From a virus: DNA of 64,000 nucleotides. The stretch is from IMG/VR virus record IMGVR_UViG_3300011445_000018, positions 1-64,000 of that record. One strand, 5' to 3'. The notes under the pieces were generated by a model. That model was given only the letters and a program-made list of their open reading frames with translations. It was not told where the DNA came from and did no database searches. Position numbers and translations under genes: made by a program. Shown here in pieces: positions 1 to 64,000 of the stretch (its first letter is position 1; the number at the start of each line of letters is the position of its first letter).

Positions 1-825
1 CAAATCAGCTGAGTTAGGATCGAGATTCAATACCCACTTCAGTGCCATCTTAAAGGCATCAAGAGTTGTGGGACAATCCTTGATAAGATTAATACCAATT
101 GCACCCTGGTCAAGTTCAGCGATAATTTCCGAGCGACCTCGGAGAATAGCGATCGGCTGAAACGATTCCTCAGGTGCATCCTTACCCTTACGCTTTGCAT
201 CACGCAGTTCCTTAATGCGTGCGTTAACAGTTGGTGCGAACTGTTGAGGAGGCATAGCGATAGCACGATCGACGAAAGCAGGCTGATCTTCGGGGGGTAG
301 CTTAGCAAGGGCATAAGCATTACTCAGCTTGATATGGCCACTATCGACGAGCTTCGCAACATCATCTGTTAGCCTTAACAGACCAAGACGTTCGCTTAAC
401 CAACTAGTGGTCTTAGCTAACTGTGTTGCCAATTCCTCACGAGAAAGCAAAGGATTGCTTTCAATGATACTCAGGATAGCTTTGCTGTATTCCACAGGTT
501 TGGTTTCAACCTTGTGAACATTAGCAATAATCTGAGCTTCTAGCAACTTTCCTTCTTCGATCTCAATAACGTGACAGGGAATGGTTTCCTTACCAGCGTC
601 CTTTGAACTGTTAAGACGTTGCAAACCATCGACCAAACCATAAATGGTTTGTCCAGCTTCGTTCCTTAGTTCGCGAACCGTTATAGGGTTCATAACACCC
701 TTCATACGGATACTTTCTACCAATCCCTGGTACGCTTCAGCCTTTCTATCTACCTTACGTAGACTTTCATCTGGTTCATAAATCTCAGAGATGTTGATAT
801 GCTTCAAAGTAGTTTCTTTAGCCAT
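1..825 (-). CDS. ParB-like partition/regulatory protein, 3' end missing
   Basis: The reading frame is open from the ATG at 825 (275 codons) to the left edge with no stop, so the C-terminus is missing. Residues about 10-105 form a ParB/Spo0J N-terminal-like domain: a predicted 'NPITVREL' strand, then DGLQRL at 66-71 in the place of the usual GERR box. Residues about 127-150 (REELATQLAKTTSWLSERL) look like the ParB helix-turn-helix. Family members bind DNA sites and may hydrolyse CTP. No ParA ATPase is visible in the window, so a regulatory role is as likely as partition. It is transcribed from the left arm of the divergent promoter repeat at 957-1111. A second ParB-like gene lies at 44296. Confidence 0.8.
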   Translation of the reverse strand, partial: MAKETTLKHINISEIYEPDESLRKVDRKAEAYQGLVESIRMKGVMNPITVRELRNEAGQTIYGLVDGLQRLNSSKDAGKETIPCHVIEIEEGKLLEAQIIANVHKVETKPVEYSKAILSIIESNPLLSREELATQLAKTTSWLSERLGLLRLTDDVAKLVDSGHIKLSNAYALAKLPPEDQPAFVDRAIAMPPQQFAPTVNARIKELRDAKRKGKDAPEESFQPIAILRGRSEIIAELDQGAIGINLIKDCPTTLDAFKMALKWVLNLDPNSADL

Positions 826-954
826 TTTGTCTAACCTTATGTTAAAATAAGCATCCCTAAATATTAGGTACAATGTTATTTATAACCAATGAACCTACTC
901 CCTTCATTTTGTTAACTGTTTTAATTAACATAACAAAAAATTTGGCCGTACCAT

Positions 955-990
955 ACTATACGCTGTTTCCGGCCAATTATTCACTGACCT
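955..990 (-). promoter_or_regulatory. Putative leftward promoter for the parB-like gene
   Basis: On the minus strand GGAAACAGCGTATAGT is followed by ATGG. TATAGT (955-960) is the -10 candidate. The -35 by standard spacing (TGAATA) is poor. The GAAACAGCGTATA core is shared with the promoters at 1108 and 40724, and in weaker form at 62603. The TTTGTTATGTTAA element lies about 20 bp downstream. Confidence 0.5.
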
Positions 991-1111
991 ACTTGACCAC
1001 GGCTACCATTTCCTCTCCACATAATCATTCAATGACCATTTTATTTTCATGGCTCAAGGATAGGATCATAGTCAAGTCGGTCAGTGAATAATTGACCAGA
1101 AACAGCGTATA
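957..1111. repeat. 41-bp imperfect inverted repeat
   Basis: The left arm is 957-997 and the right arm 1071-1111. They match in 38 of 41 positions (core TCAGTGAATAATTG and its complement) around a 73-bp spacer. Each arm carries a promoter core pointing outwards, so the repeat looks like one promoter/operator duplicated in opposite orientation. It could also extrude as a cruciform. Confidence 0.85.
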
Positions 1112-1113
1112 CT
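1078..1113 (+). promoter_or_regulatory. Putative rightward promoter for the primase operon
   Basis: The plus strand shows TTGACC, then AGAAACAGCG, then TATACT (1108-1113) as the -10 candidate. The spacing from TTGACC is only 10 bp, so a phage-modified or alternative sigma factor may be needed. TTTGTTATGTTAA follows at 1137-1149 and the primase ATG at 1165. Confidence 0.5.
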
Positions 1114-1164
1114 AGTTCACCATACCCTATCATTATTTTGTTATGTTAAATGGAATGATTAACA

Positions 1165-3852
1165 ATGTTGAAATCAGAGGCAATAAAGAATCTTTTGCTA
1201 AAACTAACACATTCGGACCTATCAAAATTATATAATATTAACATGGAAGTGCAGGTTAATGTCGCACAAGATAATGGCTCACGTACCAGCGGAGAATATC
1301 AAGGCGTTCATTGGCACGGCTGGACAGATGGTAATGAAACATGGAAAAGCTTTCGCATACCATATAACGCAGCAACTAAGCCAGAGTACATTGATAAAGA
1401 TATAAGATTCAATTTAGCCTTACATGCGGAAGGTATAGGCTTAACGGGTTGGGATTGGTATAATAAACGATCCATGTGGGTAGCATTTGATTTCGATAGT
1501 ATTATCAGTCACAAGCAAGGTCTAACAACTCAGGAATTATTAATAATACAAGATCAGGCTGCAAAAGTACCATACTTAACAGTTCGCAAATCAACTAGTG
1601 GTAACGGTATACATTTCTATATCTTCTTCGATGAGATTATTTATACTGCTAATCATAACGAACATCAAGCCCTCGCACGAGCGGTCTTAGGACAATTGGC
1701 CGCTGAAACAGGTTACGACTTCAGTAACAGTGTAGACGTTTGCGGCGGCAACATGTGGATATGGCATCGTAAGATGTCCATTGAAAACGGTGGATTAAAA
1801 TTAATAAAACAAGGTGACATGTTACAGAAGGTGCCCATCAATTGGCGGGATCATATTAAAGTTATCACGGGTGCCAGACGTAAGAACATGCCTCAAGTAA
1901 TTGAGGAACAGAGCGATGCTGATAAAGCGTTCATGGAATTGGTCGGCCAATATGTACATGAACCATTGGACGATGCACACAAACAATTAATTGATTATCT
2001 TAAACAAACTGATGCTGTTTGGTGGTGGGATCAAGATAATTACATGCTTGTAACGCATACTGTTCACTTGAAAGATGCACATGAGGCCCTTAACTTTCGC
2101 GGTATTTTTAACACTGCTAGCAGTCATACTTCCCCTCACAATTGCTTTGCATTTCCTCTTCGCCGTGGGGGGTGGGTTGTACGACGTTTTACGCGAGGGG
2201 TTAAGGAACATGAATCTTGGGATCAAGATAGTGGTTCTGGGTGGACTCGTACTTTCTTTAACACTGATCCTACTCTTGCTACTGCTAGTAGGAACTTTTC
2301 GGGCGTAGAACATCCATCGGGCGGATATGTCTTTCGCATGTCAGAGAACGCTCAAAAGGCTTCATTAGCACTAGGTGCGGATTTAGCGTTACCACATTCA
2401 GCTTTATCAAGACCATCTAAATTAAAAACTCATAAAGATGGCAGATTAATTGTTGAAATTGAAAAGGATTCACTTGATGCTCCTAAAGACTTCATGGGCT
2501 GGTTAATGGATGGCAATAAATGGAAACGTATTTTTAACACTTATGTTGATAACAAATTAGATCAACCAGAGCAACATAGTTACGATGATCTCGTTAGACA
2601 TATCACTACAGAGGACGCTATTGATTGTGGTTGGGTTGTTAAGAGTGATGGAGTATGGGTCGAAGAACCATTAACACATGTGAAATTAGCATTGCGTTCG
2701 CTTGGTCTAGCTGATAGGGATACAAGTGCTGTCCTCGGTGATAATATATTCAAACGATGGACTATTGTTAACAAACCCTTCCAGCTTGAATATCCTGGTG
2801 ATCGTCAATGGAATAGAAACGCTTGTCAATTTAATTACATACCTAGTAAAGAAGATATTTTACATTATCCCACATGGAAGAAAATATTAACACATGTAGG
2901 AGAATCGTTAACCCCAGCACTAATTGAGTTCCCTTGGGCTAAAAATAACGGAATATTAACAGGGTATGATTATCTCAAATGCTGGATCGCTAGCGTCTTT
3001 CAACATCCACATGAACCATTACCTTATCTCTTTCTCTTCGGTCCAGAGAGCAGCGGTAAAAGTATTTTTCACGAAGCACTTAGTTTGTTAATTACTCAAG
3101 ATGGCTACGCGGACGGTAAAACATCGCTCCAGTCACAGCAAACATTTAACGGGGAATTGAAAGGCGCGATACTATGCTTCATCGAGGAGATAAATTTATC
3201 ACAGCGTAATAGCGTTGCATACACGCGTATCAAGGAATGGGTAACAGGTACGATGTTAAATGTACACCCTAAAGGGGGTACGCCCTATCTTGTTAAAAAT
3301 AGCACTCATTGGATACAGTGTGGTAATGATATTACTTTTTGTCCTATTTTCCCAGGTGATACGCGCATTACAGTTATACATGTTAGAGCTATACCAAAAG
3401 AGCATTGGGAAAACAAGAACGATCTCTTTGTTAAATTAAGAAAAGAAGCACCCGATTTCCTAGGTGAGGTATTAAAGTTAGAATTACCAAAATCCTCAGA
3501 TCGCTTGAATATTCCTGTTATTAATACCAGTGAGAAGATTTTAATACAAAAGCAGAATCAGAATGCTTTAGAGGAATTCCTCTCCGAACGATGTTTCCAT
3601 GCACCTGGATATAAGATCAAATTCTCTGACTTCTATGAACAATTCACTGAAACCTTTCTCGATCCAACAGAAGTATCTAGTTGGAACAAGCGTATGATTG
3701 GACGATCGTTACAATTACCATTTGTTAAAGGAAGGAATCCACCCGATGGTCAATACTACATAGGAAATATTTCGTTTGAAGAAGTCAAAGAAGTGCGTTT
3801 ACCTTTTACTGTTATTGATAACAAACTAGTTGCTAATGAGGATGCAAAATGA
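1165..3852 (+). CDS. Primase-helicase (AEP-like primase + SF3 helicase)
   Basis: An 895-residue replication protein. The N-terminal half looks like an archaeo-eukaryotic-type primase: a DFD acidic motif at about 109-111 and a GNGIH strand motif at about 146-150 are the candidate catalytic positions. The C-terminal part is a superfamily 3 helicase: Walker A GPESSGKS at about 626-633, Walker B with EE at about 674-675, and the motif C-like GND at about 720-722. It would unwind DNA and lay primers at the phage fork; no DNA polymerase is encoded in this window. The ATG follows GGAATGATTAACA, a modest Shine-Dalgarno. It is first in a plus-strand operon; the next gene overlaps its stop by 4 bp. Confidence 0.88.
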   Translation: MLKSEAIKNLLLKLTHSDLSKLYNINMEVQVNVAQDNGSRTSGEYQGVHWHGWTDGNETWKSFRIPYNAATKPEYIDKDIRFNLALHAEGIGLTGWDWYNKRSMWVAFDFDSIISHKQGLTTQELLIIQDQAAKVPYLTVRKSTSGNGIHFYIFFDEIIYTANHNEHQALARAVLGQLAAETGYDFSNSVDVCGGNMWIWHRKMSIENGGLKLIKQGDMLQKVPINWRDHIKVITGARRKNMPQVIEEQSDADKAFMELVGQYVHEPLDDAHKQLIDYLKQTDAVWWWDQDNYMLVTHTVHLKDAHEALNFRGIFNTASSHTSPHNCFAFPLRRGGWVVRRFTRGVKEHESWDQDSGSGWTRTFFNTDPTLATASRNFSGVEHPSGGYVFRMSENAQKASLALGADLALPHSALSRPSKLKTHKDGRLIVEIEKDSLDAPKDFMGWLMDGNKWKRIFNTYVDNKLDQPEQHSYDDLVRHITTEDAIDCGWVVKSDGVWVEEPLTHVKLALRSLGLADRDTSAVLGDNIFKRWTIVNKPFQLEYPGDRQWNRNACQFNYIPSKEDILHYPTWKKILTHVGESLTPALIEFPWAKNNGILTGYDYLKCWIASVFQHPHEPLPYLFLFGPESSGKSIFHEALSLLITQDGYADGKTSLQSQQTFNGELKGAILCFIEEINLSQRNSVAYTRIKEWVTGTMLNVHPKGGTPYLVKNSTHWIQCGNDITFCPIFPGDTRITVIHVRAIPKEHWENKNDLFVKLRKEAPDFLGEVLKLELPKSSDRLNIPVINTSEKILIQKQNQNALEEFLSERCFHAPGYKIKFSDFYEQFTETFLDPTEVSSWNKRMIGRSLQLPFVKGRNPPDGQYYIGNISFEEVKEVRLPFTVIDNKLVANEDAK

Positions 3853-4067
3853 TTCGTGTTAGTAAAAATTATTGGGTGAATATAGATCAAATGATGGATG
3901 TATGCGTAGATGAAAAGGAAATGGTTATAACTACAGTTGTGCAAGAATGTTTTATTGTTGAAGAAGAATATCTGGATTCTGTTTGTGCGGCTCTTAACAT
4001 TAACCCTTTGGATGTAAGGAAACTACTGAATGCGAATGATAAGCAGAATGAGGGTCCGTTGCTTTAG
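3849..4067 (+). CDS. Small hypothetical protein
   Basis: 72 residues, starting at an ATGA overlap with the primase stop, so translation is probably coupled. The N-terminal half reads as beta-strands (SKNYWVNIDQMMDVCVDEK) with an acidic helical C-terminal part. I do not recognise a family. Its position suggests a role in early replication or nucleotide metabolism, but that is inference only. Confidence 0.6.
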   Translation: MIRVSKNYWVNIDQMMDVCVDEKEMVITTVVQECFIVEEEYLDSVCAALNINPLDVRKLLNANDKQNEGPLL

Positions 4068-4095
4068 TATACCATTAGGATTGCAAACCCTAATA

Positions 4096-4224
4096 ATGAG
4101 TCTAACAATTAAAGGAATTGATAAATACGAAATAGTGACATATGTTCGTGATTGGTTGGATTGTCCACAGAACGATGCAATACGTGTTGTAGAAAGTGTT
4201 ATAGGAGTATGTTTTAATGATTAA
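4096..4224 (+). CDS. Small hypothetical protein
   Basis: 42 residues from the ATG at 4096. An in-frame ATG at 4030 would give 64 residues but overlaps the previous gene, and neither start has a strong ribosome site. The C-terminal segment (NDAIRVVESVIGVCF) is a predicted amphipathic helix. The stop overlaps the ATG of the kinase gene at 4217. Function unknown. Confidence 0.45.
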   Translation: MSLTIKGIDKYEIVTYVRDWLDCPQNDAIRVVESVIGVCFND

Positions 4225-4765
4225 ACAGGTATATTATGTTATAGGTATCACTTGTGCTGGCAAGGACTTTTTCATTGAAAGTGCTTTGAGAAAATACCCT
4301 GATGTTTTCGGTGCTTGTCAAGTAGGTAAAGAGTTTCGTAAAAGATATCCACCAGAATATTTTCAGGGACAAGGGGCACCTGAACACACAGAACGTGAAG
4401 CGATGGAGATTTTCAAGGGACAAATGACCGCGGCAGATGATGCTGGTAAAAAAATTGTCCTAGTGTCTGGTCAACCACGTAGACCTAGTCAAGTAGAATT
4501 ATGTTTAAATTATAAATGGGGTGAAGTAATTTGGGTACATGCGTCAGATGAGATAATATTATTAAGAATACGGGATAGATTTAGAGATGACCCAGCAGGT
4601 TATAATTTAGCAATACAACGTGTTATAAATGATAAAATTATGTATTATGATGTTTTATATGAACTAAATAAACGCAGCATGAAAATACTTACGTTTGATA
4701 CACAAAATCACTCTATTGATAATTTAATTTTCCTTTTAAAGGACAAACATGAAACACCTAAATAG
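4217..4765 (+). CDS. P-loop nucleotide kinase-like protein
   Basis: 182 residues. A Walker A loop GITCAGKDF is at about residues 10-18, close to the GxxxxGKD form of deoxynucleoside monophosphate kinases. A strand ending VLVSG (about 80-84) could hold the second P-loop strand, and RIRDRFRDDP is arginine-rich like a LID segment. The likely role is phosphorylation of nucleoside monophosphates for phage DNA synthesis, which fits a genome with thyX and pyrE. Substrate is not predictable from sequence. A DNA or RNA end kinase is the main alternative. Confidence 0.65.
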   Translation: MIKQVYYVIGITCAGKDFFIESALRKYPDVFGACQVGKEFRKRYPPEYFQGQGAPEHTEREAMEIFKGQMTAADDAGKKIVLVSGQPRRPSQVELCLNYKWGEVIWVHASDEIILLRIRDRFRDDPAGYNLAIQRVINDKIMYYDVLYELNKRSMKILTFDTQNHSIDNLIFLLKDKHETPK

Positions 4766-5348
4766 TAATATTCTCTGTGCAGTAGCAATTCGTACGACCG
4801 GCCCTGTACCAGGGAAACATAAATTGTTAGAAATAGCAATCATACCACTTACAGGAGATTGTAAAGTCAGTAGAGAACATATGCTTTTTAATATTCTTTT
4901 TAAGCCTGATGAATTGGATGTCAGGCGAGCGGAGTATAATTTGGATAATGATTTGGTTTTAAAATGTTTGGCCAATGGCTTTGAGTACAACGATGGGGCC
5001 GAACTATTTGAAAAATGGTTAAAGAAACTTGAACTGCGATTCTTTAAGAAAATAACAGTTTTATGCCACAATTGGGCATTCAAGAGACCATTTCTTGTAG
5101 ATTGGTTGCAACCTGCTGGCTTCGACTTAGCTTTCAATGAGGATTATCGCGACCCACAAGCTTGTGGATTATTTGTCAATGATCGCTTTGATGTTAGAAA
5201 TGAGCCATATCCATTTGCTAAAGTCAGGCTTAGTTATATGTGTGCAACGCACAAATTGGAATACGCCTCAAGACTTCCAACAGTCATTGATGAATGCGAC
5301 GCATGTATAAAGCTTTACCGTTCCCTTATACATACACAGAACTTTTAA
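4749..5348 (+). CDS. DEDD exonuclease-fold protein lacking catalytic residues
   Basis: 199 residues that follow the layout of RNase T/DEDDh-type phage exonucleases (strand ILCAV, then a TTG turn, then HNWAF, then a C-terminal helix ending YRSL). The catalytic positions are altered: the expected D-x-E-T-T-G reads AIRTTG at about 14-19, the acidic residue after HNWAF is K, and the C-terminal H-D-A-L-x-D box is replaced around LPTVIDECDA. It is therefore probably a non-catalytic binding or scaffold version rather than an active 3'-5' exonuclease. It overlaps the kinase gene by 17 bp. Its stop overlaps the end of the convergent minus-strand gene, with no terminator hairpin between them. Confidence 0.6.
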   Translation: MKHLNSNILCAVAIRTTGPVPGKHKLLEIAIIPLTGDCKVSREHMLFNILFKPDELDVRRAEYNLDNDLVLKCLANGFEYNDGAELFEKWLKKLELRFFKKITVLCHNWAFKRPFLVDWLQPAGFDLAFNEDYRDPQACGLFVNDRFDVRNEPYPFAKVRLSYMCATHKLEYASRLPTVIDECDACIKLYRSLIHTQNF

Positions 5349-6427
5349 CATGGGTTGTGCCAACTTGGTGGTGGCTCATGACATATACAATCTTCACAAG
5401 GTGGAAAATTACTAGTAACTGGATCGCTAAGTGAAAAACTTTTATTTATTTCCCAAGATGGAAAAGTAATATCGTCCTGTGTAAAAGGCTTATTAGGACT
5501 ATTTGGACTTAGGTCTGTAAAATCAGCCCCAGTTGGTTGTGCAGGAGCAATCAAATCTGCTCCAGCAGACCAGGAGCTTTTATTCATATCAGATATTATA
5601 GGAAATATTCCAGGTGACCCGCTATAGCAAGCAAAGCCTACTTTGCTTAATACTTGTGGAGTACCTATACTGTCCTCTTGTATAGGATCATCTGGAGGGC
5701 CTGGGGTAACTTGTTTACGGTATGATTGAAAACGTGCAGTACGTGAAACAAGAAAATATTCCTTCATTTCATAGCCAGGACAATATGGATGATTAAAAAC
5801 TGGTGGGACAATAAATGCACAATCACCAGTGGCTTGTGGTGTAAAAATTGCTATTGTTAATGAACTACTAAAAGTCCACTCTTCAACAATAATATGTAAT
5901 GTTGTTATGGGTGTATATTTTATAAAATTTTTAGCAATTGTGCTTGATACAGTATAAGTTGGCCTCATACCATCTAATTTAAATCTTGATGGCGCACCGG
6001 ATTCTGCTCCTGAAGCAGTAATACCAATATTAAAATTAGGACTGTACCTAGCACCACAGTTACAATTACAACCTACTGTTGGAAAAATCGCTTTTAAAGG
6101 CATCCTTAAACAATTACCCTTGACCATAAACAATTTGCCATCTTTTTCACAAATTTCTACAGCTATAATTTCATCATCATCGAATTCATGTGGTTGAAAA
6201 GTTTCTTCCGCGTTTATCACTCCGATGAAAGTATCACGGCGATTACCAAAAGAGCTATCATTCACTATTGGAAGCCAAGAACGTTCGGCCCAGCTACCAT
6301 CTATAATGCCAGCTGGGGTCATACGTAAATGGTAATCATTTGGCCCATTACGTTTTAAATAGACCAAACGAAACGGATAACCCGCCTTTATAAATTCACA
6401 AACTTGAGACAGTGTACTGGGTGTCAT
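5345..6427 (-). CDS. Virion-associated protein, distal end of structural operon
   Basis: 360 residues from the ATG at 6427, which overlaps the previous stop as TAATG; an upstream in-frame ATG at 6457 is possible. The sequence is beta-rich with a CNCNCG cluster near the middle and a cysteine-rich, proline-rich tail (CEDCICHEPPPSW) that could bind metal. I do not recognise a family. It directly follows the tail hub gene, so it may be a tail-tip or fibre component. Confidence 0.6.
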   Translation of the reverse strand: MTPSTLSQVCEFIKAGYPFRLVYLKRNGPNDYHLRMTPAGIIDGSWAERSWLPIVNDSSFGNRRDTFIGVINAEETFQPHEFDDDEIIAVEICEKDGKLFMVKGNCLRMPLKAIFPTVGCNCNCGARYSPNFNIGITASGAESGAPSRFKLDGMRPTYTVSSTIAKNFIKYTPITTLHIIVEEWTFSSSLTIAIFTPQATGDCAFIVPPVFNHPYCPGYEMKEYFLVSRTARFQSYRKQVTPGPPDDPIQEDSIGTPQVLSKVGFACYSGSPGIFPIISDMNKSSWSAGADLIAPAQPTGADFTDLSPNSPNKPFTQDDITFPSWEINKSFSLSDPVTSNFPPCEDCICHEPPPSWHNPC

Positions 6428-9036
6428 TAGAGCCACACTGGATTCTGCATTGTCCACTCGAACTTATCACCATTTATTCCAGTTTGTGCAACACCGTTTA
6501 TTTTTAATGTATTATTCTTAGCAACTAAGCACCATGTATCCGGCGGTATTTCCTCGAATTCTGCCAATTGCAATTGTTTAACTATGCGTCTCAAAGGTAC
6601 ATCACTCAAACTCTTAGTATAGACATCTACATTATACAATTTCTCAGATGCTTGATTAACACTAATAATTTTACCAGGGAACACGGCCCCCACGAAACCA
6701 TCATCTGGTTGCTGGGGTTGAGCTAGATTAACACCGTAGTTATCATAACCATAAGTGTATTTCGGCTCCTCACCTAGACCGAACGTGCGAACAAAGAACT
6801 GTGGTTCAGGTTTCCTATCATCTAGATCACTTGGTGTTAATTCGCCGTAATCTCGACGCTGGTCCCTGATACCTTGGTCAATATAATTTTGAATAGTTAT
6901 CATCTTTATGAGGGCTTTTTCCTCATCCGTTAAAGCTATCGAGCCTTCAACATCGGCACCTGGACCTGCTCCACCAGCATAATCTTCTATTAAATCTTTG
7001 TTAGTAGGAAAGAATTTATCAGTTAGAACGCGGCTCGGCCAACCGAAATCATAAGGTGTCATTTCACCGAATCGGACCGGGACCCAACATGATAATTTTA
7101 ACAGATTATCATTTGTTTGATATGTCACATCTGTAATGAGGCATTTGATCGGGTGATCGGAAAGGTAGGTCTCTAGGAAATCGAACCTAATTGTATCAAA
7201 TACCTCAAGAAAAATCTTTGAGGGATATGTTTCAAAAGTGAAACGTTTCCATACATTTGCTAAACGTATTAACCAGAATGTAGCGGACTTGACAACTAAT
7301 TGTGACATATTATAAATATAAAAATCGATCTCGCGTTCACGTACCCCGTACCGTTTGATATTATAACGTAGAACTATTTTATTTGGATCATCGATCGCTA
7401 GATTACTTTTCCATGTAGCAGTGAGCTTTGTTACTAGTTCCTCTGTTTGAGTGGTCTCCAGAACAGCGGATCCAGCATCAATATCACTCTCTGTTATTGT
7501 ATCTACTTCATCCACTTCATTAGAGAGATATTTAATATAAAAGACATTATTATTAAGCCATATGGCACAGCGTGCTTGGAACGCTATTTCCTCCAACGTT
7601 GTTAAAATGTTCTTTCTACCCGGCATCATGAAATGCGATGGATAGTTATCAATTTGACCCTTAACTTGTAAAAAGCTTATTGGGTCATAGGTTAAATCAG
7701 TATACGTATTAATCAACCATATCATTATATCGATCGTATTAGGTCCAATCGAACTTTGCAATGTAACATAAATATCATCGCTCAGGCTTTCATCGCGACT
7801 GCTAGGTGGCTTACTGAATTCAATGAAAACAAATTTGTAAGGACCACTATCCACTTTCTTTATAGTATACCAAGCACTAGGTAATGTTACTAATACCTGA
7901 CCTTTTTCCGTTTCGCGGAACGCTTGAACAGAGAGCACTGTAGAATCTATAATATTACAAACATACATTATTGTCTTATTAGACAATAATGTTATAGTTG
8001 TTCCGGCCTCAACAAATGTGAAACCAAATGGCTCATTGAAATTATCATCGAACTCCGTTAATATCGTACTATTAATAGTGAACGTGTTACCATTTAATAC
8101 ACCGCCTAGTTCGACATCACCTATTCTAACTGTTATCGGTACCCCTTGTGGGAAGCCTGTTGTATCAAGAATGTTAATTGTACCATTACTATTTGACTCT
8201 TGGTCTAGTTCGATTTCCCTTAACCCAGCTAGATCACCTTCTCCTCTAGAGATCTCCGCCCCTATTTGATTCAGATAACCTTGAATTTGTAAAGCTAATG
8301 CTGCTGCTTGTTCACGTATTTCTTCTGTATCGCCAAAATCAGCAGTGAACTCCGCTTGAAGCAAAGCTAAAGCATAGATATTAAATAAAGCACTTAAATC
8401 TTCTACTTGATGCCGACCTTTAATAATAGCTTTACTTAGTGTCGGATCTTTAACACCTAGATCCTCAGCCGTTTGGGTTGTTGGTACATCTTGTAATCTC
8501 ACAGCTGGAACATTCTGCACTTTGCCAAAAACCAACGGCCAAGGAACACCGACCAAGTTATCGGGTAAAAAGGGGAAATTTCCCTCCTCAGGTGAGAAGC
8601 CCACTTCCTTATCAGCGAGCTTACTTATGACCGCAAAAGATAGCGTTCGATCACCTTCGCTCCAGCGTATTGGACTTGATATTTCGCCCTCGAATAATTT
8701 AAGTCGTTCAGTGAGCGGTAGACCAGAGAACCATTGATACAGAATCACCTTTTTACCATGAATATCTATTCTGTTAATTATATCTTTTAGTTCACCATCT
8801 GTATCATCTAACGTTACATTTATAGTTTGTGTTTGACTCTCACTATCTAATTTCACTGTTGCTTCTAAGTCAGATAGCTCTAATATTGTACCAAAGACAT
8901 TTAGTTCACCAGGAACATCTTTATCACCATAAAGCAGAAACGGACCGTTAGTAACCCATTGAATCTCTAAGAGATTCACTGGTTCAATACCTAAAGTATT
9001 GATAATATTAGCAACGGCTGGCGTAAGTATTTTCAT
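6427..9036 (-). CDS. Tail hub/tip protein
   Basis: 869 residues. The first 150 residues (LLEIQW..., FEGEISSPIRW..., LSFAVISKL) resemble the N-terminal domain of phage tail hub proteins of the DUF2163/baseplate hub class. A helical segment around 240-285 and more beta domains follow. The C-terminal 100 residues (VFPGKIISVNQASEKLYNV...) resemble an OB-like domain. It lies downstream of the tape measure, as expected for a tip or baseplate hub protein, and starts at an ATGA overlap with the holin-like gene. Confidence 0.65.
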   Translation of the reverse strand: MKILTPAVANIINTLGIEPVNLLEIQWVTNGPFLLYGDKDVPGELNVFGTILELSDLEATVKLDSESQTQTINVTLDDTDGELKDIINRIDIHGKKVILYQWFSGLPLTERLKLFEGEISSPIRWSEGDRTLSFAVISKLADKEVGFSPEEGNFPFLPDNLVGVPWPLVFGKVQNVPAVRLQDVPTTQTAEDLGVKDPTLSKAIIKGRHQVEDLSALFNIYALALLQAEFTADFGDTEEIREQAAALALQIQGYLNQIGAEISRGEGDLAGLREIELDQESNSNGTINILDTTGFPQGVPITVRIGDVELGGVLNGNTFTINSTILTEFDDNFNEPFGFTFVEAGTTITLLSNKTIMYVCNIIDSTVLSVQAFRETEKGQVLVTLPSAWYTIKKVDSGPYKFVFIEFSKPPSSRDESLSDDIYVTLQSSIGPNTIDIMIWLINTYTDLTYDPISFLQVKGQIDNYPSHFMMPGRKNILTTLEEIAFQARCAIWLNNNVFYIKYLSNEVDEVDTITESDIDAGSAVLETTQTEELVTKLTATWKSNLAIDDPNKIVLRYNIKRYGVREREIDFYIYNMSQLVVKSATFWLIRLANVWKRFTFETYPSKIFLEVFDTIRFDFLETYLSDHPIKCLITDVTYQTNDNLLKLSCWVPVRFGEMTPYDFGWPSRVLTDKFFPTNKDLIEDYAGGAGPGADVEGSIALTDEEKALIKMITIQNYIDQGIRDQRRDYGELTPSDLDDRKPEPQFFVRTFGLGEEPKYTYGYDNYGVNLAQPQQPDDGFVGAVFPGKIISVNQASEKLYNVDVYTKSLSDVPLRRIVKQLQLAEFEEIPPDTWCLVAKNNTLKINGVAQTGINGDKFEWTMQNPVWL

Positions 9037-9353
9037 GCTTTTTTCAATTCAATATCCTTAGCCTCTGCTGCATGTTTCTCTAAAAATGTAATCTTCTCCT
9101 CGCAAGCTTTAACTAATGCTTGTGTAACCTCATCATTTGGATTGTATTGAAGGTTAACTCTTAGTGAAGTCATATATAATCTAAGTTGAAAAAGCGCTCC
9201 GCTATTAACTGAAGCATGGGTTTCTTTCCCTACCTTCTCTACTGCATCAACTTTGGTCTTTACTTTCACAGTCAAATAGCCGAAGTAGGCAATCGCAATG
9301 GTCGTTATAGCTGTTACAACCAGTTGCCAAATCTGTAAATACTCACTCATCAT
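9033..9353 (-). CDS. Holin-like small membrane protein
   Basis: 106 residues. One strong membrane segment lies at about 9-28 (WQLVVTAITTIAIAYFGYLT) after a short N-terminus, followed by a charged helical tail. Size, topology and position among tail-tip genes suit a single-span holin, but no endolysin was recognised beside it, so a tail-associated or spanin-like membrane protein is an alternative. A GGAGATGA ribosome site precedes the ATG. Confidence 0.45.
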   Translation of the reverse strand: MMSEYLQIWQLVVTAITTIAIAYFGYLTVKVKTKVDAVEKVGKETHASVNSGALFQLRLYMTSLRVNLQYNPNDEVTQALVKACEEKITFLEKHAAEAKDIELKKA

Positions 9354-9606
9354 TCATCTCCTCCATTTCGACAATTTTACCACTTAACTCGTGTTGACAA
9401 TCACCACAGTATTCTATTTTTCCATTTCTAATGAAATAATGGCAAATAGTAGTTTGTTCAGTATAATGTCTAACAGAGGGATTCAATGTTGGATTGTTAA
9501 TATCACCATTAAAGGCCCAGCGTTCTGCTGGCACAGAATGATCGTGTTTACAACCTGGACATTTATACCTAACATAGCCGTTAGTTTCTATTTTCACTTT
9601 AGCCAT
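9343..9606 (-). CDS. DUF6527-like small metal-binding protein
   Basis: 87 residues. The pattern CPGCKHDH (15-22), a W-x-FNGD turn, PTLNPS, then C-H-x-F-I and YCGDCQHELSGK matches a small family common in phage late regions and annotated as DUF6527. The Cys and His residues probably hold zinc. Function unknown. It overlaps the holin-like gene by 11 bp. Confidence 0.6.
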   Translation of the reverse strand: MAKVKIETNGYVRYKCPGCKHDHSVPAERWAFNGDINNPTLNPSVRHYTEQTTICHYFIRNGKIEYCGDCQHELSGKIVEMEEMNDE

Positions 9607-9608
9607 AT

Positions 9609-10964
9609 TTAGTCCCTTATAACATCAGCGAAAAGACCAGCACTAACATTTATGTTTGCATAAATGCCTGGACCCATTTGTTTAACATCTGGTACAACTC
9701 TCGCTGAAACATTTATTGCAGCTTGTAAGCCGCCACTGTCCACTGTACCCTCGAACTCTATAGTCATAACACTCCCTGAACGACGCTCCTCGTTCAAGAG
9801 CGTTGCAGGTGTTAAAATTATCCCTCGCCACTGTCTACTTTCAAAGTCCAATAATCCTATTTCCTTACCAATAGTTAGTTGTAAAAAGCTTAACAAAGCT
9901 TGCTTTTCGCTTTCTTTTAATATCTCAAAGCTGTAAATTAATCGTTGTGCTTTAGGCCAGATGTTATATCTAAAAATTTTAAGTGTGCCACCACGTGTTT
10001 TTCTATTTATGCGACGGAATTCCAATTGCTCTGTATCATCGAAAATGGGATTGCGTAATTGAAGTATTAGCGTTGGTAGAACATATGGATAAGTCAAAAT
10101 TATTCCTGACCTAGGTGTAATGATCGGATCAATCATTGATGGTGCCGAAGGCCCAGCACCTACACCAGGATCATAATTACACATGTCACCTAATCTGTAG
10201 AAGGTGACTATGTTATCTAGATCAAGCGTACTTGTGACCGCTCGTCCAATAACCCCGTGACCGATAAGACTTTGCGTTAGATTTAATACATTTGAAACGG
10301 GATTAGTTATAACACCGCTAACAGCTTGTCTTAATTGTAGAACATGTTTTATTGCTTCAAAAGCACCAGTCCAAGCTACATCGCTCAAATGCAGATGCTG
10401 TTGAACAATTAAAGCATGTGTTGGTGCTATTTGCTGGGCTAGAGCGAGATTATGTAATATTGATAAGTTCAGTACCTTTTTTAATGTTACAGCGTACCTT
10501 AGACCTTTTCCAGCGAACGCTGCTTCAACGGCTACCGGATCGCTTAAATCTATACCAGTAAGGTCGACCTCCAATGGGTGCAGAATATTTGATACAGCGA
10601 ATGCTATTTTCGGTTCTTTGGCAGCAACGCTTTGTGTTAAATTTAGCGAACTATTTGCACTTAATACTTTTATACTACTTTTCGCACTATCAACTAACGT
10701 TAAAACACTTTCAATACTCCTACGTATACTACTTGTAACATCAACTGATTGAGTAAGAAAAAGTGCATCAATAATTGGTTCAGGTAGAACGCGTTGAGTA
10801 AAAACACCATCAGAAAGTGCTAGGGCACTTGTTACACTTCTTTTATATAAATTATTTGTTGCCTGTTGTGTTAAATCTATATCACTAGTAGCCGACACTA
10901 CCCGACGAATCGTAGTAGTGGCGGTACTAGTTAATACCAGAGTATTATCTGCCGATTCAAACAT
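9609..10964 (-). CDS. Repeat-bearing tail protein
   Basis: 451 residues. The N-terminal 270 residues are degenerate repeats around a 'SxLxLTQS' motif (for example SSLNLTQSV, SNVLNLTQSL), spaced about 30-40 residues. The C-terminal domain (FDDTEQLEFRRINRKTRGG onwards) is a compact fold also found at the end of the protein at 32693-33946. The repeat part may form an extended fibre and the C-terminal domain may dock to the tail. It sits between the tape measure group and the tail hub. Confidence 0.6.
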   Translation of the reverse strand: MFESADNTLVLTSTATTTIRRVVSATSDIDLTQQATNNLYKRSVTSALALSDGVFTQRVLPEPIIDALFLTQSVDVTSSIRRSIESVLTLVDSAKSSIKVLSANSSLNLTQSVAAKEPKIAFAVSNILHPLEVDLTGIDLSDPVAVEAAFAGKGLRYAVTLKKVLNLSILHNLALAQQIAPTHALIVQQHLHLSDVAWTGAFEAIKHVLQLRQAVSGVITNPVSNVLNLTQSLIGHGVIGRAVTSTLDLDNIVTFYRLGDMCNYDPGVGAGPSAPSMIDPIITPRSGIILTYPYVLPTLILQLRNPIFDDTEQLEFRRINRKTRGGTLKIFRYNIWPKAQRLIYSFEILKESEKQALLSFLQLTIGKEIGLLDFESRQWRGIILTPATLLNEERRSGSVMTIEFEGTVDSGGLQAAINVSARVVPDVKQMGPGIYANINVSAGLFADVIRD

Positions 10965-11485
10965 TAGGCACTAACTGTATATGTTACTTTTAGCTGATCG
11001 CCATTCGTAACGGGCACATCACCACTGAAAAGGGCTGTTGCCCACAGAGTGCCAGTTGTACCACTTTTCGTACTGACAGTATTGATAAAGACGCCCTTAA
11101 CAGTACCAGAACCAGTAATGTTAAAAGTAGCAGCACTACTATTGCTCACGCTTTGACTGGACGCTGCACCACTTCCCCATGCAACGCGTGTTGCTTCATT
11201 ATAAGTAGTGAACTCGTTCCAGCCAGCATGACTAGACATAGTATCGGCTGCGGCGAGTGCGGTGAAACCGCTATTGTCAATAAGTCCGATGAACCAACTG
11301 TTATTAGCAGTTTGAGTTCCGCCATTAAACATGTCGTCAAGAATTTTGTTCTTGCCAACATTAGTAATACCGTTTCGTAATTTCATCCTCCTCTTAACTA
11401 CACCATCGGCACCAATCAATTCCACTAACAAATCATGCTTTACTCGAACGTTCGGCCTGAACAGGTTCATCAGCTTTTGGAACAT
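10964..11485 (-). CDS. Virion appendage-type protein
   Basis: 173 residues starting at the ATG at 11485, chosen because GGGAG lies 7 bp upstream; a start at 11527 would reach further into the previous gene. The pattern NGITNVGKNKILDDMF, then W-FIGLID, then ATRVAWG and a G-T-V-KGVFI strand is widespread in phage minor structural proteins near tail fibres. The stop overlaps the next start (TAATG-type coupling). Confidence 0.6.
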   Translation of the reverse strand: MFQKLMNLFRPNVRVKHDLLVELIGADGVVKRRMKLRNGITNVGKNKILDDMFNGGTQTANNSWFIGLIDNSGFTALAAADTMSSHAGWNEFTTYNEATRVAWGSGAASSQSVSNSSAATFNITGSGTVKGVFINTVSTKSGTTGTLWATALFSGDVPVTNGDQLKVTYTVSA

Positions 11486-11627
11486 TTTGTTCTCCCTCAA
11501 AAGGTTTCGTGCATCCACAATTCTCACACCGAGATACTTGTGTTCGTAGTTCGCCGCATTGGCTACATTTCACAGGTTTCTTAACAACTGTCAAACTAAC
11601 GCTTTGTCCAAGATTCATGCTACTCAT
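11433..11627 (-). CDS. Small zinc-ribbon protein
   Basis: 64 residues with CSQCGE at 21-26 and CENCGC at 34-39, a four-cysteine ribbon. It begins at a 4-bp overlap with the tape measure stop and its 3' end overlaps the next gene by 53 bp. It may be a small tail or regulatory protein; no family assignment. Confidence 0.5.
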   Translation of the reverse strand: MSSMNLGQSVSLTVVKKPVKCSQCGELRTQVSRCENCGCTKPFEGEQNVPKADEPVQAERSSKA

Positions 11628-14600
11628 GTTAACCTCATTGTGTTTCTACGCAGTTCGCGACGTATTTGATTACCAAGAGTTCTTGCATCTATTTGCTGTG
11701 TTTCAGCACCAGTGATATTAATATTTACATCTCCTATATTGGTATTAGTAACAGGTCCGCCAGTGTTCATAGCTTTACTATTCATAGCAACTAACTGAGG
11801 TAGGAACTTAGCCGTTGAACGAGAGTTCATAATGAACTCCCTTGGATCAGCTAGAATATGTTGACTATCTTTACCAACTGAACCACCAAAACCCCTGGTG
11901 ATAAAACCACCCATATTCTGGAATTGAACAGGGTCAAATCTACCCGGTGTGTTCCTATTAAGGAAAGGTATAGAGTTCTGTATAGCTTCTGCCCTTCTAA
12001 GAGCTTCCGCTGCACTGTTTGCTGCTGCCTCAAGTCTTTTGAATTGGCTTTCTAAAATATTATTAGTAGTAATGCCAGCATCAATAACTTTAGTATTTAA
12101 ATCTAAAAGTCCTTTCCCTGTTAACTCTCCACTTTCTAACATTGCTTTCAGACTTTCACGGTTTGTTGTAAATCTCTCAGCAATAGCACTTGATTCAGTA
12201 ATAAGATTTCTAACCTCGGGTGATACTTCTAACGATTTTTTTATTATTTCTAATCGCTCTTGTTCTTGTCTCAGAGCTTGTGTTTTTATTTCAGAGTTCG
12301 CCACTAGTGCTGATAATTTGTTTATTTCAGCATTAAATTGTTCAAATTTCTCTGGTGTTAATCCAGGAAAAATACTACTTGTTTTATCTTTTAATTGAGG
12401 AATAACGCGATCTTTAATAAAACTTAGTGCCTGCGATACGCGTTCAATATTTTCAGCTGTCGGTTTTAAATTAGTATCAGCTAACGTTTCGAGAGCAGTT
12501 TTAATTTCTGTGAATTTCTGTGCTGCTGCTTCTGCTCTTAACAAACCGGCATCATCACCACCACCTATTACTGGGGCTTTTAATACATCAAATACACCTT
12601 GCTCTTTAGCCGCCGCACCAAGTGCTTGAGCTTTAACAATTGTTTGTTCTAAGAATTGATTAAGTTCATCTACTTTGTTCTTTGATACTTCAGCTTGTTT
12701 TCCAACTTCAGAAAATTCTCGAATAACTTCATCAGCAGCTTTACCTTGCTCTGCTAGTTGTGCCTGTAATTTAGGATCACGAAATTCGCTTAAATCCTTT
12801 TTCCCTGTAGCTTGATCTTTTAGTTTTTGCAAAGCCTCTCGAACTTTAATTTCTTGTTCTAAAAGAAAATTGCCTTGTTTTTGTAAAGGTATTTCCTGCT
12901 GACGTTGCTGTACACCTAAATCGCGACCACCAAAAATTTTAAATCGGCCCTGTGCCCCACCACTCTGACCACCTAATTCTGCCAAATTTCTTCGTGCCAA
13001 ACTAATAGCCAGATTCAAATCCTCTAATCGTTGTTGTTTAGCAATAGTATCAATAGCACCAGTTTTTACTATAAATTGAGCACGTTCACGTTCAGCTAAA
13101 GCCAAACGTTCCATCGCTTTATTGTGACTCTTACCATCGCGTTCAATTTCACTTTGTATTTGCTCTAACTTCTGCTTTTTATCCTCAAAATCATCAGTGA
13201 ACTCTTTAAGTGCCTTTTGTTCTGGTTCACCGAAAACCTTTGTTTGATCAACAAATGCCTCTAATTGTTTTCTGGATTCTAAAAGTTTCTTTTGGGCTAT
13301 GGCTTGGGCCTCAAATACTTTATTTTCTTTTAATAAAATATCGATACTACGTTCGTCAATTTGATCTGTTAATGCCTTTTGAGCATTAGCCATATCAATA
13401 ATTTGACTATTAAGGCCAGTTAATACTGCTTGCAATTCTGTGAACTGTTGTTTTATTACTTTGATACCAGAAGTTGCATTGTCAGTCATATTTAACATTT
13501 CTTTTTCAAATTTATCTTTCCTTATATCTGATAATTGTTGAAATTTATCGGTAAAAGAGCCGAACTCAAATTCCACATCATTGATTGCTGCGAAATATCG
13601 ACGTATACCTTCAATAGCACCAAAGACAAGAAGTGCGGGGCCAAGCCTAGTAATAGCGGCACCAACAGCACCTAATGCAATACTGAATCTACTAGCAGCA
13701 ACTGTACCAGCAGTCATAGCCGCAGCAGCAACTTTTGCTCTAACTGCTAAATTTACTAATTTATTAGCTACTAAGAACTCTATTGCGAAAGTTAATGTAT
13801 TAATAGATGCTTTAACAACTGTTACTGCTTTAACTGTTACTTCTTCAAAATTAACAATTGCTTTAACAACTTTGGTTCCGATTTCCGCTGTAAAGAAATT
13901 TGATAATTCTTTTAATATTTTCTGGAATTTCGTACCATAGTTCTTCTGCATTATCTCAGTAGCTTTATTGGCCTCTTCTGTAGAATTTGTTACTTGTTCT
14001 AATGTTGTTTTGTATTGACCAAGAGCATTAACCAAACCCGTGGTACCAATTCGACCACGCAACTCATCCATGATCTCATTAAGAAATGCAGCCGAATCCC
14101 CGCTTCTTTTTGATGCTTCTGAGATGCGTTCCAAAACACCAACAAACTTAAATGCTTCAACAGCACTTTGTCCTGATGTAACACCCCACTCTCTAAATAA
14201 TTCATTCATTTCCTTAGTGGGCTTAGTAAGCTTCTGGAACACTTGACGCAAAAATGTCATCGCTGTGCTAGCATCAGCACCTTGACGTGTTAGAACAGCT
14301 AAAGCGGAAAAAACCTCTTGGTAGCTTACACCTAGATCATTACTAAGAATCGTTAGACCACCTAAATCGTTCGCTACATCTTTCAATGTGAAACGACCTA
14401 GATCGACAGCTTTAAAGAAGCTGTTCGATATTTCTCTTGAACGATCTTGTGTTAAATTATATGAATTGAGAACAGATGATAAAGCATTAACACCTTCCTG
14501 TGTTGAACCAACAGCTATCATAGCAAGACGTTGGGCTTCGGCCATGAAACGAAAAGTTTCAGCACCCTCTGCTATTTGATTTGATAGCACTTCGTATGAG

Positions 14601-15772
14601 CCAGCGACCGTTTCTAAAAGATCCTTGTTAAAAGTATTAGAAAGTCGGACATTAGCTTGTGACCATTGATCCACGCTCAATGGCATACGTTGTGATATAG
14701 TTTGTAATTCCCCGATCTTTATAAGATACTCGCCCGCACGATCAATACCATCACGCATAGCATTTGATATTTCTGCAAATGCACGTGATACTGCTGAACC
14801 TATAAGAATACCCCTAACAAGTTGTAAATTATTGAATGCTTTACCTAAACGATTGGTGCTTTTTTGTGCATTTTCCATCGCTTTAGGCATTGCGTTTATT
14901 GTTTCGTTTGTATCTACTAAAGCTCCGTTGAGGAATTTCTGTCTGGTTGTAACAATTTGCCCTTCAGCATTTAAGCTCTTAAAGCTTTTTGTTAATCTTA
15001 TAGGTTGATTAGCGAGATCACTAATAACCTCTTTAGTATTTTCTAATCCATTACTTAATCGTTCAACGGTCCTAATTACTTGTTGACCTTGTGCATTAAA
15101 GCTTTTTAATACACTAGTGACTCTTGATATCGGTGCTGGAATATCTGATACTGTTTGTTTTGTTAATTGTAGTACCCCATTTAATTTTGTTTCAGTTGTT
15201 GATACTCTTTGACCAGCGGCATTAATAGTATTAAGTGTAGAAACGAATCTATGACCAGCTACACGTGCCTCTTCTGTTCTACTTGTTACTTTAGCTAAAC
15301 GATCACCAATACGCTCCATTTCCTTAGTGGTTTTCGCACCAGTAATTGGATCAAAAGATACAGTAGTATCTTTAAACGTTGTAGGTCTTGGGCCAACTAC
15401 TACTGATTTAGTTTGCGATACTACATCATTTAATTTTTCTATAGTTTGAGTTGTTTGTATACCTTGAGCATCTAATTCTTTTAATACCTCGATTTCACGT
15501 CTGACAGGTGCTTTGGCCGCTGTTATTTCTGAAACGAAATCTTTAATTACTCCATTTATTTCTTTTATTCTTAATTTTATGTTATTGCCTTGTTCATCTA
15601 ACCCTTTAAACAAAACAATATTTCTAGTTTTATCATTTAATTTGCCAGCAGCATCACCTAACTTATTTTGCTCTCTAACTAAAGCTTGATATATTTTTAA
15701 AAGCTTATTTATATCGCCTAAGCCTTTAATCTCATGAGTAAAGACTTGTGCATTTACGTTAGGAGTAGTCAT
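11624..15772 (-). CDS. Tail tape measure protein
   Basis: 1382 residues, the longest gene here. The region from about 300 to 620 has the TP901-family tape measure signature (helical, with LTRQGADASTAMTFLRQVFQ and LNEIMDELRG). The N-terminal 300 residues contain four or five repeats of about 45 residues built on 'xxLNAxGQxVxxTxxxLNG'. A hydrophobic segment lies near 730-760, and long coiled-coil stretches follow to about 1200. By the usual relation of residues to tail length, the tail would be about 200 nm. It is encoded after the chaperone pair, as expected. Confidence 0.9.
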   Translation of the reverse strand: MTTPNVNAQVFTHEIKGLGDINKLLKIYQALVREQNKLGDAAGKLNDKTRNIVLFKGLDEQGNNIKLRIKEINGVIKDFVSEITAAKAPVRREIEVLKELDAQGIQTTQTIEKLNDVVSQTKSVVVGPRPTTFKDTTVSFDPITGAKTTKEMERIGDRLAKVTSRTEEARVAGHRFVSTLNTINAAGQRVSTTETKLNGVLQLTKQTVSDIPAPISRVTSVLKSFNAQGQQVIRTVERLSNGLENTKEVISDLANQPIRLTKSFKSLNAEGQIVTTRQKFLNGALVDTNETINAMPKAMENAQKSTNRLGKAFNNLQLVRGILIGSAVSRAFAEISNAMRDGIDRAGEYLIKIGELQTISQRMPLSVDQWSQANVRLSNTFNKDLLETVAGSYEVLSNQIAEGAETFRFMAEAQRLAMIAVGSTQEGVNALSSVLNSYNLTQDRSREISNSFFKAVDLGRFTLKDVANDLGGLTILSNDLGVSYQEVFSALAVLTRQGADASTAMTFLRQVFQKLTKPTKEMNELFREWGVTSGQSAVEAFKFVGVLERISEASKRSGDSAAFLNEIMDELRGRIGTTGLVNALGQYKTTLEQVTNSTEEANKATEIMQKNYGTKFQKILKELSNFFTAEIGTKVVKAIVNFEEVTVKAVTVVKASINTLTFAIEFLVANKLVNLAVRAKVAAAAMTAGTVAASRFSIALGAVGAAITRLGPALLVFGAIEGIRRYFAAINDVEFEFGSFTDKFQQLSDIRKDKFEKEMLNMTDNATSGIKVIKQQFTELQAVLTGLNSQIIDMANAQKALTDQIDERSIDILLKENKVFEAQAIAQKKLLESRKQLEAFVDQTKVFGEPEQKALKEFTDDFEDKKQKLEQIQSEIERDGKSHNKAMERLALAERERAQFIVKTGAIDTIAKQQRLEDLNLAISLARRNLAELGGQSGGAQGRFKIFGGRDLGVQQRQQEIPLQKQGNFLLEQEIKVREALQKLKDQATGKKDLSEFRDPKLQAQLAEQGKAADEVIREFSEVGKQAEVSKNKVDELNQFLEQTIVKAQALGAAAKEQGVFDVLKAPVIGGGDDAGLLRAEAAAQKFTEIKTALETLADTNLKPTAENIERVSQALSFIKDRVIPQLKDKTSSIFPGLTPEKFEQFNAEINKLSALVANSEIKTQALRQEQERLEIIKKSLEVSPEVRNLITESSAIAERFTTNRESLKAMLESGELTGKGLLDLNTKVIDAGITTNNILESQFKRLEAAANSAAEALRRAEAIQNSIPFLNRNTPGRFDPVQFQNMGGFITRGFGGSVGKDSQHILADPREFIMNSRSTAKFLPQLVAMNSKAMNTGGPVTNTNIGDVNINITGAETQQIDARTLGNQIRRELRRNTMRLT

Positions 15773-16338
15773 TAGCCACCTGTCACTTCTCGCTTACCCA
15801 TGTACTTCTTGAACTTAGGAAAACGTCTCGCTATACTTTTACTATAATTATCATACGAACTAAAAGCTTTTCTAAAAGCTAACCAAGGGGTTGCTGTTTT
15901 GAGATTTAACCAATTAGGTGCTTGTTTGCTTTCATTCCAATCTGGATATTTTAACAATTCGTCTCTACTGAACCTGAAATAATAAAAGAAATTTCCACCA
16001 CGCCGTGTACGCTTAATTTCAAAAGTGCTATGTTCAGCACCTTGGTCAAAGCCTAAAAGAACCTTGTTACCTTTATGTGTGAAATATTTCTTTTTCTGGG
16101 CACCTTCCCTGCTACCTTTAATAAGGCCCATAACAACGTTATGACCAACCCTATTACCAAGCTTACGAAAGGTACCACGAGATGTACCAGTATACGTTGG
16201 TGTATTATTAACTGCTGTTTTTACCCATTTCTTAATAGCTATTAACTGCTCCTCCTCCATGAATTTTTTAACATCTTCTAAATATTTTATACTTAGAGTA
16301 GGTGACTGTAATCTTATTGCGAATCTAATGTTTGGCAT
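15772..16338 (-). CDS. Tail completion-like protein (gp10 type)
   Basis: 188 residues, basic. The segment IKKWVKTAVNNTPTYTG resembles the start of HK97 gp10/minor tail proteins (W, then TPxxTG). It lies between the chaperone frameshift product and the tape measure gene and its start is overlapped by the frameshift extension. Role in joining or completing the tail is inferred from weak similarity and position. Confidence 0.45.
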   Translation of the reverse strand: MPNIRFAIRLQSPTLSIKYLEDVKKFMEEEQLIAIKKWVKTAVNNTPTYTGTSRGTFRKLGNRVGHNVVMGLIKGSREGAQKKKYFTHKGNKVLLGFDQGAEHSTFEIKRTRRGGNFFYYFRFSRDELLKYPDWNESKQAPNWLNLKTATPWLAFRKAFSSYDNYSKSIARRFPKFKKYMGKREVTGG

Positions 16339-16960
16339 TCTACTTCCCTTATACCTTCATAGGAAAGCATTTCAGCTTTCTGCCAATCAGCATTAGCATT
16401 ATAAACAGCTTCTATACCAGGGGGTAAAATACCGAAACGTTCACAGAATCGCCATATCATATATTTAACAGTACGCCCCTTCGGTAATACTACGCCTCTT
16501 GCGGAGGGGCTTCTGCTAAAAAATCTTCTCTCGCTTGTTTAAGCATATCATCATCAAGCGAATTAACTCGTAAACATAGATCAATAATTCTTGATATTTC
16601 GTTCTCTGATATATTTGATTCTTTTAATTCATCGATATAAAGATGCCAAGTATCGGGTTTCTGCATATCTACTCTCTCCCACTCCAAATCAGTTGTTGGA
16701 GCAAGAGATTTCAGTATGCAGAAATCCAATTTCTTTTTTCCATATATTGTTAAATTTGTACGATAAGTTGGATCAGCTGCATTAGGCTCTTTTATACCTC
16801 CAGGTAACATTTTAGTTGGTATTGTAGGTTGTGGACATAATTTGTTAAATTCATCATAACTATCAATAGCTTCTGCTTTGAAAACTATACGATCATTACC
16901 ACGAGGCAAGACCAATATATCGCTATTACGACCAGTTAATTTCTTACCCTTGTATTTCAT
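16314..16960 (-). CDS. Tail assembly chaperone, long form by -1 frameshift (gpGT-like)
   Basis: Reading the minus strand, codons GAT TTT TTA contain the heptamer T-TTT-TTA. A -1 slip there opens a frame of 67 further codons with no stop until TAA at 16314-16316. The extension starts SRSPSARGVV and includes MIWRFCERFG; it ends inside the start of the next gene. The product would be about 215 residues. Position, heptamer and length fit the gpG/gpGT frameshift of long-tailed phages. The extension has no good start codon of its own. Confidence 0.82.
16490..16960 (-). CDS. Tail assembly chaperone, short form (gpG-like)
   Basis: 156 residues ending ...DFLAEAPPQEA. It is located directly between the tail tube gene and the tape measure gene, the standard place for the short chaperone that coats the tape measure before tube assembly. 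The slippery heptamer TTTTTTA (minus strand, 16517-16523) lies 8 codons before the stop and allows the long form described separately. Confidence 0.8.
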   Translation of the reverse strand: MKYKGKKLTGRNSDILVLPRGNDRIVFKAEAIDSYDEFNKLCPQPTIPTKMLPGGIKEPNAADPTYRTNLTIYGKKKLDFCILKSLAPTTDLEWERVDMQKPDTWHLYIDELKESNISENEISRIIDLCLRVNSLDDDMLKQAREDFLAEAPPQEA

Positions 16961-16972
16961 ATTATTTTCCTA

Positions 16973-17794
16973 TTAAGAAACATCAGCAGCCAAAACACGA
17001 CGTGCAGCAGCAGTTTTTCGATTGCATCGACCAGAAGTTGCTATAGTACCTTCACGTAGATCGTGATCCAAAGTTTCATAATAATATTCCTCAAATGTTA
17101 TAATTTCATTTGGTACGGCAGCACAATCTGGTGCATTATGCAATTCCATATCAACACAATACGGCTGACATGGGTCATCAGCACTAGTAACCCAATCATC
17201 GGCTTCACCGATCTTTTTCAGAATATCCTCCATTGTGGGAGCATTACTACCAGTTTCTCCAGTAATATATTCCCACGTAGCATCGAGCGATAGATCCATT
17301 GGCTCCTCGTCAGCCAATCGAACCGTGTCCAAGATACCACGGTCACGAGTGAATTCCACTGGACGCTTTTCAGAGTAACTAAGAGTGCCTTCACCGATCT
17401 TAACCGATGCACTCTTTTGTCCAGCTAGCAAAGTCTTTGCTATAGCGTTCAGCAAACCTGTGCCATCTTCACCCGTAGCAAATGCTACAGTTACCAAAGC
17501 ATGAGCCGCTGGCAAAGCTTCAATTGCTGCTTTAGCTAAAGCAGCAGTAGTATCTACTGCACTCGCTGTTCTGCCAAGATTAACAACAATATCACGACCA
17601 GTTACCACTACTCCTAATACAGCGGTTGTACCACCAGGATCAACAAACGTGATACTAATTTTATCAGTACCAATGTGTTTGCTCTTAGCAGTAAAGACCA
17701 TGTCCGCTTCAATAGCGGTAAAATCAATTGTGACAGTACCAAGTGTACCGTCGAAGAACTTTATCGTTGTCTCTTTGATGTCAATTTGAGCCAT
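16973..17794 (-). CDS. Major tail tube protein
   Basis: 273 residues, beta-rich and acidic, with an Ala/Thr-rich N-terminal domain (about 20-125) that may be an added surface domain and a C-terminal tube-like domain beginning near SASVKIGEGTLSYSE. It lies between the tail terminator and the chaperones, the usual order. I infer the role mainly from position and composition. Confidence 0.7.
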   Translation of the reverse strand: MAQIDIKETTIKFFDGTLGTVTIDFTAIEADMVFTAKSKHIGTDKISITFVDPGGTTAVLGVVVTGRDIVVNLGRTASAVDTTAALAKAAIEALPAAHALVTVAFATGEDGTGLLNAIAKTLLAGQKSASVKIGEGTLSYSEKRPVEFTRDRGILDTVRLADEEPMDLSLDATWEYITGETGSNAPTMEDILKKIGEADDWVTSADDPCQPYCVDMELHNAPDCAAVPNEIITFEEYYYETLDHDLREGTIATSGRCNRKTAAARRVLAADVS

Positions 17795-18335
17795 TAGAAA
17801 TCTCCATTCGGTAGTGACCTTCCACTGTAGCTTGAGCTAAACGAGTATCCTCTTTAACTATTCCAAAATTGTTAATTTCAACACGTTCATTGGTATCAGT
17901 TCTAAGTCTCAATGTGCCAACTAGACTTTGGTCATCAAAGAGATAATCACCATATTTAAAAACACAAATTGCATTAGTAAAGGTTTTTGTTATTTGTCCA
18001 ATTGCTTCCTGCAAATTATAAAGCCTCTGTGCATCCATGTGTGCTTGGACGAGTACATTTATTTCAAAGTCTAGAATGTATTCATATTTCTGTGGTTGGA
18101 AAATGAACGGACCATCAATACGAAGCTCATAGAATTCCGCTTCGTCTTGAAAGGTCCGTTCATCCCCTTCCAGGTACATAGGTAGCGAACCTTTGTTCGT
18201 TAGAAAATGTTTATTAACTGATGCATGAACCCAACGTACCCAATCAGGATGTTTTTCTTCCGGCAATAATTCGATAATAGTGCCATGTAATAATTGCATG
18301 GTATTGCTTGCAGAATGTCTAATAATAGCAGCCAT
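17781..18335 (-). CDS. Tail terminator/completion protein
   Basis: 184 residues with no signal peptide or membrane segment. It sits between a head-tail connector and the tail tube gene, where the terminator (gpU-like) is normally coded. It begins with a one-base overlap with the stop of the previous gene and overlaps the tube gene by 14 bp. The assignment rests on synteny. Confidence 0.5.
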   Translation of the reverse strand: MAAIIRHSASNTMQLLHGTIIELLPEEKHPDWVRWVHASVNKHFLTNKGSLPMYLEGDERTFQDEAEFYELRIDGPFIFQPQKYEYILDFEINVLVQAHMDAQRLYNLQEAIGQITKTFTNAICVFKYGDYLFDDQSLVGTLRLRTDTNERVEINNFGIVKEDTRLAQATVEGHYRMEISNGSN

Positions 18336-18877
18336 TAGACGTTCTCCACCAGTGATTGAGTGAATACTAAAGTATTCGATGCTTCTCTAGTCAATCTATC
18401 AACCACTACAGCACTAGCTTCATCTGTTAGAATTAATCCAGACAAACGTGTTACTATTCTTGTTACTTCTTGGCCACGTACTTTGCGGCCCAATAATTCA
18501 TAACCGAAATTATTTTCAAATGTATTTACTTCTTTTATATCATAGCGTGCATTGTTAAAAACGAAATAATCCTCTATTTTAGGAACGTGTGCTTTTAAGT
18601 CTCTCGGATCAAGAATCACCCGCCTATCTTCAGGATCGAAAAAACCACCCATTGTGAAATCTTTGTTTGCTGATAAATAAGCTATATCATAAACAAAAGA
18701 TCGAAATGTTCGTGCGTCTAATACAATTGCCTCTTTGATATTTATAACACGTAATACAGTTGTCTTTAGACCAGTTTCCGGGTCAGTAACATTGGAATCA
18801 ATAACATGATAAGCGATGGGCAAACCCATACGCCGTTTCAAGCGATATAAAGTATTTCTTATATGTTGCAGTTTCAT
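18335..18877 (-). CDS. Head-tail connector/stopper-type protein
   Basis: 180 residues from the ATG at 18877; an ATG at 18934 lies inside the coat gene. The core (IDSNVTDPETGLKTT..., DYFVFNNARYDIKEV) resembles phage head closure proteins. The last 35 residues (SNTLVFTQSLVENV) carry the same 'SNTLxxxQS' repeat seen in the tail proteins at 9609 and 32693. It lies immediately after the coat gene. Confidence 0.55.
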   Translation of the reverse strand: MKLQHIRNTLYRLKRRMGLPIAYHVIDSNVTDPETGLKTTVLRVINIKEAIVLDARTFRSFVYDIAYLSANKDFTMGGFFDPEDRRVILDPRDLKAHVPKIEDYFVFNNARYDIKEVNTFENNFGYELLGRKVRGQEVTRIVTRLSGLILTDEASAVVVDRLTREASNTLVFTQSLVENV

Positions 18878-18882
18878 GGCAA

Positions 18883-20274
18883 TTAACCAATCAAAACAGC
18901 ACCCAGGTCTGTATCGAGCACCTTGATACCGCACAATAGGTCAACTGTAACCAACACGCCTTGCTGTTCACCATTATAGGTAATGGTTACACGCATACCT
19001 ACATTGGCCATGCTAGCCACACTCGATAGAGCAAGGCCACGAGGAGCAGCAGCCAGAGGACGACTAACTAGTGCCAAAGCATTCCGATGGAATGCAAAGT
19101 TATAGTTAGCAGGCACACCGAAGTTAATCTCAACGTTATCAGCAGCAGCAACTTGCAACGGCTTGTTAAGAGTAATACCAGTGGTATCAGTACCAGTTTC
19201 AGTGGTAGCAATAACACTATATACACCAGCGAGAGGAACCGCAGGTGAACCAGGGGTCGCAAATCTTACCAAGGTGCCAACTGGTACAATACCAACAATA
19301 CCATCAACAACTAGTTCCTTGGAGTATCCGGCGGCGTACCCTGCAGTAAGATTAACAAGACCAACGTCACCAACAGTAACAACAGCATCATCAAGGACTG
19401 CTGCACGGAGAGGTGGAGAAATAGTGACATCGATATCCTGCGTAACAAGAGAGCCTAGAGCAGTAATCTCGTGAGGAATAGCATCTCCAGCAATCTTTAG
19501 CCACATGCCGACTTTCAAAGCTGAACCACCAGTGTCAACGTGAACGACTGTCGTTCCAGCAGCATAACCACCAACCAAGTCAACCAATGGTGAAGTGCCA
19601 CCGAGCACAGGAGCACCAATCGTTGACGGTGCGTTCTGCGACATGAAAGTCTGAAACTGGAACTTTCTACCAAGAGAAGCTTCACGCAAAGCAGAGCCAT
19701 TATCACCGACCTTATCTGCTTCATGAAACGTTCCAGTTTGCAACGCAATGGCTTCAGTATTAGGCGTAAGAATCAGGTTACGACCTGTCTCGTACGCCTT
19801 GTTGATATTCATACGCTTTCGCGTTTCAACAATATACTGAATGATATTGCTAGTGGTAAGTCCACCAGCAATACCTTCCGCGTTCATAAGGAACTGATGA
19901 CTTTCACCAAGCAAGCACAAATCAACTGCACGAGCGATCGAGGTGACAGCGGGATTGAGATACTCGTCCCGAAGCATCTTAAAGCTCTTGCTTTCCTCAC
20001 CATCCTTAATCATGAAGGATGTGTGGAAATGCTGATCCAACGGAACCGGAATATTGGTAGCGTTAGCATTTTGAATGATAACACTATCAGCATCCACCTT
20101 ACGTTTTGCAGTGAACTCCGCAGGCTGGCGAGTGTGAACAATATCACCGAATCTCGCTACCAATGGTGAGAAGTCAGTGTGAACAAGGTTAGCAATAACC
20201 ATGTTCTCAACCAGAATAGCAATCGACTCATTAGCCCAAAGTTCTGGTATATATGCGTCCAACGAATTAGCCAT
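18883..20274 (-). CDS. Major capsid protein (P22 coat/HK97 fold)
   Basis: 463 residues. The N-terminus (MANSLDAYIPELWANES..., then the FGDIV-HTRQP strand) and the C-terminal YNFAFHRNALALVSRP match P22-type coat proteins. Between about 228 and 386 there are two successive beta-domains starting with the similar phrases LVDLVGGYAAG and LVNLTAGYAAG, which look like a tandem duplication of an inserted surface domain. The gene follows the scaffold gene by 10 bp. Confidence 0.85.
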   Translation of the reverse strand: MANSLDAYIPELWANESIAILVENMVIANLVHTDFSPLVARFGDIVHTRQPAEFTAKRKVDADSVIIQNANATNIPVPLDQHFHTSFMIKDGEESKSFKMLRDEYLNPAVTSIARAVDLCLLGESHQFLMNAEGIAGGLTTSNIIQYIVETRKRMNINKAYETGRNLILTPNTEAIALQTGTFHEADKVGDNGSALREASLGRKFQFQTFMSQNAPSTIGAPVLGGTSPLVDLVGGYAAGTTVVHVDTGGSALKVGMWLKIAGDAIPHEITALGSLVTQDIDVTISPPLRAAVLDDAVVTVGDVGLVNLTAGYAAGYSKELVVDGIVGIVPVGTLVRFATPGSPAVPLAGVYSVIATTETGTDTTGITLNKPLQVAAADNVEINFGVPANYNFAFHRNALALVSRPLAAAPRGLALSSVASMANVGMRVTITYNGEQQGVLVTVDLLCGIKVLDTDLGAVLIG

Positions 20275-20284
20275 TTAACGGCTC

Positions 20285-21028
20285 CTATTTCAGTTTGGAA
20301 ATGTCGAGGTCAGGATTCTCTTTCCGCCATTTGGCGTATTTAACCGGATCTGACATAACCTCTTTCATTTTCGCTGGTGGTGCAGACCCGTCAGCACCAC
20401 GCGATCCTCCTGTACCGCTTACTGCGGTACCTTTAAACAGGTTTCCATATTTGTCGGACAATTCTTTCATTCTTTTAATAGCATCGTTCGGAGCAAGCTC
20501 CAATACCACGTTTTTGCCATCATCAGTCACATCACTGAATTTAATAATTGGTTGATACCGACCTGTAGGACGGCCGTTCTCCAGAACCTCGGATAGCTCG
20601 GTTCTATTTCTCAGTAAATCAACAATTTGACTGGGATGTAAAGCTTCACCTTCAATTGCAGCATCTTGCAAAGATCGCTCAATCGTTGAAGATGTGTACA
20701 AACCTTTCCAACGTTCATTATCTTGTTTGAACGTATTCAATTCGTTTTCGTACTGCTTACGTGTTTTCTCTGATTCGCGTTTTGCTAATTCCTCTTTTGT
20801 TAAATATTGCTGTTCAAGTTGGGTAATACGTTGTTGTAATTCATCACGCTGCTCTTGTGTAAGATGCGTGTTTTGCTTTAATTGTTCAAGTTGTGTTACT
20901 AGTTCGGAATTCTGCTGAGTAAGCTTACGGCGGTTTTCCGCCATCATGGCATTCATTTCTTCCTGCAAGCCATGCTCAGCAACTAGTTCAGATAATTTAG
21001 GTTTTTTAACTTCTTCACTAGTAGACAT
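20285..21028 (-). CDS. Capsid scaffolding protein
   Basis: 247 residues, highly charged, with coiled coil across about 20-110 (Q/E/R/L-rich heptads), a middle segment LQDAAIEGEALHPSQIVDLL typical of phage scaffolds, and a basic C-terminus (YAKWRKENPD) that would contact the coat protein. It lies just upstream of the coat gene. Confidence 0.85.
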   Translation of the reverse strand: MSTSEEVKKPKLSELVAEHGLQEEMNAMMAENRRKLTQQNSELVTQLEQLKQNTHLTQEQRDELQQRITQLEQQYLTKEELAKRESEKTRKQYENELNTFKQDNERWKGLYTSSTIERSLQDAAIEGEALHPSQIVDLLRNRTELSEVLENGRPTGRYQPIIKFSDVTDDGKNVVLELAPNDAIKRMKELSDKYGNLFKGTAVSGTGGSRGADGSAPPAKMKEVMSDPVKYAKWRKENPDLDISKLK

Positions 21029-21029
21029 A

Positions 21030-21812
21030 TTAATTAACCCTACTTAAATTTACTTGCCTTGAATCACGTAAAAACGCTTTCAAGTATTCCCAAGCTTCTA
21101 TACTTGGTATACCAGCACGAAGATGTTCATTTACATATGAACCTTGATACGATGTCTTGACTCCTGAATAAGATTCAGACATTACACCTAATGATTGTGC
21201 TTCTATTTCATTTTCCACTCCTTCCAAGAATTTGATAGCTATTTCATAAGCAGCATATTCGATTTCCACGGGAATGGTTGTATCATTACCTCGTGGAAAT
21301 TGAAGATTTTGATCCTCACTATTTTTATCATTACAATAATTCAACTTATCTATTGCACGTGCAGCCGCGATTAAGGCAGTCTGTCTATCCTTAATAGTTG
21401 CGTTGACCCATACATCTGAAAATAGTCTGTTATCGAAATATAAATCAGCAGCGGTAAGAGTACCATAATATTCAAAATCATCAACAATGCTAGTTCCAGC
21501 ACTGCTAATATTAACAACTATAGCAGGTACATTGGCATCTCGTTCGCTGGTCTTAAAAGCGAAATGTAATGGTATGGCATCAGCATGAACTATCATTATG
21601 CCAATTAGATTGCCATCGGTCTCATTACCATTAAAATTAACAGTCCATTGACCATTGCCTTTGTATGTTGGTATATGCGTAGCAGCGAACTGTATACCAT
21701 CATCAATAGTTAAAAAGACATTAACGGTACCAGTGATAATAATATCACCAGTTGACTTATTTACTAAGCCAAATGGGAAACCACTTAATGCTTCGCCTCT
21801 AAAAAACTCCAT
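21030..21812 (-). CDS. Head-tail adaptor with an added N-terminal beta domain
   Basis: 260 residues. Residues 1-100 form an Ig-like beta domain, similar in style to the start of the protein at 23349-24134. The C-terminal part (ADLYFDNRLFSDVW, RQTALIAAARAIDKLNYC, then YAAYEIAIKFLEG) matches the helical adaptor class often annotated DnaT-like or connector. A fusion of a surface domain to a neck protein is the simplest reading. Confidence 0.6.
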   Translation of the reverse strand: MEFFRGEALSGFPFGLVNKSTGDIIITGTVNVFLTIDDGIQFAATHIPTYKGNGQWTVNFNGNETDGNLIGIMIVHADAIPLHFAFKTSERDANVPAIVVNISSAGTSIVDDFEYYGTLTAADLYFDNRLFSDVWVNATIKDRQTALIAAARAIDKLNYCNDKNSEDQNLQFPRGNDTTIPVEIEYAAYEIAIKFLEGVENEIEAQSLGVMSESYSGVKTSYQGSYVNEHLRAGIPSIEAWEYLKAFLRDSRQVNLSRVN

Positions 21813-23349
21813 CGAGTATTACTCCAGTTTTATGCATTCTGTACGGTAGGAATTGTCCTATGTCCGACAGATTGCAATCTGTTAATGCTAGAACATTAAC
21901 ATTAACAGCAAGCTTTCTGTTTCGTTTAATTTCCGCAGATACCGATGTCGAGCAAATTATCGAAGCGATAAGACTCTTACGTAAAACAATATTAACACTA
22001 ACACTACCAGTAGTATTTATATCACCAACAATACCAATACGTTTTATTAAAGCAGCACTCATTGTGCCGCTAACAACTATATCTCCTGTAAGTGTACCGC
22101 CTTTACTAACATTAGCAACTAAATTACCTGTTACATTTATAACACCGACTAATTGTATTGTACGTATTAATAGGGCCGTTACCGTGGCGTTCGCTGTTAC
22201 AATAGCTGCTAAAAATGTCTTTTCACTTAGGTCAACTGTAACAAGGGCCGATGCACTTATGTCCGCCGCTAAATAACTTCTCTCTATTAGGTTCGCTGTT
22301 ACAAGTGCCGATGTATTAACATCAGCAACTAGTGCTTTGCGTCTTGTTAAATTCGCCGTAACAAGTGCTGAGGAAGTTATATTTCCTTCTAAGGACGTTG
22401 CTCCAGAGAATTCAACTACAACAAGGGCCGATGTATTTATATCCGCTACTAAGGATAAATGTTTTGTTAAGGTTGCGGTCGCAAGTGCATTGGCCGTTAT
22501 ATCAGCTGATAAAGTTGTATGTTTTATTAAGTTCGCGGTAACAGATGCATTAGTTGTTATATTTGCTAAGAGTGGAATACCGCCACTAATATCAGCGACC
22601 AAGAATGCTGTTGCATTTATATCCGCTTGTAACGTTGTACGTTTTGTTAGAACAGCGGTCGCAAGTGCGTTCGCTGTTACAGTGGCAGCTAAAAATGTCC
22701 TTTCATCAAGAGCCGCAGTTACTAAAGCATTAGTTGTTATATCTGCTTGTAACGTTATGCTTTTTGTTAAAGATGCTGTTACAAGTGCATTGGCTGTTAT
22801 ATCAGCAGTTAAGAATGTTTTCTCTGTTAGAGACGCTGTTACAAGTGCATTGGTTGTTATATTTGCTGCTAAAGATAAATGTTTTGTTAAGACAGCGGTC
22901 GCAAGTGCATTGGCCGTTACAGTGGCCGCTAGAAACGTTTTCTCTGATATGTCCGCTGTTACAAGTGCATTAGTTGTTACAGCGGCAGCTAAAAATGTCT
23001 TTTCCGATATATCCGCTGTTACAAGTGCATTAGCTGTTATAGCAGCAGCTAGGAATGTTTTCTCTGTTAAGGATGCTACAACAAATGCATTCGTTGTTAT
23101 AGCAGCAGCTAAAAATGTCCTTTCTGATATGTCTGCTGTTACAAGTGCATTTGTTGTTACAGCAGCAGCTAAAAATGTTCTCTCTGTTAGAGATGCTACA
23201 ACAAATGCATTAGTTGTTATATTTGCTTCTAGTGATTCAGTTACTCCTGCTGCTACTGAACCAGCAGCACCTAACGCACCAAGTGGAAACGGATATCTGT
23301 ATCCACTTAATGGGGCAGGTGATCCACCAAATATAACTAACAGTGTCAC
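21799..23349 (-). CDS. Virion protein made of about twenty 20-residue repeats
   Basis: 516 residues. After a 35-residue head, the chain is about 21 copies of a 20-residue unit of the type FLAAAVTTNALVTADISEKT, each exactly 60 nt. Alternating hydrophobic residues suggest a beta-solenoid or fibre shaft. The end (GQFLPYRMHKTG) is unique. The same unit appears once or twice in the protein at 32693. The tandem DNA repeats make it prone to copy-number change. Function as a fibre or decoration shaft is inferred. Confidence 0.7.
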   Translation of the reverse strand: MTLLVIFGGSPAPLSGYRYPFPLGALGAAGSVAAGVTESLEANITTNAFVVASLTERTFLAAAVTTNALVTADISERTFLAAAITTNAFVVASLTEKTFLAAAITANALVTADISEKTFLAAAVTTNALVTADISEKTFLAATVTANALATAVLTKHLSLAANITTNALVTASLTEKTFLTADITANALVTASLTKSITLQADITTNALVTAALDERTFLAATVTANALATAVLTKRTTLQADINATAFLVADISGGIPLLANITTNASVTANLIKHTTLSADITANALATATLTKHLSLVADINTSALVVVEFSGATSLEGNITSSALVTANLTRRKALVADVNTSALVTANLIERSYLAADISASALVTVDLSEKTFLAAIVTANATVTALLIRTIQLVGVINVTGNLVANVSKGGTLTGDIVVSGTMSAALIKRIGIVGDINTTGSVSVNIVLRKSLIASIICSTSVSAEIKRNRKLAVNVNVLALTDCNLSDIGQFLPYRMHKTGVILDGVF

Positions 23350-24134
23350 TAATTTGCCCCTGTTATTACTTCGGCAGCCGCATCAGATGTTAATGGTTTG
23401 GTTACATGAGGTGTGGTACCATTTGTTCTATAAATAATCAAATCACCAGGACTATCTTCTGTGCTCCATTCCAAACCAAGCAAAATAATAGTCCCTAAGC
23501 AATGCTCAGGCATAAAAGTCTCTACAAAACTTACATTGCGAGAATTAACAGTATCAGCCAATACCTCTGGAACATGCATACCCTCAGGCAATTTAATGAT
23601 AAAGGTATCAGTGTTATCTGGTGCAACGTTCCAATCAGGAACCACCGTAGCCGTTTGTGTACTACCAACATAATCCGAAATTATTCTCGCTTCAACGTTA
23701 CCATCAATAAGAACTAAAGCTAACATGCCATTATAAAAATCATCTATTGGAGATGCAGAAGCATCTAGCACAACAGTGCTCGTTGATGATCCAGCACTGG
23801 CCGATGTACCAGCACGAATTGTTACAAGCTTCCGTGGACTAAAAGTAAAAACAGTTGTTTTGGCCCCTGTACTTTTGATAATAATAGCAATGGTATCTGC
23901 TGATAATTCTGAACCTGTTAAAATTAAATAACTTATACCACTGGACGTTGCAATTTCAACCGCTTCATTTGTACAATCAACAAATTCATCACCATTCTTA
24001 GATATTTCCGAATCAGGCGAACTGGGTGAAACTGGATCACCATCTGCATCCAAAAGTGGAAATTTAAGTACATATGGAACGCCATACACTGGATAAGGCA
24101 AAGCGTTATTTCGGAATGCAGTTACTTCAGCCAT
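23349..24134 (-). CDS. Virion protein with tandem beta domains
   Basis: 261 residues. Residues 1-100 form a beta domain (GVPYVLKFPLLDADG...), 110-180 a second domain (TVVLDASASPIDDFYNGM), and the C-terminus a short segment with an EWSTEDSP motif. Similar to phage baseplate or fibre-base proteins in style, but no exact family. One-base overlap with the repeat protein gene. Confidence 0.55.
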   Translation of the reverse strand: MAEVTAFRNNALPYPVYGVPYVLKFPLLDADGDPVSPSSPDSEISKNGDEFVDCTNEAVEIATSSGISYLILTGSELSADTIAIIIKSTGAKTTVFTFSPRKLVTIRAGTSASAGSSTSTVVLDASASPIDDFYNGMLALVLIDGNVEARIISDYVGSTQTATVVPDWNVAPDNTDTFIIKLPEGMHVPEVLADTVNSRNVSFVETFMPEHCLGTIILLGLEWSTEDSPGDLIIYRTNGTTPHVTKPLTSDAAAEVITGAN

Positions 24135-24854
24135 TTACCATACCCTTGTATATAAGCCACTAAGACTATGTGCAAATTGCACTCCACCCATTCGCTTGAC
24201 GGCTGGATGTCCACCTGCAACTGCCGCCGCCTTAAAGCTGGCGATCCGCACTGCTGGAAAACCTGAATCCGTCCAACTCCACGTGGGATTGATGGCTGCC
24301 GCTGTCGTCTGGATAAAATACGCACCATATCCGGCGATATTGACGCCTGCGGAATAGTCCCGAAAACCTCCGATTGTGAAACCAGAGTTGATGGACACAC
24401 CCGCACCGCCGGGGGCAGTATTCAGAGCCATGTTCGCAATAATCACTTCTCCGTTTTCGGCTGGTGTAATCGAACCCGGTTGAACACTTGTCACAGAAGA
24501 CGCAGTAGTTCCGTTCTCGGCGTCAAATGCTGATGACAGAGCCGCCCCCGCAAAACCGTGTGCTACAAACGTTGTGTAAACGGCGGAACCACTTACCGTA
24601 AATGTGTGGCCCGTACCAACTGTGGGATTCAGTGCGTAATAGATTCTCGCGGCATTATCGCCGTTTACTGATTCCGTTAGCGGCGTCCAAGTGTTGCCTT
24701 TACTGTCCGACACAGTTGGTACATCACCGCCACCGTACCGGCTGACGCTAATAAAAAGTATGTCTGCACCCGTACTGTTGGCAGCGTTACTAGCCCCTCC
24801 AGGTGCTCCAGGTGATGCTGGGCCAAGTTGTGAAAAGACGTGCGTGATTGTCAT
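24135..24854 (-). CDS. Beta-sandwich virion protein, GC-rich
   Basis: 239 residues rich in Ala, Gly, Ser and Thr, with the pattern TVSDSKGNTWTPL and a W-P-AVRIASFKA strand seen in phage surface beta-sandwich proteins. The gene is clearly more GC-rich than its neighbours to either side, which suggests recent acquisition. The next gene upstream ends on its start codon. Confidence 0.55.
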   Translation of the reverse strand: MTITHVFSQLGPASPGAPGGASNAANSTGADILFISVSRYGGGDVPTVSDSKGNTWTPLTESVNGDNAARIYYALNPTVGTGHTFTVSGSAVYTTFVAHGFAGAALSSAFDAENGTTASSVTSVQPGSITPAENGEVIIANMALNTAPGGAGVSINSGFTIGGFRDYSAGVNIAGYGAYFIQTTAAAINPTWSWTDSGFPAVRIASFKAAAVAGGHPAVKRMGGVQFAHSLSGLYTRVW

Positions 24855-25318
24855 TACGAAATAGTTGCGATTAACGAATCAAGTACGGTGCGATAGGTAG
24901 TCGTTGAAGCGGCTGAAAATGTCAGTGCAGAAGATGGAGTTGTATTGCCAGTCGGGAATCGGAACGCGGCCTTGTACTGCTGACCACCAACTGTCATCTC
25001 AGGTACGTTCGTACGTAACCAATCGAGCGTCGCGACAATCTGCGTTCGCACGGCCACCAGTTCGGCGAGCGGGTCAGCCATCTGGGACTGCTTTTCAACG
25101 ATCATATAATTTGCAAGACCGGTTACTGCCGCTGCTGAGATCAAGAAATTATTGGCACCAACAAGGACGTCAAAGTATCTCCTAACTATATCCATATTAA
25201 GTGATCCGGCAGCGGCAAAGTCCCGTTGCTGTTGAGTAATCTCTTTTAATATGGCTACCTTTTGATCAACTTCCGTTAACCAAGTGGATAGTGTTTTCAG
25301 TGTCGCCGTGTACGCCAT
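24854..25318 (-). CDS. Small virion-associated protein
   Basis: 154 residues, mostly helical with a heptad-like first 50 residues (LKTLSTWLTEVDQKVAILKE). It lies between two surface-protein genes and shares their higher GC. It may be a trimerisation or chaperone protein for the neighbouring spike; that is inference. Confidence 0.45.
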   Translation of the reverse strand: MAYTATLKTLSTWLTEVDQKVAILKEITQQQRDFAAAGSLNMDIVRRYFDVLVGANNFLISAAAVTGLANYMIVEKQSQMADPLAELVAVRTQIVATLDWLRTNVPEMTVGGQQYKAAFRFPTGNTTPSSALTFSAASTTTYRTVLDSLIATIS

Positions 25319-25410
25319 TTTACTTCATTCCCTTCCGCCTTTAGTGAAACTCCCCGCCGCACGGGATTTTCGCGTCACGTGCTCGTGCGGACAGGGAGGA
25401 TGAAAAGTCG
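25319..25410. terminator. GC-rich intergenic hairpin
   Basis: The 92-bp gap holds the palindrome-like CGTGCGGACAGGG and CCCCGCCGCACGGG region, which can form a short hairpin. There is no T-run on the minus strand, so attenuation rather than termination is as likely. Confidence 0.25.
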
Positions 25411-27906
25411 TCAGCCTTTGTTCTTCAGCTTTGCTTCAACCGATGTCAGTCGTTTTTCCATCGCCGCAATAGTCGTCTTCAGCGTTTCCACTACTACCTC
25501 CAGTGCGGCAATCCGTGTCTCTAGCGTTGTCTTGAGCGTTACTACTAGAGCCTCAAGCGTTGTTACCCGCTTCTCCAGGTCGGTGGGTGGTGGCGGCGGG
25601 GGAGGGTCAACGGGCTTCACTAGCACGTTCACAACCAGACTCGACGTCCCCGTGCTCTTGCTGTCGCTGAATGAGAACTCCCACAAGTACACCCGTGCCC
25701 CGGCTGGATAGTGGAAATCCACCGAGGCGAAGTTACCAGTGCCGCTTGCAGAGTTGATTGGAGTACCACCACCGTAACTGTACCGAACGTTCCAAAGCAA
25801 CTCGTCGTTATCGAGGTCGCTCGCGGATGCCGAGTAGTTGACGCTGGTCGATTCGTACACGGGTGGAGGAGGATTGATCGTGATCGCGGTCACGAGCGGT
25901 ACCCGATTCTCGGTCGGTGGCGGAGGAGGGGGCGGAGGAGGTGCATCGCTTTCGAGTACCACACCCGTGACGCCTTCAAGCTTCGTGGCACCGGGCGGAG
26001 TCTCGTGAACCCCGAACACGTAATAGTTCTTCCCCGTGCCTTGCCAATTTAAGAGCCGCTTGTTACTGGTGAGTGCCGTGCCGGGTGCCGATACACCGTG
26101 ACCGATAATGAGCTTCTTCACCCCTTCCAGTTTCGTGCCGTCGATTAACAGCGGGAACGGATCGGGATGCAGCAGTCCACCCCAGTTGACGTCAATCCCA
26201 CGGCTCTTAATTCTGCCACCCTTGGCAATCGTCCAGGCAACTGCGTCGAGCATACCAGTAGCAAAGCCTTCGATCTCGACGTTCTCCAATATTACTCCGC
26301 TGGTGTATCCGAGTGAGCTATGCACACCCTCGTTTTGGATATTTGGCAAAAAGACAGTTGGTTCGATATCGGAGTTGTCGTTGAGGAGCTTGCTATTGCG
26401 GAGTGTGAGAAACGCCGCTTCGCCGTTGCCGCAAAACACCCCTTTTTCGCCAGCGTTGAGCACCGTCAAATCGTCCATGTACCAATCTTCTGGTGTGTTC
26501 CAAATTTCAACACCCTTCATGCAACTCCAGGCAAGGTTGTTTTTGGTGCTGATGAACTTGGTCAGCGTGGGATTCAGTGGTGTATCATTCTCACCGCCAG
26601 GGACGCTTGGGACACTACGGTTGAATACTTGCTGACGGTGCGGAATTGAATAGCCGACCGCTGAACAAAGAGCGACGTTGCCCTCAATCGTGTGCTGACT
26701 GCCGTGAAACCAAAAAGGCGATCCTTCGCTACCCGGTGCGAAGTTATCAATCGGGAGTAGGTTGAACTTGCCGTTGAGTCCGTTGCCCCGGCAGTAGGCA
26801 CCAAGGTTATTCAGGTACTTGCCGCGAACCTCATAACCGTCCTCCGTCACGAAACACGCACCCACGAAGTTGTAGGCGACATTGTCCTGCACTAGGAGGT
26901 CGTGCGTTCCGTGTTGAACAATTCCCCATTTTGCAATATCAGAACCATTAAGATAATTCCCGACAGCACGACCAGTATATCCGCCCCAATCAGAATGTCC
27001 ATGTACATGGTGCCAATGGAGAGCATATCTAGCAATTTGATTAGTGCCCACATGCATACTATTCCCATCAAAATTATTTATATGCTTTGGAAGTGTACGA
27101 CCTAATCCTACGTAACTTGTATAGTATGTAGAAACGTGAGCACTGTCAATGAACATCACATGTCCGCGAGTACCGTTAGGATTCTCTGATTCGATAACGA
27201 TATTGCGAGTGGCATTGGCGACGTAGGGCAGCATCCCAAAGACCACGCGATGCTCAAAGTCGAGCGGCTTGGAAAGTGTCACTGTCTGGCCGTTAATGGC
27301 TTTGATGGTGACACTAGTTTCCTCTCGTACTGGCCGATCATTCTCATTGCCAAAAAAGTATTGCAGCCGCGTATCGTGGAATAGAAGATTGTCACCAATC
27401 TGCCAATTACATGGTGCAGTTAAGACAATTTCAGTAGCCTTGGCTTCCACGGGTTGAAATGTATTAAATCCCCTATCTAATTTACGTCCATAAGATAGGT
27501 ACTGTCCCAGCACCATTAACCCATTGCCAAATTGCTCTGGATCAGGTCCAAGTGCTCCATCTACGCCTGTTAGTAATGGTACATCCTTAAATGTTATATT
27601 TACTTTCCTAAGTACAGGGTCCGTTTCGCTACCGATATCTAAAGTCCCTCCAGGCAAGACCTGGATATTGATCGTCTTAATCGTCGTATCGGCGGTACGA
27701 CTAATCTTTGCTGTCCCCGCAATCTCAATTACCTCATTGTCAACCGTCGTAGGAAGGGTAACCGTTGTATTAGCGGGGATGGTGAGTACGTTCTTATACA
27801 ACTTACTCATACGTGGAACCTTACTTCCGCCCTTACCAATGATCTCCACTTGTCCGAAGCAGGTAGAACCTACACATAACCACAAAATAAATACTAAACG
27901 ATACAT
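25411..27906 (-). CDS. Secreted G8-domain/beta-helix protein
   Basis: 831 residues from the ATG at 27906, chosen for AAAGGA 6 bp upstream; an ATG at 27921 is weaker. Residues 1-18 form a signal peptide (MYRLVFILWLCVGSTCFG). A G8-like beta domain follows (LPGGTLDIGS), then a right-handed beta-helix with HWHHVHG, as in CEMIP/TMEM2-type polysaccharide-acting proteins. Two proline runs flank a PKD-like domain, and the last 65 residues are a coiled coil likely to trimerise. The 25.4-26.9 kb part is GC-rich and the first third is AT-rich, so the gene is mosaic. It may be a depolymerising spike; the signal peptide is odd for a virion protein. Confidence 0.7.
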   Translation of the reverse strand: MYRLVFILWLCVGSTCFGQVEIIGKGGSKVPRMSKLYKNVLTIPANTTVTLPTTVDNEVIEIAGTAKISRTADTTIKTINIQVLPGGTLDIGSETDPVLRKVNITFKDVPLLTGVDGALGPDPEQFGNGLMVLGQYLSYGRKLDRGFNTFQPVEAKATEIVLTAPCNWQIGDNLLFHDTRLQYFFGNENDRPVREETSVTIKAINGQTVTLSKPLDFEHRVVFGMLPYVANATRNIVIESENPNGTRGHVMFIDSAHVSTYYTSYVGLGRTLPKHINNFDGNSMHVGTNQIARYALHWHHVHGHSDWGGYTGRAVGNYLNGSDIAKWGIVQHGTHDLLVQDNVAYNFVGACFVTEDGYEVRGKYLNNLGAYCRGNGLNGKFNLLPIDNFAPGSEGSPFWFHGSQHTIEGNVALCSAVGYSIPHRQQVFNRSVPSVPGGENDTPLNPTLTKFISTKNNLAWSCMKGVEIWNTPEDWYMDDLTVLNAGEKGVFCGNGEAAFLTLRNSKLLNDNSDIEPTVFLPNIQNEGVHSSLGYTSGVILENVEIEGFATGMLDAVAWTIAKGGRIKSRGIDVNWGGLLHPDPFPLLIDGTKLEGVKKLIIGHGVSAPGTALTSNKRLLNWQGTGKNYYVFGVHETPPGATKLEGVTGVVLESDAPPPPPPPPPTENRVPLVTAITINPPPPVYESTSVNYSASASDLDNDELLWNVRYSYGGGTPINSASGTGNFASVDFHYPAGARVYLWEFSFSDSKSTGTSSLVVNVLVKPVDPPPPPPPTDLEKRVTTLEALVVTLKTTLETRIAALEVVVETLKTTIAAMEKRLTSVEAKLKNKG

Positions 27907-27917
27907 AGTTTTTCCTT

Positions 27918-28829
27918 TCATCCGCCTACACCTGACATTGCTAAAGGTTGTATTACATCATAAATTAAAACCACGCGACCCAGTTGTCCGCCATTGTTTC
28001 CTGAAGCTCCACCATTACCCGCTACACCTGCGTAATCTATATCAGTGTTATTAGCAGCTGTTGAAGTAGTGGCTTGTGTCGATGTTGTATTTGTAACACC
28101 AACTACACTATTGCTTCCTCCGCCTCCACCACCGCCCATACGGCTGCCTGAACCAGAGGAACCCTCTCCACCACCACCGCCATGATGTCCGGCACCGCCA
28201 CCACCGCCACCACCATCACTACCTGCTATCGTTCCCCCAGCACCACCTTGATTGGCTGCATCACCCGAGCCGCCCGCACTACCACCACCAGAAGTTGCAT
28301 CAGTAGTTGCATTGCCACCATCACCACCGAACCGAGTGCCATCTACATTGCCCGCTTCCCCATCACTTGCTGTTGATCCACCTGTTCCACCAATTCCACC
28401 AGCACCCGTACCACCACCTGTACCACCTACACCGGGACCAGTTCCACCGCTCCCTGTACCGCCTGTGCCGCCCGTTGCTCCACCACCTGCTCCACCTGCT
28501 CCACCACCTGTACCGCCCCCACCGCCACCACCACCGCCTGAAACAATTAAATAACTGGCGACATTTTTAACAGCACTAAAACCACCGCCACCACCTGTCC
28601 CACCTGCTCCACCTGCGGTTCCACCAGTACCAACAACAACTGTTAAAGACGATATACTTGTTACGTCTAAATCGCCTTTAGTAAATCCTCCACCACCACC
28701 TGCTCCGCCAGCACCGGAAGCACCACCTGGTGCCCAGCATTTAATCGTGACATTCGTCCCACGAAAATTAGCTGGTTTCGTCCAAGTGGTACCAGTCGTA
28801 CCAACGGAATAAGTATCCTTGCGAATCAT
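27918..28829 (-). CDS. Glycine-rich tail/fibre protein
   Basis: 303 residues from the ATG at 28829 (ATGA overlap with the previous stop). The N-terminal YSVGTTGTTWTKPANF segment and the C-terminal NGGQLGRVVLIYD flank about 200 residues dominated by glycine, a form seen in phage tail-fibre tips and adhesins where glycine helices pack together. The DNA is strongly skewed to CCACC repeats on the plus strand. Confidence 0.65.
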   Translation of the reverse strand: MIRKDTYSVGTTGTTWTKPANFRGTNVTIKCWAPGGASGAGGAGGGGGFTKGDLDVTSISSLTVVVGTGGTAGGAGGTGGGGGFSAVKNVASYLIVSGGGGGGGGGTGGGAGGAGGGATGGTGGTGSGGTGPGVGGTGGGTGAGGIGGTGGSTASDGEAGNVDGTRFGGDGGNATTDATSGGGSAGGSGDAANQGGAGGTIAGSDGGGGGGGAGHHGGGGGEGSSGSGSRMGGGGGGGSNSVVGVTNTTSTQATTSTAANNTDIDYAGVAGNGGASGNNGGQLGRVVLIYDVIQPLAMSGVGG

Positions 28830-29692
28830 TTGTACCAAGCCACAGCATCTAAAGCAGTTGTAGGAGCGGTATTACCACCAGCGGTTGTCATTACTGCTGC
28901 CCAACTCATTGCAGTAGCGAATTCAACACCTCCGGGTCGCATCCACAAGTTCGCTGCTGATTGCGGAGGAATCGTTATCATAAATAATGGATTCGTTGTA
29001 CCAACTGTTACCGATCCAGCCGCAGTGTTATAAAATTGAACATATACTGCTACGGTATTTGGATTATAAATATAATAACCATGAAGCTCTCCAGCACTGG
29101 CTTTAATAACTTGTGCAGCATTAGTGAGAGCCGTTCCACCATCACTAGAAGTGGAATTAACAGTTGAAGAACTTTCTGTTAATTTCCTCAATTTCGCAGA
29201 AAATGATCCAGTGGCACTCGCTGCATCTGCATTAGCTCCAAATGGGTCAGTTGGTACGCGTGTTACATCTACATCTAATCCATTGGTGGCATCACCACCA
29301 ACAAGGGCACCTGCCGCAGTTATAACGGTCGTTTGTGCTCCGTTACGTAGAAACCATGCCCTTACTGCATCCCCATCCGCACTAACAGAAGCGGGGACCG
29401 CTGCACTAGCATACCCTCCAACAGGTATCGGGTTAACACCTGTTACATCAGCATCATGAGCTACGCTACCTGCTGGATTAACCAGGATGGCACTTTGATT
29501 GTTAGCAATAACAACAGGTATAGATGCTGCCATCGCAGCTTGACCGAAAGCCAAATCAGTAACAGTTTTAGCATCGTCGCTACCAGCTAAAATACCAATA
29601 GCTACAATCTGGATGTTCTGTGCAGCATCACCGGAATAAGTGACGCTACGTGTTGCTACAGGTATACTATTTGCAGATACATTATCAGCCAT
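28826..29692 (-). CDS. Beta-rich virion surface protein
   Basis: 288 residues. Ala/Thr/Val-rich with a C-terminal domain (GELHGYYIYNPNTVAVYVQFYN...) that recurs in phage structural proteins. Its start overlaps the end of the beta-helix gene by 8 bp. Host-contact or decoration role is inferred from position. Confidence 0.55.
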   Translation of the reverse strand: MADNVSANSIPVATRSVTYSGDAAQNIQIVAIGILAGSDDAKTVTDLAFGQAAMAASIPVVIANNQSAILVNPAGSVAHDADVTGVNPIPVGGYASAAVPASVSADGDAVRAWFLRNGAQTTVITAAGALVGGDATNGLDVDVTRVPTDPFGANADAASATGSFSAKLRKLTESSSTVNSTSSDGGTALTNAAQVIKASAGELHGYYIYNPNTVAVYVQFYNTAAGSVTVGTTNPLFMITIPPQSAANLWMRPGGVEFATAMSWAAVMTTAGGNTAPTTALDAVAWYK

Positions 29693-31019
29693 TTATCGGT
29701 TCCTTGGTTCTGTTTGATCGCCAAAAGTTAGAACCGTAAAAAGTTATTTCACCTGTTACATTGTCTTTATGAAGAGGATAATTTTGATTAAAATGTTCAA
29801 GAATTGGTGTAAATGGACCTTGATTACCACTCATTTGGGGTCGTTCGTAAATTTGCAAATTACCAAATTTCACTTTACCTATGGGGCCACGTAGGTCGAT
29901 TCCACCAGTAGTTTGGAAGTTCTCAAAGGAATTATTATCTATTTGGCCATTTATAGCTGCAATCATTAGTGCTGTGTTATCCACTTCTGCATTAATACTC
30001 CAGAAACGATTATCAGTGAAACCGGAACCAAAAAGACATATGCCTGGACCAGCACAATTTGTTATATTTATATCAACTAAGGTATTCTCTCGAATACCTT
30101 CACCTGGTACCCCGTTCCCTTCAAATAGAATCACTTCATTTGCATTGGCCTCACCACCACGAATATTATCAAAATAACAATTCATAATCATCGATCCGCG
30201 GCAGGATCCAGTTTGAAACACAATGCCACGATTTGTACCATACCACGTGCAATTAGTAACCAATATACCTTCTGCACCAGTGTTAAAGAAAGCGTGCATA
30301 CCGTTTGCTGTGTGACCAACAAAATCACAATGATCCCATACACTGAGCGAAGGCACTTGTCCGGTGCTGGCTTTCTCGAATCGGCAATTCTGCACGAGCA
30401 TATTACGTGATTGAAAACATCTTATTAATTCACCACCTTTAAGCGTGCAGTTCTTAACAGTAATTTGACCTGAAAGCGTGCTAGTAGGTGGATCAAGGTA
30501 GTTATGAATATAAGTTGGCCAATCACATTCATGTGTTAAAGTTAATCCCTCAAGGAACATAGTCCCCTTAGGAATAAACATTCGTTCAGCGTACTCACCA
30601 TTAGGCATCCGTAGAATAGTTGCGTGGTAGCCACTTATTTTAGTATTATTTAATACATTTAATGAACCCTTCCAAACATGCAAACCGGGCTTTAATATCA
30701 AATCCCTACCAATATTTACAGCGTTCTGTGCATCAAATAGGGATAATCCAGGTTGAATTAATTGTGTCTTTCTAGGTCGTGTAGTAACTATATTATTTCT
30801 AACAACTATTTCTTTATCACCAATGTTATATGTTCCAGGAGCCGCTGTTAATGGAATAGTTACTTTCCACGCCCATTGCCAATGCCAATTACCAATGGTA
30901 TAGTCACTAGGGCACCTAATGTTCCATCCAGGTGGAACAACAGGTTGCGAAGTGTCTACACCACTTGGGAACCAGAAATATACAGTGCTACCAGGGGTAG
31001 CCTCACGCGATGTATACAT
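29685..31019 (-). CDS. Right-handed beta-helix tailspike-like protein
   Basis: 444 residues. An N-terminal domain (1-110) is followed by about ten parallel beta-helix coils between 110 and 370, with asparagine ladders and phrases such as ITVKNCTLKGG, LVQNCRFEKA and NCYFDNIRGG. This matches pectate-lyase-like tailspikes. Catalytic residues cannot be placed by eye. One-base overlap with the fibre gene upstream. Confidence 0.65.
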   Translation of the reverse strand: MYTSREATPGSTVYFWFPSGVDTSQPVVPPGWNIRCPSDYTIGNWHWQWAWKVTIPLTAAPGTYNIGDKEIVVRNNIVTTRPRKTQLIQPGLSLFDAQNAVNIGRDLILKPGLHVWKGSLNVLNNTKISGYHATILRMPNGEYAERMFIPKGTMFLEGLTLTHECDWPTYIHNYLDPPTSTLSGQITVKNCTLKGGELIRCFQSRNMLVQNCRFEKASTGQVPSLSVWDHCDFVGHTANGMHAFFNTGAEGILVTNCTWYGTNRGIVFQTGSCRGSMIMNCYFDNIRGGEANANEVILFEGNGVPGEGIRENTLVDINITNCAGPGICLFGSGFTDNRFWSINAEVDNTALMIAAINGQIDNNSFENFQTTGGIDLRGPIGKVKFGNLQIYERPQMSGNQGPFTPILEHFNQNYPLHKDNVTGEITFYGSNFWRSNRTKEPING

Positions 31020-31456
31020 TAGGCAAATGTAACAGTAATGGCACCAGCAGCGATTTCAGCGGTATCACCGCTATCAATTGTTCGCGACGTAGTGACTGGT
31101 GTGTAAAATAACATATTGCCAGCGTCATAGGTCGCACTGTCAACGATCGCTAGATCGGTAACGGTTCCCCAACTCGCTGTGGCAGCAGCAAATGTAATAG
31201 CGGCAGCATTATCAGTTTGACCATCACCGCCCGCTGTTGCTGTCCAATTAGCATCTAGCGGATTGCGTGCTACGCGTGCATACGCACCAGCATTAGCAAC
31301 CTCAGTACCTGATCCGGTACTGAATTGACCTATACCGGCATCATTGGTTGCGGCCGTTAGAAGGGCGATCGCTAGGACAGTTGGCTTGGTAAAGCTACCC
31401 GTTCTGAAGATATGCTTAATAAGCTCATCTTCCAAATAGTCTGACATTTCGCTCAT
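31019..31456 (-). CDS. Short tail fibre-type protein
   Basis: 145 residues. The layout MSDYLEDELIKHIFRTGSF, then P-T-V-AIALLT, then AYARVARNPLDANW, then WGTVTDLAIVD and a final TIDSGDTAEIAAGAI strand matches a very common phage fibre family. AGGAA lies 7 bp before the ATG. It overlaps the previous gene by 32 bp. Confidence 0.75.
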   Translation of the reverse strand: MSEMSDYLEDELIKHIFRTGSFTKPTVLAIALLTAATNDAGIGQFSTGSGTEVANAGAYARVARNPLDANWTATAGGDGQTDNAAAITFAAATASWGTVTDLAIVDSATYDAGNMLFYTPVTTSRTIDSGDTAEIAAGAITVTFA

Positions 31457-31871
31457 TTTTTAGTTCCTGTATAGGGCTGTCAAGAATCAAATCCTTACGC
31501 ACTTGTCCACTTTTTATTGCAATCATGGCATTTTTGATAAAAGTATCGGCCCGCGTACCATAGAGCCATACTTCAACTACATAGTTCTTAGCGTCCACGT
31601 AACACATACGTTTGTCACCGACCGGTGCATTTATCAGTAGGCTTGCATGTGCAAGTTTTAACACCTCTGAATGGAATTGTTCCTCTTCGGTTAAATCACC
31701 CTCAACAACACGCAAACCATTTTCATAAAAAGTAACCTTTCTTTTTAATATGATACGCTGTGCCATTACCTTGCTTTTTGATCCAACCGAAACATCTCCA
31801 CTATGCTCACGCATCCTACGCAACAGACGCGATGGACGCATAACACCAGGCAATAACATTATTTTAGGCAT
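31425..31871 (-). CDS. Hypothetical virion-operon protein
   Basis: 148 residues from the ATG at 31871 (GGAG ten bases upstream, overlapping the sulfotransferase stop). Basic N-terminus (MPKIMLLPGVMRPSRLLRRM), then an alpha/beta part with KVTFYENGLRVVEGDLTEEE. I do not recognise it. Between a sulfotransferase and a fibre gene it may serve modification or assembly of the adsorption apparatus. Confidence 0.5.
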   Translation of the reverse strand: MPKIMLLPGVMRPSRLLRRMREHSGDVSVGSKSKVMAQRIILKRKVTFYENGLRVVEGDLTEEEQFHSEVLKLAHASLLINAPVGDKRMCYVDAKNYVVEVWLYGTRADTFIKNAMIAIKSGQVRKDLILDSPIQELKNERNVRLFGR

Positions 31872-32700
31872 AATCAAATTTCTCCATAACGCTTTTATGA
31901 TCATCTTTAATTTTATCAGATTGCATAGATGTTAAATGCTCTTTCCACTGACCAGCTTTACCTGATCGAAAGAAATGTTTATTTTTACCCTTTTCAATAA
32001 ATCCTACCTTATCTTCTTGGAAGCGGAGATTTTCAAAAGAACTTTGTTCCAAAGCGAAATGCAACCGTTCCTCAAGATTATCGTTACGTGTTAATTCAAA
32101 ATATATTAATATTTGGTCAAAAACTTTCAATGGATCATCAAGTATGTCCTCAAATCGTACCACAAGGGTCGGAACGTTATTATTAATAAGTGTCCATGTT
32201 TCAACGTGCTTGGACCATGAAAGTACCAGACTAGTCATATGTAATTCATCTACTAATCCCTGTTGGGGATTATTCATGAATTCTATTGTTTGGTCTATTG
32301 TCATTCCTAAATGGTGTGAAAGACTTATGCAAACGTCTCTCGGATCGCGTATAATATAAATTGCATTTTTACTTAAAGCTGTTGGTATGGTTTCAAAACC
32401 ATTTAATACTACTTTTGCATTATGTGTTTTGAAACATACGTCAATTGTTGGCGATATTTTCAATTTGTTCAATAGTAAAGCTGGCCTATAAATAAAGAAC
32501 TCTCCAACAGATAACTTCTCTACGCATGTTGGACACATCATTTGCAACATGCACATATCATTATCTCTTTGCACATGTTGATAAGCACTATTTATATTTA
32601 AGGGAAATTTCGTTATAAAAGCATTCAGAAACATTCTTATCCAAGTATTACCACTTTTTGGATAACTAGCTAACCATGATATCCTACTTGCGTCAGCCAT
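31864..32700 (-). CDS. PAPS-dependent sulfotransferase
   Basis: 278 residues from the ATG at 32700, which overlaps the previous stop and follows GGTGAG; a longer frame from 32760 runs into that gene. The 5'-phosphosulfate loop YPKSGNTW is at 13-20, the 3'-phosphate motif IRDPRDVCISLSHH near 135-148, and FFRSGKAGQWKEHL near the end matches the RKGxxGDWK motif of cytosolic sulfotransferases. It would move sulfate from PAPS to a hydroxyl or amine, perhaps on a glycan or host surface molecule. No PAPS synthesis gene is present, so host PAPS is needed. Finding it inside a structural operon is unusual. Confidence 0.85.
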   Translation of the reverse strand: MADASRISWLASYPKSGNTWIRMFLNAFITKFPLNINSAYQHVQRDNDMCMLQMMCPTCVEKLSVGEFFIYRPALLLNKLKISPTIDVCFKTHNAKVVLNGFETIPTALSKNAIYIIRDPRDVCISLSHHLGMTIDQTIEFMNNPQQGLVDELHMTSLVLSWSKHVETWTLINNNVPTLVVRFEDILDDPLKVFDQILIYFELTRNDNLEERLHFALEQSSFENLRFQEDKVGFIEKGKNKHFFRSGKAGQWKEHLTSMQSDKIKDDHKSVMEKFDYA

Positions 32701-33946
32701 ACAATTTCTCACCTTCAAATTCCAATGATACATCAGTTGTAAAACGACTAGTATTAACAAAATCGATAGGGTTTGTTAATAATCTCACTTTCCATACCTC
32801 GCCTTTATGATTTGTTAATCTTATATAATCTGAATTATAATATTTGAAAAATTCCTTTACCTCCCTAGCTTTGTAAACATTAAGAATGCGGAACGTGTAA
32901 TTGAGACGCCTGTTTTTGTTTGTTTTAACGAACGTTACGGTTCCACCGTCCATCGTACGTTTCAAATTCATTTCACTGACGAGATTCTCTGTATCACCGA
33001 ACAGTGGACAGGGTAAAACGATTGATGTCTGAAGAAAATCAAATGGAGCCTGTAATACTACATGACAATCTTGGTCAACTGTGGTACTGTACGCTATGCT
33101 ATTAAAAACCAAGGTACTAGTAGCAGTTGGGAAATCAATATGGCCTGGATTAGTATTTTGTGATAATTGTAACAGGTTACTTGCACTGAGGTTGACAACA
33201 ATATTACCAACAACATTTTGACTTAAAATTAATGTGTTACTCGCATCCTCGAAAATACCACCTATGACGCCGATCGCTTGATTGGTTAAATTAAGGGCAC
33301 TGAACGCTAATCTTGATTCATTTATGCTTTGAGTAAAAGTTATAACATTGATCGCTGAAACAGCGGGCAGAACATGTTGGAAGAGAACGAATTGTTGGAG
33401 TAGATCAAGGGCACTGCTCGCTGAACGCTGTGTTATTTCTAGTGTTGTGGCATTTTGTGTTAATGTTAGGGTTGATGAAGGGGCTGGGTTGAGTTCGCTT
33501 TCAAATGTTACGGATTGTGTTAAAGATAACGTGTTACCAGTTCGTATTGCTAATTGTGTTGCACTTTGACTAAATGATATTGTATTGCTTGCACTTAATA
33601 TATTTGTATCGAAAAATGTATTAAGCGTTCCTGATACATTTATTTGGGCTGCAACGAATTCCTTTATCTGTGTTAGGTTCGCGACCACTAAAGCAGTGGT
33701 ATTTATGGCCCCTATTAATCTATTAACGGTATATTTAACATTTGCCGTTACATTTGCATTAGCTGTTACATTTGCTTCTAATTGCTGTATTGCTTGAAAT
33801 GGTATAAGAACTTGTACAATAACCGCTGAAGCTCTTGCTTTACCGCCAGTTACGACTGCTTGAGCGGTCGTAGATGTACTTCTAGCATTACCGCCTTGCG
33901 ATAATACCTCGCTGACAACTGATGTTGCTCTTGATTCATTGGCCAC
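32693..33946 (-). CDS. Modular repeat tail protein, paralogue of 9609-10964
   Basis: 417 residues. Residues about 50-110 contain units like those of the 20-residue repeat protein (LEANVTANANVTANV, NTTALVVANLTQ). Residues 120-270 contain 'SNTLxLSQS' units like those of 9609-10964. The final 120 residues (GDTENLVSEMNLKRTMDGG... SLEFEGEKLYG) match the C-terminal domain of that same protein. So it combines two repeat types with a shared docking domain. Confidence 0.6.
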   Translation of the reverse strand: MANESRATSVVSEVLSQGGNARSTSTTAQAVVTGGKARASAVIVQVLIPFQAIQQLEANVTANANVTANVKYTVNRLIGAINTTALVVANLTQIKEFVAAQINVSGTLNTFFDTNILSASNTISFSQSATQLAIRTGNTLSLTQSVTFESELNPAPSSTLTLTQNATTLEITQRSASSALDLLQQFVLFQHVLPAVSAINVITFTQSINESRLAFSALNLTNQAIGVIGGIFEDASNTLILSQNVVGNIVVNLSASNLLQLSQNTNPGHIDFPTATSTLVFNSIAYSTTVDQDCHVVLQAPFDFLQTSIVLPCPLFGDTENLVSEMNLKRTMDGGTVTFVKTNKNRRLNYTFRILNVYKAREVKEFFKYYNSDYIRLTNHKGEVWKVRLLTNPIDFVNTSRFTTDVSLEFEGEKLYG

Positions 33947-35055
33947 TACGCCACCTTAATACCGAACTCCGCCGCATCCACGGCCGCAGGTAGCCACGCG
34001 GCTGACGTATCTGGATCAACTTCAAAAATACCAGCTTTAGCAGTATAGGATGTTGTCATACCTATTGCAGCACTATCGGCTTCTGTACCATTACTTCGAG
34101 CCACTGTTTTAAGGTCAGCAGCCCCGACATCTACTTTCTTACCTAGAACTTTAACACAAACGGCTTTAACTGTTACAACAGCGGCGGGTAGATTTTCGTA
34201 TGCATAGGTATCTTTGTTTGTAGTAGTTGGGCTTTCCACATAAGTGGAATCGTCATCTGGTACACCATCATCATCTACCAAGAGATAATTATCAGTGCTA
34301 TCGGCATCTGAACCAACAAATTGAGAACTATTACCATTGCCCGTTGGTATTAGTTGTTTGACTTGTACATCGCCCAAGAAATCATTATTAACAGAGCCGC
34401 TTGTATCAGCGATATAAAGATCATCAAAATCAATTGATGGAACGGTGGTCACTGGTATAGTTGATCCTATGACCAGGGCCGTTACACCATTATCATTCAG
34501 AAGAGTATCTTTACCAGTTGCAGCTAGCTCTGATACACCATTTATGCATATTTCAATCGTACCAGTGGAATTATGAGAAAAGAACTTCAGTTCTACATAG
34601 TACCAATTGCCAGCGACCAAGACAGTGGAAGTTGCTCCTACACCAGAAAAGTTCGTGAATGCACCGCCCGAGCGAAAGCCTGGTACTATTTGTTTCGAGC
34701 TATTAATAGCCAAAAGAATATTATACTGACTATCACCGGTACCACTAGCAGAAAGAATTCCCGCAAAGACTGCGAATCCGCTTTCATTAAAAGTGTTGAC
34801 TTTAATAGCAAAACCAACAATAATGGTGCTACCACCAGCCAAGCCACTGCTAAAACTTTTTCCTTGAATGTTATTTGGCGTTTCATCATTGGTCGCTGTT
34901 CCAGGAACGATACGTAAACATTTATCCCCATTACGACCTGTTTGGATTGTTTGGGTCATGGTCCCAACGGGCTGAACATCACTGAATGCACTATATGCAC
35001 CCGGCAAATCAGCCGTTTCTAACCAATCAAAGCCTTCTACTAGCTTAAGTGCCAC
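33946..35055 (-). CDS. Virion protein with lectin-like domain
   Basis: 369 residues. Residues 1-230 have the strand pattern of a concanavalin/LamG-like jelly roll common in phage surface proteins (GFDWLETADL, NWYYVELKFFSHNSTG, DFDDLYIAD). The C-terminal third is a second beta domain ending SAAWLPAAVDAAEFGIKV. It likely binds glycans or decorates the particle. It follows the portal gene with an 11-bp overlap. Confidence 0.6.
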   Translation of the reverse strand: MALKLVEGFDWLETADLPGAYSAFSDVQPVGTMTQTIQTGRNGDKCLRIVPGTATNDETPNNIQGKSFSSGLAGGSTIIVGFAIKVNTFNESGFAVFAGILSASGTGDSQYNILLAINSSKQIVPGFRSGGAFTNFSGVGATSTVLVAGNWYYVELKFFSHNSTGTIEICINGVSELAATGKDTLLNDNGVTALVIGSTIPVTTVPSIDFDDLYIADTSGSVNNDFLGDVQVKQLIPTGNGNSSQFVGSDADSTDNYLLVDDDGVPDDDSTYVESPTTTNKDTYAYENLPAAVVTVKAVCVKVLGKKVDVGAADLKTVARSNGTEADSAAIGMTTSYTAKAGIFEVDPDTSAAWLPAAVDAAEFGIKVA

Positions 35056-36700
35056 GTTTTTCCTCTTTACTTGCGTTTGCTACACCACCTAGTTCCGGCG
35101 TTCCGCGTGCTTGGGCCTGACTCTCAGCGATCCTTTTAACGCGATCAGCGTGCTCTGTTTTAGCTTTCTCTACTACCCCTTCGGGATAACCCTTGGCTTT
35201 GCTCGCTGTTTCAGCGTCAATCAAACCAAGTTCGATGTCACTTTTGAGTTCTTCGCTATCACCAATAATAACACTTGCTTCCTCTACCTCTTTGTTAATC
35301 TTATCAAGTGTTTCTTTTGATATATTTGGTCCAATTAACGTGTTCGCTGTTATTTTGAATACCTCTTTTTTATATGTAATTGATGGATGACTTTTAGCGG
35401 ATTCCTTTAGATCTTTTGCCTCATCACGCCGCTCTTTATCGTTTTGGAGAGTGTATTTCTCAGGATATTTAACAGTTGGTACAACGCCCTTACGATCCTC
35501 GTACCATTGCCAATATTTAGCTATCCTACGTTCACCGTGTTCTAGTTCCAAAGCAATAGCGGAAAGACCGGCTTCAAGACTTCGTTCATCAAAGCTCTTA
35601 CTTTCACCTGATGCCATTTTAGGGGTTAGATTAGAAACATTAAGCTTAACGAGCATTCTTATATCTCGTTTAAGCTCATCTTGTTTCTGCATACTAGCTA
35701 GCAAGGGTGCTGTTGGCGGAGCGATGAACTCCGGCATCATCAGACCAAGAGGTATTCGTCTACCTGTGGTTGTTCCTACCTCGATTTCGTATTCCTTAGC
35801 AGCAACACTATCTTTTCGTTCACCGCTTTCAACGATCGTTACATCGCTACCAGCAGGTCGTCGATAAAGGTTATCAACTCGTGGATCGTATTGCTCAACA
35901 TAGAAGGGAAAGTTACTTTTAAGAGCGTAGGCAATATCACTACTAGCGAGATTGAGGAGGGCAATCTGATAATTAGCTATGTTCTTTAACAAACTATGCG
36001 GAAGCTCAAATGTAACAAATGGAATCTCAGGTAAATTGATAAATTTAGGCTCTTTAATCAATTTGTAATTATTATCATAATAATTAACAACTACCTGACC
36101 ATCCATCAAGCGGAAAAGTCTCAATTCTTCTATACAATTATCAGGTAGGCCGAATTCATTATATGTATGAACATAATTACGTAATAGAACCATTTTATAG
36201 GTATCGGAATAGGGATCTTTTTCCCAATTGATAATATCCTCAGCCTTATAGTGATAAATATATGGTTGAATGTCTCTCTGATCTCTAAGAGTAATTGTAC
36301 CATTTAGTTCACTATTATCAATGAACACGCCAACTCGTTTCATGGTCGTTAATTCCGTCAATATGACGCGACCTATGAAACTATTCATCGTCGTACCGGC
36401 TAAATCAATACCTTTACCTATGCCGCGTACTGCTTCGTTATAATTAACACTTCCACCAGTGCGTGTTACATCGGATATGCGTTGAAAAATACTATCCTTA
36501 ACTTCATCGACCGCTGCTGCAGCGAACGCTGGAACATAACTAATGCATTTGCGTTCAGCGAACTCTGGATCGCTTTCACGACTACTGAATTTCTTCAGAT
36601 AACGCTCAATGAATTCGTCACCGGCTTCATAAGTGAGACGCCACTTACACCAGTCAACTTCATCGCGTTCGTAATCAGGATGCTTGATGTCGTCTATCAC
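35045..36700 (-). CDS. Portal protein (DUF4055-like)
   Basis: 551 residues. Early motifs (DEFIERYLKKF, RKCISYVPAFAAAAVDE, FQRISDVTRTGG) and the central HSLLKNIANYQIALLNLASSD correspond to DUF4055-type portals; the C-terminal part is helical with EKYTLQNDKERRDEAKDL. Twelve copies would form the DNA channel at the capsid vertex. It begins at the terminase stop. Confidence 0.8.
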   Translation of the reverse strand: MIDDIKHPDYERDEVDWCKWRLTYEAGDEFIERYLKKFSSRESDPEFAERKCISYVPAFAAAAVDEVKDSIFQRISDVTRTGGSVNYNEAVRGIGKGIDLAGTTMNSFIGRVILTELTTMKRVGVFIDNSELNGTITLRDQRDIQPYIYHYKAEDIINWEKDPYSDTYKMVLLRNYVHTYNEFGLPDNCIEELRLFRLMDGQVVVNYYDNNYKLIKEPKFINLPEIPFVTFELPHSLLKNIANYQIALLNLASSDIAYALKSNFPFYVEQYDPRVDNLYRRPAGSDVTIVESGERKDSVAAKEYEIEVGTTTGRRIPLGLMMPEFIAPPTAPLLASMQKQDELKRDIRMLVKLNVSNLTPKMASGESKSFDERSLEAGLSAIALELEHGERRIAKYWQWYEDRKGVVPTVKYPEKYTLQNDKERRDEAKDLKESAKSHPSITYKKEVFKITANTLIGPNISKETLDKINKEVEEASVIIGDSEELKSDIELGLIDAETASKAKGYPEGVVEKAKTEHADRVKRIAESQAQARGTPELGGVANASKEEKRGT

Positions 36701-38340
36701 TATAACCTACTATTAACATTGTGCGAGTAGCCAATGGACGCTGCGAGCGGGAGAGCTATTTCGCTATAATTGCGTGAATGGGCAAAGTGATCATCACTAC
36801 TACCAGCTTTGACATATTTACCAACAGGGTTGCCATCTACATCTTTCTCATAGATGCGAACCAGGGACATTATATGTCTTTTGAACTCCCTTGGAATATC
36901 TTTCGGTAGAATGATGGTACCAGTTTTAAAGCGGCTCTGACTCATATCAAGCCAACTGGTACGATCAACATTAACCGTTAATTCCTCACGATTGACATTC
37001 AATTGCTTGCCAGTGATGCCACGTGCGTAGGTACATAGATGCACCCGGCCCCAGTGGCGTGTTGCGAACTCAAAAGCTTTACGGCGTTCAGGTTGCATAT
37101 CAATTATACAACTTGTGACGTTGTATTTGTTCATCAAGTCGTCTAATTGAAAGAAATCCACTGCTTTACCGACCGCTATAACTTGCGGTCTGCTTTCAGT
37201 ATTAAAATCCGCAGTTGTACCACCAATGTTCCATTTCTCTATTACATAGTGTAGATATGTTCCTACGTCTACACCCATTGTTGTTAAGCCGTTACTATTA
37301 ACAGTTAGCGTTATGTAGTCACCGATGCAACCGTCAATATCTTGCTCGTTAACTTTAGCTCCGTCTACAACGTGCGGTTGGCCTAATTTGCTGTTAAAGA
37401 ATTCCTGTTCATCTGCTGGGTTGCTTTGTGCCCTGAAATAAGATTGAACGATATTGGATGGATGGACGGTGGAACTATACAACTGATTAATGCCCCAACC
37501 AGCAACATCTTTATCCTGGAATTGCGGAATCCACCTACCGGTGGATAACCAATTGGCTTTTGTCTCTTGGGGTAGTACGTTGTTGCACAACGTACATTTC
37601 AGGGTACTCTTCTTTGTTTCTGGGTCATCATGGTCATCTCCGACGATCACAATGCTCTCTGGCCATGTTAAATTTATATATTTACTACAGGAGGGACATT
37701 TGAAGAAGAATTCATTTTGCGTACTGTTCTTAAATGTCTCATTTATGCCGAAATTATCAATTGTTGGAGTGGATATTTCCCAAGTCTTGTGAATGTTGTA
37801 CCCTGATTGCCGTTCGCGAGCCAATGGTATGTTTTCTTGATTCATTTCGTCTTTCTCATCAAGAATTAACACGCCCACCGGTACGCTTTTCAATCCAGAC
37901 CGTGACTTGGCACCACGGATGTAAAGATTTGTGTTCCCCGCACGCTTGTGACCCACATTTTTAACATCACTGAACATTTTCCTTAAATGTGGGCTTAATT
38001 CCAAGGCTGGATCAAAGCGTGCAGCGGAAAAGTCACTAGCGTCCGGCGTTTTAGAGGGTAAAACATACAAACAATCGACCTGATGTATGTCAATATAGAA
38101 AAAAACCACGTTTAAGACAGTCTCAGTGAAACCCATTTGGGCGGCTTTCTGACCTACATTCAAATCATAGTCCGACATGTGCATATCAAGGAGCCAGGGA
38201 TGCCTTCTAAAGCTCCAGGGACCCTCGAACGGTCTACCAAGGACGCGGTATTCGCTCGCCCATTTAGCCGCAGAGATTATACTCTTGCGTCTTAGGGCAC
38301 TTGATACTCGCTCAGTTAATAGGGTTGCTAGCTCGTGCAT
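36700..38340 (-). CDS. terL: Terminase large subunit, GpA type
   Basis: 546 residues. The ATPase has a GpA-style loop VGQKAAQMGFTE at 62-73 in place of a classic Walker A, and Walker B LILDE with D161/E162. A four-cysteine ribbon (C215, C218, C249, C252) is typical of the GpA family. The nuclease domain shows D358 in MGVDVG, D414 in IIDMQ, and DDHFAH at 516-521. It cuts and packages DNA through the portal. Confidence 0.92.
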   Translation of the reverse strand: MHELATLLTERVSSALRRKSIISAAKWASEYRVLGRPFEGPWSFRRHPWLLDMHMSDYDLNVGQKAAQMGFTETVLNVVFFYIDIHQVDCLYVLPSKTPDASDFSAARFDPALELSPHLRKMFSDVKNVGHKRAGNTNLYIRGAKSRSGLKSVPVGVLILDEKDEMNQENIPLARERQSGYNIHKTWEISTPTIDNFGINETFKNSTQNEFFFKCPSCSKYINLTWPESIVIVGDDHDDPETKKSTLKCTLCNNVLPQETKANWLSTGRWIPQFQDKDVAGWGINQLYSSTVHPSNIVQSYFRAQSNPADEQEFFNSKLGQPHVVDGAKVNEQDIDGCIGDYITLTVNSNGLTTMGVDVGTYLHYVIEKWNIGGTTADFNTESRPQVIAVGKAVDFFQLDDLMNKYNVTSCIIDMQPERRKAFEFATRHWGRVHLCTYARGITGKQLNVNREELTVNVDRTSWLDMSQSRFKTGTIILPKDIPREFKRHIMSLVRIYEKDVDGNPVGKYVKAGSSDDHFAHSRNYSEIALPLAASIGYSHNVNSRL

Positions 38341-38368
38341 TATTCAAAGGTAAATAAGGAACTGTGCA

Positions 38369-38926
38369 TTATTCCTCAGCGATGGTTTCAATCCGACGTG
38401 TACTTTCTAACATTTTCTCGGATATGCTTTCAATAACGTTCGGATCATCAATATGGACCGATATAATTTGAACGAATTCCCCGGCTAATTGAATAATAGC
38501 TCGTTTTGATAGAAGGAGACCCATTCGGCCTTCTAATTTGTCACAACTAACAACCAGCTTTTCTATTTTGATAATCAAGTCTGATATTCGATGACTAGCC
38601 ATTAAAATATCAGTGGCATCTTCACATCTATTAATAGTTTCCTCAACGCACATCCTAAGGATACCTATTTCCTCCCTTAGGCTTTTTATTTGTTCGCTGT
38701 CCGCTAAAGCGTATATGCGTTCCTTGAACCTCCTCAATTGATAGTTACGTTTTATTTCATTTTGAATATGTATTTCACTTTTATTATGACCATGCATTGG
38801 ACAATAATTAGTGCCCTCTGCTTTATTAAACGGGCATTGCCCATTTAGAACCATACCCTCGCAACGTAATATCGGTTCATGGATATTAGGGTCATGTCTT
38901 TCATATTTATTATCAATAACTATCAT
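38369..38926 (-). CDS. Possible terminase small subunit
   Basis: 185 residues. An N-terminal Cys/His cluster (RCEGMVLNGQCPF... YCPMHGH) is followed by a long helical region with coiled-coil character. It lies 28 bp upstream of the large terminase gene, where the small subunit is usually found. There is no clear helix-turn-helix, so the call rests on position and on similarity to Cys/His-headed proteins next to terminases. Confidence 0.45.
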   Translation of the reverse strand: MIVIDNKYERHDPNIHEPILRCEGMVLNGQCPFNKAEGTNYCPMHGHNKSEIHIQNEIKRNYQLRRFKERIYALADSEQIKSLREEIGILRMCVEETINRCEDATDILMASHRISDLIIKIEKLVVSCDKLEGRMGLLLSKRAIIQLAGEFVQIISVHIDDPNVIESISEKMLESTRRIETIAEE

Positions 38927-39168
38927 CCTGCCTGCTCCATTAGATCATCTAGATCTTCGTCACTTGCTTTAGATAAAGCATCACAAATTTCATCGGCTTT
39001 TTTTAAATGGTCGGGTACACCTTTTTTACGCAAAGCCCTATTTATTTTGAAAAATACCAATGGTCCAGGCCGTCGGAGATTACGTTTGGTATTTTCACGC
39101 CCTTCATTATTAATACATTCCATAATAAAAGGTAAGAACACTGGGATAAGTTCAATTAACCATGACAT
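38923..39168 (-). CDS. Small hypothetical protein
   Basis: 81 residues from the ATG at 39168. TAATG overlap with the protease stop and GGAG 8 bp upstream support this start over the ATG at 39201. The first 14 residues are hydrophobic (WLIELIPVFLPFIM), too short for a certain membrane helix, and the rest is a charged helix pair. Unknown function. Confidence 0.5.
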   Translation of the reverse strand: MSWLIELIPVFLPFIMECINNEGRENTKRNLRRPGPLVFFKINRALRKKGVPDHLKKADEICDALSKASDEDLDDLMEQAG

Positions 39169-39917
39169 TATGACGGCTCCATTGTTACAATTACCACACA
39201 ATCATCAGCTTGTTTTTTACTTCCACTCAAAATACCAAAGCCATTTTCACCCCAATCTCTCCAACTATTTCTAATTATTAGGTCGTGACTTACCAAAACC
39301 AATCCCGCCCCTGTTACCTCGTGTCTCCACCAATCATAGCCATCCGCAGTAGGTAGGTCAGCTAGGATGCAACTACCTCGCTCCTCCCATTCCTCAATGA
39401 CAAAGAATTCCCTAACAATATTTTTCTTCGCACTTAGCTTATTTGGTTCAGTGAAATAGGAACGTTGAATGGCGTTATCAGGCCAATCACTAGTTAGATT
39501 GATTCCGTCAACCTTTAACCTATTAAGAGCTTGGCTACCCCAACCACCACTGTTGGAGAAGTTCTTAATTGGTGCTCCACAGGACGCCGGACTATAGCTT
39601 ACTACTTGACCTGTTTCTACCAAACGAATTATTTCGCAACAATGCGTTGGAGCGTTCACCCAACAATAGTTTGTGCTCGCTTGATCCTTATGGGGGAGGC
39701 CCATTTCGTTACACAGATCAATTAAGGTGGCTTTATCTTTCTGCTTTTGGCGAATTATGTCATCCCAATCCTTTTCGGGAATGCGTGGGATACCTAGATC
39801 GCCAAAACGTTTACACAATCCCTTTTCCTGGGCATCGCGAAACATACCATAATATCCTCTCCTACCTTGGTCAAGGAAATTTTGGTAGTTATTGTCATTA
39901 ATTACGGGCATTGCCAT
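39168..39917 (-). CDS. Papain-like (C1) cysteine peptidase homologue
   Basis: 249 residues. Elements fall in papain order: Q79 in KDQAS (oxyanion glutamine), C85 in NYCW (nucleophile), a GGWGSQALNRL segment like the GGxxxxAL loop, H199 in WRHEV, and N217 in IIRNSWRDWGENGFG, very close to the KNSWGxxWGENGY box. All four catalytic positions are kept. No signal peptide or pro-domain is seen, so it would act in the cytoplasm or particle. Possible jobs are capsid maturation, host protein cleavage or peptide-bond cleavage in the envelope; none is proven. Confidence 0.7.
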   Translation of the reverse strand: MAMPVINDNNYQNFLDQGRRGYYGMFRDAQEKGLCKRFGDLGIPRIPEKDWDDIIRQKQKDKATLIDLCNEMGLPHKDQASTNYCWVNAPTHCCEIIRLVETGQVVSYSPASCGAPIKNFSNSGGWGSQALNRLKVDGINLTSDWPDNAIQRSYFTEPNKLSAKKNIVREFFVIEEWEERGSCILADLPTADGYDWWRHEVTGAGLVLVSHDLIIRNSWRDWGENGFGILSGSKKQADDCVVIVTMEPS

Positions 39918-39937
39918 ATGTATATCCTAACCATAAT

Positions 39938-40690
39938 TTATTGAGTTTTGAACTGCTCCAAAAGAGCTAATGTTTCTTCGATGCTCATTGGCAAAGGGCC
40001 GCTGAAACCTTTCCTTCCATCGCTGATAGCAATCCATGGTAAGGTTACAGCGGTTGGCCTTATTTTGAAATACGCATCGGTTAAAATAGTATTTGTATTG
40101 CGAAACATCTCTTTGGTATAGTCATCATCCCAAATGCGAAAAGCTGGTTGGCCATCTAGCTTACCGCAATTTAGATTACACCACTTCAGAATTTTGCTAG
40201 AGACGAAGATGTTTCTTTGTGGAAGTGGTAGCGTTCCGCTACCACCGGCCTCGCGAAGCATAAGGACGGTTAATACGTTTGTTGGGAAGGGGACATCGGT
40301 AACGGGTGGATCAATTGGGGGCTTTGGCGGAGTAGGGCCTATTGGCCCTACTATTTTGAATGTTGCATCGACCTTGCGAATTGGACCATCGATAACATCA
40401 AACGTCTGATCGTTGACTGTTATTTTTCTTAATGGAATAATGATACATTCAATTTTATATGTTCCAGCGTTCCCCCAAATAAATAATTTGTTTCCAACCG
40501 TTTCTGACTCAAGCGTACTTGGTACGCTCCACAGGTTGGTTCCGTTTGGACCATCTGTTAATGTTGCTACTATTTTCTTACCAACAGGCGTTTCATTTGG
40601 AACTGATATTTCTTCAGAATGTATGTTACTCGTTAAAAATAACAAAAAAAGTACGATTTTAGCACAGTTTTTTGACAAACGTTTTATCAC
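39938..40690 (-). CDS. Secreted protein with proline linker and thioredoxin-like end
   Basis: 250 residues using the GTG at 40690, picked because AGGAG lies 5 bp upstream; the upstream ATG at 40741 has no ribosome site. Residues 1-25 are a signal peptide (KIVLFLLFLTSNIHS). A beta domain (about 30-115) follows, a proline-rich linker (PPKPPIDPP), then a C-terminal part ending AISDGRKGFSGPLPMS with a thioredoxin-fold feel but no CxxC. First gene of the virion operon. Function unknown; export suggests envelope or lysis role. Confidence 0.55.
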   Translation of the reverse strand: MIKRLSKNCAKIVLFLLFLTSNIHSEEISVPNETPVGKKIVATLTDGPNGTNLWSVPSTLESETVGNKLFIWGNAGTYKIECIIIPLRKITVNDQTFDVIDGPIRKVDATFKIVGPIGPTPPKPPIDPPVTDVPFPTNVLTVLMLREAGGSGTLPLPQRNIFVSSKILKWCNLNCGKLDGQPAFRIWDDDYTKEMFRNTNTILTDAYFKIRPTAVTLPWIAISDGRKGFSGPLPMSIEETLALLEQFKTQ

Positions 40691-40786
40691 TTTTTCTCCT
40701 TTGTTAATAAGAGGGTCCATACTAGTATACGCAGTTTTCATTGAAAAATTAACTAAAAAATTTTTGTCAAAAAAGTGTGCTAAAAT
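40656..40786. repeat. Inverted pair of a 23-bp A-tract motif
   Basis: The 23-mer starting TTGTCAAAAAAGTGTGCT occurs at 40764-40786 on the plus strand, and with one change at 40657-40679 on the minus strand, flanking the virion promoter. Four more copies lie at 48075-48096, 48112-48130, 48498-48520 and 48532-48554. It has no standard -35/-10 spacing and is more like an operator or origin element. Confidence 0.65.
40710..40760 (-). promoter_or_regulatory. Putative late promoter for the virion operon
   Basis: On the minus strand GAAAACTGCGTATACTAGT has the GCGTATACT core shared with the promoter at 1108; the -10 candidate TATACT is 40724-40729. It sits 34 bp upstream of the first virion gene's GTG. 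It has no TTTGTTATGTTAA element but does have TTATTAACAAAGGAG between promoter and start. Confidence 0.5.
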
Positions 40787-41008
40787 CTGAAAAATTTTAA
40801 AATTTTTCAGTTAGAAATATGTTTCATGACATCTTGCTAAATTTATCATAGACCAGGAACGCTCGTACGCTCGGACCATGAATTATGATACGTGAACGCT
40901 CGGGCCATAAAATTTCCATATTTCTCGCACAGAATAGGGGGTCCAGCGTTCAGTGAACAGATGTCACTTGGTCGACGGTTGTACACCCCTCCCCTGGGTA
41001 GTGGTGAT

Positions 41009-41088
41009 TAGTTACTAGGCAGCAACTGCCTAGTAACTAGGCACAGGCAACCGATGCTAATTTAACAGGCAGCCTAGTAACTAGGCAA
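41009..41088. repeat. Three-copy palindromic site cluster
   Basis: TGCCTAGTAACTAGGCA (41027-41043) is a perfect 8+1+8 palindrome. An inverted half copy precedes it (41009-41021) and forms a 13-bp hairpin with it, and GCCTAGTAACTAGGC recurs at 41074-41088. This spacing suits binding by a dimeric regulator, replication initiator or ParB-like protein. Confidence 0.75.
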
Positions 41089-41161
41089 CGATTGCCTATG
41101 CTACCACACTAGACAAACCATGCTACATTAACAGGCATGGCATGCAGTGCCCCACGATGGG

Positions 41162-41234
41162 CCGTGTTGCGTGATACGCTGAACCATGTGCATTGGACGT
41201 GATACGTGGTAACACGCAACACGGGTCACGCTAG
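41162..41234. repeat. Long hairpin 1
   Basis: Perfect 12-bp arms CCGTGTTGCGTG (41162-41173) and its complement (41213-41224) enclose 39 bp. The right side continues into an 18-bp sequence CAACACGGGTCACGCTAG (41217-41234) that is repeated exactly after hairpin 2. Confidence 0.75.
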
Positions 41235-41254
41235 GTACTCTACAACCTATTTCG

Positions 41255-41328
41255 CCCGTGTTGCATGATCGATGGTCAAGCCATACTGGCATACGTCGCA
41301 ATCGATCATGCAACACGGGTCACGCTAG
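41255..41328. repeat. Long hairpin 2
   Basis: Perfect 19-bp arms at 41255-41273 and 41301-41319 (CCCGTGTTGCATGATCGAT and its complement) enclose 27 bp, which itself has a GCCA-TAC-TGGC mini-hairpin. The same CAACACGGGTCACGCTAG sequence follows at 41311-41328. The two hairpins are clearly related, differing in arm length and loop. Confidence 0.8.
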
Positions 41329-41346
41329 AAGCCTTCCTGAGGCAAC

Positions 41347-41409
41347 ATGAACGATGAACGATGAACGATGAACGATGAACGATGAACGATGAACGATGAA
41401 CGATGAACG
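41347..41409. repeat. Nine tandem copies of ATGAACG
   Basis: 63 bp of exact heptamer repeats. The unit (CGTTCAT on the other strand) is part of the AGCGTTCATG word that is scattered through the right arm. A 7-bp period is not a coding pattern. Confidence 0.95.
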
Positions 41410-41435
41410 ATCAACCTGATCAATTATAGTACAGC

Positions 41436-41464
41436 ACTTAAATCTATACGCTGTAACATGTTAC
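41436..41464 (-). promoter_or_regulatory. Possible leftward promoter with palindromic operator
   Basis: The minus strand reads GTTACAGCGTATAGA, matching the CAGCGTATA promoter core. The perfect 12-bp palindrome GTAACATGTTAC (41453-41464) overlaps its upstream side. It would drive transcription towards the hairpin region and the virion operon. Confidence 0.35.
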
Positions 41465-42010
41465 ATCGACTATGAAACCAAAGCGATCAAGGTGGTCAAA
41501 TGTAGTACAAGGGGTATTTATACCCCCTAAACCCACTATATGTGACGTAAACCAAAACGGACTCAGTGTTTGCGACAGGGGTAAAAATAAAATCGCAAAC
41601 GGCATGCCTCTTGCTACTACTACCATTTCGGCTGACTGACCCGACCTTGACTCAGTCGCGTGACGCCCATAGCGTGCACGCGGGGACCGAAAACATTTTG
41701 TTTTTGGTCGTCAGGATTCACGGGTCGGCGGTCAATAAGACATAGAAAGGGACAAACGAACATGCGGGGCTGAGCCAGCCTTAGGCCGATGACAAAGTGA
41801 ATCACTAATAACGACCCATGGTAACATGGGGCGGGCGGTTTCAATCCGCAAACTTTCAATCGCTATACGGCTATGCATCATGCGATGCTAAGTGGAATCG
41901 TAAGATAGTCAATCGATTCGTTAGCGGGCGAATTATAGAAACGTTGGGAACACGGTTTGCCACAAGCAATTGTCGTGAAGTGCAAACTATCTATCAACGT
42001 CTGAACGATA

Positions 42011-42397
42011 GGTTAGTGTGGACCTAGTTGCCCCATAAGGGGACACTATGAACACACAGACCATTATCCAACTTAACAAACTACCTTCGTTGCAATCTCT
42101 TGACAAGCCAGCACTGGCCATGACAGGGGAGCAAACACGGCAACGGAGTTACCTGGAATCAGTCGCGGATTTGGATGCTACAATTAACAGCATCGAACGT
42201 CGCGTCAAAAGCGAAAAGGTAGCATACGAAAAGGCTACCAATCAACCTTGGAAAACGAGCGATGGCAAATCGCATTTCACGTGCGAACAAGCCATCGACC
42301 ATGCTTACGCGAACAAGTGCAAGTGGGTAAAGTGCACCGGAATCGGTATGATTTGGCACAGTTAACACTTTTCGGGGCAACTAGGCCCATACTAACC
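42011..42397. repeat. 24-nt inverted repeat enclosing the first cassette gene
   Basis: The left arm 42011-42034 (GGTTAGTGTGGACC...) and right arm 42374-42397 pair over 24 positions with one G-U and one A-C. They flank gene 42048-42365 and would close it in a long-range RNA stem. Confidence 0.8.
42048..42365 (+). CDS. Small cassette protein, unknown function
   Basis: 105 residues. Residues about 35-65 are a charged helix (SYLESVADLDATINSIERRV); the C-terminus (FTCEQAIDHAYANKCKWVKC) has two cysteines. A small CCCC-ATAA-GGGG hairpin sits just upstream of the ATG, with GGGGACACT as the possible ribosome site. First gene of the rightward array. No family recognised. Confidence 0.6.
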   Translation: MNTQTIIQLNKLPSLQSLDKPALAMTGEQTRQRSYLESVADLDATINSIERRVKSEKVAYEKATNQPWKTSDGKSHFTCEQAIDHAYANKCKWVKCTGIGMIWHS

Positions 42398-42402
42398 TAT
42401 CA

Positions 42403-42417
42403 GGGGATGGTTGCTTT
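42403..42417 (+). promoter_or_regulatory. Antisense copy of the cassette leader motif
   Basis: GGGGATGGTTGCTTT is the exact complement of AAAGCAACCATCCCC, present at 44235-44249, and pairs with the other leader copies with at most a G-U or an end change. It is the only inverted copy seen. It can pair locally with CCATCCCC at 42451-42458 or with the motif at 42760. Confidence 0.7.
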
Positions 42418-42475
42418 GGCTGTTTTAGCCTGTTAAAATGTCCAAGGGAGCCATCCCCACAAACAAGGAAACCAC

Positions 42476-42682
42476 ATGAACGGTAAATGGTATAAAGGTA
42501 ACAATGCATACTACTTTGTGGACAATGAAAATTATGCCTATCGTGTTTGGGAAAATGGTAACGTTATGGGAATGTCCGAATACGACGCCACTAATCTAAT
42601 ACGCGGATTGTGCACTGAGATACCTTGTCCGGCATTCGGTGCAAGTGCTTTGAAAGATTTACAACGTCTATTGGAGCAATGA
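42476..42682 (+). CDS. Small cassette protein, unknown function
   Basis: 68 residues, with aromatic-rich N-terminus (WYKGNNAYYFVDNENYAYRVWENG), resembling a small beta-sheet domain. AAGGAAACC precedes the ATG. The leader contains the variant GAGCCATCCCC. It overlaps the start of a tiny hydrophobic frame at its stop. Function unknown. Confidence 0.6.
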   Translation: MNGKWYKGNNAYYFVDNENYAYRVWENGNVMGMSEYDATNLIRGLCTEIPCPAFGASALKDLQRLLEQ

Positions 42683-42732
42683 TGACAATCGCAATCCTCC
42701 TCGTGCTTCTAGTCTTGTTACTTCTAGTCTGA
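42682..42732 (+). CDS. Tiny hydrophobic peptide (16 aa)
   Basis: MTIAILLVLLVLLLLV, a single Leu/Val-rich membrane-span-like peptide, starting with GGAG five bases upstream and overlapping the previous gene's stop (TGATG). A GGGGCTTT-TGAT-AAAGCCCC hairpin follows at once. A similar peptide ends the array at 47403. Confidence 0.4.
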   Translation: MTIAILLVLLVLLLLV

Positions 42733-42737
42733 TTTTC

Positions 42738-42774
42738 GGGGCTTTTGATAAAGCCCCATAGCAACCATCCCTAA
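42738..42774 (+). other. Hairpin plus AGCAACCATCCCTAA leader motif
   Basis: An 8-bp hairpin (42738-42757) is followed by the conserved motif at 42760-42774. Here the unit that follows is not a gene but a structured RNA. Confidence 0.7.
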
Positions 42775-42981
42775 TACACGAGTATTGGCTTTGAGTAACA
42801 ATCGGGGCTTGCCACGATTTGTTAACTCTAGCTGATTCAAAGCACACGAACTAATCCAATTAGGTCAATTGATATTGTTAACAACCCTTGCGGCTTAAAG
42901 TGCTATTGAATGGTACGGAAGGACGCAACGTTGCCAACGCGATATGGCTTAGCGTAACGAAGCCAATACTCGTTTGTTAGG
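42770..42981 (+). ncRNA. Structured RNA candidate 1
   Basis: No protein frame fits this ~210-nt stretch. The ends, 42770-42791 and 42960-42981, pair over 22 positions (one G-U, one mismatch). Inside, TAACAATCG pairs with CGATTTGTTA around GGGCTTGCCA, and CAATT-AGGTC-AATTG forms another hairpin. It occupies a cassette position, with the leader motif at both ends. Confidence 0.6.
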
Positions 42982-43013
42982 ATCAACCATCCCCAATTAC
43001 AGGAGCTATTACA

Positions 43014-43313
43014 ATGCTCAAGTTTGTTGACATCGGTCGCAAAGGCTATTTGGTAATTGCCGAAATTAGCCCAGATGACAAGTTATGTCGATCCATTGGC
43101 TTTCTGGACTTAACATCGCCGATCAGACCAATGGCGACCGTTGCCGCCGACTATGTCATGGACACAGTCAATTTGTTAAATGAACGAATTGCCAGATTGC
43201 CGCCGTTCATACAACAAGCCATTGTGCCAATCGTTCGCCCGATCACCGATCCACAATTCGTGCAAGAATGGCACTACATCGAAACCAGCGAGCCATTGTC
43301 CTTGTTAAATTGA
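43014..43313 (+). CDS. Small cassette protein, unknown function
   Basis: 99 residues with a beta-strand N-terminus (KFVDIGRKGYLVIAEI) and helical middle (VNLLNERIARLPPFIQQA). AGGAG lies 10 bp upstream of the ATG, after CAACCATCCCCAA. No family recognised. Confidence 0.65.
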   Translation: MLKFVDIGRKGYLVIAEISPDDKLCRSIGFLDLTSPIRPMATVAADYVMDTVNLLNERIARLPPFIQQAIVPIVRPITDPQFVQEWHYIETSEPLSLLN

Positions 43314-43325
43314 ACAAATGCCCGG

Positions 43326-43380
43326 TCAGCCAGGGGCAATACTGGTTGAAAGCAACCATCCCTAACAGAAAGGACAAATA
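43326..43380 (+). promoter_or_regulatory. Leader unit: hairpin, motif, ribosome site
   Basis: TCAGCCAG and CTGGTTGA (with G-U) form a hairpin, followed by AAGCAACCATCCCTAACAG (43350-43368) and AAAGGA, then the ATG at 43381. This is the clearest form of the leader repeated through the array. Confidence 0.75.
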
Positions 43381-43638
43381 ATGAAAGAGTACGTTGTGCG
43401 TGTTGTTATTCCCGATATTGACAATGACATATTGGGATTGGCAAAACCAATCGATGGAGCATTTCTTGAATGTCTACGCTATGCTGGTATTGTTAAAATT
43501 CACACTTCTGATACTGGCCAAGTATTTGATATTCGTTGCCCAGACGTTGTTAAAATGTCCAAAAATTGGGCAAATGCCAATGCCGACCGCATGAAAAGCT
43601 TTGGCTACAATGCCGTCGCCGCACCAGCCTATGAATGA
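43381..43638 (+). CDS. Small cassette protein, unknown function
   Basis: 85 residues. Begins with a strand (EYVVRVVIPDIDNDILG), then a helix-loop with TSDTGQVFDIRCPD. AAAGGACAAATA precedes the ATG. Composition is normal for a small cytosolic protein. Not recognised. Confidence 0.65.
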   Translation: MKEYVVRVVIPDIDNDILGLAKPIDGAFLECLRYAGIVKIHTSDTGQVFDIRCPDVVKMSKNWANANADRMKSFGYNAVAAPAYE

Positions 43639-43646
43639 TTCCCTCC

Positions 43647-43700
43647 CCGGTATTGTGGGAATTAACAATGCCGGAAGCAACCATCCCTAACAGAAAGGAC
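43647..43700 (+). promoter_or_regulatory. Leader unit: hairpin, motif, ribosome site
   Basis: CCGGTATTGT and ACAATGCCGG form a 10-bp hairpin (one G-U). AAGCAACCATCCCTAACAG follows at 43675-43693, then AAAGGA and the GTG start at 43706. Confidence 0.75.
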
Positions 43701-43705
43701 GAACA

Positions 43706-43930
43706 GTGGACAAAAGTATTCTTGAAGGTAAGTTGTCCGAAATTCGCAGAATTCGTACAGACAGCAAACAAATGTGGCATCTGTTCGCACGATACAAGGA
43801 TTTGGCCAATTTCACATGTACACGCGAGCCACTTGAAGTTTTCGCGGAAGCTAAAATTAACAAATTGGCCGCCGAATTAACTACTTCGGATTTGTGTACA
43901 CTTGTTGAACTACTGACACGTGCAAAGTAA
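43706..43930 (+). CDS. Small cassette protein, GTG start
   Basis: 74 residues from a GTG with AAAGGA 8 bp upstream, at the place the ATG occupies in neighbouring units. Helical and charged (SILEGKLSEIRRIRTDSK). Function unknown. Confidence 0.6.
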   Translation: MDKSILEGKLSEIRRIRTDSKQMWHLFARYKDLANFTCTREPLEVFAEAKINKLAAELTTSDLCTLVELLTRAK

Positions 43931-43935
43931 ATGAC

Positions 43936-43980
43936 CCTTTAACTGGTTGTTAGGATTAACAACCAGAAAGCAACCATCCC
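43936..43980 (+). repeat. 45-bp direct repeat, copy 1 (hairpin and motif)
   Basis: CTGGTTGTTA-GGAT-TAACAACCAG hairpin (43943-43966) plus AAAGCAACCATCCC. Identical over 45 bp to 44203-44247. The two copies bracket gene 43999-44202. Confidence 0.9.
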
Positions 43981-43998
43981 TAACAGAAAGGTCAAACA

Positions 43999-44202
43999 AT
44001 GGTAGTATACTACAAAATAGAATACACCATAACTAATGGTGATTCCGACAAGGAACATCTCTGTCGTAAAATCGTGGGGATACAAACAAGAAAGCAACAT
44101 GAATTATTCAAACTAATTCATGAAATGCTTGAAGAAGAACACGATTGTTTTGAAAAAATCACCAATGTTTACATGGAACCGATTACAATTCATTTGTTAT
44201 AA
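43999..44202 (+). CDS. Small cassette protein, unknown function
   Basis: 67 residues; strand-rich N-terminus (VVYYKIEYTITNGDSDKEHL), helix with KQHELFKLIHEMLEEEHD, and a final strand. AAAGG precedes the ATG. Enclosed by exact 45-bp direct repeats, so deletion or duplication by recombination is easy. Function unknown. Confidence 0.6.
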   Translation: MVVYYKIEYTITNGDSDKEHLCRKIVGIQTRKQHELFKLIHEMLEEEHDCFEKITNVYMEPITIHLL

Positions 44203-44247
44203 CCTTTAACTGGTTGTTAGGATTAACAACCAGAAAGCAACCATCCC
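44203..44247 (+). repeat. 45-bp direct repeat, copy 2 (hairpin and motif)
   Basis: Identical to 43936-43980. It ends AAAGCAACCATCCC and leads into the left stem arm of the ParB-like cassette at 44251. Confidence 0.9.
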
Positions 44248-44250
44248 CAA

Positions 44251-45780
44251 AGCAAGCCCATCGTAATGCCTCCTTGTTAAAAGGGAGAATTTACCATGAG
44301 TTCAGTTGACGAATCTGGAAGCGTGCAACGTCTGAATGTCGAAACAAAGCATGTGGTTTTTCACCCGGACTTCCTAGTCCCCGCGATCAATCCACGTGAT
44401 TTGTCCGACTTGCAAGGCGAAACACTGTACCCCGCGATCGAAGCAACAGGGGGTAAGATCACGACGGCCTTGGTGGTCTGGAAACCGGTCAATGATCAAG
44501 GGGAATTCGACCCCGATCATCCGATCTGGACCAGTGGGAACATTCACGATACCTTGACAGGTAAAGTGTTAGTTATACCACACGGCGAGCGACACAAGTA
44601 TCGCATACTCGTCCAAGGGCACCGTCGGCATTGGTGTGCAAGAAAAGCACTGTCACAACCTGATGTTTGCCCGGCTGAGATGATAAAGAATCTCACCAAA
44701 TTGCCGTGCAATGAAATCACTTGTACTCAGGAAGTGGCCGAGCGTCTTGCTCTGGATTTCGAGACATCGGAACCAATGCACAATTGGAATGTCATCAAGC
44801 TGATTTTCGGCTTCATGATGAAGGACATCAAGTACACCGAGATCGCTTTGTTGATGCCGCGAATGCTGTTCCGTGCTTTGCTCAACGACGGTGAAGCTAA
44901 ATATAACAAGCTTCTCCGCGAGGCAAAGTCCGGTCGCGATCGCGTTGCTGCCATCAAATCGGCTCTCAAGAACCGGCTTGACCAGCATACCTACTCCTGT
45001 TACCTCTTTGGCCCAGCAATGCAGAAGCAATTGCTTTTGTATTGGCGATACGTGAAAAACGAATTGCAGGACATCGGAGATCGCTATCTGCTCGTCATGG
45101 ACATGAAGTACGAATTGGTGCAAAAGCTGCGAACTTTGTACAACGAAGAAGTGAAAGTTCACGGTTGGGCACCAATTACACGAGTGGAAATCGTTGATGC
45201 CAAACCCAACGATTCGCAGAATGTTTCGTACGCTCAGACGCCGGGCAATACCAGTGTCCAAGGACGCTGGTTTGTCATCGAGGGCGGATCAGAGAATTTT
45301 CGGCAAGCTATGCTGAAAAATATGCTGGTCTATGCCAAGCCAGAAGCGGCAGAGGAAGAGAAAAAGCCACCTACTCAACAAGAGCGGAAGGCAATTATCA
45401 ATTCCACTGCCAGTGGCATCGGCAAAGCCTTCTCCAAGTTCTATGATGAAAGTTTCACGGAAGAAACATCAGGCAAATACTTGGATGCTCCACGCCTACG
45501 CGTCCAATGGGAAGAATGGGCGTTGTTTTCTGAATCGACTCAGAAAGCAATGCTCGATTTCGCCGACCAATGCGATCCATTGGTTAAGGAATTGTTGGTT
45601 GCTGCCACAAGCCAAGCGGCTCCGGGGGCAGCGGCAGAACGTGTCAAGACCGCGATTGCCACGTTGAACGAAGCGTTAAAGCCAGTTACAGTTGTGTCGA
45701 AGAAGAAGTAACATTCGGCATTGTGTCGGGTGTTTGTTTAACAAACGTCTTTCGCAAGGGGGCGTTACAATGGGCTTGCT
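44251..45780. repeat. 26-nt inverted repeat enclosing the ParB-like cassette
   Basis: Left arm 44251-44276 (AGCAAGCCCATCGTAATGCC...) and right arm 45755-45780 pair over 26 positions, with two G-U pairs and one C-A. The enclosed gene is over 1.4 kb away end to end. Confidence 0.8.
44296..45711 (+). CDS. Second ParB-like protein
   Basis: 471 residues. The N-terminal 130 residues follow the ParB nuclease-like domain: VPAINPRDLSDL, then TALVVW, then ILVQGHRRHWCARKAL, where GHRR (about 108-111) is the signature box. The rest is helical and ends in a basic tail (PVTVVSKKK). GGGAG lies before the ATG. It is the largest gene in the cassette array and more GC-rich than its neighbours. Possible site-specific DNA binding; no ParA nearby. 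Candidate target: the palindromes at 41009-41088. Confidence 0.7.
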   Translation: MSSVDESGSVQRLNVETKHVVFHPDFLVPAINPRDLSDLQGETLYPAIEATGGKITTALVVWKPVNDQGEFDPDHPIWTSGNIHDTLTGKVLVIPHGERHKYRILVQGHRRHWCARKALSQPDVCPAEMIKNLTKLPCNEITCTQEVAERLALDFETSEPMHNWNVIKLIFGFMMKDIKYTEIALLMPRMLFRALLNDGEAKYNKLLREAKSGRDRVAAIKSALKNRLDQHTYSCYLFGPAMQKQLLLYWRYVKNELQDIGDRYLLVMDMKYELVQKLRTLYNEEVKVHGWAPITRVEIVDAKPNDSQNVSYAQTPGNTSVQGRWFVIEGGSENFRQAMLKNMLVYAKPEAAEEEKKPPTQQERKAIINSTASGIGKAFSKFYDESFTEETSGKYLDAPRLRVQWEEWALFSESTQKAMLDFADQCDPLVKELLVAATSQAAPGAAAERVKTAIATLNEALKPVTVVSKKK

Positions 45781-45800
45781 AACTCTAACAAGGAAAACGT

Positions 45801-46016
45801 ATGTCACCACGTTACTATCGTTTATGTGTCAAACGAAATGGCTACTGGCATGAAGTGGCACGAATCGGTAAATCATTAGCCGTTTCAAGAGACAATGCCA
45901 TATTGTTACTTGGCAGTTGGAACGAATTAGACGCAATTTTCGGCATGGGGAATTGGTCTGTTACTACTGACCTTTCCCTCGACTTTGTTACTTGTGTAAC
46001 ATCTGACATCAATTAA
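45801..46016 (+). CDS. Small cassette protein, unknown function
   Basis: 71 residues. RYYRLCVKRNGYWHEVARIG at the start forms a predicted strand pair. AAGGAAAACGT precedes the ATG. Not recognised. Confidence 0.55.
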   Translation: MSPRYYRLCVKRNGYWHEVARIGKSLAVSRDNAILLLGSWNELDAIFGMGNWSVTTDLSLDFVTCVTSDIN

Positions 46017-46045
46017 CAAAAAGCAACCATCCACTAAACATTATA

Positions 46046-46120
46046 GAGTTGAGTTGCCAGTGCTTATATATAAAATGCGATTCGCGTTTATCGCATATTA
46101 AGTTACTGGCAACTCTACTG
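46046..46120 (+). ncRNA. Structured RNA candidate 2
   Basis: GAGTTGCCAGT (46051-46061) pairs perfectly with ACTGGCAACTC (46105-46115). Inside, AATGCGAT and ATCGCAT form a second stem. The element lies between leader motifs. Confidence 0.55.
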
Positions 46121-46145
46121 TGTGATGTTTGAAAGCAACCATCCT

Positions 46146-46300
46146 AAATGTCACAAAGCTGGGCTGTCAGCTAATGCTGGCCGCACTGCATGATAATGTG
46201 TAGCAAGGCATTCTGATGCCATTCAGATTGCTATGTGGTTTCGACAGCCATAACAGTGTCGCATGTCTAAAGGCCCTGACAGCCTAGCTTTGTTACATTT
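46146..46300 (+). ncRNA. Structured RNA candidate 3 with 25-bp closing stem
   Basis: The ends 46146-46170 and 46276-46300 pair in 24 of 25 positions (one G-U, one C-U). Inside, GTGTAGCAA pairs with TTGCTAT around a GGCA-TTCTGA-TGCC hairpin (46207-46220), and GACAGCC near 46243 offers an alternative partner for the closing strand GGCTGTC. About 155 nt in all. The fold is conserved-looking but matches no RNA family I know. Confidence 0.65.
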
Positions 46301-46328
46301 AACCATCCCCAAAAACAAGGAAACAGTC

Positions 46329-46508
46329 ATGCAAGTCGAAGGCACAATTCGATACAAAGACACGTATCGAGATCTTATCAAAGCCTTAATGGGACATGAA
46401 GATGTTCTGGATAGGCCCATCATCGTGCAAATTGAATTGCCAGGAGGCATAAATTTCATTCTAGATGATGAAGATAACAAAGAGCGTAGAATATTAACGT
46501 TTGAATAA
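46329..46508 (+). CDS. Small cassette protein, unknown function
   Basis: 59 residues from the ATG at 46329, chosen for AAGGAA 6 bp upstream. An in-frame ATG at 46263 lies inside the RNA stem. Sequence QVEGTIRYKDTYRDLIKAL then IIVQIELPGG suggests a small alpha/beta protein. Unknown. Confidence 0.55.
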   Translation: MQVEGTIRYKDTYRDLIKALMGHEDVLDRPIIVQIELPGGINFILDDEDNKERRILTFE

Positions 46509-46512
46509 TTTC

Positions 46513-46552
46513 GCTGGACCTTTGTTAAAAGGTCCAGAAGCAACCATCCCTA
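46513..46552 (+). promoter_or_regulatory. Leader unit: hairpin and motif
   Basis: CTGGACCTTT-GTTA-AAAGGTCCAG forms a 10-bp hairpin, followed by AAGCAACCATCCCTAA at 46538-46553, whose last bases begin the stem arm of the next cassette. Confidence 0.75.
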
Positions 46553-46889
46553 AATATGTGGTACTGGGCCATTAGAAAGAATTAACAATGTTTCACTTCG
46601 ACATTACATGTGAAGATGTTCGCCTAATCGCGAACGAAGTAAGCCCAACAAGTGTAAGAGTGACGTTGTACGACAATCTCAGTGGCAAAAGTCACTTGCT
46701 ACAGTCTGTTAGTTTCTGTGATTTTGAAAAAATGGTCAGTGGTATGATTTGTTGCCACGGTGACGTACCAGCGGAAAGTTACCCAGCTTTAGAAGAAATT
46801 CTGAAAGGTTGCCCGAACGAGTGTCGGCCCATTCCTTAGCGTCTAGCGTTCGCTGGTCCAAAACAATGGCCCAGTACCGTGTATTTAGG
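46549..46889. repeat. 25-nt inverted repeat enclosing a cassette gene
   Basis: Arms 46549-46573 and 46865-46889 pair over all 25 positions with three consecutive G-U pairs and no mismatch. The left arm starts with the CC of CATCCC and the right arm ends TTTAGG, just before the next motif. The enclosed gene is 46588-46839. Confidence 0.85.
46588..46839 (+). CDS. Small cassette protein, unknown function
   Basis: 83 residues with a VRLIANEVSPTSVRVTLYDN strand pair and four cysteines towards the end (CCHG, CPNEC). AGAAAGAATTAACA precedes the ATG. Not recognised. Confidence 0.6.
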   Translation: MFHFDITCEDVRLIANEVSPTSVRVTLYDNLSGKSHLLQSVSFCDFEKMVSGMICCHGDVPAESYPALEEILKGCPNECRPIP

Positions 46890-46913
46890 TGCAATCATCC
46901 CAGGAGACAAATT

Positions 46914-47126
46914 ATGACAACACTGTACCTCGTTGTTAAATATAACGAGGCAAATGTAGCTCGTTATATTGGGTACGTCTTGTTAAATGGTGCAGCGTGC
47001 AAAGTCATGGAAGCATCAATTATGGAAGATGTTAATGCCTACATGAAAATGCATGGCTACACTGAATTCAAATGGCGTGTACCCAAGCAACAATTGTATC
47101 AAATGATCCGTGTAAAGGAGTGGTAA
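46914..47126 (+). CDS. Small cassette protein, unknown function
   Basis: 70 residues from the ATG at 46914 with AGGAG 8 bp upstream, after the diverged motif GCAATCATCCC. An alpha/beta sequence (TTLYLVVKYNEANVARYIGYV). An upstream in-frame ATG at 46809 lies inside the previous gene. Unknown. Confidence 0.6.
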   Translation: MTTLYLVVKYNEANVARYIGYVLLNGAACKVMEASIMEDVNAYMKMHGYTEFKWRVPKQQLYQMIRVKEW

Positions 47127-47155
47127 TGATTCTTGACTATAAAGGATCAATGTGA
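47126..47155 (+). CDS. Nine-codon minigene linking two genes
   Basis: MILDYKGSM starts at a TAATG overlap with AAAGGAG upstream, and ends TGATG on the start codon of the next gene. It may only relay ribosomes; the peptide is too short for a function to be inferred. Confidence 0.3.
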   Translation: MILDYKGSM

Positions 47156-47424
47156 TGCTATATTTCGCCCTCTATGAACAATTAAAGGAGATTGTTCAAT
47201 CGGAAGTGTTTGAGATCACTTTTGTTAAAAAAGATGGATCAACAAGAGTGATGAAATGTACCCTGACAGACCACCAGGAAACATTACTAAATGGACTGTG
47301 CCCTGTTTGGGACATCGAGAACAATGGGCACCGCAGCGTTAATCTTAACAAAGTGGTGCAAATGATCTTTAACGACAAAGCCTACACCATAAAGGATGAA
47401 AAATGGCAGTGTGTTTCACTTTAA
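47155..47424 (+). CDS. Small protein, unknown function
   Basis: 89 residues from the ATG at 47155 (AAAGGA 8 bp upstream; a GTG at 47152 is in frame). Alpha/beta composition (EVFEITFVKKDGSTRVMKC). Its last part overlaps a tiny hydrophobic frame. Confidence 0.55.
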   Translation: MLYFALYEQLKEIVQSEVFEITFVKKDGSTRVMKCTLTDHQETLLNGLCPVWDIENNGHRSVNLNKVVQMIFNDKAYTIKDEKWQCVSL

Positions 47425-47471
47425 CATTGTTAGCTTTGTTACTTCTTCTTAGCCTTCTGCTAAAAATATAA
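47403..47471 (+). CDS. Tiny hydrophobic peptide (22 aa)
   Basis: MAVCFTLTLLALLLLLSLLL plus KI, one predicted membrane span, with AAAGGATGAAAA as a well-spaced ribosome site. It overlaps the end of the previous gene in another frame. Compare the 16-residue peptide at 42682. Confidence 0.45.
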   Translation: MAVCFTLTLLALLLLLSLLLKI

Positions 47472-47527
47472 CGCTGGTCCAGCGTTCATGTATCAAGGAG
47501 ACAATAGTCTTTGTTAAATGTATCAAA

Positions 47528-47567
47528 ATGGCCGATAATCCGTACATGGATTATCGGCCATTTTTTT
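47528..47567 (+). terminator. Strong intrinsic terminator ending the cassette array
   Basis: ATGGCCGATAATCC (47528-47541), six-base loop, perfect complementary arm (47548-47561), then seven T. A four-A run before the left arm gives a weaker T-run on the minus strand, so it could also end the convergent leftward transcript. Confidence 0.92.
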
Positions 47568-47590
47568 GTTACCTTTAACATTTCCTTACT

Positions 47591-47640
47591 TTGTTAATTT
47601 TAACAAAATGCATGATACCTGGCTTTGTTAATTTTAACAA
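47591..47640. promoter_or_regulatory. Two identical 16-bp palindromes
   Basis: TTGTTAATTTTAACAA occurs at 47591-47606 and 47625-47640, each a perfect 7+2+7 palindrome. They look like tandem operators at the end of two convergent units, or like a spacer with small hairpins. Confidence 0.55.
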
Positions 47641-47642
47641 TT

Positions 47643-47810
47643 CTATTGGTTCTTTTCTAAAACCTCAATACGGCTAATCAGGTTAGTTATCTTGCATCCT
47701 TCTGCAGCTGCAATCATAGATAACACCATAATGAATATTACTCCTACACACCCCCAATCTTCGCCAATGGTGATTTGGATTTCGTGTTTATGTTTTATTT
47801 CGTCTGCCAT
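47643..47810 (-). CDS. Small membrane protein
   Basis: 55 residues from the ATG at 47810, just after the previous stop (TAAAATG). One membrane segment, CVGVIFIMVLSMIAAA, in the middle, with a charged N-terminus and a short coiled-coil tail. Last gene of the leftward right-arm operon. Function unknown. Confidence 0.5.
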   Translation of the reverse strand: MADEIKHKHEIQITIGEDWGCVGVIFIMVLSMIAAAEGCKITNLISRIEVLEKNQ

Positions 47811-47811
47811 T

Positions 47812-48015
47812 TTAAGTCCGTTCTGTGAAACGCCTACGCCTCTTATTACAATGCTTACATTGTACCCCACGAATCTTCTCTAAAGATTTATCCACCATTA
47901 CACTTTTACCTCCGCAAATAGTGCACTCCACATTGTAATAAATACGTGAACCAAGGGAGTATGCAATGCTCTTAATTATCTTATTGCCGCGAACATCATT
48001 CAGTTTGAATTTCAT
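47812..48015 (-). CDS. Small zinc-ribbon protein
   Basis: 67 residues from the ATG at 48015, which follows GTAGGTATGAG; an ATG at 48060 is possible but has no ribosome site. CTICGG and CKHCNKR form a four-cysteine ribbon, followed by a basic tail RRRRF. Likely nucleic-acid binding. Confidence 0.5.
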   Translation of the reverse strand: MKFKLNDVRGNKIIKSIAYSLGSRIYYNVECTICGGKSVMVDKSLEKIRGVQCKHCNKRRRRFTERT

Positions 48016-48060
48016 CTCATACCTACAAATTTTTAAAATTTTACATGGTCCAAATGGCAT

Positions 48061-48578
48061 GTTTCAAAGTAACAATTTAGCACACTTTTTTGTCAATCAT
48101 TTTGCACTTTTTTGCACACTTTTTTGACAAAAATTTAAACGCCATTAGCGGCTCGCCTGACGGTGCTCGCCGAAGGCGTGTCGACAGTCGCAGGGCCGCT
48201 CGTTCGCCTACCTGTGTCAATGCGCGGAGCGTTCCCGGTCATCCTACGCGGTACGCCGGTCACCTACGTGGGAACTGACTGGCACGACCTTGGCTCCTAT
48301 TCTTCCCCCTACTATCTTACATACTCTCTTTTTTTTCGATGGTCTAAGGATATAGAGAGAGTAGAGTCAGTCAGTAAGGAAACGTAAACGCGCATGGCGT
48401 AAGGACTTACGTCGATTGGGCATAATTGCCTATCTTACCCATCCCTATCCATATTGCCTATCGTTCACATTTAGCCAAATGGGCACCGTAAAAAAGTTTG
48501 TCAAAAAAGTGTGCTAGAAAGTGAAAATTGCTTGTCAAAAAAGTGTGCTAAAATGGTGCTTAAACACGTAAGGTAAAT
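48061..48578. other. Non-coding region with GC-rich island and flanking repeats
   Basis: A 518-bp gap. Copies of the 23-bp A-tract motif lie inverted at both ends (48075-48130 and 48498-48554). Between them, 48140-48300 is GC-rich. TACTCTCT pairs with AGAGAGTA and ACTGACT with AGTCAGT around 48270-48375. CGTAAG-GA-CTTACG is at 48398-48411 and TTGCCTATC occurs twice near 48427 and 48455. It may be an origin or a foreign remnant. An open plus frame (48139-48387) has coding-like third-position bias but no start with a ribosome site. Confidence 0.6.
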
Positions 48579-48896
48579 CTATGTAGTCAATTTGACTACA
48601 GTCTTTGGGCTAAATGACATAATTCCGAGCAAAGCACCCTTTTCATAAGTCATTTTCTGCCCGAAATTGATAATCCTAACAAAAGGTAGGTGTACAGCGT
48701 AACAAAAAACATCTCCTGTACACTGTAAATGCACCAAAAAACCTAAAATATTGAACGCACTTTCCAAATTAAAGCCCAAATCCATGGTATAAATGCCTCC
48801 CATGTCTATCACAAATGGCTCGTTGACAAAAATCTGTAACGTAGTGCTATCCAGTTGCTTAGGTAGGTAACGTGTTGATACATTTATCAGCTTCAT
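48579..48896 (-). CDS. Small hypothetical protein
   Basis: 105 residues; strand-rich (TTLQIFVNEPFVIDMGGIYT). AGGAA lies 8 bp before the ATG, which is inside the end of the next-upstream gene. Possibly a small beta-barrel. Not recognised. Confidence 0.55.
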   Translation of the reverse strand: MKLINVSTRYLPKQLDSTTLQIFVNEPFVIDMGGIYTMDLGFNLESAFNILGFLVHLQCTGDVFCYAVHLPFVRIINFGQKMTYEKGALLGIMSFSPKTVVKLTT

Positions 48897-49134
48897 CTAT
48901 TAGTTCCTGTAACTTTTTATGAATGGCATTACGTGCCAAGTCAGCTATTCTAGCCATTTGTCGCTCGTTCGAGCGTTCATGGTCCAGCGTTCGCTCGTTC
49001 GAGCGTTCATGTTCCAGCGTTCGAGCGTTCACAAAATATTCCTCCAGCCAATCTAAAATATGGTCCGCTTCATCAATATTGTTGCACGCTAAATGCACTA
49101 TACTGCCACATCTCGATATTGTTGGTTGTATCAT
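48859..49134 (-). CDS. Small protein with duplicated charged repeat
   Basis: 91 residues. The middle holds two copies of a ten-residue unit, TL-x-HERSNER, encoded by a ~30-bp direct repeat made of AGCGTTC words on the plus strand. The flanks are helical. The repeat may be a spreading short-repeat element tolerated in the protein. ATGA overlap with the gene upstream. Confidence 0.55.
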   Translation of the reverse strand: MIQPTISRCGSIVHLACNNIDEADHILDWLEEYFVNARTLEHERSNERTLDHERSNERQMARIADLARNAIHKKLQELIDEADKCINTLPT

Positions 49135-49355
49135 AACAAACGTACAGTTGTCCGACTGTTTTGAATGACAAAATGCTCGAAATACCCCTCTTTCGGGGGG
49201 TAATTAGCGATATGCGACGTTTCAAGTACGCGTAAAATGGCATCAACATCAGTTAATGGAAGAAAAGTGACCCCATAATCCAATGTTAGATCGTCATTTT
49301 CCCTACAAAAGAGTATTTTATTACTCCTCACGCAACGAAACATTGCCTGTCGCAT
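49131..49355 (-). CDS. Small hypothetical protein
   Basis: 74 residues from 49355; ATG at 49343 or GTG at 49331 are alternatives, the latter nearer the previous gene's stop. Alpha/beta sequence with SNKILFCRENDDL and a VDAILRVLETSHIA helix. Unknown. Confidence 0.5.
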   Translation of the reverse strand: MRQAMFRCVRSNKILFCRENDDLTLDYGVTFLPLTDVDAILRVLETSHIANYPPKEGYFEHFVIQNSRTTVRLL

Positions 49356-49617
49356 AGTCTTTCACCCGCTCAAGGTATTTATCCTTCCTTAAATTCGACA
49401 AACAGCGTAAAATCTCATCCTCAGGCATACGTATTGACGTCCGATGACGTATAATTGCACAGAATTCCATACATTCCGTAGGATGGAAGAGGAATTGCTC
49501 TACCGTAGTGTGTTTCGGCTCGTAATCTCTCCACCATAAGCGTGCTACCTCGAAGAAAAAATCCTCAGTTTCCTTTTTCCAACCGTAAATTGCTAATCGA
49601 TCACTGATTTTCATCAT
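49321..49617 (-). CDS. Small helical protein
   Basis: 98 residues, rich in W and charged residues (FFFEVARLWWRDYEPKH), predicted helical. Precedes a cluster of unknown genes; overlaps the next by 35 bp. The upstream gap 49618-49687 is dense in GCGTTC words. Confidence 0.55.
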   Translation of the reverse strand: MMKISDRLAIYGWKKETEDFFFEVARLWWRDYEPKHTTVEQFLFHPTECMEFCAIIRHRTSIRMPEDEILRCLSNLRKDKYLERVKDYATGNVSLREE

Positions 49618-49687
49618 TGTTCGTTGGTCCCTCGTTCATTGTTAATGTTTTAGCGTTCGCTGGCCCGAGCGTTCACGGAACGCTATT

Positions 49688-50530
49688 CTAGCGTTCAGCG
49701 TTCATGAAATTAGGTTCAGATTGTACAATTTTCATGGCTTCAATCAAACATTTGTTAATTTTAGTACCCTGAAACAAAGATTTTAAACGATTCTCCTCCG
49801 TTCGACCGTAATCGAAATTATAATAACTATTTATTGCATTGTAAGCTCCCCATAATGTGTCCTCTGTGTAATATACCTTTATTTTCTCAATAACGCTGGT
49901 ACGAGCGTTCCCTAAACAAGCTTTCCAGTATTCAATGGCCAATGATAATGTCATTTCATGATATGTAAGTGGCCACATACTAGCAATCTCACGATCAATA
50001 TACTTAAATTGCGAAACAACATCATCTACAAATCGACCGACTTTTTCCTCAGCGTTCAAAGTATGGCGAAATTTGCTCATGTATTTACCAATAGTTGGTA
50101 ACATATTTGAACAAGTAAGCCTGTAAGGTAAAATGCCAGCTTGAATTGATGTATGTCCATTGTGACCATTCATAAGTAAGAGGTAACATTGAATAGCGTC
50201 CCCTCGTACATTGTACATTTGATCCACTAATTTTAACATACACCAAACACGAGCACCATTGTCCAATGTACCAATACTATCCAATCGACCAATATTTCGT
50301 GTAACAATTTCCGAGCTAATCAAAGCTAGTATTTCGTTTTGTAGTGGCTTGAATTTCTTCCGACACATTCCTAAGACAGCTCGGTTGTCAGTACGCAGAA
50401 TATAGTAATATCCCTTGGCCGCTATTCCGTTTATTAAGAACCCTTGTTCCACGTCAACGATGAAATTAGCTCCTGCTTCCTTGAAAGCTGTTCCAACGTT
50501 CAAACAATCACTAACATCTATTCCTATCAT
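49688..50530 (-). CDS. DUF932-family phage/plasmid protein
   Basis: 280 residues. The phrases YYYILRTDNRAVLGM, K-x-F-KPLQNEILALI, SIGTLDNGARVWCML and YRLTCSNMLPTIGKYMSKFRHT match DUF932 (plasmid/phage TIGR03299-like) proteins, which occur near recombination or replication genes and may bind DNA. No enzymatic motif can be named. Confidence 0.8.
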   Translation of the reverse strand: MIGIDVSDCLNVGTAFKEAGANFIVDVEQGFLINGIAAKGYYYILRTDNRAVLGMCRKKFKPLQNEILALISSEIVTRNIGRLDSIGTLDNGARVWCMLKLVDQMYNVRGDAIQCYLLLMNGHNGHTSIQAGILPYRLTCSNMLPTIGKYMSKFRHTLNAEEKVGRFVDDVVSQFKYIDREIASMWPLTYHEMTLSLAIEYWKACLGNARTSVIEKIKVYYTEDTLWGAYNAINSYYNFDYGRTEENRLKSLFQGTKINKCLIEAMKIVQSEPNFMNAER

Positions 50531-50532
50531 AA

Positions 50533-50832
50533 TTAATTACTCTTTATTCTCATTGGTACTAATATTTCGCCGGTACAAGGTAATAATGTCCCACACGTAG
50601 GACACCAATACATGCTATCAGTTGATATTTTACAATCCATTTTTGTCAAAACACATGAACATGTAGGACACGCTCGTTCCATACCCACTGTTTCAGCGTT
50701 CGAGCGTTCAGCGTTCGCTGTTCCAGCATTTTCTATTAAACAAGTAGTGCTACAAATAAAATCTCCTGGGTAAACAAAAGTTTTAAGATCTTTAACATGT
50801 CCACAAATTCGACATTGAGCTATATATTTAAT
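50533..50832 (-). CDS. Zinc-ribbon protein with probable ATT start
   Basis: A 99-codon open frame that lacks ATG, GTG or TTG at its head. Reading from the ATT at 50832 gives AAAGGA 8 bp upstream and overlap with the previous stop. The protein has CRICGH, CSTTC, CPTCSC and CPTCGTLLPC, enough cysteines for two zinc ribbons. An internal ATG would give only the last 49 residues, with one ribbon. Either a rare start or a small truncation; the cysteine pattern argues for a real product. Confidence 0.5.
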   Translation of the reverse strand: MKYIAQCRICGHVKDLKTFVYPGDFICSTTCLIENAGTANAERSNAETVGMERACPTCSCVLTKMDCKISTDSMYWCPTCGTLLPCTGEILVPMRIKSN

Positions 50833-51763
50833 GGAACATATCCTTTAGCCAACTTTCGCCATTAGTATATGCCGCGTATTGAGTGTCCAAAATACCACAT
50901 CTAGCGATCGATTCCTCAAGCGTTCGCTCACGAAAGAAATGAAATGGTTCGCTAAAAATAATATCCCACAAAGCTTTGTAACATTCCAATGTTTTAATTT
51001 GAAAGGTGGGATTAATTTGACATCGATGTTCCGCAACCCTAATATTACCATGTGAACAGCAAAGCTGATCGACCGCTACAATAAAGAACGATCCAACGGG
51101 TGCTCCACAAAGCCAGGCGTAAGTTGTTAATTGTTGCGACCATGCTGCATCAATGTCATCAAAGAACTCCGCAATATTCAAACGTACGCCATTAATACGA
51201 CTTATTTGTGCCTTAGAGTGTGGACCATCTTGATTGTTCCCTGGTCCACGTACCCGTATATAACCACGTTTTGGCGATACGGGGTAATTTGAACAATATC
51301 CGTTTACTTTGAAATCGAGTATTATTGGTACGTTGTTACGATCAACATACCAAACGTCTGGTTTCCCAAGTAATTTCACACCCTCAACCGTCCCTTCAAC
51401 AGTGAACTCAAATCGCGGTGTAGCAGTCGCTGCCATCAATTCCACCAGCAGGTCCGCTAATGCTCCGCACGATTTATATGCTTCAAAGCAAACCAACCCA
51501 GCCTTGCGAGCGAAATCGCGATTACAAGCTTCCACTTGTGTCTCGAAAATTGATGCCAACTCGAATTGTGGGTCTAACCTACCCATTACCCGCTCAAATA
51601 AATAACTTTTCACGTATGCATCGAACGCTGAACCCACCGACATCGGTTCAGTTTGAGGCTCCCTGGGTGGGCTGTTATCAGCTAGATAATGTAGATAATA
51701 ATCCTCCTCCCCGTATTGATATTTCGCAAGAGCGGACGGACTTATAAATCTTGGATATCGCAT
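50828..51763 (-). CDS. PD-(D/E)XK nuclease (RecB/Cas4-like)
   Basis: 311 residues. SPSALAKYQYGEEDYYLHYL at the start, GSAFDAYV (about 43-50), then LLGKPDVWYV and IILDFKVNG, giving the D...D-x-K active-site layout, followed by QLTTYAWLCG. This is the RecB-type exonuclease fold. Probable role in phage recombination or host DNA degradation. Confidence 0.78.
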   Translation of the reverse strand: MRYPRFISPSALAKYQYGEEDYYLHYLADNSPPREPQTEPMSVGSAFDAYVKSYLFERVMGRLDPQFELASIFETQVEACNRDFARKAGLVCFEAYKSCGALADLLVELMAATATPRFEFTVEGTVEGVKLLGKPDVWYVDRNNVPIILDFKVNGYCSNYPVSPKRGYIRVRGPGNNQDGPHSKAQISRINGVRLNIAEFFDDIDAAWSQQLTTYAWLCGAPVGSFFIVAVDQLCCSHGNIRVAEHRCQINPTFQIKTLECYKALWDIIFSEPFHFFRERTLEESIARCGILDTQYAAYTNGESWLKDMFH

Positions 51764-52233
51764 AATCCACTTGTACTCCCACCAAATGACTCGCTATAGT
51801 AAAATAACGCCTTACCCTGTCCCTTAACCAGCTTCTTGCACATCTCTTCTATTCTGTTAAATGTACCAATAATAGGCTCCTCTTCATAATAAATTACATC
51901 ATCAAATTCATATGGCCAGCAACTAAGTCGTTGACCAGCGATCAAGCCTTTAGTGTAATGTTTATCACGTAAATCAACGCCCGTATCCGCGAACAGTGCA
52001 TGAGCGTTCGTGTGCCACGGTCCGATTAATGATACTGACCCACCATCAATTAATGGAAAAGTGATCGTGCGTCCAGCGAACCCCGTTCGATCGTTCGTTT
52101 GACAATAGATGAATTCCGCCCGCTCAGGTACATAAAGCCAAGTAGTACTACCCTCAATAATTTTAACATATTTTCGGTGCTCAGCTTCATATGAACCACA
52201 TAACATTGGCTTATTTAATATTACTTTTTTCAT
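51742..52233 (-). CDS. Hypothetical protein
   Basis: 163 residues with beta-rich sequence (TTWLYVPERAEFIYCQTND, GPWHTNAHALFADTG). HTNAHALF is reminiscent of small phage accessory proteins of unknown role. Overlaps the nuclease gene by 22 bp. Not recognised. Confidence 0.5.
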   Translation of the reverse strand: MKKVILNKPMLCGSYEAEHRKYVKIIEGSTTWLYVPERAEFIYCQTNDRTGFAGRTITFPLIDGGSVSLIGPWHTNAHALFADTGVDLRDKHYTKGLIAGQRLSCWPYEFDDVIYYEEEPIIGTFNRIEEMCKKLVKGQGKALFYYSESFGGSTSGLCDIQDL

Positions 52234-52475
52234 ACACTCTCCATTAATTTGTAAAGATTCTCATCTTTAAAAACAATTCCTTCATCAGTCATTTGCATCA
52301 TTAAGAAATAAAATTTCACTCCACGTAATGTAGTTAGATGTTGTAATTCAAAAGCTGATAATTCCCCATATTTCTCTAATAATAAAATTATTAATTTATG
52401 CTCTATCCTGGTCCGGCGTACATGGTTCCTTATAATCATATAAATAATCAATAGTATTAATAATATATAAAACAT
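52230..52475 (-). CDS. Small membrane-anchored winged-helix-like protein
   Basis: 81 residues. An N-terminal membrane segment FYILLILLIIYMII is followed by a basic stretch and a sequence like a winged helix (ELSAFELQHLTTLRGVKFYFLMMQM). ATGA overlap with the next gene. Role unknown; perhaps a membrane-held regulator. Confidence 0.5.
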   Translation of the reverse strand: MFYILLILLIIYMIIRNHVRRTRIEHKLIILLLEKYGELSAFELQHLTTLRGVKFYFLMMQMTDEGIVFKDENLYKLMESV

Positions 52476-52711
52476 TAGTTATCCTCTACATTAGGTTGCG
52501 TGGCATCGAAAGCTTTCAATGTCCTCACATATTTATCAAAAACAGGTAACGCTGTTTCTGGCTGTCGTAAGAAATTGTAATATGGGTCATACCCTGTTTG
52601 TTGTGCGAAAATAAATAAAACGCATTCCTCATGCGTAATGTTTTCCTTTAACATTTTAAGTAGAGGTGCGAAATGATCCATGTGCATTTTAATAAGTTCC
52701 TCGCGGGTCAT
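52475..52711 (-). CDS. Small helical protein
   Basis: 78 residues, acidic and helical, with HMDHFAPLLKMLKEN and EECVLFIFAQQTGYDP. Starts at an ATGA overlap with the short zinc-ribbon gene. Unknown. Confidence 0.5.
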   Translation of the reverse strand: MTREELIKMHMDHFAPLLKMLKENITHEECVLFIFAQQTGYDPYYNFLRQPETALPVFDKYVRTLKAFDATQPNVEDN

Positions 52712-52842
52712 AATTTATCCTTTTCATAGCGATCCTCGAACCTGAAACAGCTATAACACCACCAACGCACGTACCAGCGTTCTCGGAACAGTACCCTTTC
52801 TTCTTGTGCAAACATAGGTCCATCACATTTTACACAAATCAT
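52708..52842 (-). CDS. 44-residue zinc-ribbon protein
   Basis: A short gene with ATGA overlaps at both ends (52842 start in the previous stop; its TGA overlaps the next ATG), the same coupling seen throughout this operon. CVKCDG and CYSC form a four-cysteine site with a tryptophan-rich centre (RWYVRWWC). Too short for most gene callers. Confidence 0.55.
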   Translation of the reverse strand: MICVKCDGPMFAQEERVLFRERWYVRWWCYSCFRFEDRYEKDKL

Positions 52843-53036
52843 ATTCGCTCCCAGTGTTCAAATGTCGTACGATGCCAAAAATATGCCCAAGGATGCTGTC
52901 GATCATCAACCTGTACATGGAAACCAGGGAACATGAACTCATCGTTTATTGGAATGATGTGATTGAACCACTGGCCGAGAGCCGTGTGACCCTGTAATAT
53001 TGGTAAGTCACCTATGTATTTATATCTATTCATCAT
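52839..53036 (-). CDS. Small hypothetical protein
   Basis: 65 residues from the ATG at 53036, next to the previous stop; longer starts at 53081 run into that gene. Aromatic-rich (QWFNHIIPINDEFMFPGFHV, WAYFWHRTTFEHW). Family with such W/H content is common in phage but not named here. Confidence 0.5.
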   Translation of the reverse strand: MMNRYKYIGDLPILQGHTALGQWFNHIIPINDEFMFPGFHVQVDDRQHPWAYFWHRTTFEHWERI

Positions 53037-53871
53037 AACCTGTTGGAACCTCCGTTGCTTTGTTACGTTTAATAATGGCACCCTTTATTGGCACAATACG
53101 TAGGTCGCGTTTACCTGGACCGCACCAACGGTGACCAAAATGTGGGTGTCTGTAATGCGGCGATATTTCAATATGTGATCCGACGTTCCAACCTACAACA
53201 CCATTACGCTTTGCACGTTCAATAATTTCATTATTTATTACTTTTGATGCATCGCGTTTCAATACTATTTGTTCAATTAGATCAGGTTCATTGAACATTA
53301 GTCCGAGCATTATAACCATTTTCACACCATTAACACACGAACCGTATTCCTCATCATTTAATCCACCTTTCGGCAAATCATCTAATGATTGTTCAATGGT
53401 CTCGTATCCTTGGATAGGAAAAACAAGTCTGTTATAAACAGGTAAATTTTCGTTATCTATTTCACCTGTGAAAGTATAGATTTTCAGTCCCGGAACACCG
53501 TCCGAAAGTACGCGGCTCGATAGAACAGTTTGTATGCCACCCAGTTCATGTCCGATAGCAAAACGTATGTTCAAGCATTCAGGTAACAGCATTATTTTTT
53601 GCTTAACGATGTCACATGAAATATCTAACTTTGTTTTTATTAACCCTTCACCTATAAAAGGCCAGACATTGAAAAATGGTCTGCGTAAATGTATCCAATT
53701 GATTTCCGTTGCAGCCTGATAGGCTAGCACTCGTTCATTAGTAATTACACTATCTTTGTATTTCCTATAAAGATATTCATAATATCGTAATTGTTCATCA
53801 CGATTCATTTCACGTATGTCACCACGTTTTGAGAAAATCTCATAAATTGTTTTATATGTGTGCCAGTTCAC
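53026..53871 (-). CDS. Hypothetical protein with HRHPHFGHRWCG-type tail
   Basis: 281 residues. The N-terminal part is helical, and the C-terminal part ends ISPHYRHPHFGHRWCGPG then IVPIKGAI, a histidine-rich segment known from several phage and plasmid proteins of unknown function. It may bind metal or nucleic acid. ATGA overlap with the next gene upstream. Confidence 0.5.
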   Translation of the reverse strand: MNWHTYKTIYEIFSKRGDIREMNRDEQLRYYEYLYRKYKDSVITNERVLAYQAATEINWIHLRRPFFNVWPFIGEGLIKTKLDISCDIVKQKIMLLPECLNIRFAIGHELGGIQTVLSSRVLSDGVPGLKIYTFTGEIDNENLPVYNRLVFPIQGYETIEQSLDDLPKGGLNDEEYGSCVNGVKMVIMLGLMFNEPDLIEQIVLKRDASKVINNEIIERAKRNGVVGWNVGSHIEISPHYRHPHFGHRWCGPGKRDLRIVPIKGAIIKRNKATEVPTGYDE

Positions 53872-54269
53872 GTAACACGTCTTTCAATAATAACTTTGTT
53901 AGCAACAGTTAGGTCTGATTTACGGCCCTCTGGACATGTTTGATCGTCCACTGACGTTGGTCCAGCGTTCGAGTAAATTGGTTGACTCAAATCGAATCCC
54001 TCGTACGCTATTGCACCGTCTTTGCCATAACTATTACCATCAATTAACATAACAATATCATCAGCATGATACTTGTTATCATTAACACTCCGTGAACGAT
54101 AGAACTCATATTCCTTAACAGTACCAATAGCATAACATGGACAGCATTCTACCGGCTCATCTTCATTTGGTGGTGGATCAGCGATCTGAATTGCTTGAGT
54201 TAATTCAGCTTCGTTCATTTGAACTAATACCTTTAACAAATCACCATAAGTCTTTATTTTGTGTATCAT
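53868..54269 (-). CDS. Hypothetical protein
   Basis: 133 residues; acidic N-terminal helix (YGDLLKVLVQMNEAELTQAI) and a beta-rich C-terminus with IADPPPNEDEPVE. The pattern ELTQAIQI...D...E resembles small phage accessory proteins. Unknown. Confidence 0.5.
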   Translation of the reverse strand: MIHKIKTYGDLLKVLVQMNEAELTQAIQIADPPPNEDEPVECCPCYAIGTVKEYEFYRSRSVNDNKYHADDIVMLIDGNSYGKDGAIAYEGFDLSQPIYSNAGPTSVDDQTCPEGRKSDLTVANKVIIERRVT

Positions 54270-54287
54270 AATAAATCAATAGCTTTG

Positions 54288-54845
54288 TTAAATGGTTTTG
54301 AGATCCGATACTTTCAGTATCGATAGTAAAGGTACGCCTAGAGCCTCTTCCGCCCCTTCTTCGCGGTCCACAATAACAGCACAAGCTGCAACATGTAAGT
54401 TGTGCGATACTAATATATCACGTACCTTACACAATGATTTACCGGTCGTTGCAACATCATCAATTAGTATCACCCGCTGTCCCGCTTTATATATTCCCTC
54501 GATATCTCGAAGCGAACCATGCATCCTATGCTCAGTTCTAACATAGATCGCATTAATAGCGGCCCAGGTAACGCTCAAACGCTGTAACATCGCTCCTGTT
54601 AGAAATAACCCACTCGTTATTACTCCACAAAAGAGATCATTTCTAGTTAATTCCAAGGAATGTTGCGTAAGTAACTGTGTAAAACACGTAGTGATAAGAT
54701 GTATGGTACGCGATTGTAGCATACAAGGTCGCATGTCAATATAGAAATCGCTTTCCTTTCCACTTGATAGTTTGAATTGCCCCTTTTTGAACCAACCATT
54801 ATCAATTATTGCTTTAATTAGTAGTTCTTTATCTGTCACGATCAA
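54288..54845 (-). CDS. pyrE: Orotate phosphoribosyltransferase-like protein
   Basis: 185 residues. FKLSSGKESDFYIDMR matches the orotate-binding start of OPRTase, and VILIDDVATTGKS (125-137) is the PRPP motif. In the flexible loop, the usual R-K-E-A-K-D-H-G reads RTEHRMHG, so the two lysines normally at the active site are T and R. It makes OMP from orotate in pyrimidine synthesis; loop changes leave activity or substrate uncertain. Auxiliary metabolic gene. Confidence 0.82.
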   Translation of the reverse strand: MIVTDKELLIKAIIDNGWFKKGQFKLSSGKESDFYIDMRPCMLQSRTIHLITTCFTQLLTQHSLELTRNDLFCGVITSGLFLTGAMLQRLSVTWAAINAIYVRTEHRMHGSLRDIEGIYKAGQRVILIDDVATTGKSLCKVRDILVSHNLHVAACAVIVDREEGAEEALGVPLLSILKVSDLKTI

Positions 54846-55101
54846 TCCTCTCTATTTCCGCTATTAACAAGGCCGCCGCACGTACCATATTACTTCTATG
54901 ATCCTTCGGCTTTATATCACTCCACCCCTCTGGCCACAATCGTTCAGCGTTCTTTGGTTGATAATCAATGATACAGTACGCTGCTGCCGCGAACGCTAGT
55001 TCACAGTCATCGTTAATTATATCATCATGCTTTTCATCGTAACCCTCCACGTTTATTTGGCGTTCACGTTCCATTCCCACATCAAAAAGTGCTTTGAGCA
55101 T
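54829..55101 (-). CDS. Conserved phage helical protein
   Basis: 90 residues. The pattern ERERQINVEGYDEKHDD, then ELAFAAAAYC, WPEGW, K-x-D-HRSNMVRAAALLIAEIERIDR is a widespread phage family near nucleotide genes. It is all-alpha and resembles MazG-like pyrophosphatases without a certain active site. TAATG overlap with the paralogue gene upstream. Confidence 0.6.
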   Translation of the reverse strand: MLKALFDVGMERERQINVEGYDEKHDDIINDDCELAFAAAAYCIIDYQPKNAERLWPEGWSDIKPKDHRSNMVRAAALLIAEIERIDRDR

Positions 55102-55367
55102 TAGATATCAAGCTCCTTTGCTAAAGCTAACACTTCTTCATAAGTATGCTGGTCATTGTACGTACCAACTGGTACACCTACTTCGCTAGTCACTTTACGT
55201 ATAATGGCCATTTGTTGCTGACCGCTGTAACACTTGCAAATGGCACCCAGTAGGCACCAACAAACAGCTGCTTTCCCCACCACGGAACATGAATCGCCAT
55301 TAGCGTCCCTCGCACATGTTCCTTGCGTCCACTGACTAGCACCATTTAATAATTCATGTATTTTCAT
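55101..55367 (-). CDS. DUF6197-like protein, paralogue 1
   Basis: 88 residues: MKIHELLNGASQWTQG, then CARDANG, CWCLLGAICKCY, and TYNDQHTYEEVLALAKELDI. One of four related copies in the operon (also 56772, 57044, 58887), this one preceding pyrE. Function unknown. Confidence 0.6.
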   Translation of the reverse strand: MKIHELLNGASQWTQGTCARDANGDSCSVVGKAAVCWCLLGAICKCYSGQQQMAIIRKVTSEVGVPVGTYNDQHTYEEVLALAKELDI

Positions 55368-55380
55368 AATAAATCACTTA

Positions 55381-55665
55381 TTAACAATCGTTTACTTGGA
55401 ATGTTGCACCTAAATCTGCTACCAAATGTTTGAATTCAGGCTCGAAATGTTCAGAAAGGGCCGCTCTACCTACACCTACAATAGTTTGACTGCCACAACC
55501 TGCACATTCAAACAAATCGCCGCTCCATAACTTGTATGGCACCCACTTCTCTGCTTCAATTGTTCCAGGTTGTACGTTATTACCCTTGGGCATTCCTTCA
55601 AGGAAATAGATCCCTGTTTTAATACATTTATAAAATCGTTGACATTTAATACAAATCGGTTTCAT
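55381..55665 (-). CDS. Small zinc-binding protein
   Basis: 94 residues with CIKCQRFYKC at 5-14 and CAGCGSQ near 53-59; probably one zinc site. Conserved phage style, unknown function. Confidence 0.55.
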   Translation of the reverse strand: MKPICIKCQRFYKCIKTGIYFLEGMPKGNNVQPGTIEAEKWVPYKLWSGDLFECAGCGSQTIVGVGRAALSEHFEPEFKHLVADLGATFQVNDC

Positions 55666-55667
55666 AT

Positions 55668-56507
55668 TTACACCCTTTTTGTTATATTTTCACCAGCGAC
55701 CATCTTACGCAATTGCAACCATCCCGGATCGTAATTTCCCCAATCATTTAATTCGTTATAATGACAAGCCATTGCAGGATGCTCCAATGGACTAGCGTGC
55801 ATGGGATAGTGTCCTGCTAATCGTTCATACAATTTCACATCCTCCTTCAAGTCACGCTTCCCCTCGTGCGTGAGATAGCTAACCCTAGCACATCGTCCAG
55901 CGGATACTTTCGCATAATAAGGTATATCATCAACACTAATTTTCGGACCATTTGGTATGTCATCGACCAGTGGTAAATGCCACTCGCCCCAATCAACAGC
56001 GTCCGGCGTACTTTGATCGTAGGCCGCTCGGGCTTTGTAAGCTAGATCCTGGAAATGTGGTTCAGCGTCCTTATGACACCGTAAAGCAAACAAATTCTCG
56101 AAATTAGTAGCAGAAACAATGATGGTGATCCACATCCAAGGTTCGAGTAACCTATTCGCTAATTGCTTGTGTAGGCCAATACGTTCCATTTCTTTCGCTG
56201 CCACAATAGCACTATCTCGTGCTGTTAGCCAATAAAAAAGAGCTAGACGCTTTTGCTCATCGCCTAATTCCTCGGATGCTTGCATACCTTTCTGATTCTT
56301 TCCCCAATGAATCGGTATAACCGGATCGTTGATCACGCGTTCGATCATCTTTGCTAGAGGTATAGCTCTGCTGCTGGCACTATTACGACTTAATTTACGG
56401 TGAGTCATAATCTCCGAGTGTATGAAACGTGGATACGTCCATTCCATAGTGGTAAGACGACAATTATTTGGTGCAATACTATCTTTGAGAATTTTAGCTG
56501 CGATCAC
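55668..56507 (-). CDS. thyX: Thymidylate synthase ThyX
   Basis: 279 residues from the GTG at 56507, selected because GGAG lies 7 bp upstream; an ATG at 56525 overlaps the previous gene further. The signature THRKLSRNSASSR (35-47) corresponds to RHRxxSxNxxSxR with T in place of the first R, as in many phage versions. FAD-dependent synthesis of dTMP from dUMP. It lies with pyrE and a deoxyribosyltransferase-like gene. Confidence 0.92.
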   Translation of the reverse strand: MIAAKILKDSIAPNNCRLTTMEWTYPRFIHSEIMTHRKLSRNSASSRAIPLAKMIERVINDPVIPIHWGKNQKGMQASEELGDEQKRLALFYWLTARDSAIVAAKEMERIGLHKQLANRLLEPWMWITIIVSATNFENLFALRCHKDAEPHFQDLAYKARAAYDQSTPDAVDWGEWHLPLVDDIPNGPKISVDDIPYYAKVSAGRCARVSYLTHEGKRDLKEDVKLYERLAGHYPMHASPLEHPAMACHYNELNDWGNYDPGWLQLRKMVAGENITKRV

Positions 56508-56775
56508 GTAAAAACTCCAATTCATCTATCATTTCTTGTGTTATTTCATCTTTTGTATTATCAAAACGTTCTATTGTCAATTCCATATTATAAACAATTG
56601 GCACCTTGTATGTACGAAAAAGAAACAAACTAGTTACTGCTTTTATGTTATGTTCCTCGGTACAAATGAGAGCGGTATAAGTAGCACGTTTATCAGTAAC
56701 ACTAGCAAGTACCACATACCGCTTATCACGAAACTCTATTACATTACCACATTTTAAATCCTCAGCATTTGTCAT
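56494..56775 (-). CDS. Small hypothetical protein
   Basis: 93 residues; strand-rich (GNVIEFRDKRYVVLASVTDK) with a final helix. ATGA overlap with the paralogue gene upstream, 14-bp overlap with thyX. Unknown. Confidence 0.5.
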   Translation of the reverse strand: MTNAEDLKCGNVIEFRDKRYVVLASVTDKRATYTALICTEEHNIKAVTSLFLFRTYKVPIVYNMELTIERFDNTKDEITQEMIDELEFLRDRS

Positions 56776-57047
56776 ATATCCATTTCCTTAACCAAAGATA
56801 TCACTTCTTCATAAGTAGCATTATCATTAAAAGCTATAGGCCCACAATTGTATTGTTCCGTTGTTTTAGCCGCTACTTTAGAATATACCATATTTTCAGT
56901 GTTAGGATAACATCTTCTAATGGCACCATGTAGGCACCAACAAATGGCATTTTCGCTGGTCGCTGGAACAGGTAGCCCTTGTCTGTCACGAGCGTAATAT
57001 TTTTGGGTCCAGCGTTCAGGCTTCAATAGTAACTCACTTATTTTCAT
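56772..57047 (-). CDS. DUF6197-like protein, paralogue 2
   Basis: 91 residues: KPERWTQKYYARDRQG, CWCLHGAIRRCY, FNDNATYEEVISLVKEMDI. Very similar in layout to paralogue 3 next door; the WTQ/ARD/CWC/ND positions are kept. Recent duplication is likely. Confidence 0.6.
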   Translation of the reverse strand: MKISELLLKPERWTQKYYARDRQGLPVPATSENAICWCLHGAIRRCYPNTENMVYSKVAAKTTEQYNCGPIAFNDNATYEEVISLVKEMDI

Positions 57048-57304
57048 ATATCCAACCTCTTTACTAATTTTAACACCATTTCATGAGAACTATTGTCATT
57101 GAAAGCAAAAAGACTATATATTTGTTCCTGTAATTTTTTTACTATTTCCCCTTTCTCAGATTCATAACACTTTATTACTGCCCCCATTAGGCACCAACAA
57201 ACAGCTTTTGGATCTTTAGGATCGGTTTTAAGACCATGATGATCCCTAGCCATAGCATGCTGGGTCCAGCGTTCAGCTTTCGATAGTAGCTCATTTATTT
57301 TCAT
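57044..57304 (-). CDS. DUF6197-like protein, paralogue 3
   Basis: 86 residues from the ATG at 57304; an upstream frame to 57388 lies in the previous gene. KAERWTQHAMARDHHG, CWCLMGAVIKCY and FNDNSSHEMVLKLVKRLDI. ATGA overlap with paralogue 2. Confidence 0.6.
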   Translation of the reverse strand: MKINELLSKAERWTQHAMARDHHGLKTDPKDPKAVCWCLMGAVIKCYESEKGEIVKKLQEQIYSLFAFNDNSSHEMVLKLVKRLDI

Positions 57305-57587
57305 TGATCCACACGTTTCTATTAATGCTTTCATTAACGAAATATAATTGATCGGGGTAATTATTAGCGAGCAATTGACAATGAACACTGGACGCTAGTT
57401 GTATTACACTTATGAAATTATTTGTTTGCTGGTGCTTCATCTGTGGCGAATGTCCAGCGATCACTACACCATTTCTACTCGCACTAACCTCGAAATAATC
57501 ACTTCCCCATCTGAAAACTGGACCATCCATTATTGTTTGTGTGAATTGGCAATCATAACCGAAATCATTCCTGAATGGTTTTTTCAT
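57291..57587 (-). CDS. Hypothetical protein
   Basis: 98 residues, beta-rich (QTIMDGPVFRWGSDYFEVSA). 23-bp overlap with the gene upstream. Unknown. Confidence 0.5.
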   Translation of the reverse strand: MKKPFRNDFGYDCQFTQTIMDGPVFRWGSDYFEVSASRNGVVIAGHSPQMKHQQTNNFISVIQLASSVHCQLLANNYPDQLYFVNESINRNVWINENK

Positions 57588-57873
57588 GGTACATCGTATA
57601 TCGGGGTTTGGTTTTTGGTATGCTGTATTTTGTTGGCTTTAACAAAAACATTTTGTAGCCTAGTTCAGGATGCTCAATATCGTACATCTCCAATAAATTA
57701 ACAATTCGATCATCACTCTCCAGGAGCCATAAATCGAATTCCTCGCCAAAAGTAACGAGAACGATGGACGATGCACGATTCAGCTTTCGCCTATCAAAGA
57801 GACAGAATCCCTCGTATTTAACAGTGCCTGTACAATCTTTGATCTTAAAGCTAAAGGTTTTCGTAGATCGCAT
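57565..57873 (-). CDS. Hypothetical protein
   Basis: 102 residues from the ATG at 57873, with GGAG 9 bp upstream. Strand-rich start (STKTFSFKIKDCTGTVKYEG) and an acidic middle. Unknown. Confidence 0.5.
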   Translation of the reverse strand: MRSTKTFSFKIKDCTGTVKYEGFCLFDRRKLNRASSIVLVTFGEEFDLWLLESDDRIVNLLEMYDIEHPELGYKMFLLKPTKYSIPKTKPRYTMYHEKTIQE

Positions 57874-58048
57874 CGTAACATTCTCCACAAATTCCGCTAA
57901 TCAACATTTCTCTTTTATCTGAACTAACGCTCGGTAAAGCTTGTTGTATTAACATGTTTCCGCGAATGAAATTCGCGTACTCTTGGTCGGGCAATTCAAT
58001 AACAATACGTTTGTTACATTTCTTACAGTTTTTTAATATTGTTTTCAT
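57851..58048 (-). CDS. Small zinc-finger protein
   Basis: 65 residues. CKKCNK at 8-13 and CGECYD near 54-59 with a helix between. Likely one zinc site; nucleic-acid or protein binding. Confidence 0.5.
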   Translation of the reverse strand: MKTILKNCKKCNKRIVIELPDQEYANFIRGNMLIQQALPSVSSDKREMLISGICGECYDAIYENL

Positions 58049-58299
58049 TCTCTTTCATGTTTTATTGTTCGATGTTCAAGGTGCTTGCTTTTAATAATTT
58101 GTATAATAGCGGCCTTTGGGCCGATTGATGTACGTCTTTTATACTCCTTTTTATCCCATGTACTGCGTATCTCTTCACACGCTATCGCTATTTCCTCTTG
58201 CGTCGGTAAATATTTTTCTGAATTGTGCAACTGCGTACCCCCATCTGCTGTGTCTGTCTTGTTTACATTGAATGTAGTCCAGTTCCTCATCATGCTCAC
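58045..58299 (-). CDS. Small phage protein, start uncertain
   Basis: 84 residues from the ATG at 58299, which overlaps the previous gene by 125 bp, so a later start (for example TTG near 58233) is likely. The core LPTQEEIAIACEEIRSTWDKKEYKRR is a common phage pattern with unknown role. Confidence 0.4.
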   Translation of the reverse strand: MSMMRNWTTFNVNKTDTADGGTQLHNSEKYLPTQEEIAIACEEIRSTWDKKEYKRRTSIGPKAAIIQIIKSKHLEHRTIKHERE

Positions 58300-58543
58300 T
58301 ATCTATACCTAATACCCTTAAAGCCGCACTTGCTTTTGGCCAATTATTTTCATCAAAAAATTCTAATTTCTCTTTTTCTACACCACAGTTAATAAGTGCC
58401 TGTCCAATGATACATCCATACTTGTCCGGTGGTCCATTTTCCACTTCCCCTCGTGTGTAGAGACAAGGGGAATTGTTATATCGAGCATTTGGATATACTG
58501 TTCCTAATCTTATCACTTCTTCTAACACATCTATTGAGTTCAT
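58175..58543 (-). CDS. Hypothetical phage protein
   Basis: 122 residues. A Y-x-N-x-CLYTRGEVENG and GCIIGQALINCGV layout recalls the CI-G-AL core of the DUF6197-like group, which may be distantly related. Ends FTDARGNSDSV. ATGA overlap with the gene upstream. Confidence 0.5.
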   Translation of the reverse strand: MNSIDVLEEVIRLGTVYPNARYNNSPCLYTRGEVENGPPDKYGCIIGQALINCGVEKEKLEFFDENNWPKASAALRVLGIDSEHDEELDYIQCKQDRHSRWGYAVAQFRKIFTDARGNSDSV

Positions 58544-58890
58544 AAATACCTCAAAAGTTCATCAATTATTTTGTATTGTGTAACACGTGGGTGATAATAA
58601 AATACACAATCCTTGTCTGAATTGTGAATATGAAAAATTGTTTTATTTAACGCTATTGCCATGCCCAATTCAACGTGCGTACCGCGTCCTAGTACGCCTA
58701 ACATAACGAAAAAATCACAATCAATAATACCTTTTGCCTCATTGATTGCTACCTCGGTACATGTACCCTTATCAAGGGATTCTTGTTTGGTCCAATCGTA
58801 CGTTATTTCATGGCCCATTTGATTGAGCCTATCACATAGGACATTATGTGCTAAGGCATTCTCAATTTTGGTAGCTATGTAATATTTCAA
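58540..58890 (-). CDS. Nucleoside deoxyribosyltransferase-like protein
   Basis: 116 residues: YIATKIENA, then GHEITYDWTKQE, then GIIDCDFFVMLGVLGRGTHVELGMAIALNKTI, matching the PF05014 fold (phosphate/sugar site G-R-G-T-x-x-E-x-G). It may salvage or remodel nucleotides; specificity unknown. Confidence 0.72.
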   Translation of the reverse strand: MKYYIATKIENALAHNVLCDRLNQMGHEITYDWTKQESLDKGTCTEVAINEAKGIIDCDFFVMLGVLGRGTHVELGMAIALNKTIFHIHNSDKDCVFYYHPRVTQYKIIDELLRYL

Positions 58891-59156
58891 ACATCTAACT
58901 CCTTAACCAAATTATATACTTGTTTATATGTACCATTGTCATTGAAATCAACAATATTATCATCAATCCTTCTTTTAATTTTAACACCAACTTCTAATCG
59001 TTCATTTTCGTTAGGGTAGCACTTAAACATTGCACCCAATAGACACCAGCTAACAGCTTCATTACCACGTAACCTAGAGGTTTCACCATTGATATCTCGG
59101 GCCATAACCTCTTGCGTCCAGCGTTCAGGTCTATTAAGTAACTCATGTATTTTCAT
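58887..59156 (-). CDS. DUF6197-like protein, paralogue 4
   Basis: 89 residues: RPERWTQEVMARDING, SWCLLGAMFKCY, FNDNGTYKQVYNLVKELDV. Same core as paralogues 1-3. ATGA overlap with the deoxyribosyltransferase-like gene. Confidence 0.6.
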   Translation of the reverse strand: MKIHELLNRPERWTQEVMARDINGETSRLRGNEAVSWCLLGAMFKCYPNENERLEVGVKIKRRIDDNIVDFNDNGTYKQVYNLVKELDV

Positions 59157-59394
59157 CGCAACCTGCCCTATTTGTTAATTTTACACGTTTGAGTGCTGGA
59201 TAGTCCGGTGGTAACACACCCATTATATCTTCAAGAATGCTCTTTTGTTCGTTATGGGACATATTAACTTCAAGAGCACGTAACACATACCCTATCAAAT
59301 GGCCCAGGTATTTACCACCTTGTGTTGTGGTACATTCGTACATGCGATCGCTTTCGTTATCACTAATCATTTCAACTGTTAGCCTGTATCTCAT
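59143..59394 (-). CDS. Hypothetical protein
   Basis: 83 residues; alpha/beta sequence with YRLTVEMISDNESDRMYEC and a helix LIGYVLRALEVNMSHNEQKS. Overlaps the ligase gene by 23 bp. Unknown. Confidence 0.5.
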   Translation of the reverse strand: MRYRLTVEMISDNESDRMYECTTTQGGKYLGHLIGYVLRALEVNMSHNEQKSILEDIMGVLPPDYPALKRVKLTNRAGCDENT

Positions 59395-60358
59395 ATGCTA
59401 TTTTCCTATGATATCGAGCTTTTAATGGTATACCGTCTTTGCTCAACTCTGTATATCTAAAGGTTACTTGATCCCCTATCTTAAAAAATCCTATTTCGCG
59501 TTCAGCGTCCGTGAATCCACTAAGCTCGAAAGCTTTCGTTTGCCATTGGACCTTTAACGCTCCTATTAATCCTAGTAGCTTACCTTTGCCTTCGGTCCAA
59601 CCAGTGATCGTTGCTTCGCTATCTAATAATTTCTTTACTTTTAATAAATCGCCCGTTCGCTTGGGTATCCACAGCGAACTAGGATTACGTATTATCAATC
59701 CTTCACCACCTAGATCGGTTATTTGTTCAAGCATCTCATCAAGCTTAGCGATCGCAGCGTCCGTTGTACCAGGTAACCGGCTCTGTTTGTGCAAGATAAC
59801 ATGTTTAGTGTTAACAAATGATGCAAGCCTTGGTAATATACTATAGAACGGTAACGCTGGTGCATCGTTCGAGCGTTTAGCACTCACGTAATCACGTAGA
59901 TCGGGAATTTCGAGCCTGAAATTGGGATTATTAACACGACCAGCACTAAACATTATCATATCCGATGGACTGTCGAAAACCATATATCGCACGTTGTGCC
60001 AGCGTTCATCGGGCGAGTGTTGCTTAACGATGCTCATAAGTTCTTGGAACTCTCCCCGATCAAGAAACAATTCCCCATCCAATGGAATTGGCGGTAGCTG
60101 ATCAAGGAACCAATCGGGAGCGTGAATAACTTTAGCGTACCGCGTCCACAGTCCAGTGGAAACTGGTATATTTAACAAGCGATAATCTTTCGCTGTATTA
60201 GCGAACGGAATATCATTGCACGATATTCCACGTGTTATTCCACCATCCCAATACGCTCGCATACCATCGAGCTTTTCACTAACGTACCACCCACCGATAC
60301 CATGTTTCTTTTGGTCAAAATTATGTGCCAACTGAAGGAATTCTCTGTTATTACTCAT
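59372..60358 (-). CDS. ATP-dependent DNA ligase
   Basis: 328 residues from the ATG at 60358 (ATGA overlap); the ATG at 60370 is less likely. Motif I EKLDGMRA at 28-35 with K29 as the adenylation site, IPLDGELFLDRGEF as motif III, EGLIIRNPSS as motif IV and LLKVKK as motif V. Short T7/chlorovirus-like form with an OB domain. It seals nicks in replication or repair. Confidence 0.9.
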   Translation of the reverse strand: MSNNREFLQLAHNFDQKKHGIGGWYVSEKLDGMRAYWDGGITRGISCNDIPFANTAKDYRLLNIPVSTGLWTRYAKVIHAPDWFLDQLPPIPLDGELFLDRGEFQELMSIVKQHSPDERWHNVRYMVFDSPSDMIMFSAGRVNNPNFRLEIPDLRDYVSAKRSNDAPALPFYSILPRLASFVNTKHVILHKQSRLPGTTDAAIAKLDEMLEQITDLGGEGLIIRNPSSLWIPKRTGDLLKVKKLLDSEATITGWTEGKGKLLGLIGALKVQWQTKAFELSGFTDAEREIGFFKIGDQVTFRYTELSKDGIPLKARYHRKIAYEIQANS

Positions 60359-60987
60359 GATTCTATCCATATTTTACAAGCTGTTATTAGTATTGTATCA
60401 GCAGCACGAGCAGCAGCATAAGCATTAGCAGCAGCAGCATAAGCAGCAGCATTAGCAGCAGCATAAGCAGCATCAGCAGCAGCATAAGCAGCATTAGCAG
60501 CACGAGCAGCATCAGCAGCATCAGCAGCAGCAGCAGCAGCATAAGCATCAGCAGCATCAGCATAAGCAGCAGCATAAGCAGCATAAGCAGCAGCATCAGC
60601 AGCATAAGCAGCATAAGCAGCATCAGCTAAAGTTTTTACATTTATACATTGTTGTTTTATTTTTTCATTTGGAGACAATTGACTAATTATTTGTTGTACT
60701 GTTTTAATAATAACATTTTCAATAAATATTTGTTGGCGTTCTTGTGGCCAATCTAATGATCCACCAACAGCTTCTTCTAATTTTAACATCCATTCTGTTC
60801 GTAACTGATCGCTGGACCAGGGACCATCGTTCAATGCACGTATGTCAAATGTACGTGTTAAAGTTGGACTATCTGTCCAAGATATACCCATTTTTACGGA
60901 ACGATATTCCAAGATACAACATTCTCCATCTTCTAAATGTTTGCCTTTGAGAATAACACCATTAAATCGTTCTTGTAATATGTTCAT
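60355..60987 (-). CDS. Protein with Ala-rich low-complexity tail
   Basis: 210 residues. Residues 1-110 form an alpha/beta domain (FNGVILKGKHLEDGECCILE). About 120-200 is Ala with D, N, Y or R every third or fourth residue (AYAADAA-type), encoded by a GCA/GCATAA triplet array on the plus strand. It would be helical. Such repeats vary in length between phages. Unknown function. Confidence 0.55.
   Translation of the reverse strand: MNILQERFNGVILKGKHLEDGECCILEYRSVKMGISWTDSPTLTRTFDIRALNDGPWSSDQLRTEWMLKLEEAVGGSLDWPQERQQIFIENVIIKTVQQIISQLSPNEKIKQQCINVKTLADAAYAAYAADAAAYAAYAAAYADAADAYAAAAAADAADAARAANAAYAAADAAYAAANAAAYAAAANAYAAARAADTILITACKIWIES
60394..60630. repeat. GCA-rich trinucleotide array inside the Ala-rich gene
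   Basis: About 235 bp of GCAGCATAAGCAGCA-type repeats keep codon frame on the minus strand. Slippage would change protein length without breaking frame. Confidence 0.9.
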
Positions 60988-60989
60988 AA

Positions 60990-61175
60990 CTATACCTGTT
61001 TATTCGCTTGATTTTCAAGCTCTTTCTTTGACATGTGCTTGGCAAAGCCGATCTCTTTACCATTTTCATCTACTTCATAAACAACGAATTCGCCTTTTCT
61101 AGCGATATCCGCGTTCCCTGGTACACCCATGTGTCCAACGATCTTAAAGCGTCCTACTATTGTTCCGATGTGCAT
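60990..61175 (-). CDS. Small hypothetical protein
   Basis: 61 residues with HIGTIVGRFKIVGHMGVPGN start and a charged tail. Short beta plus helix. Unknown. Confidence 0.5.
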   Translation of the reverse strand: MHIGTIVGRFKIVGHMGVPGNADIARKGEFVVYEVDENGKEIGFAKHMSKKELENQANKQV

Positions 61176-61534
61176 GCTCTATGCTCCCTGATTTTGTCTG
61201 CTGCGATTTTTCTAGCATGTTCGCTGTTTTTCGCCAAAACATAAATGCCATACTCCGAAGATTTATAATTTTCTACTTTATTTAAACATTCTGATTTTGA
61301 TATAAAGTTTTGACCAATAATATTATTAACAACACCTTCAGAATCAGCCCTACAGTAATAAATATATCCAAATTTTTCACTTGGTATATTTAAAATATAT
61401 TCTTCTATTTGTGGTGGCTCATAATCATCATTCGTTTTTTTAATAAATTGTTCAGCTAGTTCTTTGTCATCGAACACGCCAACAATACCATAATCACTAT
61501 AACTGCCACGCGTAACAATATAAATGTTTTTCAT
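61157..61534 (-). CDS. Conserved phage protein
   Basis: 125 residues from the ATG at 61534 (ATGA overlap); the 61576 start lies in the previous gene. KNIYIVTRGSYSDYGIVGVFDDKELAEQFIKK is a frequent phage beginning, giving an alpha/beta fold with a helical tail. Unknown role. Confidence 0.55.
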   Translation of the reverse strand: MKNIYIVTRGSYSDYGIVGVFDDKELAEQFIKKTNDDYEPPQIEEYILNIPSEKFGYIYYCRADSEGVVNNIIGQNFISKSECLNKVENYKSSEYGIYVLAKNSEHARKIAADKIREHRACTSEQ

Positions 61535-61728
61535 GCTTTTAATAAATTTTCTGTTACACAAGTTTGTGTTTTCCATAACCCTAAAGCGATCTCTACCTCT
61601 TTTTTCAACTGTTGCATTACGTACTGGTGATCCTCGTTATCACCAACAATTGCCACCATTTCCACTCGTTCGGTTTCGTAGTTACCAAGATTCTTAACAC
61701 GTTGATATCTTACTTCTATAATACGCAT
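61531..61728 (-). CDS. Small hypothetical protein
   Basis: 65 residues; strand-rich start (IIEVRYQRVKNLGNYETERV) then a helix. Overlaps the sigma-like gene by 13 bp. Unknown. Confidence 0.5.
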   Translation of the reverse strand: MRIIEVRYQRVKNLGNYETERVEMVAIVGDNEDHQYVMQQLKKEVEIALGLWKTQTCVTENLLKA

Positions 61729-62360
61729 TTCAATCTCTCAAATAATTGCTCTTTGATTTTATGAACATAAGTTGTTGATACACCTGTTTCTTCTGCTATA
61801 TCATTTAATACATACCCTCCCTCTATTATACGGTTAATGATAATACGTTCCATTGGATTACGGATTATTTTCTCAATGAAATCACGAAAGTCCACGGCCC
61901 CTGGTCCATGGTCCTTGTGACCTATTTCATGTGACAGAGTTTGAGATGTCGCTGGATTAGCTTTGCGACCTTTGGTACGTATAACCGATTGGTTATAGTA
62001 ACTTTTACAATAAGCTTTGAGCTTGTTATAGATAGCGGAATTAACATAATTAGTGAATTCCGCTTGCGAGCGTATTGTTCCTTCGTGAACAATACGTGTT
62101 AATTCTAATAGAGCGATACCTATCGCATCATGACGATTGATATACGAACCAGGAAAGCGTTTAGCTATTTTTAACGCAAGTGGAATATAGCTGTGTATTA
62201 TTTGTTCCTTGGTAGCTTTTTGAAATTCTTCAGAACTTATGGAATCATATCTCCGATAGATCCCCGCCACATAATCTTCCTTACTTATGGAGTGAAAATA
62301 GGGACCTGGGGAACATCCCCAGGCCCCTGGCTCGGACAATCTCAAGTCATGATTGCACAA
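61716..62360 (-). CDS. Sigma-70-like transcription factor
   Basis: 214 residues. EQIIHSYIPLALKIAKRF with RHDAIGIALLELTRIV resembles sigma region 2; ERIIINRIIEGGYVLNDIAEETGVSTTYVHKIKEQLFERL resembles region 4 with a helix-turn-helix. A phage sigma could use the non-standard GCGTATA promoters. Located two genes from the right-end promoter. Confidence 0.7.
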   Translation of the reverse strand: MCNHDLRLSEPGAWGCSPGPYFHSISKEDYVAGIYRRYDSISSEEFQKATKEQIIHSYIPLALKIAKRFPGSYINRHDAIGIALLELTRIVHEGTIRSQAEFTNYVNSAIYNKLKAYCKSYYNQSVIRTKGRKANPATSQTLSHEIGHKDHGPGAVDFRDFIEKIIRNPMERIIINRIIEGGYVLNDIAEETGVSTTYVHKIKEQLFERLKCVL

Positions 62361-62381
62361 CGCTATGGGCTGGTTCGCACA

Positions 62382-62564
62382 TCATAGTACCCTTCTCGCT
62401 AAAGATAACAACTCCTGAACTATCATCTCGCCCTGTGGCGTGATAACATTATCATTATCGATCAGATCAGCTAACTGTAGCTTAGCTATCTCATGTCTGT
62501 TAAAGTTAGCAATCGGCATACCGTCATGTATGCCCAGTAAAGTGATAACCATTTTAATTAACAT
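62382..62564 (-). CDS. Small hypothetical protein
   Basis: 60 residues; ATG at 62564 lies in the shared TTTTGTTATGTTAA element and an ATG at 62552 is an alternative. The core (LQLADLIDNDNVITPQGEMIVQ) looks like part of a winged helix. First gene after the right-end promoter. Confidence 0.5.
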   Translation of the reverse strand: MLIKMVITLLGIHDGMPIANFNRHEIAKLQLADLIDNDNVITPQGEMIVQELLSLARRVL

Positions 62565-62581
62565 AACAAAATTTTCCTATC

Positions 62582-62631
62582 GGTGAGTACACTCACCAAA
62601 ACATTATACGCTTTAATTTCGGACAAATCAA
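62582..62631 (-). promoter_or_regulatory. Strong promoter and overlapping palindromic operator
   Basis: Minus strand: TTGATT (62626-62631), 17-bp spacer, TATAAT (62603-62608). Immediately downstream GGTGAGT-GT-ACTCACC (62582-62597) is a 7+2+7 palindrome over the start-site region. TTTTGTTATGTTAATTAAAA follows, matching the parB leader at 920-940. Confidence 0.82.
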
Positions 62632-62649
62632 CCACAAAATGAAACTATT

Positions 62650-63129
62650 TTAATTTGTTATGTTAACTGTTTCACTTAACAATTCTTCTGAAAGCTCGAC
62701 CCAGCGATCAGCGGCACTTTTTAATTCCTTATGTATGCCGCAACTCATAACGATGACTTTTACACCTTTCTCTTTGATGGAGTTAACAAGTGGTATGCAT
62801 TCCTTGTTCGACATGCCTAGTATAAGCGTATCGATTTTACCATTGGTAACTAGATTTATAATGTCAACACAAAGTCCGAAAGACCAACTGTACCATTGAC
62901 CTACCTCCATGTCTTTGTATCTAGGTTCAAAGCCAATATGGTGTAGGTAAGCTATGAACTTCGTGGCATTCTTATTGATCTGTGTGCCATAGGCCGCTGC
63001 ACGAACAATTTCTCCGAAGTCTTTACATTTGGTGTAATATTTTTCGTAATCTAATTTTCTACCAGACCATTTTTTGTTGATACGAAAGAATTGATCCCCA
63101 ATATCAACGAACACCCCAACGCGATTCAT
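62650..63129 (-). CDS. NYN/PIN-like ribonuclease domain protein (LabA type)
   Basis: 159 residues. VGVFVDIGDQFFRI, then DYEKYYTKCKDFGEIVRAAAYG, DIINLVTNGKIDTLILGMSNKECIPLVNSIKEKG matches the NYN/DUF88 fold. Acidic residues D9, D90-ish and D102-ish are candidate metal ligands. May cleave RNA. AAGGA precedes the ATG; a short frame with AGGAGG (63151 to 63104) overlaps its start. Confidence 0.7.
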   Translation of the reverse strand: MNRVGVFVDIGDQFFRINKKWSGRKLDYEKYYTKCKDFGEIVRAAAYGTQINKNATKFIAYLHHIGFEPRYKDMEVGQWYSWSFGLCVDIINLVTNGKIDTLILGMSNKECIPLVNSIKEKGVKVIVMSCGIHKELKSAADRWVELSEELLSETVNITN

Positions 63130-63186
63130 ATTTAGTCCTTAAATAGAACATATATTTAATCCTCCTAAATAGGAGTGGGCCGCATA

Positions 63187-63714
63187 CTATTGCGTTAATT
63201 CTAAATTAACATTCCCTATGCCATAATCGCCTGCTTTTACAACAATTCCATCATTTAATTTACTTATTTTTACAGCTTCATTTTTATCATTTCTTATCGA
63301 CGCTACCTTAATAATATCGTCATTGATAAAAAATGCTTCATTATTAATAAAAGTAAATGAACCATTTTCAAATGTAATATTGTTCACTTGTCCTTTTGCA
63401 GTTCCATTTTGACCATGAAAAATTATATACAAATTAGTATGACAATTGTTAATCTTATACTCACCTATTGACGAAAAGAAAAAGGTTTCAGGTATTTCAT
63501 ATCTACCTCTACCGTTACACTTCTTGCACATAATGATTGTTGGTAACGATTGATAAATACCTGTCTCATTGCAATCATTACAACGCATCATACGTTTGGG
63601 TAATTTTATACCTAAAGATATTAATAACCATCTTTGTTCTTCAATAGTTAAGCTAAAGCCATGTGTATGTTTTTCAATAATTTCGTTTAAATCAATCCTT
63701 ACAATGTTTTGCAT
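63187..63714 (-). CDS. DnaJ-type zinc-finger-bearing protein
   Basis: 175 residues. Two CxxCxGxG-like elements, CNDCNETG and CKKCNGRG, form a DnaJ-like zinc finger at about 45-72. The C-terminal 90 residues are beta-rich. Unknown target. Confidence 0.6.
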   Translation of the reverse strand: MQNIVRIDLNEIIEKHTHGFSLTIEEQRWLLISLGIKLPKRMMRCNDCNETGIYQSLPTIIMCKKCNGRGRYEIPETFFFSSIGEYKINNCHTNLYIIFHGQNGTAKGQVNNITFENGSFTFINNEAFFINDDIIKVASIRNDKNEAVKISKLNDGIVVKAGDYGIGNVNLELTQ

Positions 63715-64000
63715 ACTAGTACATCACTTTCAAAGCCAGCTGCGTTCTTATGTCCACCACCACCGAAAGATTTAGCGATCTCGCTAACATCCACATCAGT
63801 CCTTGAACGCAGGCTATACTGATATTTGTTATCTGAACGATAGAACCACGCCAGACCATAGCCGCTAGGATGCATTTTCGCTAGCTTACCAGCTATCTCG
63901 CTGAAGTTAACAGTGCTATTAACACAGAGGCATCTGTAACCATTACCAAAGGACATTTCCACGGCATGTTCAACAGCGTTATCAACCTGTTGATCTATTT
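63699..64000 (-). CDS. DHH-family phosphoesterase, C-terminal part
   Basis: The frame stays open to the right edge, so the N-terminus and the DHH catalytic core are outside. The visible end has YQYSLRSRTDVDVSEIAKSF and GGGGHKNAAG, the DHHA1 substrate-binding box. Family members hydrolyse short oligonucleotides or cyclic dinucleotides. Overlaps the next gene by 16 bp. Confidence 0.8.
   Translation of the reverse strand, partial: IDQQVDNAVEHAVEMSFGNGYRCLCVNSTVNFSEIAGKLAKMHPSGYGLAWFYRSDNKYQYSLRSRTDVDVSEIAKSFGGGGHKNAAGFESDVLVCKTL

Follow-up and report, generated by a model that had tools for sequence, protein, structure and literature searches.

Private long-range inverted repeats enclose single genes of a phage array and may gate their translation

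Bacterial genes are normally translated during their own transcription, and pairing of the 5′ with the 3′ end of an mRNA has been described in bacteria for a few single genes, in which it turns translation off. The 42–47 kb array of the window (the whole stretch of phage DNA analyzed, 64,000 nt) raises the question of why gene after gene should be enclosed by an inverted repeat of its own. Whole phage operons appear to be made of such closed units, and the pairing seems to have persisted through a complete turnover of the sequence.

Closed units of the array and their recurrence

A preliminary description of this DNA reported five inverted repeats, and all of them were found where it placed them; its count over its own arms (8 G–U pairs and 4 mismatches) was exact. 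Two of the five enclosed units (42770–42981 and 46145–46301) are without a credible ORF, as it had stated, and the other three contain ORFs of 105, 471, and 83 aa. Extension is possible for three arm pairs (42007–42034/42374–42401, 44251–44281/45750–45780, and 46145–46170/46276–46301). The features of the array, in which WC denotes Watson–Crick pairs and MFE the minimum-energy fold, are as follows.

42007–42034, plus strand: left arm of unit 1, around ORF 42048–42365 (score 62.5)
42030–42042, plus strand: alternative local hairpin of unit 1, in which CCCC (42031–42034) pairs with GGGG (42039–42042)
42048–42365, plus strand: ORF of 105 aa, occupying 0.96 of the loop (slightly extended arms)
42374–42401, plus strand: right arm of unit 1, in the MFE of 42007–43000 and of 42007–42401 (stem of 26 WC, 1 G–U, and 1 mismatch, −49.4 kcal/mol)
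42403–42458, plus strand: leader hairpin of ORF 42476–42682 (−33.0 kcal/mol)
42761–46900, plus strand: linker or start-associated motif GCAACCATCC, from a motif search
42770–42791, plus strand: left arm of unit 3 (without a credible ORF), paired with 42960–42981
42960–42981, plus strand: right arm of unit 3, paired with 42770–42791 (stem of 20 WC, 1 G–U, and 1 mismatch; unit MFE −71.5 kcal/mol)
44251–44281, plus strand: left arm of the large unit with the ParB-like ORF (score 58.5)
44270–44287, plus strand: alternative local hairpin of the large unit (CTCCTT/AGGGAG)
44296–45711, plus strand: ParB-like ORF of 471 aa (blastp/tblastn and alignment)
45750–45780, plus strand: right arm of the large unit, paired with 44251–44281 (stem of 26 WC, 3 G–U, and 2 mismatches, −46.5 kcal/mol)
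46036–46130, plus strand: long local hairpin with a motif copy on either side (arms 46036–46061/46105–46130), without an ORF (−43.6 kcal/mol)
46145–46170, plus strand: left arm of a unit without a credible ORF, paired with 46276–46301
46276–46301, plus strand: right arm of the same unit, paired with 46145–46170 (stem of 24 WC, 1 G–U, and 1 mismatch; unit MFE −67.4 kcal/mol)
46549–46573, plus strand: left arm of the unit of ORF 46588–46839, paired with 46865–46889
46588–46839, plus strand: ORF of 83 aa, enclosed by 46549–46573/46865–46889
46865–46889, plus strand: right arm of the same unit, paired with 46549–46573 (stem of 22 WC, 3 G–U, and no mismatch, −38.1 kcal/mol)

Ungapped stem scoring was adopted after RNAduplex on complete 5′ and 3′ flanks could not discriminate, because many short helices sum up. 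In the 41.9–47.6 kb region, the five arm pairs take the first five ranks among ungapped stems whose loops are at least 60 nt long (scores 48–62.5). All five exceed the best of 40 dinucleotide shuffles of the same region (42.5; mean maximum 35.6), and equally long arms, which the preliminary description had proposed to look for in shuffled controls, were absent. The duplex energies of the window arm pairs are −30 to −49 kcal/mol, and the predicted minimum-energy fold of each unit contains its closing stem. Searches returned no family match for ORF 42048–42365, and those for known RNA families (Rfam) in the window region gave weak chance matches only. Tandem and inverted repeats liable to confuse assembly lie at 41.0–41.4 kb.

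At least 14 related uncultivated phages have the same layout upstream of the terminase, with unrelated arm sequences. Fifty-six stems were counted in 461 kb of the array side versus 3 in 1,006 kb of structural genes. Among the control phages, T7, lambda, 50 kb of T4, K404, and FP_Epona had zero stems. Mycobacteriophage TM4 had seven weak ones, which probably reflect its high G+C content. Per ORF, matched flanks scored 42 or more in 26 of 624 cases, compared with 9 of 2340 when the flanks were swapped. Twenty-nine stems each surround a single ORF, which takes up nearly the whole loop; short-loop repeats of ~90 nt with promoter-like cores (L008, L009, WIN 40655, and others) are outside this unit set. 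The median distance is 16 nt from the left arm to the start codon and 12 nt from the stop codon to the right arm, which we take to place the stem borders just outside the ribosome footprint at either end. The arms are 21–34 nt long, with lengths clustered at 24–29 bp, and neighboring units are commonly 0–6 nt apart in most tiled arrays. The arms share no common consensus, each pair being private to its own unit. Judged by these sequence statistics, the predicted closed-unit architecture across these phages is solid.

The ParB-like gene is a case in point: different, unalignable arms close it in about a dozen phages; the enclosed proteins are 322–471 aa long. The ParB_N domain was detected in the homologue L073 with an E value of 1.5e-4, weaker than the Pfam curated cut-off. 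The relatives of the window phage were reached via the terminase; the 471-aa ORF as a direct query gave no close relatives, and a profile scan with the ParB-like proteins added zero contigs. Where the gene stands in another context (L085, L094, L134, and L167), no closing stem was found. The large protein of G009/L016 was not counted as a member, as its blastp comparison with the window protein was unconvincing and its match to L118 was weak.

Left arm, ribosome-binding site, and a possible gate

A relationship that the preliminary description overlooked is that the left arm (L) is complementary to its own downstream ribosome-binding site (RBS) and start (S). The matched L:S pairing averaged −7.1 kcal/mol versus −3.8 kcal/mol for swapped pairs, and none of 20,000 permutations was as strong (z = −7.4; z = −6.2 without L087). 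Fourteen of the 29 units fell in the lowest decile (p = 2e-7), and unclosed ORFs of the same phages showed no L:S excess (−3.96). Energies ranged from −36 to −58 kcal/mol for pairing of L with the right arm (R) and from 0 to −17 kcal/mol for L:S. On these statistics, L and R are established as predicted partners over 21–34 bp, and L as partly complementary to S in about half of the units, where the signal is clear; in roughly a third, unit 46549 among them, it is weak or missing.

In unit 1, the left arm pairs through its 3′ end with the RBS in a fold of the 5′ leader alone, and in the large unit, the hairpin at 44270–44287 likewise sets the 3′ portion of the arm against the Shine–Dalgarno (SD) region, with a predicted accessibility of RBS and start of 0.25 with the arm and 0.60 without it. 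No local anti-RBS pairing was found in the leader fold of unit 46549–46889. The predicted occlusion of the RBS by L is modest on average: accessibility was 0.39 in the presence of L, against 0.45 when L was shuffled (p = 0.012) and 0.53 when it was removed, as calculated by equilibrium folding, which leaves out kinetics and ribosomes.

Here, we propose a model in which the array is transcribed as an operon and many cistrons form closed RNA units with the order L, S, ORF, stop codon, and R. During transcription of the gene, L:S alone could form, and the start site would be hidden or weakened. When the polymerase has passed the stop codon, R would emerge and take L by strand displacement, leaving S single-stranded and free. 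Translation would then begin on a complete cistron with both ends tied, and the unit would act as a natural cis-acting toehold switch passing full-length messages only. In addition, the long duplexes may serve as RNase III substrates or protect the ends. The central part of this model, concealment of the start site in the nascent message and its release by the finished 3′ arm, seems to us evenly balanced between right and wrong. Its extension to an operon-wide, sequence-independent RNA quality control, with a bistable lock on each cistron allowing translation after complete transcription only, is put forward slightly more tentatively. Closed units apparently without an ORF mean that translation gating cannot explain everything. 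If the gate is real, phages evolved a check for full-length mRNA that in synthetic biology had to be designed; it would be the natural equivalent of engineered gates, and each gene would have its translation uncoupled from its transcription.

RNase III requires about two helical turns. The 21–34 nt arms give closing duplexes of at least about 20 bp clustered at 24–29 bp, the units are 0–6 nt apart in most tiled arrays, and stems are also borne by units without an ORF, all of which would suit an RNase III-type cleavage of one transcript into separate messages, with the anti-RBS complementarity as an incidental or side benefit. Such processing would amount to an rRNA-style maturation system for protein genes. 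We regard it as doubtful, as it leaves unexplained both the complementarity of L to its own start site and the stem borders just outside the ribosome footprints. The L:S pairing and the position of the stem ends just outside the ribosome sites, neither of which the preliminary description had noted, speak for translation control no less than for processing. Either way, this is a detectable architecture missed by gene finders and by current RNA family libraries.

A further alternative, distinctly unlikely in our view, is that the tied ends block exonucleases and bring the stop codon near the start for ribosome re-use, with no gating involved. The stop and start codons do flank one helix (12 nt to R and 16 nt from L), and within the units nothing is as stable as the stems, which lie in the MFE; however, L:S complementarity is not required for this function, and a short 3′ hairpin, as found at other genes of the window, would suffice for protection.

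Pairing at the level of RNA

With a scoring blind to the difference between G–U and A–C pairs, the coding strand showed 80 G–U against 31 A–C over all stems and 43 against 14 in coding units (p = 1.5e-4), and the pairing therefore probably acts in RNA. In three orthologous stems of L050 and L053, a more closely related pair (76 base pairs), 19 pairs were changed on both sides with pairing kept, 5 one-sided changes also kept pairing, and 7 pairs were broken. The preliminary description had suggested RNA-level pairing that closes single cistrons, with compensatory changes as its check; the asymmetry, the two-sided changes, and the recurrence with unrelated arms bear it out, and uncompensated loss of pairing was not the outcome. 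The function that it suggested, an RNase III-like processing or protection system, is a possibility. DNA-level inverted repeats, acting as mobile-cassette ends or as recombination or replication elements, are accordingly very improbable: a few stems are perfect 24–25 bp inverted repeats (L063, L083, and L111) and the units look cassette-like, but the G–U excess in coding units is unlike DNA-level decay or strand-neutral divergence, the repeats are private per unit, arm placement follows start and stop codons, ortholog pairs carry compensatory changes, and no recombinase was seen within the units. Integron attC sites and transposon ends were dropped on the same asymmetry and private arms. Chance or an assembly artefact has a negligible probability, since, although the repeats at 41.0–41.4 kb may mislead assembly, it is ruled out by the shuffles, which all scored below the top five stems, the contrast with the structural side, the swapped flanks, the compensatory changes, and the occurrence of the layout in at least 14 contigs with conserved spacing.

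Known systems and the linker motif

No described system with this layout could be found in the literature searched; a targeted search for natural toehold switches and gene-flanking phage stems found none, which is weak evidence in a collection with few subscription papers. Pre-16S and pre-23S stalks consist of a ~20–30 bp duplex with a gene-sized loop around successive units of one transcript, and the phage units resemble them in this respect, whereas the phage loops are protein-coding cistrons with their own RBS. In the toehold design, a 5′ hairpin reportedly covers the RBS and start, and a trigger binding upstream of the RBS frees both by strand displacement; in the full-length quality-control version, the message itself is said to carry the trigger at its 3′ end. 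This synthetic protein quality control is that of Yang et al. (2021, Nat Chem Biol; ref. 89 of PMC11602170). The likeness is that L, an upstream strand, is complementary to the RBS region and to the trigger-like R; the toehold switch is engineered, whereas the phage units are natural, occur gene after gene with unrelated sequences, and have weak L:S in some cases.

In the hok and aapA3 type I toxin mRNAs, local hairpins form during transcription, those of aapA3 occluding the SD directly, and are followed at full length by a long-distance 5′–3′ duplex; in this closed form, the SD is sequestered, and the message stays inert until 3′ trimming activates it (PMC6733600). The proposed order, local pairing first and replacement by a long 5′–3′ duplex later, is alike. 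In contrast, L ends a median of 16 nt before the start, leaving the SD free in the spacer, and many operon genes are closed whereas the toxin genes stand alone. The toxin systems consist of a small hydrophobic toxin and an antisense antitoxin RNA; the enclosed ORFs include the ParB-like proteins of 322–471 aa, and no known RNA family was recognized in the window region. In icaR of Staphylococcus aureus, the 3′-UTR pairs over the SD in the 5′-UTR through a UCCCCUG motif and represses (PMC3868564). That is a single gene with a short motif, whereas here the partner of R is L, which lies upstream of the SD, and the pairing extends over 21–34 bp in tiled arrays.

Linker copies accompany many of the arms. 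The motif GCAACCATCC has plus-strand copies at 42761, 42983, 43352, 43677, 43970, 44237, 46023, 46135, 46540, and 46891, and 13 matches with at most one mismatch were found in the window versus 3.5 expected. The earlier claim that arms abut the motif holds for the left side, where four of five arms start at the end of a copy, and less so for the right, where a copy or variant directly follows in three of five units and none directly follows 45780. A search of viral contigs with GCAACCATCCCTAACAGAAAGG gave no matches, which makes the motif phage-specific; in the relative L049, this role is taken by another motif, AGGATAGACCAAC. The position of GCAACCATCC fits the SAS/ESAS elements of Cluster K mycobacteriophages, where a short conserved repeat precedes many small-gene starts, in some cases with inverted repeats (PMC3203893). 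The ESAS has a 17 bp consensus with repeats 4–13 bp apart upstream of one start, and its authors saw little support for RNA pairing (PMC3203893); the closing arms, which share no consensus in these phages, differ in being unique to each unit and spanning the gene. Within the array, the linker motif occurs only once in antisense orientation, as the 5′ arm of the leader hairpin (42403–42417), which could pair with any downstream copy.

Closing stems in the window and its relatives

The record from which the window derives is 72.9 kb long in IMG/VR, and the genome is siphophage-like. The tape measure, portal, and terminase genes are on the minus strand, and the array of gene units is transcribed rightward, pointing away from the terminase. 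The preliminary description proposed that five of the array units are closed by inverted repeats of their own. All five arm pairs were found as described, and its count of eight G-U pairs and four mismatches was exact. When the 41.9–47.6 kb region was ranked by a pairing score with a mismatch penalty, the same stems occupied the top five places (scores of 48–62.5), and the maximum in 40 dinucleotide shuffles (42.5) was below all of them. Minimum-energy folding of the units also predicts the closing stems. At the array end, a perfect 17-bp hairpin followed by a T-run (47525–47564) resembles an intrinsic terminator.

No phage close to that of the window was found in the annotated phage collection, and a direct search with the large ORF gave no relatives. 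Related uncultivated phage contigs (designated by L numbers) were gathered via the terminase, using a protein query and then two profiles, and the terminases of the recovered contigs were 46–69% identical. A blind stem scan, in which G-U and A-C were given equal scores, covered 461 kb to the array side of the terminase and 1,006 kb to the structural side; long-range stems numbered 56 in the former and 3 in the latter. Among other phages, the scan gave seven stems in TM4, whose G+C content is high, and one in SPO1; T7, lambda, 50 kb of T4, Vibrio phage K404, and FP_Epona had none. In an independent test, the 5′ flank of each ORF was compared with its own 3′ flank or that of another gene; a score of at least 42 was reached by 26 of 624 matched pairs versus 9 of 2,340 swapped pairs. 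No convincing closing stems were present at the loci of Planctomycetota, Pontiellaceae, and Acetothermia MAGs with terminases 41–42% identical. A 444 kb Planctomycetota MAG contig (L184; terminase 42% identical to that of the group) may contain a prophage and provide a clue to the host.

In most arrays, the large unit (44251–45780 in the window) encodes homologous ParB-like proteins. The ParB-like gene is stem-closed in the window, L011, L049, L050, L053, L063, L083, and L162, and outer stems surround the large gene in L073 and L118. L111 and L159 have closed large ORFs of similar size, whose ParB-like kinship is weak or putative at most, and the corresponding closed unit of L087 encodes a 291-aa protein with at most putative kinship. 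No closing stem was found where the ParB-like gene is located elsewhere. Except between L050 and L053, the arms of these large-gene stems are unalignable (mean left-arm alignment score of 11.2 versus 9.9 for shuffled arms).

Pairing in RNA and anatomy of the closed units

Decay of a DNA repeat would yield G-T and A-C mismatches equally, whereas pairing in the transcript would tolerate only G-U on the coding strand. On the coding strand, all array-side stems together have 80 G-U and 31 A-C; the coding units alone have 43 and 14, respectively (p = 1.5e-4). These counts indicate that the pairing acts in RNA rather than DNA. Compensatory changes of the kind sought in the preliminary description were found between L050 and L053, the closest pair (proteins 61% identical), in which base pairs could be compared in three stems. 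Among 76 aligned pairs, 19 had changed on both sides and were still paired, 45 were unchanged, 5 had one-sided changes, and 7 were broken.

A single ORF fills most of the loop in 29 stems from 14 metagenomic contigs, which are not fully independent. The arms of these coding units are 21–34 nt long (most 24–29 nt). The spacer between the left arm and the start codon, which includes the Shine–Dalgarno (SD) sequence, has a median length of 16 nt, and that between the stop codon and the right arm has a median length of 12 nt. Tiled units with gaps of 0–6 nt occur in several phages. Some closed units have no ORF or one of only ~28 codons; ORFs of 28–29 codons with an RBS-like sequence in small closed units of three phages possibly encode microproteins.

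Tiled and small-ORF units (array-strand coordinates)
L050, 6454–6920, tiled unit
L050, 6921–7139, tiled unit
L050, 7140–8649, tiled unit
L050, 6970–7059, small ORF in closed unit
L053, 8300–8386, small ORF in closed unit
L016, 6382–6468, small ORF in closed unit

Second pairing of the left arm and a candidate translation gate

Many left arms are also complementary, in their 3′ part, to the adjoining start region.

Left arm/start region pairs
Window, CTCCTT/AGGGAG and CCCC/GGGG
L049, TACCCT/AGGGTA
L113 and L162, >10 pairs each

The pairing energy was −7.1 kcal/mol for matched and −3.8 kcal/mol for swapped combinations, and no permutation out of 20,000 equalled the matched set (z = −7.4; −6.2 without the GGCC-rich L087). 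The lowest decile of the swapped values holds 14 of the 29 units, and open ORFs of the same phages gave just −3.96 kcal/mol. This pairing is slight or absent in about one-third of the units, including the window unit with arms 46549–46573/46865–46889. The predicted accessibility of the RBS and start rose from 0.39 with the native arm to 0.45 when the arm was shuffled (p = 0.012) and 0.53 when it was removed, a modest predicted effect.

The closing stem would also fit either RNase III processing or closed-loop protection, but neither predicts the second pairing of the left arm with the start. As many units hold both local and long-range pairings, they may encode two mutually exclusive states. 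The local state would be formable at once and cover the start site, whereas the far stronger long-range state would need the gene to be fully transcribed and leave the start site uncovered. These states are most simply read as a translation gate that would pass complete cistrons only, mechanistically a cis toehold switch; we infer all of its functional steps from the sequence statistics.

In hok and aapA3, the full-length form with the 5′–3′ interaction is inert because the SD is held in the interaction (PMC6733600), and covering of the icaR SD by the 3′-UTR leads to repression (PMC3868564). In contrast to these pairings, which take in the SD, the phage closing stem ends short of it. Functionally, the closest counterpart is an engineered gate for full-length messages (Yang et al. 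2021, cited in PMC11602170), and anatomically it is the rRNA stalk. With SAS/ESAS elements (PMC3203893), the similarity is limited to the linker motif between the phage units. Long-distance pairing and anti-SD hairpins are each already known, but the natural architecture fits none of these systems and appears categorically new.

Linker motif and other repeats

The motif between units is phage-specific, as seen in the window and L049 (GCAACCATCC; AGGATAGACCAAC). Each of the two has one antisense copy at or near the array head. This copy could pair with any later copy, and the motifs of the two phages differ. The long inverted repeats in intergenic gaps of the window are probably paired promoters or operators; two of the three have TTTTTTGACA cores, and short-loop repeats resembling them occur in L008 and L009.

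Antisense motif copies and intergenic repeats
Window, 42403–42417, antisense linker-motif copy
L049, 5949–5961 (array-strand coordinates), antisense linker-motif copy
Window, 48067–48131/48497–48561, long inverted repeat
Window, 957–997/1071–1111, long inverted repeat
Window, 40655–40685/40757–40787, long inverted repeat

On inspection, TTGTTAA/GTTAA seems very common in and between the small genes at 42.4–47.6 kb. Directly ahead of the array, ~400 bases without credible genes (41000–41420) contain several repeat types (CCTAGTAACTAGGCA and CAACACGGG inverted pairs and a GAACGAT tandem), and the contigs of many relatives end near the matching position. In the L083 array, 17 copies of a TACCAGTAC repeat lie at 1001–5000 (array-strand coordinates), where the closed units sit.
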